The notes under the pieces were generated by a model, which was not told where the DNA came from, searched no databases, and saw nothing but the letters and a program-made list of their open reading frames with translations. A program made the translations under genes and the position numbers. A stretch of 34,208 nucleotides of DNA from Nitrososphaerota archaeon (GTDB lineage: Archaea; Thermoproteota; Nitrososphaeria; Nitrososphaerales; Nitrosopumilaceae), in the NCBI GenBank assembly GCA_022573895.1, contig JACZTB010000017.1:1-34208 (forward strand). Direction: 5' to 3'. How positions within the stretch are numbered: position 1 is the first letter of the stretch; the number at the start of each line of letters is the position of its first letter. Positions 1 through 34,208 of this stretch are shown here, piece after piece.

Positions 1-392
1 AATACATGAATATTTTATCAAATGAAAGATGGAGAATTACAGAAAGTGAAACTTGTGTTATGGTAAATGGTGAAGACATAGTACCAGAGACAATGACTGG
101 AACTATTTCATCATTAATTGCAGGATCGCCAAAAAATGCTGGAAAAATTGTAATTTTGAGAACCAAGGGAGAAGAAAACACAATAAAGTTTTCATCAAGA
201 AAATCCTTTAGTTGTAAATCTGACATCAATCTTAGTGAACTAATGAGAATAGGTGCTGAGAAATTTGATGGTGTTGGAGGTGGTCATGCAGCAGCTGCAG
301 GGGCAAAAATAACTAAAGACAAATTAGATGAATTTCTTAATTATTTAGAAGTAAATGTCGTTAAAGTGTCAAGTGCAGGTAGTTCTCAATAA
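1..392 (+). CDS. DHH/RecJ-like phosphoesterase, C-terminal part (5' end outside window)
   Basis: The reading frame is open from the left edge, so only the end of the protein is present. The first ATG in the window (base 6) is probably internal. The residues GVGGGHAAAAGAKI near the end match the GGGH signature of the DHHA1 domain, which closes RecJ/NrnA-type phosphoesterases acting on single-stranded DNA or short oligonucleotides. The catalytic DHH domain would lie upstream and cannot be checked, so the exact substrate is unknown. The 3' end overlaps the pcc1-like gene by 38 bases, which suggests co-transcription with pcc1 and serS. Confidence 0.7.
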   Translation, partial: YMNILSNERWRITESETCVMVNGEDIVPETMTGTISSLIAGSPKNAGKIVILRTKGEENTIKFSSRKSFSCKSDINLSELMRIGAEKFDGVGGGHAAAAGAKITKDKLDEFLNYLEVNVVKVSSAGSSQ

Positions 393-597
393 CATATCAA
401 AAGAAAAAGCAGAAGCTGTCAAAAATGCGCTCGAACCTGATAATATAAATTTTCCAGAAGGATTGAGTCTTTATGTTGAAAATATTGATAACAAACTAGT
501 TTTTAATTTTGAAAGTAAGGATAACATGAAACAGCTTATTGCAACTATTGATGAAGTGTTGGAGCATATTCAGATTGCATTAAAGGTAATTGAATAA
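355..597 (+). CDS. pcc1: KEOPS complex subunit Pcc1
   Basis: An 80-residue protein with the small alpha/beta fold pattern of Pcc1/Cgi121-type KEOPS subunits: an N-terminal strand, a helix (KEKAEAVKNALEPDN), two strands and a final helix with a DNMKQLIATIDEVLEHI pattern. Pcc1 is the dimerising subunit of the complex that, with Kae1 and Bud32, makes the t6A base of ANN-decoding tRNAs. Both of those partners are encoded elsewhere in this window. The start at 355 lies inside the preceding gene; a GTG at 367 is an alternative. The stop codon shares one base with the serS start (TAATG), so translation may be coupled. Confidence 0.65.
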   Translation: MSLKCQVQVVLNNISKEKAEAVKNALEPDNINFPEGLSLYVENIDNKLVFNFESKDNMKQLIATIDEVLEHIQIALKVIE

Positions 598-1862
598 TGT
601 TAGATCCTAAATTAATCAAAGAAAAACCACAGATTATTCGAGACATGCTCAAAGTAAGGTCTGTAGATTTTGATTTAGATGCATTAATAGAATTTGATCA
701 AAAAAGGCGTGAATTTATAATTAAAACCGATGAATTAAGAAAAAAGAAAAATCAAGTAGCCTTGGAGATTTCGCAAAAAAAGAAGGCTGGGGAAGATGCA
801 TCATCAATTTTGGCAGATATGAAAAATGTCTCAGATAAACTTGCAAAATTGGAATCAGAACAAGAAACTATTGAAAATAAGTATTCTAGATTGGCATTGA
901 CAATTCCAAATTTGGTTCACGAATCAGTTCCAATTGGAATAGATGAAAATACTAACAAAGAAATAAGAAGGTGGGGAAACATTCCAAATTTTGATTTTAA
1001 AATAAATGATCATATTGATATCTCTGAAAATTTAGATTTGGTAGACTTTGAAAGGGCTGCAAAGGTTGCAGGAGCCAGATTCTATTATCTAAAAAATGAT
1101 CTAGTAAGATTGAATCAATCACTAATTCATTATGCATTAGATTTTCTTGCAAAAAAAGAATATTCTCTTGTTCAACCACCATACATGATTAATCGAGAAT
1201 CAATGGAGGGAGCAGTGATTGCTGAGGACTTTGAAGATGTCATCTACAAGATTGAAGAAGAAGATCTATACATGATTGGGACATCTGAACATGCTATAGC
1301 AGCGATGCACTCAAAAGAAATCATTGATGGGAAAGATCTACCTTTAAGATATGCCGGTATTAGTCCATGTTTTAGAAAAGAGGCAGGTGCTCATGGAAGA
1401 GATCAAAAAGGAATTTTCAGAGTACATCAATTTGATAAAATTGAGCAGTTTGTTTTTTCAAGACCAGAAGATTCTTGGAATGAGCATGAAAAAATGTTAT
1501 CGGTTGCCGAAGAATTTTATCAGAAATTGGAAATTCCACACAAAGTAATCCTACTTTCATCGGGAGACATGGGAAAAGTTTCAGCAAAGACTTATGATAT
1601 TGAAGCATGGATGGCAGGACAAAATGCCTACAGAGAAATTGTTTCTTGTTCAAATTGCTTAGACTATCAAGCAAGAAGATTGAAGATAAGGTTTAGAGAT
1701 AAGACAAATGAAGATACACAATACGTGCACACGCTTAATAGCACTCTAATTGCCACAACTAGAGTTTTGGTATCCATAATGGAAAATTTTCAAACAAAAG
1801 ACGGGCACATTAGAATTCCTCAGATTTTACAGAGTTACATGGGAAATCAGAAAGAGATCTAG
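597..1862 (+). CDS. serS: Seryl-tRNA synthetase
   Basis: A 421-residue class II aminoacyl-tRNA synthetase of the common (bacterial/eukaryotic) type, not the rare methanogen type. Residues about 30-110 are rich in K, E, L and Q and form the antiparallel coiled-coil arm that grips the long variable arm of tRNA-Ser. Class II motif 2 is clear around residues 258-276 (PCFRKEAGAHGRDQKGIFRV), and motif 3 around 380-398 includes TTRVLVSIMENF. The length is normal for the family. It charges tRNA-Ser with serine in the cytoplasm. It is the third gene of a tightly overlapping run after the DHH protein and pcc1. Confidence 0.95.
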   Translation: MLDPKLIKEKPQIIRDMLKVRSVDFDLDALIEFDQKRREFIIKTDELRKKKNQVALEISQKKKAGEDASSILADMKNVSDKLAKLESEQETIENKYSRLALTIPNLVHESVPIGIDENTNKEIRRWGNIPNFDFKINDHIDISENLDLVDFERAAKVAGARFYYLKNDLVRLNQSLIHYALDFLAKKEYSLVQPPYMINRESMEGAVIAEDFEDVIYKIEEEDLYMIGTSEHAIAAMHSKEIIDGKDLPLRYAGISPCFRKEAGAHGRDQKGIFRVHQFDKIEQFVFSRPEDSWNEHEKMLSVAEEFYQKLEIPHKVILLSSGDMGKVSAKTYDIEAWMAGQNAYREIVSCSNCLDYQARRLKIRFRDKTNEDTQYVHTLNSTLIATTRVLVSIMENFQTKDGHIRIPQILQSYMGNQKEI

Positions 1863-1872
1863 TAACATACCC

Positions 1873-1880
1873 TTATATTT
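1873..1880 (+). promoter_or_regulatory. TATA box of the S3Ae gene
   Basis: TTATATTT is centred about 26 bases before the TTG at 1903. This is the spacing expected for a leaderless archaeal transcript and it supports that non-ATG start. Confidence 0.5.
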
Positions 1881-1902
1881 TGGATTTAAAGGTCGTTAAT
1901 AA

Positions 1903-2514
1903 TTGGCACGAAGAAAAGGTAGAACAAAAGACAAGTGGAGAGAAAAACGCTGGATTACAGTTAATGCACCAGAATCATTTAATGTTGTCCCAATTGCTTA
2001 TGTTCCAATAACAAATGATGAAAATGCAATAGGTAGGGTTTTAGAAGTAACACTATATGACATTCTAAAAGGAGATCCTTCACAACACCAATTCAAAATG
2101 TATTTTCAGATTGATAAGGTTAATGGTGATAAAGCATCAACAATTTTTAAGAGATTTGAATATTCAAAAGAATTTTTGCGGAGTTTAGTTAGACGCGGTT
2201 CATCAAAAATTAATTTTATTATTGATATCAAAACAAAAGATGGATATGTATTTAGAATCAAAGTAATTGCTCTAACCCATAGAAAACTAAACACATCTAG
2301 AAAACATGCTCTTAGATTAATTGCAAGAGACATAATTAACAAAACAGTTCCAGATATGACAGTTGATCAATTTGTCCAAGCCACGTGTTATAGTAAGATT
2401 AATTCAGACATTATGGCAGCATTCAAGAAAGTTATTAGAGTAAGACATGTAGGTCTTGAGAAAGTAAAACTCATTAGAACTGCAGACAAAGAAACAATAT
2501 TACTTGAAGCATAA
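1903..2514 (+). CDS. rps3ae: Ribosomal protein S3Ae (eS1)
   Basis: A 203-residue basic protein starting with TTG (MARRKGRTKDKWREKRWITV). Its body has the typical eS1 features: the W-x-x-V-x-A-P start, a central RRGSSKINFIIDIKTKDGY stretch, and the SRKHALRLIARDII helix. S3Ae is a small-subunit ribosomal protein shared by archaea and eukaryotes and located on the platform near the mRNA exit. The length agrees with the family. A TATA box 26 bases upstream of the TTG, with no room for a ribosome-binding site, suggests leaderless translation and independent transcription from serS. Confidence 0.9.
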   Translation: MARRKGRTKDKWREKRWITVNAPESFNVVPIAYVPITNDENAIGRVLEVTLYDILKGDPSQHQFKMYFQIDKVNGDKASTIFKRFEYSKEFLRSLVRRGSSKINFIIDIKTKDGYVFRIKVIALTHRKLNTSRKHALRLIARDIINKTVPDMTVDQFVQATCYSKINSDIMAAFKKVIRVRHVGLEKVKLIRTADKETILLEA

Positions 2515-2540
2515 ACAACTAGCATTATTCTTTTACGACC

Positions 2541-2969
2541 ATGATTGATAAGATAGAAGTAACAATTGATGTAATTATTCATGCAACTGAAGACATTTCA
2601 AGAATATTCCAATCTTTTGAAGAATTGCTAGATCTAAAAGAAGAAAATTTTACAATTCATGAAACCAAAGGACACTTTGATAATCCAATAATGATATTAA
2701 ATGCAAAAATAGTAAAAAAAGCTGCTCAAAATTTTATGAAAAAACTTTTGAAATTGTTATCTATTGAACAAATCAATGAATTAATTGAAGAGATTGAAGA
2801 AAGAACAATAGATTCTAGATTTCATATGAGATTAGACAAACAAGAACTAATCAAAGGAAGTCTTACTTTTGGAGAAAAAGAAACAATAAAAATAAAAATT
2901 TACACTCCTATTTACAACAAAAAAAATACTGTCGAAACATTCACAGAAATTTTTCAGATTGCTAACTAG
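2541..2969 (+). CDS. DUF54-type RNA-binding protein (predicted exosome-associated)
   Basis: A 142-residue protein that looks like the archaeal COG1325/DUF54 family, small RNA-binding proteins once predicted to associate with the exosome. Visible marks are an N-terminal strand (IEVTIDVIIHATEDISRI), a GHFDNPIMILNAKI turn-strand, and a late SRFHMRLDKQELIKGSLTFG segment, all typical of this family. No catalytic residues are apparent. It follows the S3Ae gene by 26 bases in the same direction. The molecular role is not established, and the assignment is by sequence pattern only. Confidence 0.65.
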   Translation: MIDKIEVTIDVIIHATEDISRIFQSFEELLDLKEENFTIHETKGHFDNPIMILNAKIVKKAAQNFMKKLLKLLSIEQINELIEEIEERTIDSRFHMRLDKQELIKGSLTFGEKETIKIKIYTPIYNKKNTVETFTEIFQIAN

Positions 2970-2970
2970 A

Positions 2971-2978
2971 TTAAATAA
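2971..2978 (+). promoter_or_regulatory. TATA box of the candidate C/D sRNA
   Basis: TTAAATAA starts two bases after the stop of the DUF54 gene. It is centred about 26 bases before the GGG that opens the GC-rich RNA candidate at 3001, the standard archaeal promoter spacing. Confidence 0.45.
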
Positions 2979-3000
2979 GAATAACAAAATTATTTAATTT

Positions 3001-3075
3001 GGGAATGAGGAAATAATAGCCGCTCCAGTCTGAGCGAAAGCCTTGAAGACGCCGCGACGAACCGACCCCATTTTT
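3001..3075 (+). ncRNA. Candidate C/D box guide sRNA
   Basis: A sharply GC-rich island (bases 3001-3070) in an AT-rich intergenic gap, with a TATA box 26 bases upstream and a T5 run after it (3071-3075). Box-like elements lie in order: C ATGAGGA (3005-3011), D' CTGA (3030-3033), C' TTGAAGA (3043-3049) and D CCGA (3062-3065). The C'-to-D spacer is exactly 12 nt, as in archaeal sRNAs, and a GGG/CCC terminal stem closes the RNA. The boxes deviate from consensus in a compensated way. The usual U-U pair of the kink-turn becomes G-C in C/D and A-U in C'/D'. The C-to-D' spacer (18 nt) is longer than usual. The targets are unknown. Confidence 0.5.
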
Positions 3076-3128
3076 GAATTGCTCATGAAATTTTATTTTA
3101 AGAATTCCTTACATCTATCATGCTATTA

Positions 3129-3137
3129 TTTTAAATA
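3129..3137 (+). promoter_or_regulatory. TATA box of the geranylgeranyl reductase gene
   Basis: TTTTAAATA lies about 27 bases before the GTG at 3160, consistent with a leaderless transcript starting near the start codon. Confidence 0.45.
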
Positions 3138-3159
3138 CGGATAGACAAACCTCATTATC

Positions 3160-4617
3160 GTGACAGATTATGATGTTATAATTGCAGGTGGAGGTCTTGC
3201 AGGTACAATTACAGCGCAGTCTATTTCTTATTATTCAAATCAAAACCTAAAGATTTTGGTTGTTGATAGAAATTCAGAATTTTTTCCAGGTAGAAAATCA
3301 TTAGCTGGTTGGGTATGTGGCGATGCATGTTCCAAAGAGGCAGTTGATTTCATGTCAAATAGAATTAAAGTTAAATGGACCAGACCAGAAATTGAGCATG
3401 ATGTAAAAGGTGTAATGGCGTATTCTCCAGACAAAGAAACATCAATTCCGTTTGATGGAGAGGGTTACATGTTAAATCGTCAAAAGCTTCCTGAAATTCA
3501 AAATGAAAGGTGTAAGAAAATGGGAATTGAGTTTGAGTATGAGATTAACCTTACTTGCCTAATTTACGATGGTCAACAAGTAATAGGGATTCAAGGAATA
3601 GATAATAAAACAAAACAGCCCTTTAAGAAAACATCGAAAATTGTAATTGATGCGCTAGGAGTTACATCTACGCTTAGAAATGGACTTGAAAACTCAACAA
3701 AAGTAGAAAAAAGAATCGACAGACGAGATTTGGAATCTACAGGGAGATACATCATGTATTTTGATCAAGGACAAAAAGATCTTACAGAATTTGATCCTGA
3801 TTATTGTATAATTCATTTAGATCAAGATATTGCACCTGGGGGATATGGATGGGTGTTTCCTAAAGCAGATAACAAAGTTAACATTGGTTTAGGAATTGAA
3901 AAATCATTTTTAGATAAAAGAAACAAGAGATTAGGTAAGAAAGATAATGTGGAATCATTAATGAAAGAATATCTTAAAAGAAACAAAGCAATCAAAAATC
4001 CAAGATTATCAGAAGATCCTGAAGACATCAACAATAATTCTGGAATTTTCCAAGTTTCAGTTAGAAGGCAAAATGATTGCATGACATCTGGCGGATACAT
4101 GTTAGTTGGAGATTCTGCATGGATGCCCAAAGCAATTGATGCAGGCGGAATAGGACCAGCATTAATTGCAGGGGCAATTATTGGAAATAATATATCTCAA
4201 GCAATAGAAGCAAATGATGTTTCAGAAACAAGTCTTTGGCAATACAATATTGACTTTATCAAAGAATATGGATACAAAACTGCAGGTCTTGAACTTTTTA
4301 GAGGATTAATACAACAAATGACTAATGAGCAAATTAGTTATGGAATGAAACACTTTTTGGGAAATATGGATGTTGAATCAATTAGCAAGGGTGAACATCC
4401 AGACTTTTCAGGATTAGGAAGGATTGGAATGATGATCAGAGGTGTGATGAATAAGACAGTTGCAAAAGCACTAAGATACACATCAGAACAAAACCAATGG
4501 TTAGTTGAACATTACAACAATTATCCAAAAGATCCTTCTGATTTTGATGAATGGAAAAAGACATTACATAAAAGACTTGATGAAGCATTTACAAAAGTCG
4601 AAGCATTTGGTACATGA
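3160..4617 (+). CDS. Geranylgeranyl reductase family flavoprotein
   Basis: A 485-residue FAD-dependent oxidoreductase starting with GTG. The dinucleotide-binding motif IAGGGLAG is at residues 8-15, followed by the acidic end of strand 2 (LVVDRN). The family segment GGYGWVFPKADNKVNIGLG and the second FAD motif around GGYMLVGDSAWMPKAIDAGGIGPAL are both present. This family saturates isoprenoid chains, typically archaeal membrane lipids (digeranylgeranylglycerophospholipid reductase). Thaumarchaeota carry several paralogues, so the exact substrate is uncertain. The last codons (KVEAFGT) reappear 3.5 kb downstream, suggesting that the gene's 3' end served as an integration target. Confidence 0.8.
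   Translation: MTDYDVIIAGGGLAGTITAQSISYYSNQNLKILVVDRNSEFFPGRKSLAGWVCGDACSKEAVDFMSNRIKVKWTRPEIEHDVKGVMAYSPDKETSIPFDGEGYMLNRQKLPEIQNERCKKMGIEFEYEINLTCLIYDGQQVIGIQGIDNKTKQPFKKTSKIVIDALGVTSTLRNGLENSTKVEKRIDRRDLESTGRYIMYFDQGQKDLTEFDPDYCIIHLDQDIAPGGYGWVFPKADNKVNIGLGIEKSFLDKRNKRLGKKDNVESLMKEYLKRNKAIKNPRLSEDPEDINNNSGIFQVSVRRQNDCMTSGGYMLVGDSAWMPKAIDAGGIGPALIAGAIIGNNISQAIEANDVSETSLWQYNIDFIKEYGYKTAGLELFRGLIQQMTNEQISYGMKHFLGNMDVESISKGEHPDFSGLGRIGMMIRGVMNKTVAKALRYTSEQNQWLVEHYNNYPKDPSDFDEWKKTLHKRLDEAFTKVEAFGT
4592..4610 (+). repeat. Left copy of a 19-bp direct repeat (putative att site) in the reductase 3' end
   Basis: CAAAAGTCGAAGCATTTGG is the last coding stretch of the reductase gene. The same 19 bases recur exactly at 8050-8068, beside a truncated tyrosine recombinase. 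Recombinases often integrate at gene 3' ends and leave such direct repeats. Confidence 0.55.
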
Positions 4618-4686
4618 TTGATACAACGATTCACTTTTGAAATTAAAGAAATCTTTGAAAATTACTAATTAAATCAAATTCTAGGC
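4604..4686. repeat. Imperfect direct repeat, copy 1 (reductase 3' flank)
   Basis: These 83 bases, from the end of the reductase gene into its flank, match 5997-6080 with about nine differences. In the second copy the repeat runs into the C-terminal codons of the 96-residue exported protein. Here the corresponding bases read on the minus strand as a degraded version of the same tail (PRI-stop against PKI-stop). The rest of the gap (4687-4828) shows nothing further. Confidence 0.6.
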
Positions 4687-4828
4687 TCAAATCTACGGGG
4701 ATTCACCTACCAAATTGGGGATAAAAATGAATGCAGTTAATGAATCTAAGGGACCAGATACGTTATTTTTTTACATTTGATACAAACTATTAACAAAATT
4801 TCTTATTTGATTAGAATCTAAATAGACT

Positions 4829-5734
4829 ATGAAAATTTTCATTCCAATTGCTATCATAATTTTTGGTTTAATGATTGGTATCACTTCCACCTCTGCTGAA
4901 GAAATGTCAGATGCCACTACTAATCTCCTTAACTATGATATTCAATCTGGTGAGCTAGCTATAATGTGGTTGGGAAATCATCAAAAGGGCTCATTGGAAG
5001 GGTATGCTTCAGCAGGCTTTCTTTTAAGAACCAGCAACTATGCTATCGCAATAGATCCATCAAGCTTACTCATAGACGATATCGATTCGTTGGATAGACT
5101 AGATGCAATTTTCATAACTCATGATCATGGAGATCACTTTGATCCTGAAACCACCATAGCAATGCAAACTAAAACTAGTTCCTTTATCATTGCAGATCCA
5201 ACTTCAGCACTTATGTTAATTGATAAAATACCTAAAGACAAGCTCGTCCAAATCGAACCAAATGAGCAAAAAACTATCTCTGGAATTACTGTTGATGCAT
5301 TTGCAGCTGAACATTCAACTAAAACTCCATTGATCTATGTAATAGAGTTTGATGGATTTAGAATATTTCATGGTTCTGATTCTGGATTTGTGGATGATTT
5401 AAAGAACATTGAACCAAGAGTTCATGTAGCAATAGTTCCAACTGGAAGCCCTTCCCCAACTGCATCCCCGCAAGATGCATTTGAAATGACAAAAGCAACA
5501 AATCCCTATGTTGTTATTCCAATGCATGGTAATCCTCAACAGATGCAAGAATTTTCTAATCTAGTAGAAGATTCTGGTTTGGAAACAATAGTTACAATTC
5601 CTTCACCCTTGGAGATAATAATTCCATATGAGGTTGTGCCAGAGTTTGGTTTACTTTCAGTTGTTGTGTTAAGTTCTGGAATAGGAATGGTAATTTACCT
5701 TTTAAGAAGCAAAAATATTGTTAATATGATTTGA
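4829..5734 (+). CDS. Exported metallo-beta-lactamase-fold hydrolase with PEFG-CTERM anchor
   Basis: A 301-residue protein. Residues 1-23 form a signal peptide ending at TSA-EE. The mature part is a UlaG/UPF0173-like metallo-beta-lactamase fold: the metal motif THDHGDHFDP is at residues 97-106 (H98, H100, D102, H103), further ligands probably lie in AAEHSTKTP and HGSDSGF, and a late VIPMHGNP supplies another histidine. The C-terminus has PEFG at residues 271-274, a hydrophobic helix, and a basic LLRSKN end. This is the thaumarchaeal PEFG-CTERM sorting signal thought to be processed by an archaeosortase. It is therefore predicted to be a cell-surface hydrolase of unknown substrate. It lies within the putative integrated segment. 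Confidence 0.75.
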   Translation: MKIFIPIAIIIFGLMIGITSTSAEEMSDATTNLLNYDIQSGELAIMWLGNHQKGSLEGYASAGFLLRTSNYAIAIDPSSLLIDDIDSLDRLDAIFITHDHGDHFDPETTIAMQTKTSSFIIADPTSALMLIDKIPKDKLVQIEPNEQKTISGITVDAFAAEHSTKTPLIYVIEFDGFRIFHGSDSGFVDDLKNIEPRVHVAIVPTGSPSPTASPQDAFEMTKATNPYVVIPMHGNPQQMQEFSNLVEDSGLETIVTIPSPLEIIIPYEVVPEFGLLSVVVLSSGIGMVIYLLRSKNIVNMI

Positions 5735-5970
5735 AACTAAACCTACAAGGAAAGAAATTAACTATCATTGTAATACTAATTTTTAGTACAGCAATTTTTC
5801 TCGTTTTTGTAATTAATTGGTTTGATGAGAATGTTGCAAACCCTAGAATTTGGAAAGATTGGACATGTGAAGAAATGAAAAAATTTGCAATTGAGTTTAA
5901 AGATGAGCAATTTACTAATTTTCAGCGAGCTAAATTTCATGAGGCTCTGAGCTTCTGTATGGGTACATAG
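5731..5970 (+). CDS. Small single-span membrane protein, unknown function
   Basis: A 79-residue product starting with TTG, overlapping the stop of the hydrolase gene by four bases. A basic N-terminus (KLNLQGKK) leads into a hydrophobic helix at about residues 10-27. An outward-facing tail follows with WKDWTCEEMKKFAIEF and a second cysteine near the end (ALSFCMGT). The two cysteines could form a disulphide outside the cell. I recognise no named family. The tight overlap suggests co-translation with the surface hydrolase and perhaps a shared location at the membrane. A different, later start cannot be excluded. Confidence 0.5.
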   Translation: MKLNLQGKKLTIIVILIFSTAIFLVFVINWFDENVANPRIWKDWTCEEMKKFAIEFKDEQFTNFQRAKFHEALSFCMGT

Positions 5971-5996
5971 TAGTATCAAGTTTCAAAATATAGAAA

Positions 5997-6080
5997 CATT
6001 TGGCACATGATTGATACAAAAACTTACTTTTGAAATTAGAGAAATCTTTGAAAAATTACTGATTAAATCAAATTTTAGGC
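5997..6080. repeat. Imperfect direct repeat, copy 2
   Basis: These 84 bases match 4604-4686 with about nine differences, including one indel. The copy begins with CATTTGG, the last bases of the reductase att-like repeat, and ends inside the C-terminal codons of the 96-residue exported protein. The two copies flank the surface hydrolase and its small partner, suggesting that 4687-5996 arrived by a duplication-forming insertion. Confidence 0.6.
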
Positions 6081-6358
6081 ATGAATCCACCTGATTCATT
6101 TAATTCTGCTAGTTTTGGATTTCCACCTTCAGGTTTGGTTGCTTTTGATTCAAGATATTCTTCCCAAGTAGGATAGTCTGGAAGTGTGCCTGTCCAATAT
6201 TTCTCTAGACAATCTGGCAAGTTTACGAATCCTGATGGTCTTGGAAGTTTCATCCAAGATGGAGGATACATGCAATCATACATTTGTGCATAAACAAATG
6301 CAAAACTTCCAGAGATTACAATTCCAACTATTATTGCTACAATTATTTTAGTTTTCAT
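6068..6358 (-). CDS. Small exported protein, unknown function
   Basis: A 96-residue protein with a clear signal peptide or N-terminal anchor (MKTKIIVAIIVGIVISGSFA, then FVYAQ). The mature part holds MYDCMYPPSWMKLPRPSGF and a second cysteine in NLPDCLEKYW, followed by DYPTWEEYLES. Paired cysteines and many prolines and aromatics suggest a compact extracellular fold held by a disulphide. I recognise no named family; it resembles small secreted proteins seen in marine Thaumarchaeota. A decayed copy of its C-terminus appears at 4665-4700. Confidence 0.6.
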   Translation of the reverse strand: MKTKIIVAIIVGIVISGSFAFVYAQMYDCMYPPSWMKLPRPSGFVNLPDCLEKYWTGTLPDYPTWEEYLESKATKPEGGNPKLAELNESGGFMPKI

Positions 6359-6381
6359 TTTCTTTTTCTCCGAATGTTTTC

Positions 6382-6552
6382 TTATTTACTACCAACACCA
6401 CAACGAGGACAGCCTCTTAGTTTTTTGTTATATTTACCACTACAAATCCCACAAATCACAGTATTATCAATATGATTTTTCTGGATATATGGAATGACCA
6501 GTTTGATGATTATTGCTATAACAATTGGGATAACTATTAGATACCACACCAT
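6382..6552 (-). CDS. Small membrane-anchored zinc-ribbon protein
   Basis: A 56-residue open frame read on the minus strand starts with ATG at 6552. Residues 1-22 are strongly hydrophobic (VWYLIVIPIVIAIIIKLVI), forming one transmembrane helix. The rest is a minimal zinc ribbon with two knuckles, CGIC at residues 34-37 and CPRC at 48-51, ending GVGSK. It stops 23 bases before the start of the 96-residue exported protein on the same strand, so the two may be co-transcribed. The role is unknown; a membrane-tethered metal-binding or protein-interaction module is a reasonable guess. Four correctly spaced cysteines make chance unlikely. Confidence 0.6.
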   Translation of the reverse strand: MVWYLIVIPIVIAIIIKLVIPYIQKNHIDNTVICGICSGKYNKKLRGCPRCGVGSK

Positions 6553-6693
6553 GAGTCATTGAAATTAAATAATGTGGAGTTCATAAAGGAATCTACTAAA
6601 TGATTTTAATCCTCAGACTCGATTGCTGAATATCAATTTCAGTTTTAAAATTTTCTTGCTAAACCTAAAATTGAGGAATTGGTTAGATAAATT

Positions 6694-7110
6694 ATGACTC
6701 AAACGACAATTAGTACTGAAGTTGCAAAATTAATTCAAGGAAAAAACTTTGCCTCTTTTGCAACCTTGATGAATGATGGTTCTCCTCATGTTGCTCCAAC
6801 GTGGGTTGATCTGGATGGAAATACCATTTTGATAAACACCGCAAGAGGAAGGGTGAAAGAAAAAAATATCAGACGAGATAATCGGGTAGCACTTTCAATT
6901 TATGACCAAGAAAATCCTTACAACATGGTATCAATACGAGGAAAAGTAATAGACATTACGGAAGAAGGTGCAGATGAGCATATTGACAAACTAGCCAAGA
7001 AATATTTTGGTGTGGAAAAATACCCCTTTCGTTCTCCAGATGAACAGAGAATAATATTGAAAATCCAACCAGAAAAAATACATCATCAACAACCACCTCC
7101 ACAAAAATGA
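6694..7110 (+). CDS. PPOX-class (pyridoxamine 5'-phosphate oxidase-like) F420/FMN-dependent protein
   Basis: A 138-residue split-barrel flavoprotein. The pattern FASFATLMNDGSPHVAPTWVDLDGN followed by INTARGRVKEKNIRRDNRVALSIYD is typical of the PPOX class, particularly the F420-dependent group common in archaea and actinobacteria. Such enzymes reduce or oxidise small molecules using F420 or flavin; the substrate cannot be told. The tail HHQQPPPQK is disordered and histidine-rich, which is unusual for the family. A stem-loop and T-runs follow directly, so the gene is probably a single transcription unit. It lies within the putative integrated segment. Confidence 0.75.
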   Translation: MTQTTISTEVAKLIQGKNFASFATLMNDGSPHVAPTWVDLDGNTILINTARGRVKEKNIRRDNRVALSIYDQENPYNMVSIRGKVIDITEEGADEHIDKLAKKYFGVEKYPFRSPDEQRIILKIQPEKIHHQQPPPQK

Positions 7111-7132
7111 GAAAAAAATAAAAAACAAAAAG

Positions 7133-7171
7133 AAAACTAAATTTTTTTAATTTAGTTTTTATTTTTTTTAA
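7133..7171 (+). terminator. Stem-loop terminator after the PPOX gene
   Basis: Perfect 11-bp arms AAAACTAAATT (7133-7143) and AATTTAGTTTT (7149-7159) enclose a T5 loop and are followed by a long T-run. It begins 22 bases after the PPOX stop codon. Confidence 0.65.
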
Positions 7172-7216
7172 TTCTTATCCTTCTCTCATCATCAAGAATA
7201 GGAAATATGTTCTTTA

Positions 7217-7330
7217 ATGAGGGTAATCATGTTAAATACGCTTTTAGTTCTAATTCCAACATTTTTGGTACCTCTTTTTTTAATTGCTCACATGTTTACT
7301 ATAGTACATCTTCAAAAAAACAAATTATAA
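7217..7330 (+). CDS. Possible 37-residue single-span membrane peptide
   Basis: An open frame of 37 codons (a start at 7229 would give 33) encodes a nearly continuous hydrophobic helix: LLVLIPTFLVPLFLIAHMF, then TIVHLQKNKL. It fits the many tiny membrane proteins of Thaumarchaeota but has no recognisable motif. Its only support is the hydrophobic composition, the two in-frame ATGs and its place in a gap otherwise free of genes. Confidence 0.35.
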   Translation: MRVIMLNTLLVLIPTFLVPLFLIAHMFTIVHLQKNKL

Positions 7331-7372
7331 AATATTATTCATCTAATACATGTTAGATGTACCATTCAAGGT

Positions 7373-7819
7373 TCATTCTTCTAATTTACTTTCTTGAAAA
7401 ACATCAGAGCCATACCAACAGTATCTAAAGTAATCAAGACACCATTCATGAAACATTGGATCGTCTCCATAGAACATTTCACTTATGTCTGCTTCACCCT
7501 TACGGTTTGGAAATAAAACACAGGCTTCTTTTTCATTAAGAACAACAACAGTCAATACAGTATCCCTCATCTTTCTTTCAACCAAACCCTTTTCAATCAA
7601 TTTATCAAAACCAAGTTTTTGTAGCAGATCCTTTCTACCTTTGGGTATAACTGCAGATTTTGAGAAAATATAGTTGAATTGGATTCCTTCCTTTATTCTT
7701 TTGACAATAGGTTCTATTAGATCCAAAGGAACTTCGTAAAACGCCTCATAGACGTATTCATTTGCATTTTTGTAGATTGATTTCCACGTAGATTCTTTGA
7801 TTTCAAATGGTTGATCCAT
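7373..7819 (-). CDS. Regulator-type C-terminal domain lacking its DNA-binding head
   Basis: A 148-residue protein whose sequence (VPLDLIEPIVKRIKEG, SAVIPKGRKDLLQKLG, VLTVVVLNEKEACVLFP, then FHEWCLDYFRYCW) looks like the C-terminal ligand-sensing domain of archaeal winged-helix regulators of the FilR1/DUF1724 kind. Those proteins normally carry an HTH domain of some 80-100 residues in front, which is missing. Immediately upstream, in another frame, lies the N-terminal piece of a tyrosine recombinase. The simplest reading is a deletion that fused two genes. It may be a pseudogene or survive as a sensor domain. The family assignment is tentative. Confidence 0.45.
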   Translation of the reverse strand: MDQPFEIKESTWKSIYKNANEYVYEAFYEVPLDLIEPIVKRIKEGIQFNYIFSKSAVIPKGRKDLLQKLGFDKLIEKGLVERKMRDTVLTVVVLNEKEACVLFPNRKGEADISEMFYGDDPMFHEWCLDYFRYCWYGSDVFQESKLEE

Positions 7820-8022
7820 TCTTTTAGGAAGTTTTGGATTTGGTGTACAGGTACTTTGATGAATTCATCATAGCTTCTAAGATTATGAAATCTCATGAAT
7901 TCATTTAGTGATCTAACATAGTTTTCCAAAGTTTTTTCATTGTTAATTGCTGAAACAAAGTTATCCCATGCTTCATCTTTGAAGATTGGGTCTACTTTAC
8001 GCATGGTGTAGTATAGTTTCAA
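7717..8022 (-). pseudogene. Tyrosine recombinase (integrase), N-terminal fragment
   Basis: A 101-residue frame starting at 8022. Residues about 10-75 look like the SAM-like core-binding domain of a tyrosine recombinase: WDNFVSAINNEKTLENYVRSLNEFMRF, then VHQIQNFLKEWINHLKSK. The catalytic domain is absent. The last 34 codons overlap, in a different frame, the start of the regulator-like gene and look like random read-through. The fragment starts 28 bases inside the right copy of the 19-bp repeat, the place an integrase gene is expected in an integrated element. Confidence 0.55.
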
Positions 8023-8045
8023 ATGTACAAAAAGGTATCAATCGT

Positions 8046-8075
8046 ATGTCAAAAGTCGAAGCATTTGGGAATTAG
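8046..8075 (+). repeat. Right copy of the 19-bp repeat; relic of the reductase 3' end
   Basis: Bases 8050-8068 repeat 4592-4610 exactly. In frame they read SKVEAFGN-stop, matching the reductase ending TKVEAFGT-stop. This is a detached gene end, as expected for attR of an element inserted in the reductase gene. Confidence 0.6.
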
Positions 8076-8115
8076 ATCTAATATTAAATATTGTTGAAAA
8101 CAATGAAAACGTACT

Positions 8116-8910
8116 TTGGAAGAAGTACAATATTTGGATTGGAATGATTCAATTAATATTCTGAATAAGGCATATGAAGCAAATCTTTTTGTGCTCATTA
8201 TAGGACCAAAGGGAACTGGAAAGACGGCCTTGGTTAGAGATTTTGCAAAACACAAGAATGTGAATCTACAATCCATAAATTTCAGCCTTAGGACTAGAGA
8301 AAGTCATCTTATTGGCACAAAAACACTGACAGATGGAACTGTAAGTTTTGATGAAGGGATTTTGGTAAAATCAATGAAAGAGGGAGACATGCTTTACTTG
8401 GACGAAATTAATGCAGCTGAAGCAGATGTTTTACTCAGACTTGATGAAGCATTAGACGATAGACGACAAATTGGATTAAAGGAATCAACAGGGGAAGTGA
8501 TCAAAGCAAATGAAAATTGGTATGTAATTGCAACTATAAATCCATTAACACATACTGGAACAAAAGAACTCCCACCACAGATACTGAGTAGATTTCCAGT
8601 ACGAATTAAATTAGATTATCCACCAGAAAATATAGAATTAGAAATTATAAAAAGACATGTTTCTGGAGAACACGAATCAGAAATTATTCAAGCAATAAAA
8701 TTGGCAAATACTTTAAGGCAAGCTGCTGCAGTTGAAGAGTTATTTTATTCGCCTAGCTTAAGAGAAACTATTGCATTCGGAAAATTGTTAGATAAAGGAA
8801 TGTCTACAAAAGAAACAGTAAAGTTTGTTTTTGGAAACGTTTACACTCAATGGGGAAACATAGAATACCAAAAAGTAAGTGACATCATTACATCAATGTT
8901 TGGTAATTAA
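8116..8910 (+). CDS. MoxR-type AAA+ ATPase
   Basis: A 264-residue AAA+ ATPase starting with TTG. Walker A is GPKGTGKT (residues 30-37) and Walker B is MLYLDEIN near residues 92-99. A sensor-1 asparagine lies in VIATINPL, and an arginine finger candidate in PPQILSRFPVRI. The architecture is that of the MoxR/NorQ/CoxD branch, chaperone-like ATPases that act with a partner VWA protein to insert metal or cofactor or to activate a target enzyme. The partner is the next gene, starting one base after this stop codon. The client enzyme is not evident from the neighbourhood. Confidence 0.85.
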   Translation: MEEVQYLDWNDSINILNKAYEANLFVLIIGPKGTGKTALVRDFAKHKNVNLQSINFSLRTRESHLIGTKTLTDGTVSFDEGILVKSMKEGDMLYLDEINAAEADVLLRLDEALDDRRQIGLKESTGEVIKANENWYVIATINPLTHTGTKELPPQILSRFPVRIKLDYPPENIELEIIKRHVSGEHESEIIQAIKLANTLRQAAAVEELFYSPSLRETIAFGKLLDKGMSTKETVKFVFGNVYTQWGNIEYQKVSDIITSMFGN

Positions 8911-10473
8911 ATGCAAGAAATTCAATTTAAAAATGAATCCATAGTAGAGATTGCTACCTTTCTTGTAAGAAGATGGTCTGGAAAAGATAAGACGGTTATA
9001 GAAATTTCAGATAAGATGGAAACAAAAACACGACTTAGTGAAAATAAAGTAGTCTTAACACCGCTAGAAAAAAGAATTGGGGATAATTTTCAAAAATATC
9101 GTCAATTCAGAACGTCATTATGGTATGAAGCAATGAGAATAAAATTTTGTAAAAAAATTCTCAGTAATGATCATGCATTTGGATTTATTCTCAATACAAT
9201 GGAAACACAAAGAATTGAACAATTAGGTAGGAAAATTTGGAAAGGAATGGATGATGAAATAATCTTCAATTACGCCTACATGCTTGTAGCAAGACCTCAA
9301 CTTAACACAGTTTATGGGAAAGCAAGGATTGTAGAGGCATTTTATCAATATTTCATGTTTGGAGCAATTAAAGGAGAAATTCAATCTAGTCATTTTGAAA
9401 AAATAAAAAAAGCAACTGCATTTGCAAAAAAAATTGTTAACAAAGGTATTGATGAAAATTATGATACAGACTGGCTTGAAAAAAATGTAAGTGAGATCGT
9501 TAAGATTTTAGATATTGATTCGCTTCTTACAATACCAGTATCTCTACCCTTTATGAAAGCTGGAATGATATTGTCTGAAAAAGAACTGTTAAAGATTTTA
9601 AAAATAATTTCTAAAAACAAAGAGGGGGATTTTAGTTCAGTTGATTCTACAGCTGTACTAAGAGGAGATAATGTATATGATGAGTATAAGGTAATACTAG
9701 ACGAAAACAAAAAAATGGAAAATAAGGGATTAATCCCAGAAGCAATAGGAATTCAAATTCCATCTACAAAAAATGTTAATGAAACAGCAATCTATGATAT
9801 GAGTTTAATTAATGGATTGAAAATAAAATTTAAGGAATGGAAATATGGATGGAAAGAACAACACCAAAGATCTGGAGACGAATTTGATGAAGAAAGTTAC
9901 ATTGAAGGTCATGAACCATTTTTTATAGATGTAAACAAATCAATCAAAACCAAAATTGTAATCTTATTGGATCATTCATCAAGCATTGCATCAGATGCTT
10001 TAGAATACAAAAAAGCAACTCTAGCACTTTGTGAAGTTTTAGCTTATCTTAAAGTAAAATTTGCAGTATATGCATTTAGTACTCAAAATAGATCAATTGT
10101 TTGTTGGTCTATTAAACCAGATAATATTAAATGGAATAGCATTACTGCAAAACGATTAGCACAAATTATTGCCAATGGATCAACTCCACTAGCAGAGATA
10201 TATGATAAAATGTTTCCAATTTTACAATCAAAGAGACCAGATATTTTTTTGACATTAACAGATGGTGAACCGTCAGATCCTGATGCTGTTAGAAAAATGA
10301 CAAAATCATTCAAAAGATTAGGCATCAATATGGTGGCTTTGGGTTTTGGTCCAAATACAGTAAGAGCTACTACTATAGCAAATAACCTCAGGCATTTGGG
10401 ATATGAAAAAACCTTGGCTGTAAGTAGACTAAATGATATTCCAAGTAAAGTAATTAATATCTTAAAAGTGTAA
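8911..10473 (+). CDS. VWA-domain partner of the MoxR ATPase (CoxE/NorD-like)
   Basis: A 520-residue protein. The C-terminal third is a von Willebrand A domain with the MIDAS motif DxSxS in LLDHSSSIA (D354, S356, S358) and the later TLTDGEPSD metal-site loop near residue 450. The N-terminal 340 residues are helical, charged and not assignable to a named domain. VWA proteins of this type pair with MoxR ATPases and bind the client through the metal site. The abutting stop and start codons with the ATPase gene show one operon. In other organisms such pairs mature nitric-oxide reductase, CO dehydrogenase or cobaltochelatase; none of these clients is visible here. Confidence 0.8.
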   Translation: MQEIQFKNESIVEIATFLVRRWSGKDKTVIEISDKMETKTRLSENKVVLTPLEKRIGDNFQKYRQFRTSLWYEAMRIKFCKKILSNDHAFGFILNTMETQRIEQLGRKIWKGMDDEIIFNYAYMLVARPQLNTVYGKARIVEAFYQYFMFGAIKGEIQSSHFEKIKKATAFAKKIVNKGIDENYDTDWLEKNVSEIVKILDIDSLLTIPVSLPFMKAGMILSEKELLKILKIISKNKEGDFSSVDSTAVLRGDNVYDEYKVILDENKKMENKGLIPEAIGIQIPSTKNVNETAIYDMSLINGLKIKFKEWKYGWKEQHQRSGDEFDEESYIEGHEPFFIDVNKSIKTKIVILLDHSSSIASDALEYKKATLALCEVLAYLKVKFAVYAFSTQNRSIVCWSIKPDNIKWNSITAKRLAQIIANGSTPLAEIYDKMFPILQSKRPDIFLTLTDGEPSDPDAVRKMTKSFKRLGINMVALGFGPNTVRATTIANNLRHLGYEKTLAVSRLNDIPSKVINILKV

Positions 10474-10507
10474 ATTTAAAGAATCAAAAACAAATTTTTT
10501 AAGATGA

Positions 10508-10984
10508 TTGGAAACAAAGAAGATTATCTTGAAATGTCTTTCAATATCTCAACCATTTGCAGATTTAATAATTTCAGGTAAAAAAATTATTGAATTGAGA
10601 AAATGGAATACAAATTTCCGTGGAGAATTTTTGATCCATGCTCCAATTAAAATAAGAACTGAAGATTGTAAGAGATTAAAAATAAATCAAAAATTAGTTA
10701 CAGGTGCAATTATTGGTAAAGCAGAACTTTATAATGTAAAAAAATATAATTCAAACAAGGAAATAAAAGCAGATCAAAAATTTCATTTAGCCTCAAAAAA
10801 TTTTTATGATAGAACTTTTGGATTTATGTTAAAAAATGCAAAATCATTTAGAATTTCAATTCCATATAAGGGTCAATTAGGATTCTTTGATGTAGATTTA
10901 CCTAAAACAAAAATCAAAAACAATGAGATGGTAACAGATATCATTGATGAAGAATATCGTTATCAGTGGATAGGACGCCATTAG
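10508..10984 (+). CDS. ASCH/PUA-like domain protein
   Basis: A 158-residue protein starting with TTG. The opening (ILKCLSISQPFADLIISGKK, then IIELRKWNTNFRGEFLIHA) is the diagnostic start of an ASCH domain, a PUA-like fold that binds RNA or modified nucleotides. Around 100 further residues complete the beta-barrel (VTGAIIGKAELYNVKKY). Some family members cleave or demodify nucleotides; most are uncharacterised. The gene follows the VWA gene by 34 bases on the same strand and may be co-transcribed. Confidence 0.7.
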   Translation: METKKIILKCLSISQPFADLIISGKKIIELRKWNTNFRGEFLIHAPIKIRTEDCKRLKINQKLVTGAIIGKAELYNVKKYNSNKEIKADQKFHLASKNFYDRTFGFMLKNAKSFRISIPYKGQLGFFDVDLPKTKIKNNEMVTDIIDEEYRYQWIGRH

Positions 10985-11009
10985 ACTAACTCGAATTTTT
11001 AGGATAAAG

Positions 11010-11231
11010 TTGACTAAAGATATCTTTGAAAAAGAAAAGATCAATCTGACTCCTGAAGCAGGGTTTGATTTAGTTGGAATTGATTATTTTGCAGACTCTG
11101 GAAATCAATTGTACCTAGTTAAGCATTTTGAGATATATCAAGATGCTTTGAACGCCAGAAAAGAGAGGAAAAATCCAAATGAATATTTTATTTTGTATAA
11201 AGGGGTTGGGGGAGAATTTTTTTATAGATAA
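11010..11231 (+). CDS. Conserved-looking 73-residue protein, unknown function
   Basis: A small soluble protein starting with TTG (TKDIFEKEKINLTPEAGFDLVG). It has a strand-rich middle (QLYLVKHFEIYQDALNARKER) and ends in EYFILYKGVGGEFFYR. There is no membrane segment, no cysteine pair and no motif I can name. It lies 25 bases after the ASCH gene on the same strand. Codon usage and a non-repetitive composition make it a believable gene, but only its position hints at a link to the ASCH and nuclease-like genes. Confidence 0.5.
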   Translation: MTKDIFEKEKINLTPEAGFDLVGIDYFADSGNQLYLVKHFEIYQDALNARKERKNPNEYFILYKGVGGEFFYR

Positions 11232-11301
11232 ATCAGAAAAATAGTTTGACTTTACTAAATTTCACAAACTCTCTTATCATCAAGTTAAAAATTCCAGAAT
11301 T

Positions 11302-11886
11302 ATGGTAAATGAAACAGATGAATTGATTGATACCATATACAAAAAGGAGAGTCCAATTCATTCTGATCATAATTCTAAACGAATTATTCGTAAAAGCCCA
11401 ATGGCGAAATATCAAATTTTTGACGAGTCAGAATTTACTCGTGGAAGAGAGGTCTTAGGCAATCTAATTGTTCATGGAATGATAGCCTCAGGTGGAACCG
11501 ATATAGATTGGCTTATTGAACACAGGGGAGGTTTTGTAATCTTGGAGTTCAAGGGATTTCATAATGATAAGATCAACATTCCAAAAGGCCAAATGATAGC
11601 ATATGAAAAATTACATGAAAAGTTGAACCAATCAACAAAATGTTTTCTTTACATTGTAGGATGTGATGACATTGATTTTTCAAATCCAGATTCAACAATA
11701 TGGATTTTTGAGATGGCTCAGTGGAAATCAGGAGCGATTCCAAAAAATACCAACGATATTTATGGTAAAGATTCAGGTAGGCAAAACAGATTCATAGTTT
11801 ATCGTGAATATATGGAAGAAATTAGTGTAGAGAAACTTAGAGATATAGTTGATTCTCATTGGAAAGAATTTGAAATAATTATGTAG
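11302..11886 (+). CDS. Candidate PD-(D/E)XK-type nuclease
   Basis: A 194-residue protein with the residue order of a RecB-like PD-(D/E)XK nuclease. An acidic residue lies in GGTDIDWLIE (D67/D69), then EFK in FVILEFKG (E82, K84), then QMIAY (Q97 and Y101), which matches the QxxxY motif of the RecB/AddB/Cas4 branch. A metal-dependent DNA or RNA cleavage activity is inferred from these positions; no named family is recognised. The last eight bases overlap the end of the convergent membrane-protein gene. Substituting one of these residues in a homologue alignment would weaken the call. Confidence 0.5.
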   Translation: MVNETDELIDTIYKKESPIHSDHNSKRIIRKSPMAKYQIFDESEFTRGREVLGNLIVHGMIASGGTDIDWLIEHRGGFVILEFKGFHNDKINIPKGQMIAYEKLHEKLNQSTKCFLYIVGCDDIDFSNPDSTIWIFEMAQWKSGAIPKNTNDIYGKDSGRQNRFIVYREYMEEISVEKLRDIVDSHWKEFEIIM

Positions 11887-12571
11887 TAAATGAAAATGTG
11901 TTAGATTTCATTTCTACACCATTATCTACGTTGATTGTATAAGTACCAGAATTTTCCCATCCTGGACCTCCAGCAATAGCTAATGTTGAATATCTTCCAT
12001 CACTTTTTAGAGAAACTTGTTCTGTCCATACAAGTTCTTTGTTTTTATTTTCAATTGAGAGATTCACAGTTCTAGAAGTGTCAGACATGCCACTTATTGA
12101 AATAATATCTTTTTTGTTATATGATGACAAATCAGTTTGAATTGATAATGTATCTGAAATTGAATTAGTTGGTGTTTGGGTTACATCAGAAATACCACTA
12201 AATGAAGCAGCTACTGCAATAATTATTACCAAAGCAACACCACCAATGCCTAATATTAATTTGGAATTTTTTAAATTAGAAGATGATTTTCGAGGAGGAG
12301 GAGGTTGAAATCTTGGAATTTTTTTAACAGGTGGAGTTTCTGGGATAACAATATCTGGAACTGTTAGTTCTTCTTCAATAGATGTTTGGGTTTGAACAAC
12401 CTCTGGTCTTCTTCCTAGATATTTTTCTGCTAATTTTCTAACATAATTTCTCTCATAATTGCTAATGACTTCATCGTTTTCACACGCCCTACAAATTTGC
12501 TTTAAAATTCTGTCATCTCCAAAGTCCTTGTCTAAAAGAGCCCTTACATCATCAAGCAATGAATTAGTCAT
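11879..12571 (-). CDS. Single-span membrane protein with exposed beta domain, unknown function
   Basis: A 230-residue protein. The N-terminal 55 residues are soluble and helical, with a CRACENDEVIS segment. Then come a proline-rich linker (PPPPRKSSS near 95) and one transmembrane helix (LILGIGGVALVIIIAVAAS, about residues 104-123). The C-terminal 105 residues are rich in S, T and N with alternating strands and look like an Ig-like outward-facing domain, ending GVEMKSNTFSFTT. The topology suggests a link between the cytoplasm and the cell surface. No enzyme motif is visible. Confidence 0.6.
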   Translation of the reverse strand: MTNSLLDDVRALLDKDFGDDRILKQICRACENDEVISNYERNYVRKLAEKYLGRRPEVVQTQTSIEEELTVPDIVIPETPPVKKIPRFQPPPPRKSSSNLKNSKLILGIGGVALVIIIAVAASFSGISDVTQTPTNSISDTLSIQTDLSSYNKKDIISISGMSDTSRTVNLSIENKNKELVWTEQVSLKSDGRYSTLAIAGGPGWENSGTYTINVDNGVEMKSNTFSFTT

Positions 12572-12674
12572 GTGTGTTTTCTCTCCTTTAATTATTTATG
12601 AATACCTTGTTTAAGATTACTAATGATTTCTTTTTAAGAAAAAACGGGTTTAACTCAATTTTCTGAACGAATTG

Positions 12675-12857
12675 TCAAATATATTTTGAATAGGTTTTTT
12701 GTGCTTGTATAATGACTGTTCGGATGTAATCTTTTGCAGTAGAATCAGATACACCCATTTGTTTGGCTCTTTGATAGAGATCATTTTCTTTAGGGTTGAG
12801 CAAATAATACTTCAAAAGATAGTTTAGTCTATGAGATCTTTTTTCATCACTTTTCAT
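12675..12857 (-). CDS. Small helix-turn-helix protein
   Basis: A 60-residue protein consisting almost only of a helical DNA-binding pattern: RLNYLLKYYLLNPKENDLYQ, then RAKQMGVSDSTAKDYIRTVI, in which GVSDSTAKDYI is a typical turn and recognition helix. It resembles sigma-like or Lrp-type HTH modules without an effector domain. It is divergent from the P-II gene, with a 27-base palindrome in the shared promoter region that would suit autoregulation and control of the P-II gene. Confidence 0.6.
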   Translation of the reverse strand: MKSDEKRSHRLNYLLKYYLLNPKENDLYQRAKQMGVSDSTAKDYIRTVIIQAQKTYSKYI

Positions 12858-12896
12858 AATCTTCCTTTTTTTCTATACTAAAAAGGTCAGAGAATA

Positions 12897-12923
12897 ATAC
12901 AATAACTAATTACTCTATTGTAT
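12897..12923. promoter_or_regulatory. Palindromic operator candidate between HTH and P-II genes
   Basis: Perfect 8-bp arms ATACAATA (12897-12904) and TATTGTAT (12916-12923) are separated by 11 bases. The site sits 40 bases before the HTH gene and 54 bases before the P-II gene. The arms are centred about two helical turns apart, as for a dimeric HTH protein. Confidence 0.45.
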
Positions 12924-12976
12924 CATAAAATTAGAATAAAAACATATGATCTTTTTTAAACAATAGTAAAAAAGAA

Positions 12977-13324
12977 ATGAAAATGAAACGAATTGAAGCA
13001 ACCGTACAAACAGAAAAGGTATCTGCGGTTTCTGAGGCAATTAAAGATAAGGTAGGAGGTTTTACCATATTAGATGGAGATGGACGCGGTTCTGGAAAAA
13101 GACATACTATTAGATCAGGAAGAGGAACAGGAACCATTGAGGCTGAATACAATAAGGTTTCAACTGTAACTACAATAGTAGAAGACGATAAAGTTGAATC
13201 AATAATCTCAGCAATTGCAGATGCTGCGGGTACTGGAAAAAGTGGAGATGGAATTATAGTTGTATCCAATCTCGAGAGCGTGATGAATATCGCATCGAAA
13301 AAGAGTGGTTCTGAAGCCCTCTAA
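12977..13324 (+). CDS. P-II family (GlnB/GlnK-like) signalling protein
   Basis: A 115-residue protein with the P-II fold: the start MKRIEATVQTEKVSAVSEAI, a T-loop region around SGKRHTIRSGRGTGTIEAEY, and the B-loop nucleotide site GTGKSGDGIIVV. P-II proteins sense ATP/ADP and 2-oxoglutarate and bind ammonium transporters or nitrogen-assimilation enzymes, a natural need in an ammonia oxidiser. The T-loop lacks the usual uridylylated tyrosine context. No ammonium transporter gene adjoins it. A second ATG at 12983 gives the more typical start, and the TTTTTTAAA box at 12950-12958 is better spaced for it. Confidence 0.85.
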   Translation: MKMKRIEATVQTEKVSAVSEAIKDKVGGFTILDGDGRGSGKRHTIRSGRGTGTIEAEYNKVSTVTTIVEDDKVESIISAIADAAGTGKSGDGIIVVSNLESVMNIASKKSGSEAL

Positions 13325-13377
13325 TCATTTTATTTTATCAAATTAAAGAACACATAATCATTTGATTAATACTACTA

Positions 13378-13440
13378 AGAGGAGTGACTATTTCCTCTCA
13401 GTGTGTTATCCCTTTGGGGGACATATTTTTTGAAGGGATA
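13378..13440. terminator. Two consecutive hairpins between convergent genes
   Basis: Hairpin one has arms AGAGGA (13378-13383) and TCCTCT (13393-13398). Hairpin two has arms TATCCCTT (13407-13414) and AAGGGATA (13433-13440) with an 18-base loop. They lie between the convergent ends of the P-II and AsnC-domain genes, so a two-way terminator is likely. A small structured RNA is the alternative. Confidence 0.4.
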
Positions 13441-13485
13441 ATATTATGTTACAATCTGAGTATAAAAGCAAAGGATTTTGAAGAA

Positions 13486-13725
13486 TTATTCTTGTCCTTC
13501 AATTCCCATTAATGTCAGAGTTGATCTGATTTTTGGAATTTTTCTTATCTTCCAAGTAATAGTCTCACGTAGTGCCTCTACTTTGTCTGATTTTACTTTA
13601 GCCAAGATATCATATGCACCAAATGTACCATGTACTTCAGCAACTCCTTCAATTGATTTTAGTTCCGATATTACTGCTTCTTCAGAACCTAGCTCACAGT
13701 TTATGAGAACATAAGCTGTTGCCAA
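13486..13725 (-). CDS. Stand-alone Lrp/AsnC ligand-binding (RAM) domain
   Basis: A 79-residue protein equal to the effector domain of Lrp/AsnC regulators without the HTH: TAYVLINCELGSEEAVISEL, a GVAEVHGTFGAYDILAKV core, then RETITWKIRKIPKIRSTLTL. Such single-domain proteins form octamer-like rings, bind amino acids and modulate full-length Lrp proteins. It is convergent with the P-II gene. Its strand and the 140-base gap to the dihydrouridine synthase upstream suggest its own promoter. Confidence 0.8.
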   Translation of the reverse strand: MATAYVLINCELGSEEAVISELKSIEGVAEVHGTFGAYDILAKVKSDKVEALRETITWKIRKIPKIRSTLTLMGIEGQE

Positions 13726-13865
13726 TTATGACTCAATTCCTATTTTCATACATAAAATGCCATCTTGAAATATATAAGAATAGTCTAGTTTGCTTAAAAA
13801 TTCAATGTCAATTTTGATTAAATCATAAACAAATGTAAAGTCATATGCAACAATTTAATAAATTT

Positions 13866-14828
13866 CTAAGATGAGGTATATGCATCATTCATAATTTTTT
13901 CAAGTTCTTCAATATTTTTTGAAAAAGTAATTTTTGAACGTAATTTAGATCCTCCTTTCATGCCTTTTGTAAATCGGATTGCTTGACTCTTGATATTAGT
14001 AAATTTGATTTTGTATTGATTTGTAAGATGCAAATAATCAAAAAATGAATCCAATCTGTCTTTGAAAGAGTATTCATTGTAAGAGTTAGTTTTAAGATAG
14101 TCGTTTATTTGTTCGAATAAGAATGGGTTTCCCATTGCGCCACGACCAATCATCACATAATCACAACCAGTCTCATCAAGCATAGTTTTAGCATCTTCAG
14201 GAGTTACAATATCTCCATTTCCAACAATTGGAATGTTTGATATTTCTTTGAGTTCTTTAATCATCGCCCAATCTGCATTTCCAGAATAACCTTGACTAAC
14301 GGTTCTGGGATGAAGAGTAATCATCTGAATTCCTTCATCTTCTGCAATTTCAGCAATTTCCCTAAATAGAAATTTACTAGCATCTGTTACCCCAGAGCGA
14401 ATTTTCAGGGTTACAGGTTTTTTTACAGCATTAACAAGAGTGCTAAATATTTGTTGAGTTAGATTAACTTCTTGTAGAAGTGCACCACCTGCCATTTGTT
14501 GAGTAATATGTGGTGCAGGACATCCCATATTATAGTCAATAATATCAAAATAAGGCTCTACAATCTTTGCAGCTTTTTCTAATGCAAAAAGATCAGAACC
14601 AAATAACTGAACTGAAATAGGACGTTCTTGTTCTGAATATTCAATAAATTCTTGTATTGTTTTAGTATTTTCTTCAAGTTGTTTTTCTTTTGCAATAATA
14701 CTATGAATATTAGTAAATTCAGTAACAACAAGTCCGGCTCCCCTTTGCTTACATTGTAATCGAAGTGCAGGATCACTCACTCCTGCCATAGGAGCAAAAA
14801 ATGCTCTACTAGAAAATTTTGGAAGCAT
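13866..14828 (-). CDS. dus: tRNA-dihydrouridine synthase
   Basis: A 320-residue FMN-dependent TIM-barrel enzyme. The opening FFAPMAGVSDPALR, the catalytic cysteine in YNMGCPAPHI (C103), the phosphate- and FMN-binding VTLKIRSGV and TLHPRTVSQGYSGNADW, and the GNGDIVTPEDA and MIGRGAMGNPF loops are all present. It reduces uridines to dihydrouridine, mainly in tRNA D-loops. The length is normal, and the C-terminal helical tRNA-binding domain is present (residues about 235-320). It adds to the set of tRNA-modification genes in this window. Confidence 0.9.
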   Translation of the reverse strand: MLPKFSSRAFFAPMAGVSDPALRLQCKQRGAGLVVTEFTNIHSIIAKEKQLEENTKTIQEFIEYSEQERPISVQLFGSDLFALEKAAKIVEPYFDIIDYNMGCPAPHITQQMAGGALLQEVNLTQQIFSTLVNAVKKPVTLKIRSGVTDASKFLFREIAEIAEDEGIQMITLHPRTVSQGYSGNADWAMIKELKEISNIPIVGNGDIVTPEDAKTMLDETGCDYVMIGRGAMGNPFLFEQINDYLKTNSYNEYSFKDRLDSFFDYLHLTNQYKIKFTNIKSQAIRFTKGMKGGSKLRSKITFSKNIEELEKIMNDAYTSS

Positions 14829-14889
14829 GAGATAATTTTACAACTTGAATATATTTACCATATCAAAAATTTGTACAAAAAAGTTTGTG

Positions 14890-15666
14890 TTAATTATCTG
14901 GACAGCCGTCTTCGTCTTGGAATCTGTTATAAGTTTCTGGACTTAGTGGACATTCATCTACATTATCTGGAACTCCATCTCTATCTCGGTCACCATAACC
15001 AAATGAATCTGGACAGCCGTCCGTATCTAGAAATCCATTGAATGTCTCTGGTTGGGTTGGACACAAGTCTACATAATCATTGATTCCATCACCATCAGTA
15101 TCAGCAATACCTTTTCCGTTAACAGGTGACAAGTCAGGACAGCCGTCCTCGTCTTGGAATTTGTTGTATGTTTCAGGTTCTAGTGGACATGCATCCAAAG
15201 TGTCAGAAATTCCATCTTGATCACTATCTCTTGAAGTAGAGGCATCATCAGGACAGCCGTCTTTATCATCAATACCATTGAATGTCTCTGGTTGGGTTGG
15301 ACACAAATCCAAGTAATCAACAATTCCATCACCATCAGTATCAGCAATACCTTTTCCGTTAACAGGTGACAAGTCAGGACAGCCGTCCTCGTCTTGGAAT
15401 TTGTTGTAGGTTTCCTTTACAGTTGGACAATCATCAAGATGATCTTGTATTCCATCATAGTCAGTATCATACCATGTAACAAAGCTTGATGGACAGCCAT
15501 CAATGATACCCTCATAATCTTCTAAAAGATGAGGACAAAAATCTACATCATCAGGTACACCATCTCTATCAGAATCAATTGCTTCAATAGCATAAACGCT
15601 ACTTGACAACATTCCAATAGTAGAGGTAAGTAAAAGCAAAAATCCTAAAATATAGTGTTTTTTCAT
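14890..15666 (-). CDS. Secreted thrombospondin type-3 repeat calcium-binding protein
   Basis: A 258-residue protein with a signal peptide (about residues 1-26, ending VYA-IE). The rest consists of repeats of the kind DxDxDGIxDxxDxCP and DEDGCPD, the aspartate-rich calcium-binding pattern of thrombospondin type-3 repeats. The phrase SPVNGKGIADTDGDGI occurs twice, reflecting a 240-bp internal DNA duplication (near 15035-15168 and 15275-15408). No anchor is seen, so the protein is probably released or held in the S-layer by calcium. It is a paralogue of the upstream gene on the same strand. Confidence 0.8.
   Translation of the reverse strand: MKKHYILGFLLLLTSTIGMLSSSVYAIEAIDSDRDGVPDDVDFCPHLLEDYEGIIDGCPSSFVTWYDTDYDGIQDHLDDCPTVKETYNKFQDEDGCPDLSPVNGKGIADTDGDGIVDYLDLCPTQPETFNGIDDKDGCPDDASTSRDSDQDGISDTLDACPLEPETYNKFQDEDGCPDLSPVNGKGIADTDGDGINDYVDLCPTQPETFNGFLDTDGCPDSFGYGDRDRDGVPDNVDECPLSPETYNRFQDEDGCPDN
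15035..15408. repeat. 240-bp-offset tandem duplication inside the TSP3 gene
   Basis: Bases about 15035-15168 and 15275-15408 are near-identical at an offset of exactly 240 bp (80 codons). Differences cluster in the codons for one loop. The spacing keeps the reading frame. Confidence 0.7.
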
Positions 15667-15742
15667 TCTCCTGACTCCGTTATTATCAAATATTTATCAA
15701 GTCTTACATTAAATAGTTTCTTTTATAATTTTGAGATTAAGA

Positions 15743-15860
15743 AAAGGATGTTTGTGGATCAGGACAGCCGTCTTCGTCTGTCACCATCATAATCCTCAGG
15801 TTCCAGAGGACACAAGTCTTTGTCATTAATGATGCCATCTAGATCATCATTGGCAAATCT
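15743..15860 (-). pseudogene. Decayed C-terminal TSP3 repeat after the stop of the 365-residue protein
   Basis: Directly after the TAG of the upstream TSP3 gene, the same frame continues with a good repeat (FANDDLDGIINDKDLCPLEP, then EDYDG). A one-base slip near 15779 then moves the next repeat (DEDGCPDPQTSFS-stop) into another frame. The parental protein was evidently longer by at least one repeat, and a nonsense codon plus a frameshift removed the end. Confidence 0.7.
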
Positions 15861-16958
15861 CTATTGTTTTGGAATAGTGTCTGGACAACCATCCCAATCT
15901 AGATATTTATTCCAAGTTTCTGGACTTGTTGGACAAGAATCAGTGGCATCCGGGTATCCATCTCCATCAGAATCAATTATAATATTTCCAGTTGGCAAGA
16001 CATCTGGACAGCCGTCATAGTCAACATATCTGTTCCAAGTTTCGCTTTGTTCTGGACACATATCCATCACATCTGGAACACCATCACCATCAGAATCAGG
16101 CTGTGTATCATCAATATCTGGACAGCCGTCTTCGTCTTGGAATCCATTATAATTTTCAGCAACTAGAGGACAATCATCATAGATATCAATAATGCCATCG
16201 TTGTCAGAGTCAACTACAAATGATTCTATTATAGAATCTGGACAGCCGTCTTCGTCTTGGAATTTGTTGTAGGTTTCTGGTTCTAGTGGACATGCATCAA
16301 TAACATCTGGTATTCCGTCTGAGTCACGATCAGTTGTGGGGATATAATTATCTGGACAGCCATCTAAATCAAGAATTCCATTATAGGTCTCTGGTTGGGT
16401 TGGACAATGATCTTTGTAATCATTAATTCCATCATTGTCTGAATCCGGAGCTCCTTTATTATCTGCTATAAAATCAGGACAGCCGTCTTCGTCTTGGAAT
16501 TTGTTGTAAGTTTCTTTTACTTGTGGACACTGATCGATACTATCTGGAATACCATCAAGGTCTGAATCAGTATCACTAGTATAAGGAGGAATATCTGGAC
16601 AGCCGTCTTCGTCTTGGAAGCCGTTGTATCTTTCAGGTTCGTTTGGACATGCATCAATAGCATCTGGTATTCCATCACCATCTTGATCACTTAATGCACC
16701 AGTTAATGATGGTGTTGAATCAGGACAACCGTCATTATCAGCAAATCCATTGTAAGTTTCGGGTTGATTAGGACAAACATCAAAAGGGTCTGCTATTCCG
16801 TCACCATCAGAATCAACAAAGTCTTTTGCGTCGTCAGCAGCAAAAGTGTAGTTGAGAGGCATACTAGTTAAGGTAGTTATTAATAATACCAAGAATGGTA
16901 AAAAATGTATTTTTTTCAATGCTAAAATTACTTTGCGGATCCAGTTATTAAACCCCAC
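15861..16958 (-). CDS. Secreted thrombospondin type-3 repeat calcium-binding protein (truncated C-terminus)
   Basis: A 365-residue protein with a signal peptide (hydrophobic about residues 18-39, ending FAADDA) and about ten DxDxDGxxDxxDxCP repeats, most followed by ETYNxFQDEDGCPD. Each repeat would bind calcium through aspartates and is stapled by cysteines. At the DNA level the piece coding DEDGCPD is almost identical in many repeats, which favours recombination and gene conversion. The current stop is a premature TAG; an intact repeat lies beyond it. It is predicted to act at the cell surface, in adhesion or S-layer structure. Confidence 0.8.
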   Translation of the reverse strand: MGFNNWIRKVILALKKIHFLPFLVLLITTLTSMPLNYTFAADDAKDFVDSDGDGIADPFDVCPNQPETYNGFADNDGCPDSTPSLTGALSDQDGDGIPDAIDACPNEPERYNGFQDEDGCPDIPPYTSDTDSDLDGIPDSIDQCPQVKETYNKFQDEDGCPDFIADNKGAPDSDNDGINDYKDHCPTQPETYNGILDLDGCPDNYIPTTDRDSDGIPDVIDACPLEPETYNKFQDEDGCPDSIIESFVVDSDNDGIIDIYDDCPLVAENYNGFQDEDGCPDIDDTQPDSDGDGVPDVMDMCPEQSETWNRYVDYDGCPDVLPTGNIIIDSDGDGYPDATDSCPTSPETWNKYLDWDGCPDTIPKQ

Positions 16959-17054
16959 TCTAAAATTAACGCAAAATTGTAACAGTTAAAAAAAGGTTTT
17001 CATATTAAAGAAAAAACTCGATCAACTTAAGTAAAACAAAATAAGATTTGAATT

Positions 17055-18083
17055 ATGAGTTGTTCTGATGAGACAGTTGAAGAAGAGGATCGGTTACTTC
17101 AGATCAAACCTGTAATAGTTAAGCAGTTAAAAAAAGCAAAGTATGGAGTTGCTGATCACTCTACAGTAGCACTATGTCATTGGACAAAAAAATCATTCAA
17201 ACATGAAGGAAATTGCTATAAACACAAGTTTTATGGAATTTCAACTCATAGATGCATGGAGTTTTCCCCAGCTGGAATGTTTTGTGAGAATCGTTGTGTA
17301 TATTGTTGGAGACCAATGGAATTTTATGATTCATTAAAAATGGATCCAAAACAAGTTGCAGAGCCCAAAGAGATACTAACAAAATTGATGGTTGAAAGAA
17401 AAGAACTGATCAATGGATATTTTGGAGATTCAAGAAACGATAAACAGAGATTAGATGAATCATTATTACCTAGTCATTATTCAATTTCACTTTCTGGTGA
17501 ACCAACAATGTATCCAAAGTTACCAGAACTGATCAAATATTTACACTCACTTAAAGCAACAAAATCAACTTTTCTGGTGACTAATGGACAAGAACCAGAT
17601 ATGATTCAAAGACTACAAGATGAAGATGCATTACCAACACAATTGTATTTATCAACTAATGCTGCAGACTATGAATCATTTATGAGAATAAACAGGCCAA
17701 AATATGATGATTCATGGGAAAGATGGAATAGAACTCTTGCCATGTTGAAGCATTTGAATACAAGAACGGTTCTAAGAATTACTCTGATTAGAGGCTATAA
17801 TGACAAAAAAGAAATGATTCCAGTATTTGCAGAAATGGTTAGAAAAGCAAGTCCACACTTTATTGAAATAAAATCATACATGCATATTGGTCGTTCAACT
17901 AACAGATTAGAACATTCTAATATGTTAGAAATGGAAGAAATAAGAAATTTTAGTGAACAGATCGTAAAACAAAGTAAGATATTTTCAATAATGGATGAAA
18001 GTTTTGTTTCAAGAATTTCAGTTTTACAAAATAATGAACGATTAATTGATCGTTTAATTTCTACTTGTGTAAATACCAATTAG
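17055..18083 (+). CDS. taw1: tRNA 4-demethylwyosine synthase (Taw1/TYW1-like)
   Basis: A 342-residue radical SAM enzyme. The SAM cluster cysteines are C77, C81 and C84 in FCENRCVYCWRP, preceded by MEFSPAG. Upstream cysteines C41, C54 and C67 are placed for the second iron-sulphur cluster of TYW1 enzymes. The motif ISLSGEPTMYPKLPELI and the later TLIRGYND and EIKSYMHIG are typical. It makes the tricyclic base at G37 of tRNA-Phe from N1-methylguanosine and pyruvate. Its 3' end overlaps the convergent rdgB-like gene by 23 bases. Confidence 0.9.
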   Translation: MSCSDETVEEEDRLLQIKPVIVKQLKKAKYGVADHSTVALCHWTKKSFKHEGNCYKHKFYGISTHRCMEFSPAGMFCENRCVYCWRPMEFYDSLKMDPKQVAEPKEILTKLMVERKELINGYFGDSRNDKQRLDESLLPSHYSISLSGEPTMYPKLPELIKYLHSLKATKSTFLVTNGQEPDMIQRLQDEDALPTQLYLSTNAADYESFMRINRPKYDDSWERWNRTLAMLKHLNTRTVLRITLIRGYNDKKEMIPVFAEMVRKASPHFIEIKSYMHIGRSTNRLEHSNMLEMEEIRNFSEQIVKQSKIFSIMDESFVSRISVLQNNERLIDRLISTCVNTN

Positions 18084-18618
18084 AAAATTTTTTTAGCGCT
18101 TTGTATCTATGTGACAATTCATTTTTGTTATTCATTTCAGCAAATGTTTCCCTAGTATTTTTTGGTATAAAGATTGGATCATATCCCCAACTTTTTCCTT
18201 TTTGTGAGTGGGATATAGTACCATCAAGTTTTGCATCAAAGGATAGTAGTATTTTTTTGTCACAATAACTAATAATAGAAACAAACTTTGCCTTTCTGTT
18301 ATTTTTTAAGAGATTGAGAATTCCTATGTTTCCAATTGTTTTGAAAACATATGATGAATATGGACCTGGAAATCCATCAAGTGAATTAATGAATAGGCCA
18401 TCATCTTCAATTATTACAGGTTTTTTGCATTTGGAAAATGCATCCTTTGCTTTTTTGGATGCAATATCTATAAGTGAATTTGATTGAATCTCTTCCAAGT
18501 CAAATTTGAAAAAACCAAGATTTATCCCAAAGGAATCTAAAATCTTTTTTACCTCTTGGTATTTGTGATTATTTGAGGATACAAAAAATAGATCAAATGA
18601 CGGCTGCATACCTACCAC
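18061..18618 (-). CDS. rdgB: XTP/dITP pyrophosphatase (RdgB/HAM1)
   Basis: A 185-residue house-cleaning nucleotide pyrophosphatase. The family motifs occur in order: FFVSSNNHKYQEVKKIL at the start, IIEDDGLFINSLDGFPGPYS in the middle, SWGYDPIFIP, then FAEMNNKNELSHRYKAL. It hydrolyses deaminated purine nucleotides (ITP, dITP, XTP) to monophosphates so they are not incorporated. The start overlaps the end of bud32 by 26 bases, so the two are transcribed together. This rdgB-bud32 coupling is common in archaea. Confidence 0.9.
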   Translation of the reverse strand: MVGMQPSFDLFFVSSNNHKYQEVKKILDSFGINLGFFKFDLEEIQSNSLIDIASKKAKDAFSKCKKPVIIEDDGLFINSLDGFPGPYSSYVFKTIGNIGILNLLKNNRKAKFVSIISYCDKKILLSFDAKLDGTISHSQKGKSWGYDPIFIPKNTRETFAEMNNKNELSHRYKALKKFSNWYLHK

Positions 18619-19228
18619 GACTTTCTATGTCTGAAACTAGTTTTGTAATTTTAACGTAATTTGCATTTCCAACAATAGATCTGTAACCAATTAGAAAGTT
18701 GTTCCAAGCAGGTTCCATGATTTTTGCATGGGCACTGTTAAGAATTTCTTTGATTAGTCTCAAATCAACTGCATAATCTTCGGGTTTTATTGTATTTTGA
18801 GATAATCCAAAATCAATTACAAAAACAGTTTTTTGGAATAAGATAAAGTTGGATGTTGTTAAATCTCCATGTATCACTCCATTTTTGTGCAGCATTCCAA
18901 CTAATTTTCCTATTTCTTTTGATAATTCAATAATTTTTAATTCAGGTAAATCATGAATTGTTTTTCCAGGAATTTCTTGCATTATAATTAAGGCTTTTTT
19001 TAAGTTTACAAAGTAAACAAGAGGTGTAGGAATTCCAAACAACTTTACTTGAGATATTATTTGAGATTCTTTTATTGTTCTTTGTTTACGAATTTTTAAA
19101 TCAAGAGAAGGGTTGCGATAATTTTTTTTCTTTCTAATTTTAAGAATTGCTTTAGAATTGTTCCATTTAGTTTGATATATGTCAGCTTCTGCTCCTTTTT
19201 TTATTAATTTCATTAACATTATATCCAA
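18593..19228 (-). CDS. bud32: KEOPS complex kinase Bud32
   Basis: A 211-residue minimal RIO-like kinase/ATPase. The N-terminal lobe begins MKLIKKGAEADIYQTKW with a lysine in AILKIRKKK, the catalytic loop is HGDLTTSN (residues 120-127), and the metal-binding DFG is at 139-141. The basic C-terminal tail is short. Bud32 stimulates Kae1 in making t6A at position 37 of tRNAs. In many euryarchaea it is fused to Kae1; here it is separate and on the same strand, with one opposite-strand gene in between. M4 or M6 may be the true start. Confidence 0.9.
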   Translation of the reverse strand: MDIMLMKLIKKGAEADIYQTKWNNSKAILKIRKKKNYRNPSLDLKIRKQRTIKESQIISQVKLFGIPTPLVYFVNLKKALIIMQEIPGKTIHDLPELKIIELSKEIGKLVGMLHKNGVIHGDLTTSNFILFQKTVFVIDFGLSQNTIKPEDYAVDLRLIKEILNSAHAKIMEPAWNNFLIGYRSIVGNANYVKITKLVSDIESRGRYAAVI

Positions 19229-19250
19229 AGGAATTCAATAAAAATTAATC

Positions 19251-19577
19251 ATGGAAGAAGGAGAAAAGAGAATAAAACAAGAAGATTGTAATGAGGACAA
19301 TTTAGGTTCAGGAATTCTAACATTAACAAACAAGAGATTAGCATTTGATAAAACTAGGGCAAGAATAATGGATTTTTCTAAACATTTTGGGGATACAATA
19401 CTTGATGTTTCATTAGACGATGTAGTCAAAACATGGAAGGAGGGATTACTAATAAAAAAAGTATGTTTTACGGCAAAGACAAGTAAAGGTGAAGAAATTT
19501 ACAAGTTTGGAGTTTTCAGTACAAAAGGTTGGCTCAAAAGTATTGATGAAGCAATTAATAACAACAAAAATCAATAA
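19251..19577 (+). CDS. PH/GRAM-like domain protein, unknown function
   Basis: A 108-residue protein with the strand pattern of a bacterial or archaeal PH-like (GRAM) domain: GSGILTLTNKRLAFDKTR, then ILDVSLDDVVKTW, EGLLIKKVCFTAKTSKGEEIYKFGVFS and a last helix (KGWLKSIDEAINN). Such domains bind lipids or proteins. It sits on the plus strand between bud32 and kae1, which are both on the minus strand, and its end overlaps kae1 by seven bases. There is no evidence that it takes part in KEOPS. Confidence 0.55.
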   Translation: MEEGEKRIKQEDCNEDNLGSGILTLTNKRLAFDKTRARIMDFSKHFGDTILDVSLDDVVKTWKEGLLIKKVCFTAKTSKGEEIYKFGVFSTKGWLKSIDEAINNNKNQ

Positions 19578-20554
19578 TTTATTTTAACTGAATCTAATCG
19601 CCAAGATTGTGTAATCAAGGTATCTTTTAGTAAAGCGCCTTGCTTGACTTGGGATTCTAAAAGTCCAGTCCAGCATATTTGACTTCCACAATCTCCGGTA
19701 TATCGTAGCGGAACTACAAAGAATTTGCATCCATGTCGTTTACATACATCTTGAAGCATTTCAGATAATCTTTTGTTTGCTGCTACACCACCCACTATCA
19801 TCAATTCTTTTTTACGCGTAAATGACAATGCACGCTCTACAACCTCACTAATCATTGCAAAAGCAGTTTCTTGAAGTGAATAACATGCATCAACTTTACT
19901 TTTCTTTACAATAGATTTTGTTGCAGACAATAAACCTGAAAAAGAAACATCGTTTCCTTTTACTGAATATGGTAACATGATATAATTTGAAGATGTGGAT
20001 GCTAACTCTTCTATATTTTTACCACATGGAGAAGCAAACCCAATAGATCTTCCAAATTGATCGAGTAGTTGACCCAATGTAATATCTAAAGTTTCACCAA
20101 AAACTCTCCACTGTTTATTAAGAAATGCCAGAAGCATAGTATGTCCTCCAGATACTAAAAGTACCAAAGGATTGGTTGCACCTGTAAGTAGTTTTCCTAA
20201 TTCAATGTGACCAATTGCGTGATTGACAGGATAAATTGGTATTTTATAAAAAGAAGCTAAAGATCTTGCAACAACGGCTCCAACGCGTAAACATGGGCCT
20301 AATCCTGGACCTGCAGCATAAGAAATTAGATCCAGATCTTTGATTGTAGTGTTTGCCTCTCTAAGACATTCAGACAACACTGAAGAACTATTCTCAATAT
20401 GATGACGTGATGCTTCTCTAGGATGAATTCCTTCTCCCTTTGCAGGATGATAAATTTTTCTAACATCAGAAAGAATCTTTCCTTTCTTTCCTTTTTTTTC
20501 AATTATAGCACAAGAAAATGTATGAGCTGTACTTTCAATCCCTAAACCGAGCAT
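19571..20554 (-). CDS. kae1: KEOPS catalytic subunit Kae1 (t6A synthase)
   Basis: A 327-residue ASKHA-fold protein of the TsaD/Kae1 family. It starts MLGLGIESTAHTFSCAII, with HPREASRHH at residues 44-52 and the metal-binding histidines in NHAIGH (H112, H116). The nucleotide-binding LLVSGGHT and IVGGVAANKRL motifs follow. It transfers threonylcarbamoyl to A37 of tRNAs. The length is that of archaeal Kae1 without the Bud32 fusion. It starts one base after the ychF stop, so the two form one operon. Confidence 0.95.
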   Translation of the reverse strand: MLGLGIESTAHTFSCAIIEKKGKKGKILSDVRKIYHPAKGEGIHPREASRHHIENSSSVLSECLREANTTIKDLDLISYAAGPGLGPCLRVGAVVARSLASFYKIPIYPVNHAIGHIELGKLLTGATNPLVLLVSGGHTMLLAFLNKQWRVFGETLDITLGQLLDQFGRSIGFASPCGKNIEELASTSSNYIMLPYSVKGNDVSFSGLLSATKSIVKKSKVDACYSLQETAFAMISEVVERALSFTRKKELMIVGGVAANKRLSEMLQDVCKRHGCKFFVVPLRYTGDCGSQICWTGLLESQVKQGALLKDTLITQSWRLDSVKINY

Positions 20555-20555
20555 A

Positions 20556-21752
20556 CTATCCCCTACTTAATGTAGATATAATTTTGATCACATCACCACT
20601 TTTTAGTTTCTGATCACCACTGATTCTTTGTTTGGTTTTACAGTCAATTGCATGTAAGAATCCCTTAGCAATATCTGCGTGAATTAAACCTGCTAAATCT
20701 TTTGCAGTAGAATCTTGTGGAAGTAATTTTGTGTCAGGTAAAATGACGCCATCTTTGTTGGTTAATTTAGTTTCATCTTCTACAGGATACACAACAATAA
20801 ATTTTAAAGAATCAAAAACAGCAGTGTTTAGAATTTTTTGAATTCCAGTGGATTGAATTTTAGAAAACACAGACTTTACCAAATCTAGTGCTTTTTGCTG
20901 AGGAGGTAGAATTTCTTTTCCTTCAATAATTTCAAAACCTTCATCTCCAGAAGAATAATTCACAATTCCTGCTTTTGATGCTTTTCGTAAAAGTAATTCA
21001 GTTTCAGCACTACAAGGGATTACAGGTTCTGAAATTTTTTTAAGAATATCAAGATCTTGACAAAGATCTGCTTTATTTGCAGCAATAATTATTGGTTTTG
21101 TATTTTTTCTTAATTCATTAACAAAAGTTTGAATATCAGAATCTCTCCATTCCTTTGGATTTCTAGAAATAAGACCTAGTTTTTGTAACACTTCATGTAC
21201 TTGATAGTTTTTAATACCTAATCCAGTGAATCGTTTTGCAATGCCATCAGTAAGTTTTGCTCTTTTCTGATCTATTTCACGGGTAATCTTATCCCATTCT
21301 CTTTTAAGAATATCTGCAAACCATTGATCAAATTCATCCTGAACAAATACAATATCTTCGAGAGGATCATGTGTTCCAACCGGAACTGGTTGTCCTTGAA
21401 TATCAGTACTTCCAGCTATGTCAACTACATGAATCAAAACTTCAGCTTGTCTTGCATCATCAAGAAATTGATTTCCTAGTCCCTTTCCTTCATGTGCACC
21501 TGGAACCAATCCTGCAATGTCAATGAGTTTTACTGGAATGAAACGAGTACCGTTAATACATAATTCATTTTCATGTTGAATGCCAAAATGTTTGCAAGCA
21601 CAATCTGCTTTAACATAGGCAATACCAACATTTGGTTCAATTGTTGTAAAAGGAAAATTACCAGATGCTACAGGAGTTTCAGTTGCAGCTGAGAAAAATG
21701 TCGATTTTCCAACATTTGCTTTACCAAATAAACCAATTTGCAATATTGTCAA
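20556..21752 (-). CDS. ychF: YchF/OLA1-type P-loop NTPase
   Basis: A 398-residue Obg-related NTPase. G1 is GKANVGKS (residues 10-17), the effector region is FPFTTIEPNVG, and G3 is DIAGLVPGAHEGKGLGNQFL. The specificity motif near residue 225 is NKAD, the GTP-type form, whereas bacterial YchF and human OLA1 carry an altered motif and prefer ATP. The C-terminal 90 residues form a TGS domain (VYPVEDETKLTNKDG, then FLHAIDCKT). The family binds ribosomes. The gene is followed by kae1 with a one-base gap. Confidence 0.9.
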   Translation of the reverse strand: MTILQIGLFGKANVGKSTFFSAATETPVASGNFPFTTIEPNVGIAYVKADCACKHFGIQHENELCINGTRFIPVKLIDIAGLVPGAHEGKGLGNQFLDDARQAEVLIHVVDIAGSTDIQGQPVPVGTHDPLEDIVFVQDEFDQWFADILKREWDKITREIDQKRAKLTDGIAKRFTGLGIKNYQVHEVLQKLGLISRNPKEWRDSDIQTFVNELRKNTKPIIIAANKADLCQDLDILKKISEPVIPCSAETELLLRKASKAGIVNYSSGDEGFEIIEGKEILPPQQKALDLVKSVFSKIQSTGIQKILNTAVFDSLKFIVVYPVEDETKLTNKDGVILPDTKLLPQDSTAKDLAGLIHADIAKGFLHAIDCKTKQRISGDQKLKSGDVIKIISTLSRG

Positions 21753-21816
21753 AAATACAATTCTACTTATTAGTATTACAGAAATCGTTTAATGTAGTTT
21801 CTCATGATTTAGTAAC

Positions 21817-22365
21817 ATGTCAATTGTAATTACTGGAAATCCTGGAGTTGGAAAACATGCTATTACACAAGAAATTGCTGAAAAGCTTGGACTGTCTATT
21901 ATTGATATTAACAGTATAGCAAAAGATGCGGGATTGTTTGAAAAAAATAATGGTACATATGATGTTAATACTACAAAACTAGAAAAAATTCTTAAACAGA
22001 AAATTTCAGAGAAAAAGATGATTGTTGGTCATTTAGCACCCTATGTTTTAGATAAAAACAAAGTAAAGATAGTAATTATTTTAAGAAAAAATCCTTATGA
22101 CTTGATCTCAGTCTACAAAGAAAGAAAATACACAGATGAGAAAAGCAAGGAAAACTTGGGTAGTGAAGTATTAGGCATTATTGCACATGACGCAATAAGG
22201 AAATTCCAAGAAAAGGCATTCCAAATAAACACTAGTAAAAGAAGTATTCAAGAAGTGGTAGAAAAAGTGATGACTCTAATTTCCAGTAATGAAGGTAATG
22301 AAGAAGTAGATTGGCTTGATCTAATTACAAAAAATAATGATTTAAAAAAATTTTTTACTGATTGA
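21817..22365 (+). CDS. Fap7/AK6-like adenylate kinase
   Basis: A 182-residue P-loop kinase with GNPGVGKH at residues 7-14. It has the family's NMP-binding part (LSIIDINSIAKDAGL), a LID-like segment, and the HLAPY motif in IVGHLAPYVLD. It is the archaeal relative of eukaryotic Fap7/AK6, which acts late in small-subunit ribosome maturation and binds uS11; adenylate kinase activity is typical. It is divergent from ychF. A tail of about 25 residues after the fold is rich in E, D and K. Confidence 0.8.
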   Translation: MSIVITGNPGVGKHAITQEIAEKLGLSIIDINSIAKDAGLFEKNNGTYDVNTTKLEKILKQKISEKKMIVGHLAPYVLDKNKVKIVIILRKNPYDLISVYKERKYTDEKSKENLGSEVLGIIAHDAIRKFQEKAFQINTSKRSIQEVVEKVMTLISSNEGNEEVDWLDLITKNNDLKKFFTD

Positions 22366-22372
22366 TTAAATA
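22365..22372 (+). promoter_or_regulatory. TATA box of tgtA
   Basis: ATTAAATA is centred about 27 bases before the TTG at 22397. It favours that start (MFEISKTDLAGR) over the TTG at 22385. Confidence 0.45.
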
Positions 22373-22384
22373 ACGCCTTTAAGT

Positions 22385-23908
22385 TTGTGTAGCTGCTTGT
22401 TTGAAATTTCTAAAACTGATTTGGCAGGAAGAATAGGTACTCTTTACACTAATCACGGAAAGATCGAGACACCAGCATACATTCCTGTAATTCATCCTGT
22501 AAAGCAAACAATCCCATCAAAAAAAATTCGAGAGATTGGTTTTGATTTAGTAATTACAAATGCGTACATTACCAAAAACAATTACGGTGATGAAGCCGTA
22601 AAAAAAGGAATTCATAAGATTATAGATTTTGATGGTGCAATTATGACAGATTCTGGAGGCTATCAAGTTCTAGAATATGGAGATGTTAAAGTTTCGCCGT
22701 CAGAGATGGCAAATTTTGAAAAAGAAATTCTAACTGATTTTGCAATTCCACTTGATAAGCCAACAGGATTTGGACTACCATTGAAAAAAGCAGAAGCATA
22801 CGTTAAACATACCCTCAAAGTTTCAAAGCAGACACTTGATGACAGTGAAGACAATGGCCAGATTTGGATTGGTCCAATCCAAGGAGGAGAACATTTTGAA
22901 CTCGTTGCAAAGTCAACAAAACGATTGGTAGACATTGGTTTTCAGATGTTGGCTTTAGGAAGTCCGGTTGAATTTATGGAATCATATGAATATAGACTAT
23001 TGGCACAGATGATTGTAGCTGCAAAAAAACAAATTCCACACTCTATTCCTTTACACCTTTTTGGATCAGGACATCCTTTAACAATACCATTTTCTGTAGC
23101 TTTAGGATGCGATACATTTGATTCAGCTTCATACATGCTTTATGCTAAACATCAGAGATACATCACGGATGATGGTACACGGTATTTGTCTGACATCACT
23201 GTATTTCCATGTAATTGTGAAGTGTGCACAAAATATACTCCAGACGAGTTACGTCACCTTGAAGTAACTGAAAAAATCAATCAACTAGCGATACATAACC
23301 TCCATGCAATAAAACTTGAAGTTGATAGGGTGAAGCAGGCAATCTATGAAGGAAGGTTATGGGAATATGTAATGAAAAAGGCAAGAGCACATCCCAAGTT
23401 ATTTGAAATGATTGAAATCATGACAGATAATTACGAATTTCTTGGTGTAACTACACCAAAATTCAAAGAAAGGGCTATTTTTCTATTTGATAAAGTAGAC
23501 CAATTCCGTCCAGAGGTCCAGGCATATCATAACATGGTTAGGGAGTTCAAATCAAAAAAAAAGAAAATTGTCATTACCAAAGAGTCAAGTTCAAAGCCAG
23601 GATATTTGTCTCACCAATATGTTGAACTAGAAAGAAAATTCAATGATTTTGATTCAATACAGGTATGCCAATATAATCCACAGTTAGGATTAATTCCAAT
23701 TGAAATTTCAGATATCTTTCCAGCTGCACACCATGAAACCTCAAGAGTAGATTTTGATCCAAAAGAATTCCCTACGTTTGAAAAAACATGGAGATGTTTC
23801 TTTGGTAACAACAAGTTTTCGGAAATTTATTATGACAAAGACGACAAATTTTTAAAATATTTTGTTAAAACACTACCAAAAGAAATCAAAAAAAAATCTT
23901 TTGTTTAA
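22385..23908 (+). CDS. tgtA: Archaeosine tRNA-guanine transglycosylase
   Basis: A protein of 507 residues, or 503 if it starts at the TTG at 22397, which the TATA box and the family's usual MFEIxxTDLAGRIG opening favour. The catalytic TIM barrel includes TDSGGYQV near residue 88, WIGPIQGG, and LHLFGSGHP. The zinc site is CNCEVC near residue 276 plus a later histidine. It exchanges G15 of tRNA for preQ0, the first step to archaeosine. It is shorter than the usual 570-640 residues: the C-terminal PUA domain that helps bind tRNA is absent. Confidence 0.9.
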   Translation: MCSCLFEISKTDLAGRIGTLYTNHGKIETPAYIPVIHPVKQTIPSKKIREIGFDLVITNAYITKNNYGDEAVKKGIHKIIDFDGAIMTDSGGYQVLEYGDVKVSPSEMANFEKEILTDFAIPLDKPTGFGLPLKKAEAYVKHTLKVSKQTLDDSEDNGQIWIGPIQGGEHFELVAKSTKRLVDIGFQMLALGSPVEFMESYEYRLLAQMIVAAKKQIPHSIPLHLFGSGHPLTIPFSVALGCDTFDSASYMLYAKHQRYITDDGTRYLSDITVFPCNCEVCTKYTPDELRHLEVTEKINQLAIHNLHAIKLEVDRVKQAIYEGRLWEYVMKKARAHPKLFEMIEIMTDNYEFLGVTTPKFKERAIFLFDKVDQFRPEVQAYHNMVREFKSKKKKIVITKESSSKPGYLSHQYVELERKFNDFDSIQVCQYNPQLGLIPIEISDIFPAAHHETSRVDFDPKEFPTFEKTWRCFFGNNKFSEIYYDKDDKFLKYFVKTLPKEIKKKSFV

Positions 23909-23946
23909 TAAAAAATAAGAAAAAAGAATGTGCTAAAAGAATCAGC

Positions 23947-24249
23947 TTATAGTGCTGCGTCTTCTGCCCAACCTTTGATGAAGACACCATTTTTGTGAAG
24001 AGGAACTGGTTGTCCAGCAGTATAATTCATTGGTCTCATCCAAAAGATTGATTTTGTTGGGCATACACCGATGCATGCACCATCAGAAATACATCTTTCT
24101 GGATAAAATACAAATGCTTTACCTCTCTTCCAGCCTTCAACTGGTTTTACTCTAAGGACATCTGGACCAAGAGTTGTACAGATTTCTACACATAGTGCAC
24201 ATCCGATACATCTTTGTTCATCAATGTCTGGAAGTATTGCTATTGGCAT
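23947..24249 (-). CDS. Ferredoxin with one standard and one Asp-containing cluster site
   Basis: A 100-residue soluble ferredoxin. Site one is CIGCALCVEIC (C14, C17, C20, C24), a full 4Fe-4S motif. Site two is CISDGACIGVC (C53, C59, C63), where the second cysteine is replaced by D56. That arrangement is known to give either an Asp-ligated 4Fe-4S or a 3Fe-4S cluster. A 28-residue insert between the sites (VKPVEGWKRGKAFVFYPER) and a long C-terminal tail set it apart from short clostridial ferredoxins. It is likely a one-electron carrier. Confidence 0.85.
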   Translation of the reverse strand: MPIAILPDIDEQRCIGCALCVEICTTLGPDVLRVKPVEGWKRGKAFVFYPERCISDGACIGVCPTKSIFWMRPMNYTAGQPVPLHKNGVFIKGWAEDAAL

Positions 24250-24380
24250 TACAACAATTACAATGCCTAGTGACTATTTAAACCATGATTGAAATTCATA
24301 ACCCTGTTATGAAATCGATCTAGTTAAAACATGTATGCAAAAACTAGACGTAAAATTCAAAAAACAAAAAGAAGGCGTGT

Positions 24381-24602
24381 TTATTTCTTGGATTTTCTCA
24401 TTGCGTCTATTTGACCAGAAGTAATCCAGTCAAGTAATTCTGCAGAAGAGGGATTGAGTTCTGGTTTCTTATCCATCATATTTTTACACCACATCCAATT
24501 GAGTTGATTCAAGATAGGAACGTTTGCTTCGTCATCTTTACGTGTTTTAGCGACGAGTGATTGATCCTGTGTTTTGATCCATTCGTCATAAGTTCTTCCC
24601 AT
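24381..24602 (-). CDS. 73-residue protein, unknown function (duplicate A)
   Basis: A small soluble protein (MGRTYDEWIKTQDQSLVAKT, then RKDDEANVPILNQLNW). It ends in a helix (AELLDWITSGQIDAMRKSKK). It is 73 residues long and has no motif I can name. It is one of two copies; the other is at 24949-25167. The start and end of the two are the same, whereas the middle differs (MWCKNMMDKKPEL here, IWVSNLLNKKPEL there). It is divergent from the broken aCPSF2 fragment. The retention of an intact frame in both copies suggests that both are expressed. Confidence 0.6.
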   Translation of the reverse strand: MGRTYDEWIKTQDQSLVAKTRKDDEANVPILNQLNWMWCKNMMDKKPELNPSSAELLDWITSGQIDAMRKSKK

Positions 24603-24709
24603 GTGGATCCGATCTTAGCTTACACTAATTAAAGCTTTTGAAGATTGTATAATAGTCACAATGATCGGTTCTCTTAGGTTTTAACGTAGTTGAGATTTTA
24701 TTTTAATTC

Positions 24710-24928
24710 TTGGATGTTAAAGTTTTAGGAGCTGCAAGTGAAGTTGGCAGATCTGGTTTTTTAGTTAATTGTAATGGAACAAACCTCTTGCTTGATTATG
24801 GAGTAATGTTTGGAAGAAGAGGAACACCCCCAGTGTATCCACTTCATGTAAAACCCAAGGATCTAGATGCAATCATAATTACTCAAACAAAACAACATGA
24901 TGAAAAATGCAAAGGAAATTGGATTTAA
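24710..24928 (+). pseudogene. Truncated 5' copy of aCPSF2
   Basis: The first 58 codons match those of the intact aCPSF2 gene at 25281 with one change (N for K at residue 25). After IIIT the sequence jumps to what would be codon ~112 of the intact gene, out of frame, and ends QTKQHDEKCKGNWI-stop. The metal-binding HAHLDH is deleted, so no nuclease can result. It is a relic of the tandem duplication. The promoter and TTG start are preserved, so a 72-residue peptide could still be made. Confidence 0.8.
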
Positions 24929-24948
24929 ACAAAAAGAAGGCGTGTTTA

Positions 24949-25167
24949 TTACTTGGATTTTCTCATTGCGTCTATTTGACCAGAAGTAACCCATTCAAGT
25001 AATTCAGCAGCAGAAGGGTTTAACTCTGGTTTCTTATTCAAAAGATTACTAACCCAAATCCAGTTGAGTTGATTCAAGATAGGAACGTTTGCTTCGTCAT
25101 CTTTGCGTGTTTTAGCGACGAGTGATTGATCCTGTGTTTTGATCCATTCTGCATAGGTTCTACCCAT
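24949..25167 (-). CDS. 72-residue protein, unknown function (duplicate B)
   Basis: The paralogue of the gene at 24381 (MGRTYAEWIKTQDQSLVAKT, then RKDDEANVPILNQLNW). It differs mainly in the middle (IWVSNLLNKKPEL) and at a few positions later (AAELLEWVTSGQ). It is divergent from the intact aCPSF2 gene, 113 bases away, with a shared promoter region, probably the ancestral arrangement. There is no signal peptide, membrane segment or catalytic motif. Confidence 0.6.
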   Translation of the reverse strand: MGRTYAEWIKTQDQSLVAKTRKDDEANVPILNQLNWIWVSNLLNKKPELNPSAAELLEWVTSGQIDAMRKSK

Positions 25168-25280
25168 GTGGATTCGATCTTAGATTAGACTAATTAAAGC
25201 TTTTGTAGATAATATGGTACTCACAATGATCGGTTCTACTCTAAGAAGGTTTTAACGTCGTTGAGATTTTATTTTAATTC

Positions 25281-26546
25281 TTGGATGTTAAAGTTTTAGG
25301 AGCTGCAAGTGAAGTTGGCAGATCTGGTTTTTTAGTTAATTGTAATGGAACAAAACTCTTGCTTGATTATGGAGTAATGTTTGGAAGAAGAGGAACACCC
25401 CCAGTGTATCCACTTCATGTAAAACCCAAGGATCTAGATGCAATCATAATTACTCATGCACACCTTGATCATTCAGGAAATGTCCCATCTCTTTTTGTAA
25501 GTGGGAATACTGATGTCTATGCTACGCCGCCAACCTTTGATCTAACAGAGTTATTGATTGAAGATATGTTGAAAATTGAAAAGAATTCACACCCATTTGA
25601 CCTACCTGAACTTAACAACATGATGAAAAATGCCAAGGAAATTGGATTTAAACAAAAAGTCACCAAGGGAAATGCAACTTTTGAGTTAAGAGAATCAGGG
25701 CATGTAATCGGTGGAAGTAGTGTTCTGGTAGAATCAGAGAAAAAACGACTTTTCTACACTGGAGATATCAAAACAAATGGTTCAAGAATGCTTCGAGAGG
25801 CAGACTTTGATATAGGTGAAATTGATCTTCTGATTACTGAGAGCACTTATTCTCAAACAGAACAAAAACCTAGAAGAGAATCAGAAAATGAATTAATTGA
25901 ATTTGCAAATGAAGTAATGGACAGAAAAGGAATCCTATTCATTCCATCATTTTCAGTTGAACGTTCTCAAGAGATTGCATGTATTTTAAAGAATGCGAAC
26001 TTTAAACACAAAATTATCATGGATGGAATGGCACTCAAAGTAAATGAAATAATGTTTAGACATATGGAATATTTACGAGACCCCAAAGTTTTTGCTGATG
26101 CAATTAATGGTGCAGTTGCAATTAGAGAACATAGTGAAAGAAAACGTGCAATGGATGAACCTTGTGTAGTAATTTCACCTGCTGGAATGCTAGTTGGAGG
26201 AAATGCTGTATTTTATTTACAACATCTGGCATTTGATGATAAAAATGGAATTGCTTTAGTATCGTACCAAGGTGAAGGAACACCAGGAAGAAAATTGCTA
26301 GAAATAGGAAAGGTATCAACAAGAGGTAAAGACGTCAATGTAACAGCAGAGGTAAAACAGTTTGAGTTTTCAGGACATGCAGATAGAAATGAATTGTTTG
26401 ATATGATCAAAAATATTAGAGGAAACCCCAAAGTATTGACAGTTCATGGAGATTCTGAATCGTGTAACATGTTTGCGCAAGAAATTCATGAGAAATTTGG
26501 TTTAGAAGCATATGCACCTGCAGTAAATGAAACAATAACTGTCTGA
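25281..26546 (+). CDS. aCPSF2-type beta-CASP ribonuclease
   Basis: A 421-residue metallo-beta-lactamase/beta-CASP nuclease starting with TTG. Motif 2 is HAHLDHSG (residues 59-66), followed by GHVIGGSS (motif 3 histidine), YTGDIK (motif 4 aspartate), and the beta-CASP motifs ending in VISPAGM and FSGHADRNE, with a last HGD in TVHGDSES. There is no N-terminal KH region, which marks the aCPSF2 branch rather than aCPSF1. It cleaves or trims RNA. Its 5' part is duplicated upstream. The glycosylase gene starts one base after it, in one operon. Confidence 0.9.
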   Translation: MDVKVLGAASEVGRSGFLVNCNGTKLLLDYGVMFGRRGTPPVYPLHVKPKDLDAIIITHAHLDHSGNVPSLFVSGNTDVYATPPTFDLTELLIEDMLKIEKNSHPFDLPELNNMMKNAKEIGFKQKVTKGNATFELRESGHVIGGSSVLVESEKKRLFYTGDIKTNGSRMLREADFDIGEIDLLITESTYSQTEQKPRRESENELIEFANEVMDRKGILFIPSFSVERSQEIACILKNANFKHKIIMDGMALKVNEIMFRHMEYLRDPKVFADAINGAVAIREHSERKRAMDEPCVVISPAGMLVGGNAVFYLQHLAFDDKNGIALVSYQGEGTPGRKLLEIGKVSTRGKDVNVTAEVKQFEFSGHADRNELFDMIKNIRGNPKVLTVHGDSESCNMFAQEIHEKFGLEAYAPAVNETITV

Positions 26547-26547
26547 A

Positions 26548-27390
26548 ATGCAAGAAAATTGTGTAATAAATGTAGAAAATTCAATCAATAGTGGTCAGGT
26601 GTTTCTTTGGAAAAAAAATGGAGATTACTGGGTAGGTGTTAACGGTCAAGATGTTCTTCGCATAGATAAAAATGGAATTATCGAGTCGTATCAAAATTTG
26701 AAAACAGATTTCTTTAGAAAGAATGATGATTTAGATGAAATCATCAAATCAATTTCAAAAGATAAGACAGTTAGAAAGGCTGTAAAAAAATATGTTGGTT
26801 TAAGAATTCTCAAACAAGATCCTTTTCAATGTTTGATTTCATTTATTGTTTCATCAAACTCTAACATTCAAAAAATAAAAACAAATCTTGAAAACATATC
26901 AAGAAAGTTTGGAACAAAGATAGAATTTGAAAATCAAGAGTTTTTTTTATTTCCTGATCCAGAGAGACTTGGCAAAGCATCAATCAATGAAATTACAAGT
27001 TGCGGAGTTGGATACCGAGCTAAATTCATCAAAGAAGCAGCAAATATGATTTTTTCAAAAGAAATAGATTTTGAGAGTTTAAAAAAATCTAATTATTTTG
27101 AGACCAAGAAGAGTATTTGTTCTATTCCAGGTGTTGGAAACAAGGTTGCAGATTGCATAATGCTATTTTCATTAAACAAATTAGAGGCATTTCCATTAGA
27201 CAGATGGATGATTAGAATTTTAGAAAAATATTATTCTAATGAATTTTATTCTGAAACAAAAACAATTACAGAAAAACAATATAATATTCTTCATGAAAAA
27301 ATTGTAAATCATTTTGGTCCATATGCAGGATATGCACAACAATTTCTCTTTAAAATGGAAAGAGAAAAGTATCAAAAGAAGTGGCTGTAA
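26548..27390 (+). CDS. ogg: 8-oxoguanine DNA glycosylase (OGG1-like)
   Basis: A 280-residue helix-hairpin-helix GPD glycosylase. The N-terminal part with SGQVFLWKKNGDYWVG is characteristic of OGG1. The hairpin IPGVGNKVADCIMLF near residue 193 holds the catalytic lysine, and LDRWMIR about 24 residues later has the catalytic aspartate. It removes 8-oxoguanine and nicks the DNA strand by beta-elimination. The length is close to archaeal OGG1. It starts one base after the aCPSF2 stop codon. Confidence 0.85.
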   Translation: MQENCVINVENSINSGQVFLWKKNGDYWVGVNGQDVLRIDKNGIIESYQNLKTDFFRKNDDLDEIIKSISKDKTVRKAVKKYVGLRILKQDPFQCLISFIVSSNSNIQKIKTNLENISRKFGTKIEFENQEFFLFPDPERLGKASINEITSCGVGYRAKFIKEAANMIFSKEIDFESLKKSNYFETKKSICSIPGVGNKVADCIMLFSLNKLEAFPLDRWMIRILEKYYSNEFYSETKTITEKQYNILHEKIVNHFGPYAGYAQQFLFKMEREKYQKKWL

Positions 27391-27393
27391 ACC

Positions 27394-27401
27394 CTTAAAA
27401 T
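27394..27401 (+). promoter_or_regulatory. TATA-like box of tRNA-Arg
   Basis: CTTAAAAT is centred 26 bases upstream of the first tRNA base, in the short gap after the glycosylase gene. Confidence 0.4.
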
Positions 27402-27423
27402 GGCAATTAATTGCTAAGTTTTT

Positions 27424-27498
27424 GGGCCCATAGCTCAGCATGGATAGAGTGTTGGACTTCTAATCCAATGGTCAAGGGATCGAAGCCCTTTGGGCCCG
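27424..27498 (+). tRNA. tRNA-Arg (anticodon TCT)
   Basis: A full cloverleaf can be drawn: acceptor GGGCCCA pairs with TGGGCCC, D stem GCTC with GAGT, anticodon stem TTGGA with TCCAA around the loop CTTCTAA, and T stem AAGGG with CCCTT around ATCGAAG. The anticodon TCT reads AGA (and AGG by wobble). The discriminator is G. CCA is not encoded and no intron is seen. The adjoining recombinase gene makes its 3' half a likely integration site. Confidence 0.93.
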
Positions 27499-27541
27499 TA
27501 CCCTTTGATGGGACTAAAATAGTTCCACTGTATAAACATCC

Positions 27542-28957
27542 TTGTTGGAAATATCAATTGATGACATAAACAAGCGCAGTGAACCATACCAGTTATTCTT
27601 AGATTCCATCAAAAGTCCAGAGACAGCTAGAAAATACAAGAATGCACTACACTCGTTTCTCAAGATTGTTCCAGTAAAACTATACTCTGATACCTTAAAC
27701 AAAACACCAAAAGACCAAGAGTCCTCAACACTTGCAAGCTTTTTTGTCAAACTGTCGGAAAAAGATCCAAATCTTGTATCCAATGTAATTGCCACTTTCA
27801 TAAAAAATGAAAGAAAGCTTGTAGAGTCTGGAGAGATGAGCTCAAACACTTTACCAAACCACATCAAGCCAATCAGGGCTTTACTTGATGCAAATCGTAT
27901 ACCACTTCACTGGAAGTCACTAAACAGACTCTTGCCAAGACGCGAATCAAGATCAGATGACAGGGCCTATACCAGAGCAGAGATTCAAAAGATGATTGAG
28001 GTTGCACCAGACATTACTGACAAGCTTATCATACTACTCTTCTCATCTGGTGGATTTAGGCTAGAGTCATGGAACTATTTTACTTGGAAGGATTACGTCC
28101 CTTTCAAAAACAAAGATGGTTCCTACAAGGGCGGAGCAATGCTCGTATACCGTGGAGACCCAGAAAGCTACTGGACCTTCATCACTCCTGAGGCATGCAA
28201 GACATTGGAGATATACCGTGAAAAATGGAATTCAGAGATTGGAGCATATCCAAGACCTGATGATCCTTTAATCAAGGCTGTAAAGTATCCTGTGATTCGT
28301 ATACTTAATGCAAGAGGAATAAAAAAGAGAGTAGACAAGATTGTAACAAAGATAGGATTGAGACCTCCTCTTCCACCAGGAAAGAAGAGACATGAGGTAC
28401 AGCTGGATCATGGATTCAGGAAATACTTTAACACCATGATGAGACGTGCCAAGGTAAACTATCTGGACAAAGAGGACATGATGGGACACAAGGTCGGCCT
28501 GGAACGACACTACGAACGCTACCTGGAAGAAGACTTTGAGCGGTTCCCAGAGTATGAAAAGGCAATTCCGTTTCTTACCATTTCAGATGAAGAAAGACTA
28601 CGATTTGAGAACGAACAAAAGCAACAAGAGATTGAGGAGATAGAACAAAAGAATCTAGAGTTGCAGGATCTCTCAACAAGGATTGACGAGCTAGAACACG
28701 GACCAAAGGCAAGAAGTGCAGGATATTTCAGAGACATGTTCGATATGAGAGATGATTCTGCTGGCAGGATACTGCTGGCAATATTCTATATATGGTTTGA
28801 GATGAGGGCCACCGAGGATGAGAAGAGAACCATCTGGAAAAAAATACAAGATGCAGAAAAGAATGGGAAAACATTTTCTGTCTCAGAATTTGGCAAGTCT
28901 GATGGTTTGAGCTGGAAAAACTTGTCCTCTTCAACTAAAAGTCATGATAATTCATAA
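27542..28957 (+). CDS. Tyrosine recombinase (integrase)
   Basis: A 471-residue protein. The N-terminal core-binding domain starts at about residue 15 (YQLFLDSIKSPETARKY). The catalytic residues are R in SSGGFRLESW (about 173), HxxR in DHGFRKYF (H290, R293), a second H in MMGHKVG and Y in RHYERY (324 or 327). A long coiled coil of E and Q follows (about 345-385), then a helical C-terminus. Start codon TTG. It begins 44 bases after a tRNA gene, the typical place of an integrated element. G+C is about 38-45% in sampled stretches, above its neighbours, which suggests transfer. Confidence 0.85.
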   Translation: MLEISIDDINKRSEPYQLFLDSIKSPETARKYKNALHSFLKIVPVKLYSDTLNKTPKDQESSTLASFFVKLSEKDPNLVSNVIATFIKNERKLVESGEMSSNTLPNHIKPIRALLDANRIPLHWKSLNRLLPRRESRSDDRAYTRAEIQKMIEVAPDITDKLIILLFSSGGFRLESWNYFTWKDYVPFKNKDGSYKGGAMLVYRGDPESYWTFITPEACKTLEIYREKWNSEIGAYPRPDDPLIKAVKYPVIRILNARGIKKRVDKIVTKIGLRPPLPPGKKRHEVQLDHGFRKYFNTMMRRAKVNYLDKEDMMGHKVGLERHYERYLEEDFERFPEYEKAIPFLTISDEERLRFENEQKQQEIEEIEQKNLELQDLSTRIDELEHGPKARSAGYFRDMFDMRDDSAGRILLAIFYIWFEMRATEDEKRTIWKKIQDAEKNGKTFSVSEFGKSDGLSWKNLSSSTKSHDNS

Positions 28958-29352
28958 TCCTAATGGTAATTAACGAAGCAATGGTGTGAATCTGTCAAGG
29001 TTTGAGCTCCAGAGCCCAAATCCGTATGCAGGAAGTCCAATCAACCATTCAGGCAATGCTCTGAAGCTTGAAAATACTCAACCATGAGATTTTCATACTG
29101 TAGCTTATGAAGCTGGAACAAAAATCTGTAGCTAAACAGCTACAGATAAGCTACATTAGCTGTTGTAGCTACAGTTGTCGTGCGTAGAAAGCAGCTACAA
29201 ATCAGCTACAACTACGCCTGAAAAGCTACAGAAGCTGTTTTGTAGCTGTAGCTAGGCACGACACTGTAAAATACAGCTACAAGTTACAACTACAAGAGGA
29301 GCTACAGGAGCTTCATTCGTAAACTTTTACGCACGGCAATTAGCTAATTAGA

Positions 29353-29378
29353 TGCGTAGTCCTATGGAAGATTACGCA
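29353..29378. repeat. 26-bp palindrome P1
   Basis: Arms TGCGTAGTC and GATTACGCA (one mismatch) enclose an 8-base centre. It has the same layout as P2 and P3 and lies upstream of the exported HExxH gene. Confidence 0.65.
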
Positions 29379-29432
29379 GTTATTGACTGTTAAAATTAGC
29401 TTAAATTTTTATGGTCGACCTTTTTCCAAGTG

Positions 29433-29462
29433 CAAATGAGTTTATTGACAATCAGTAAAAAT
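29433..29462. repeat. 30-bp direct repeat, copy 1
   Basis: These thirty bases beginning CAAATGAGTTTATTGACA are identical to 33672-33701. The two copies, 4239 bp apart, enclose the three cargo genes. Confidence 0.8.
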
Positions 29463-29571
29463 AGAATGCCCCTCACTCACGTCTAACTTTGTGTCGCTTT
29501 CTCGTTATGACGTAGGTTATGATTCAGTGAAATTAGATCAGATTTATCTAAAACTTTGATGATGTTACATT

Positions 29572-30408
29572 GTGTTGAAAAAAGCACCCATCGTCGTAAT
29601 TTTATGTCTTGCAACTATTGGCGTTACAGCATCCTTAACATTTGTATCAGCTGAAGAAAATTACAGCATACCGACATGGATAAAAAACAGTGCAAAATGG
29701 TGGGGAGAAGGTCTAATCGGTGATTCTGATTTTATCAGCGGCATAAAATATCTTATAGAAAATGACATTATGATCATTAAACAAGATTCTAATTATCAGC
29801 CTTCAATAATGATTGAACAAGAAACGGGTATTCCAGTTGAATATAATGTGATCTTTATGACTTCTAGTGATAATTGTACTTGGGAAGAATTTGGTAAGAT
29901 GCACTTTTACAATGAGGTTACATATTATTATCTACAGGAGTGGGGGCTAGAACCGACATACGTAGATCCGCTTTGCCTTCCTAACACTGTTTTGGATGAT
30001 GTTCCAGAGGAATATTTGGGATATGATCTTACTATACTTATGGTCGATTATGTCATTACGCAAGAATATCTTATTGAACATTGGCATGCATGGGGATATT
30101 ACAATCCGAGTGCAAGAATGATAGTTTCTGGTGAGCTTACTGATATTATGGCAGAATATGGTCTATTAACTGTAGATGATATTGCAAGTGAATGGGTACT
30201 AACACATGAGCTTTCACACTTTGTATTAGACTATTTAGGAGAGCCTGAATCAATTATGGTTGATTGGGTACATGATACAGAAAACTGGAACAGATTTTGT
30301 ATTTTAGAAGATCCATATCATCCGACCTGTGATGAAATTTACAGTGAGCTTGAAGTTAATGGTATGAGAGTATTAGTTATGGAACCTTATGCTTACTATA
30401 TCCCGTGA
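29572..30408 (+). CDS. Exported protein with HExxH zinc-protease motif
   Basis: A 278-residue protein starting with GTG. A signal peptide (about residues 1-27, ending VSA-EE) is followed by a module seen in surface proteins of marine Thaumarchaeota (IPTWIKNSAKWWGEGLIGDS, then DFISGIKYLIEN). The rest has HELSH at residues 212-216 in a helical context (SEWVLTHELSHFVLDYL), the zinc and catalytic pattern of a gluzincin or metzincin, and several cysteines (CTW, CLP, CIL, CDE) for disulphides. A third zinc ligand is not obvious. It is probably a surface metallopeptidase. P1 and P2 bracket it. Confidence 0.6.
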   Translation: MLKKAPIVVILCLATIGVTASLTFVSAEENYSIPTWIKNSAKWWGEGLIGDSDFISGIKYLIENDIMIIKQDSNYQPSIMIEQETGIPVEYNVIFMTSSDNCTWEEFGKMHFYNEVTYYYLQEWGLEPTYVDPLCLPNTVLDDVPEEYLGYDLTILMVDYVITQEYLIEHWHAWGYYNPSARMIVSGELTDIMAEYGLLTVDDIASEWVLTHELSHFVLDYLGEPESIMVDWVHDTENWNRFCILEDPYHPTCDEIYSELEVNGMRVLVMEPYAYYIP

Positions 30409-30454
30409 TGAAAATAATTTAGTGATATCGGAACAGATTCGTTATAATGTCAAC

Positions 30455-30480
30455 TTCGTAATCCTAGGGGAGATTACGAA
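30455..30480. repeat. 26-bp palindrome P2
   Basis: Perfect arms TTCGTAATC and GATTACGAA enclose CTAGGGGA. It lies between the HExxH gene and the ATPase gene. About 25 bases upstream of the arms also resemble the P3 flank. Confidence 0.75.
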
Positions 30481-30596
30481 AGAATGGGGCGAATCTGCCA
30501 AGTTCCATACTGTTTTGGGAATTAGTTCGGTACCCAAAAAATTAAAGAAATATAAGTACATTTTTCAGTTACATCAATCATAACCAATCAGAAATC

Positions 30597-32546
30597 ATGA
30601 AAATCGATTGGATAAAAATTTCTAATGTTTTCAGTTTCAAATATCATGAAAATATTGATCAGGGGCCAACAATAGTTTTCGACAAAAATTTGAATATTCT
30701 AATAGGACCTAATGGTTCAGGGAAAAGTAATTTTCTAGAGATTATCAATCAGGTTTTCCGTAAATTTTTTTTCCGTGATTGTCCGCTTTCACTTGAAAAA
30801 ACAATCGAACTACAGTCCTTATCAGGGAATGATAGAACAAATCAACTTAATAATATAACCCTGCAGAAAAATCACAATTTTCAAAAAAATAATAACTTTA
30901 AAGAAAAACCGTTCGAAATTAAAATCCAAATTAAATTTTCACCAAAAGATCGTGAAAATTTTCAATTTATTTTTCAGCATAGGGATAAGATCGTAGGAAT
31001 GTTAAAAGAATATTATGAAATAGGAACTTCATTCCAAATTTCTACAATCACAGAACAGGATTTAACAAATTTAGAAAACTTGGAATTTAGTATTTCAGAA
31101 TCAATAGATCCTAGACAAAATCGGAGACAATTAAAGATTAGCCAATCTTTAACAGAAATTGAACAATTCGTTTATGATTATTTGGTTTGGTTCGAATTTA
31201 TTCAAAATATAATTTTAATCGCCAATGAAAAATTATCGATGGATTGGGAACCTCTCAAAAATACCTTCGCTTTGATTGGTTCCAGTAGAGAATACCAACA
31301 ATTCGACAAAAACTTTACTGTAGAAAGTAAAGGAGAGAGATATCAAAATTTGAAAAACAAACTTGCGGAAGAATCAACTATTAAAATTGAATCTGGTGAA
31401 CCTAGTGCCTTAACCTATGTGAAACTTAAACTTGCATTTGAATACACAAGAATAATCAATGAAATGGCACGTGGGGGTATTTCAAATCAAGACGCCAATG
31501 CTGAAGAAGTCTTAAAAGATTCTCCGTTATTCAAACAAATTAACACCTTTCTAAAAGATTCAATCGACTTAGAATTAAGGGTAAAAAAAGTTAGTGATTT
31601 CAGTTTAGACTATGATTTTTCATTTGTAGACAAAAATGGGATTGAGATACAAATTGGAGAGTTAAGTTCAGGTCAAAGAGGTATAATTCATTTCATTTTT
31701 AGTATTTTCGGTTATGATTTAGAAAACGGCCTCATGATTATCGATGAACCTGAATTGCATATTCATCCTCAGATGCAAGAAAGATATATAGAAATTATGA
31801 AAAATGCGATGGAAAGTCAGAACATTCAATTTATTGTTGCTACACACTCTCCTGTTTTTGTCAATGAAACAACTGTTGATGGCGTACATAGATTTCATTT
31901 AGAAAACGGATACACTCAAGTAGTTAAACCCACAATTTCTACTCAACAAAAACATCTCGTAAAAATTTTAGATTACACTAACTCTTCAAAAATTTTCTTC
32001 TCAAATAAAGTTATTTTAGTTGAAGGTATTACTGACGAATATTTTTTCAAACATTTTTTGGGAGATTATAAGGTAGTTCAAGAATTACAAGATAAAAGGA
32101 AAAACATTTCAGATATAGAAATCTTGAATTTAGAGGGAAAAACGAATTATCCATTTGTGAAAAATTTTCTAAATGAATTCAGAATTAAATCTTATTTCAT
32201 CGGTGATTTGGACAACATTTTCACTTTACCTAATCCCATTCTAGGACCAAATTTAAAACTAAGATTTGGCGGTGGAAATACTACAAATAAACAAATTATC
32301 CAAAATATTAAAGCCAATCAACAAACGGAATGGTCTCAAATCCGTGTTGAGATCTTTCTAAGATATTTTTACAATGTTTTTCTGCTTCGAGAGGGAGAGT
32401 TGGAAGATTATATTGGGAGAAGTCAAGGCAAACTGGAGAATGTAATTATTTTTTGCAGAGATCACTTTTCTAATTGGAAAAACACTAATACCAACTATTT
32501 ACAGGAATTTAATTTTATTTTCACAAACATTTTAAATGATCATTAA
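30597..32546 (+). CDS. OLD-like ATPase with C-terminal TOPRIM nuclease domain
   Basis: A 649-residue protein. Walker A is GPNGSGKS (residues 37-44), the ABC-type signature is LSSGQRG near 355-361, and Walker B is GLMIIDEPELHIHP near 377-390, with the switch histidine in VATHSPV. After about residue 465 comes a TOPRIM domain: KVILVEGITDEYFF with its catalytic Glu and GDLDN for the metal aspartates. This order is that of OLD-family nucleases, which include the GajA part of Gabija and the phage P2 Old protein, many of them defence proteins. No UvrD-like helicase follows; a protease gene does. Residues 60-330 are helical and divergent. Confidence 0.8.
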   Translation: MKIDWIKISNVFSFKYHENIDQGPTIVFDKNLNILIGPNGSGKSNFLEIINQVFRKFFFRDCPLSLEKTIELQSLSGNDRTNQLNNITLQKNHNFQKNNNFKEKPFEIKIQIKFSPKDRENFQFIFQHRDKIVGMLKEYYEIGTSFQISTITEQDLTNLENLEFSISESIDPRQNRRQLKISQSLTEIEQFVYDYLVWFEFIQNIILIANEKLSMDWEPLKNTFALIGSSREYQQFDKNFTVESKGERYQNLKNKLAEESTIKIESGEPSALTYVKLKLAFEYTRIINEMARGGISNQDANAEEVLKDSPLFKQINTFLKDSIDLELRVKKVSDFSLDYDFSFVDKNGIEIQIGELSSGQRGIIHFIFSIFGYDLENGLMIIDEPELHIHPQMQERYIEIMKNAMESQNIQFIVATHSPVFVNETTVDGVHRFHLENGYTQVVKPTISTQQKHLVKILDYTNSSKIFFSNKVILVEGITDEYFFKHFLGDYKVVQELQDKRKNISDIEILNLEGKTNYPFVKNFLNEFRIKSYFIGDLDNIFTLPNPILGPNLKLRFGGGNTTNKQIIQNIKANQQTEWSQIRVEIFLRYFYNVFLLREGELEDYIGRSQGKLENVIIFCRDHFSNWKNTNTNYLQEFNFIFTNILNDH

Positions 32547-32674
32547 ATTCACAAAACCATCTTAGGCATGAAAGGAAGTAGCCAAAACATTGCAATACAT
32601 GAGCTCAATAGCTCCAAATCTACTAAGTTCTAATATAATTTTCTTAAATATTTTATGTATGATTCTATTACTAG

Positions 32675-33579
32675 ATGAATAAAGATATCATTCCTAACAT
32701 AAAATCTTCTGTTGTAGCAATTGGGTTGATTGATTCTAACAGTAATCCAATTGTAGTGGGGGGTAGTGGATTTGTTGTTCATCGAGAAGAGTATATTGTA
32801 ACTACATCACATGTAATAACAGATCTAGGAAAAGAACAAAAACGAATTCTTGATGAAAATAAAATAAAAACTTTCATGACGATTTTTGATTATCAGGTAA
32901 AAGGTGATGGATTTAGAATGATTAATGCACCAATTGGGAAAATCAAATTTTTGAAATTAATTCCTACTCAACAAGTGGGTGGTTTGATATGGATATTGCA
33001 TTGCTCCGACCTAAAGAACAAAAAAACAATCATAATTTTTTAACAATAAGTAACAGAAATCATTATTCACTTTTTGAAGAGATTTATGTTTGTGGATATC
33101 CTGGAGGGGATTATACTTTCAAAACGATTGCACATCCAATAGAAATTAGTCTTAGCCCAATTATTCAAATTGGAAAGATTGCATCTTTAAAACCAGGTGA
33201 TAATGCACCAATCCACAGTGGAATAATTACTGATATTATGGGAGTAGGAGGTTCAAGTGGTTCACCAATACTAGATGCAAATTCAGGCGAAGTGATTGGC
33301 ATTGTTCAAAATATTATTCCTGGAAAGCTGTATGAGTGTAGATCTTCATACATACAAAGACTTTACACATTGAACAGTGAAACAAAAGAACTCGTTGAAA
33401 AAGAAGTTAAATCAGAAGGACCAGCTTATGGACCAGTTAATGTGGGGTTGATGTATGGTCATACCAATATTATGTTCAAGCAAATTGGAAAATATGCTAA
33501 AGAAATTGTTGAAACCGATAAGGAAATTCCAGACTTGAAAACAAACTACAGCATTCCTCAAATGCAAAAAGTTGAATAG
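32675..33579 (+). pseudogene. Trypsin-like serine protease split by a one-base frameshift
   Basis: Two frames together make one chymotrypsin-fold protease of about 300 residues. The first (32675-33043) has the oxyanion-side start GGSGFVVHREEYIVTTSHVI with the catalytic H46. The second (32989-33579) has the aspartate in MDIALLRP and the serine in GVGGSSGSPIL (S90 of that frame). A single missing base near 32976-32985 separates them: adding a T in the GGTTTG run would read GGFDMDIALLRP without a break. It may be a pseudogene, a phase-variable gene or a sequencing error. There is no signal peptide, so it would be cytoplasmic like other defence proteases. Confidence 0.75.
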
Positions 33580-33643
33580 AATACTGTTTGGCTTTTAACC
33601 ATTAGGACAACGCCATTGGCAGTTCGTATCAAATGTCTATGAC

Positions 33644-33669
33644 TTCGTAATCTTAGATAGGATTACGAA
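33644..33669. repeat. 26-bp palindrome P3
   Basis: The same perfect arms as P2 (TTCGTAATC, GATTACGAA) with the centre TTAGATAG. It follows the broken protease gene and precedes the second 30-bp repeat by two bases. Confidence 0.75.
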
Positions 33670-33671
33670 AC

Positions 33672-33701
33672 CAAATGAGTTTATTGACAATCAGTAAAAA
33701 T
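33672..33701. repeat. 30-bp direct repeat, copy 2
   Basis: Identical to 29433-29462. In the first copy the palindrome lies 54 bases before the repeat; here it lies two bases before. Confidence 0.8.
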
Positions 33702-33824
33702 GGTATCCTAGGCTAAATTCATACCTGATTTACTAATACGCACTAGCAACTACATTTGTAATCAAATGATAATAAGTTATGAAGTGATTAATTAGTAGTA
33801 ACTGTTAAAACTGATCAAGCCACT

Positions 33825-34208
33825 ATGATTAGAGTGAATCCACTTTATGGCATGTCCACTTTGACAATAAATAAAATGACCTCAAAAAAGGAAGGAAACA
33901 CCACTATTTTGTCAAGAGATTTAACCAAAGGCGACAATGCTGTATTATTCATCATAAGCGCTGGAATATTTGGCGTGTTGTTTGTTGCCACATACCTCAT
34001 GTTTTCTGTTATGAGTATGGCCATTATGGTTGTAGGAGGCGTTACGTTGTTCTATTATTTATTCAAAGCAAGGTCAAGAACTACATTTTCTGTGAATAAT
34101 AAAAAAAGAAAACCATCTCTTCTATGTTTTTTACTTTTAATTACTCCATTACTTTTTAGCCTATCTATTTTCTATGAAGGACTTTCACTGGGCATGTCCA
34201 TTCTTCGT
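33825..34208 (+). CDS. Multi-span membrane protein, N-terminal part (runs off window)
   Basis: An open frame of 128 codons without a stop to the right edge. After a polar start of about 40 residues, three hydrophobic helices are visible: AVLFIISAGIFGVLFVATYL, then an MSMAIMVVGGVTLFYYLF segment, a basic loop (KARSRTTFSVNNKKRKPS), and LLCFLLLITPLLFSLSIF. ATGs at 33852 and 33876 are possible alternative starts. I recognise no family. It lies beyond the last palindrome, so whether it belongs to the accessory module is unknown. Confidence 0.5.
   Translation, partial: MIRVNPLYGMSTLTINKMTSKKEGNTTILSRDLTKGDNAVLFIISAGIFGVLFVATYLMFSVMSMAIMVVGGVTLFYYLFKARSRTTFSVNNKKRKPSLLCFLLLITPLLFSLSIFYEGLSLGMSILR

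Follow-up and report, generated by a model that had tools for sequence, protein, structure and literature searches.

The cluster of AGCTAC/GTAGCT hexamers in the window (the whole stretch of DNA analyzed here, 34,208 nucleotides) may well be the leader module of an integron-like cassette array peculiar to Nitrosopumilaceae, that is, an attI- or cer-like accessory region of the lead site that would be read by a recombination complex. We hold this reading with middling confidence. Sequence comparison gives good support to the architecture, to the way it recurs, and to its co-variation, and from these we infer the molecular reading of module and site. In the general layout, a block of approximately 250 bp, in which one short word is repeated in a single orientation or in both, lies directly against a palindromic site of 26 bp, and the genes beyond it are split by sites of the same family with different centers. 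The functional unit exceeds the span described in an earlier note on this DNA; it comprises the module (approximately 29060-29345) together with the adjoining palindromic site, and both this site and the cassette array holding it had been overlooked (Table 1).

Table 1. Features of the window around the hexamer module and the cassette array
Feature	Position	Strand	Basis or remark
tRNA-Arg (TCT), probable integration target (attL side)	27423..27499	+	ARAGORN, Rfam
Tyrosine integrase, 471 aa, C-terminal extension	27542..28957	+	weak NCBIfam recomb_XerA_Arch 7.6e-9, below cutoff; relatives in many family genomes
Degenerate palindromic site TTCATAATC-CTAATGGT-AATTAACGA, left of module	28951..28976	.	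scan; center type as L076:7918
Hexamer-repeat module, 13 AGCTAC/GTAGCT (29100-29305) and 3′ arm of long inverted repeat	29100..29345	+	homologues in G000:C50 and G010:C73 (two)
Perfect 10-bp hairpin ATCTGTAGCT/AGCTACAGAT	29124..29147 (29124-29133 with 29138-29147)	.	stem identical in all four copies
Left arm of long-range helix (columns 147-170 of alignment A1)	29166..29189	.	pairs with 29325-29346
Right arm of long-range helix	29325..29346	.	inverted repeat and four-copy alignment
Dif-like palindromic site TGCGTAGTC-CTATGGAA-GATTACGCA, lead site of array	29353..29378	.	site scan
Box AAATTTTTATGGTCGACCTTTTTCC, at similar distance from many lead sites	29403..29427	+	11 of 14 boxes in loci ≤100 bp from a site
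Cassette gene 1, secreted-protein-like ORF with VLTHELSHF (zinc-peptidase-like) motif	29572..30408	+	ORF list
Dif-like site TTCGTAATC-CTAGGGGA-GATTACGAA	30455..30480	.	exact match
Cassette gene 2, OLD/Gabija-type AAA-TOPRIM nuclease, defense-like	30597..32546	+	Pfam AAA_21 5.7e-25, OLD-like_TOPRIM 2.3e-13; PADLOC Old 1.7e-28, GajA 6.5e-27
Cassette gene 3, trypsin-like-protease-type, two overlapping frames	32675..33579	+	ORFs 32675-33043 and 32989-33579; weak PADLOC protease matches
Dif-like site TTCGTAATC-TTAGATAG-GATTACGAA	33644..33669	.	exact match

The hexamer module and its homologues

The earlier note had counted thirteen hexamers in both orientations where well under one would be expected, and this is borne out: eight forward and five reverse exact copies lie at 29100-29305, against a chance expectation of approximately 0.03 in 206 bp derived from dinucleotide shuffles. 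The full window holds 19 copies (mean 5.4 and maximum 13 per window in 100 shuffles). As the note also held, the cluster is neither coding, according to the ORF list, nor a CRISPR array, which is rejected on the irregular spacing, the two orientations, and the absence from the window of any CRISPR repeat family of Rfam at gathering score (CRISPR-DR33 appears only at E 8). In the Rfam search of the window the gathering score is reached by the tRNA alone, with weak matches at E ≥ 0.12 only; no Rfam family fits the module, and a known RNA family is likewise rejected. Of the structures described in the earlier note, the hairpin exists, but its stem is longer than the 8 bp given (Table 1), and its loop differs among the four homologous copies (AAAC, GTGT, TTTT). 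The larger structure closed by GTCGTGC/GCACGAC is real as regards its arms (TGTCGTGCGTAG/CTAGGCACGACA at 29176-29187 and 29252-29263, 92%), but the left arm pairs also with TTTTACGCACGGCAA at 29325-29339, outside the span first considered, and the four-copy alignment supports this longer helix.

The window corresponds to a complete contig (C25) in a genome of 92 contigs and 1.8 Mb (G000), which kinship and the named matches place in Nitrosopumilales, and the same genome has a second copy of the module on contig C50, with 91% identity over the core and 81% over 428 bp. The two contigs are separate and not joined in the assembly. At 130 bp from the C50 module there is an exact 13-nt repeat of the tRNA-Arg 3′ end (L015, approximately 11090-11105, minus strand), a candidate attR. 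In another genus of the family (G010), two copies stand 6.7 kb apart on one contig (C73), the second inverted and placed at the far end of the array, in an element headed by an integrase that adjoins tRNA-Met. This integrase is broken into two frames (L076:6440-6500, covering 1-210 and 208-465 of the query), so the element may be immobile or mis-assembled. Altogether, the modules' own genome and the family genomes searched yielded four homologous copies, each bounded on at least one side by the 26-bp palindrome, which recurs between the ORFs beyond; a search of 50,697 phage records gave no match. The search of other thaumarchaeal genomes for AGCTAC clusters that the earlier note recommended thus found homologues, and non-homologous modules with other hexamers occur in at least seven genomes. 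The cluster is not a simple expanded repeat of this strain only, as homologues exist on another contig and in another genus. A CAAGGT/ACCTTG cluster in the window's genome (L115 7460-7760, G000:C86) has 10 copies and a fold z of -6.6, and lies approximately 3.9 kb from the nearest recognized site.

The 471-aa integrase next to the module is probably the enzyme that inserts the entire element at the tRNA. It is rejected as the partner of the cluster, because a cluster and site lie downstream of only 1 of its 29 relatives, the window's own copy. For this integrase the outcome that the earlier note had named as fatal to a link with a recombinase, absence of the cluster wherever the recombinase occurs, is therefore what was found; the proposed tie to tyrosine recombinases fails here but stands for another recombinase, Rec312, described below. 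Two further observations concern the window's genes. A tandem duplication (24381-24928 and 24949-25500) comprises a small MGRTY(D/A)EWIKTQDQSLVAK protein gene and the start of a MDVKVLGAASEVG gene, of which there is a truncated 72-aa copy at 24710-24928 and a 421-aa copy at 25281-26546. An N-terminal integrase fragment (Phage_int_SAM_1, E 4.8e-4) at 7717-8022 and 7373-7819, overlapping another ORF, is a possible integrase remnant.

Palindromic sites, typed slots and the recombinase Rec312

The site has the consensus TTCGTAATC-N8-GATTACGAA, a 26-bp palindrome with 9-bp arms and an 8-bp center. The window's genome carries 33 sites versus 3 for the reversed control, and in the family the site is found in 37 of 250 genomes, with the control near 0. 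Among 85k GTDB genomes, exact matches occur on 27 contigs, 21 of them from Nitrosopumilales and the other six at about chance level; by this census the site appears essentially confined to Nitrosopumilales. In 60 loci (668 kb), 165 sites were found versus 9 in the control, with a median site-to-site spacing of approximately 0.65 kb; the loci were picked for carrying sites or recombinases, which biases the absolute rates and leaves the within-locus controls unaffected. The genome-wide controls drew on 60-77 loci, and most of the genomes are draft MAGs. Only 6 of the 165 sites fall inside ORFs of at least 100 aa, though such ORFs cover 72% of the DNA. Four IMG/VR contigs (L180-L183) carry TTCGTAATC-CTTTCGAA-GATTACGAA, with a fully palindromic different center, possibly an unrelated palindrome. 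A segment of approximately 45 nt, GAGTTTATTGACAATCAGTAAAAATAGAATGCCCC, occurs in the window at 29432-29473 and 33672-33702 and is scattered through 62 of 250 family genomes; in L029, L035, L037, and L044 it has the appearance of a conserved gene's 3′ end (...EFIDKE*) followed by downstream DNA, and it is perhaps a recurrent integration target. The widespread match of 50 nt downstream of the module's site (62 of 250 genomes) looks like a gene 3′ end and is rejected as part of the hexamer module.

The cargo of the arrays includes OLD/Gabija-like nucleases, SIR2, HNH, and NYN proteins, many of the genes being defense-like. In the window, cassette gene 1 has no Pfam or NCBIfam match, and the split of cassette gene 3 over two frames reflects a frameshift, an assembly error, or a pseudogene. 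Between loci, 10.6% of homology-block ends fall no more than 20 bp from a site, versus 1.2% at random; an NYN-nuclease cassette shared by G010 and G009 (97% identity over 643 bp) has one border at a site. The dominant site centers are CTATACAA, CATAGTAA, TAACTACA, CTATCTAA, and CTAGTACA. Seven to eight CATAGTAA..TAACTACA intervals, in four genomes, enclose unrelated DNA and have only the first and last approximately 27 bp in common, and the interiors of seven CATAGTAA..CTATACAA intervals are also unrelated. Ten recurrent pair types, 32 intervals altogether, lack homologous interiors. When centers were permuted within genomes, ordered and oriented pairs placed a mean of 3.3 (maximum 15) intervals in classes of at least three, compared with the 23 observed. 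Simple insertion that leaves same-centre borders in direct repeat is rejected, since such pairs show no excess (6 versus 4.5 in the permutation) and ordered pairs of different centers recur instead. Recurrent pairs with unrelated cargo look like the outcome of cassette exchange at addressed slots, an exchange that we infer. In G000, the same PAS/histidine-kinase region and upstream DNA stand behind an AGCTAC leader (C50; L015 11919-13868) and an ACTCAG leader (C43; L105 5100-5892), as expected of a shuffled cassette.

Rec312, a XerA-like tyrosine recombinase of approximately 312 aa, is present in 11 of 250 family genomes, 10 of which have palindromic sites (Fisher p 1.6e-8). Its best profile match is recomb_XerA_Arch (75-93 bits, cutoff 220), and the integron-integrase model TIGR02249 gives 25-34 bits (cutoff 265). 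A hexamer cluster of at least six copies lies within 600 bp downstream of Rec312 in 9 of 14 loci versus 2 of 600 random windows, and a recognizable site in 7 of 14 versus 4 of 600; five of the 14 loci lack a dense cluster right downstream. In further loci the arms of the sites are altered (CGGGTAATC or GCGC). The leader words downstream of Rec312 are AGCTTA, GTAGCA, AGCTAC, AAGCTA, CTAGCT, and ACAACT, with GGGGAAA, a nearly one-directional block (7:1), beyond one gene; TACGAC and ACTCAG blocks adjoin sites in two other loci, the latter following another integrase. One genome (G098) has three leaders with three words (AGCTAC, AAGCTA, GGGGAAA), which argues against a common host factor. In the recombinase tree, the recombinases of GCGC-armed sites, whose words are non-AGCT, form one group (support 83/92), and the two recombinases of GGGTAATC-armed sites group together (96/94). 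Rec312 consists of an N-terminal helical stretch of approximately 45 aa followed by core-binding and catalytic domains. With only this short extension, a lambda-like arm-binding domain is not evident, none being recognizable in Rec312, and a partner protein may be what reads the hexamers. A single-sequence AlphaFold model of Rec312 (pLDDT 36) was set aside. No Rec312 relatives were found in viral contigs, and a phylum-wide search outside the family had only distant recombinases (25-37%) among the matches listed.

Taken together, these data suggest a mechanism in which the palindromic site would be the core for strand exchange by Rec312. The hexamers and the inverted-repeat plan would form an accessory region read by the recombinase complex, by which the lead site would be distinguished from ordinary cassette sites. 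The 8-bp centers would be addresses, such that a cassette with two given centers would take the place of the DNA in the matching slot. In the window, the tRNA integrase beside the module would probably move the whole island, and the module's Rec312 partner would be missing or elsewhere; the only partial Rec312 of the genome (C22) has sites and no cluster. We also put forward, more tentatively, a wider proposal: a new cassette system in which an Xer-like recombinase could serve slots addressed by heterospecific pairs of 8-bp centers, a natural form of recombinase-mediated cassette exchange, and in which a fast-evolving, element-specific hexamer code, co-varying with the recombinase, could mark the lead site and let several such systems coexist in a cell.

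Folded forms, iterons and passive repeats

A reading of the module by protein agrees with the finding that the same place beside the site is filled by unrelated words, with blocks that run almost wholly one way (GGGGAAA 7:1), and with the changes in the diverged copy G010_b, where 7 of 13 hexamer positions have turned into AGCTTA-type words while the central hairpin kept AGCTAC; the same new word at so many positions is expected if one reader recognizes all. The inverted-repeat plan with its compensatory changes is more than simple iterated binding sites would need, and this keeps a folded role a serious rival. The module could act as a branched ssDNA hairpin, a structured recombinase substrate as attC is, or its + strand could be transcribed as a structured RNA; we think this unlikely on balance. 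The outer long-range helix has 22 pairs, 7 of them changed on both sides in the four-copy alignment, and 11 pairs in total show two-sided changes, where shuffles give 3.2 and slid structures 0-1. Three of these lie outside hexamers (columns 157/320, 158/319, 164/313). The changes stem, however, essentially from the single copy G010_b, and hairpin arms can be homogenized without selection. When RNA of both strands is folded, as the earlier note advised, both are far more stable than dinucleotide shuffles (z of -6.7 for the + strand and about -5.6 for the - strand of the window module), and the four homologous copies range from -4.5 to -7.6. Segment order raises stability in C50, G010_a, L186, and L197, the C50 (z -3.8) and G010_a (z -2.6) copies being unusually stable against re-ordered segments, but the window copy is no better than its own hexamers and spacers in another order (z -1.1; 14% of permutations equally stable). 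In leaders with GGGGAAA (7/8 the same way round), ACAACT, GTAGCA, or ACTCAG there is little structure that composition alone would not give. Moreover, no strand is consistently favored across modules, which, together with the lack of a fitting Rfam family, speaks against a strand-specific RNA in particular.

That the copies are a passive mobile repeat, MITE- or REP-like, or a functionless expanded simple repeat is improbable. The C50 copy and both G010 copies, bounded by imperfect inverted sites, do resemble a 330-bp MITE, and mutation alone can homogenize hairpin arms. A passive repeat fits poorly, however, with the mere four homologous copies that the search of the family genomes yielded and with a layout in which unrelated words fill the same place by the same recombinase and site. 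Of the 20 non-coding hexamer clusters of at least six copies in 816 kb, moreover, 14 have a site no farther than 300 bp away. Iterons of an integrated plasmid's replication origin would equally be repeated short words, element-specific and near integrases, in an element at a tRNA gene; yet no replication initiator gene is recognized beside the clusters examined, modules are paired at both ends of one element, the palindromic site always adjoins, and the phage records contain no match, so that we give this origin the least credence, slightly below the passive repeat.

Relation to known cassette systems and implications

Short words packed densely and in both orientations beside a recombination end are known from the subterminal motif clusters of the Ac/Spm transposons and the arm-type sites of phage lambda. 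The hexamer module is alike in this respect and differs in its tyrosine-recombinase cassette context and in that no arm-binding domain is recognized in Rec312. In cer and psi of ColE1 and pSC101, which serve plasmid dimer resolution, an Xer-type core is joined to approximately 200 bp of accessory sequences with ArgR/ArcA/PepA sites. The present sites share the Xer-type core with a one-sided region of similar length, whose accessory role is proposed by analogy; unlike in cer/psi, the putative accessory words are element-specific repeats and are tied to cassette arrays. Extra integrase sites also exist in attI of integrons.

Integrons (IntI/attI/attC), including the archaeal integrons of Ghaly et al. 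2022 (PMC9668308), likewise combine a tyrosine recombinase, an adjoining lead site, and an array of small cassettes parted by sites. The lead site beside the recombinase and the array beyond it are thus shared features, while an IntI-family integrase and attC sites are not: Rec312 scores far below the integron-integrase cutoff, and the approximately 60-bp attC hairpins contrast with 26-bp palindromes with typed 8-bp centers and border homology of approximately 27 bp (attC being judged by site length and border homology). The leader, a hexamer-repeat block, is a further difference. In the parts of the text searched, the archaeal-integron paper does not mention Nitroso- or Thaumarchae-. The dif/pdif modules of Acinetobacter plasmids (XerC/XerD; PMC6449649) are similar in being small adaptive gene modules with dif-like palindromic borders and variable centers. 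Genes bounded by sites of approximately 26-28 bp with inverted arms and a variable center, which define pdif modules, are what the 165 sites, almost all between ORFs, delimit here. They differ in hosts and sequences, in that the present sites appear tied to their own recombinase and not to chromosomal XerCD, in the many differing centers in recurrent order, and in the repeat-rich leader. The presence of sites in only 37 of 250 family genomes, co-occurring with Rec312, is also unlike a chromosomal dif. Integrated thaumarchaeal elements with an integrase beside a tRNA gene and defense cargo have been surveyed (Krupovic et al. 2019, PMC6563490); the searched parts of that survey do not describe dif-like cassette arrays or hexamer leaders. 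The passages searched in a review of archaeal tyrosine recombinases (PMC8371274) contain no such array, the literature covered being open access. By sequence, the system would operate much as integrons and pdif arrays do, yet it fails the integron tests on integrase family and attC. We know of no named equivalent for addressed slots combined with a hexamer leader.

Ammonia-oxidizing archaea rank with the most abundant ocean microbes, and the ways in which they acquire and exchange accessory and defense genes are poorly known. The hexamer leader poses a testable question, namely by what means a tyrosine recombinase singles out the entry site of an array. If the proposal is true, it would add new recombinases with many mutually exclusive sites and a second cassette architecture beside integrons, and a typed-slot cassette platform would explain part of the flexible genome of ammonia-oxidizing archaea.
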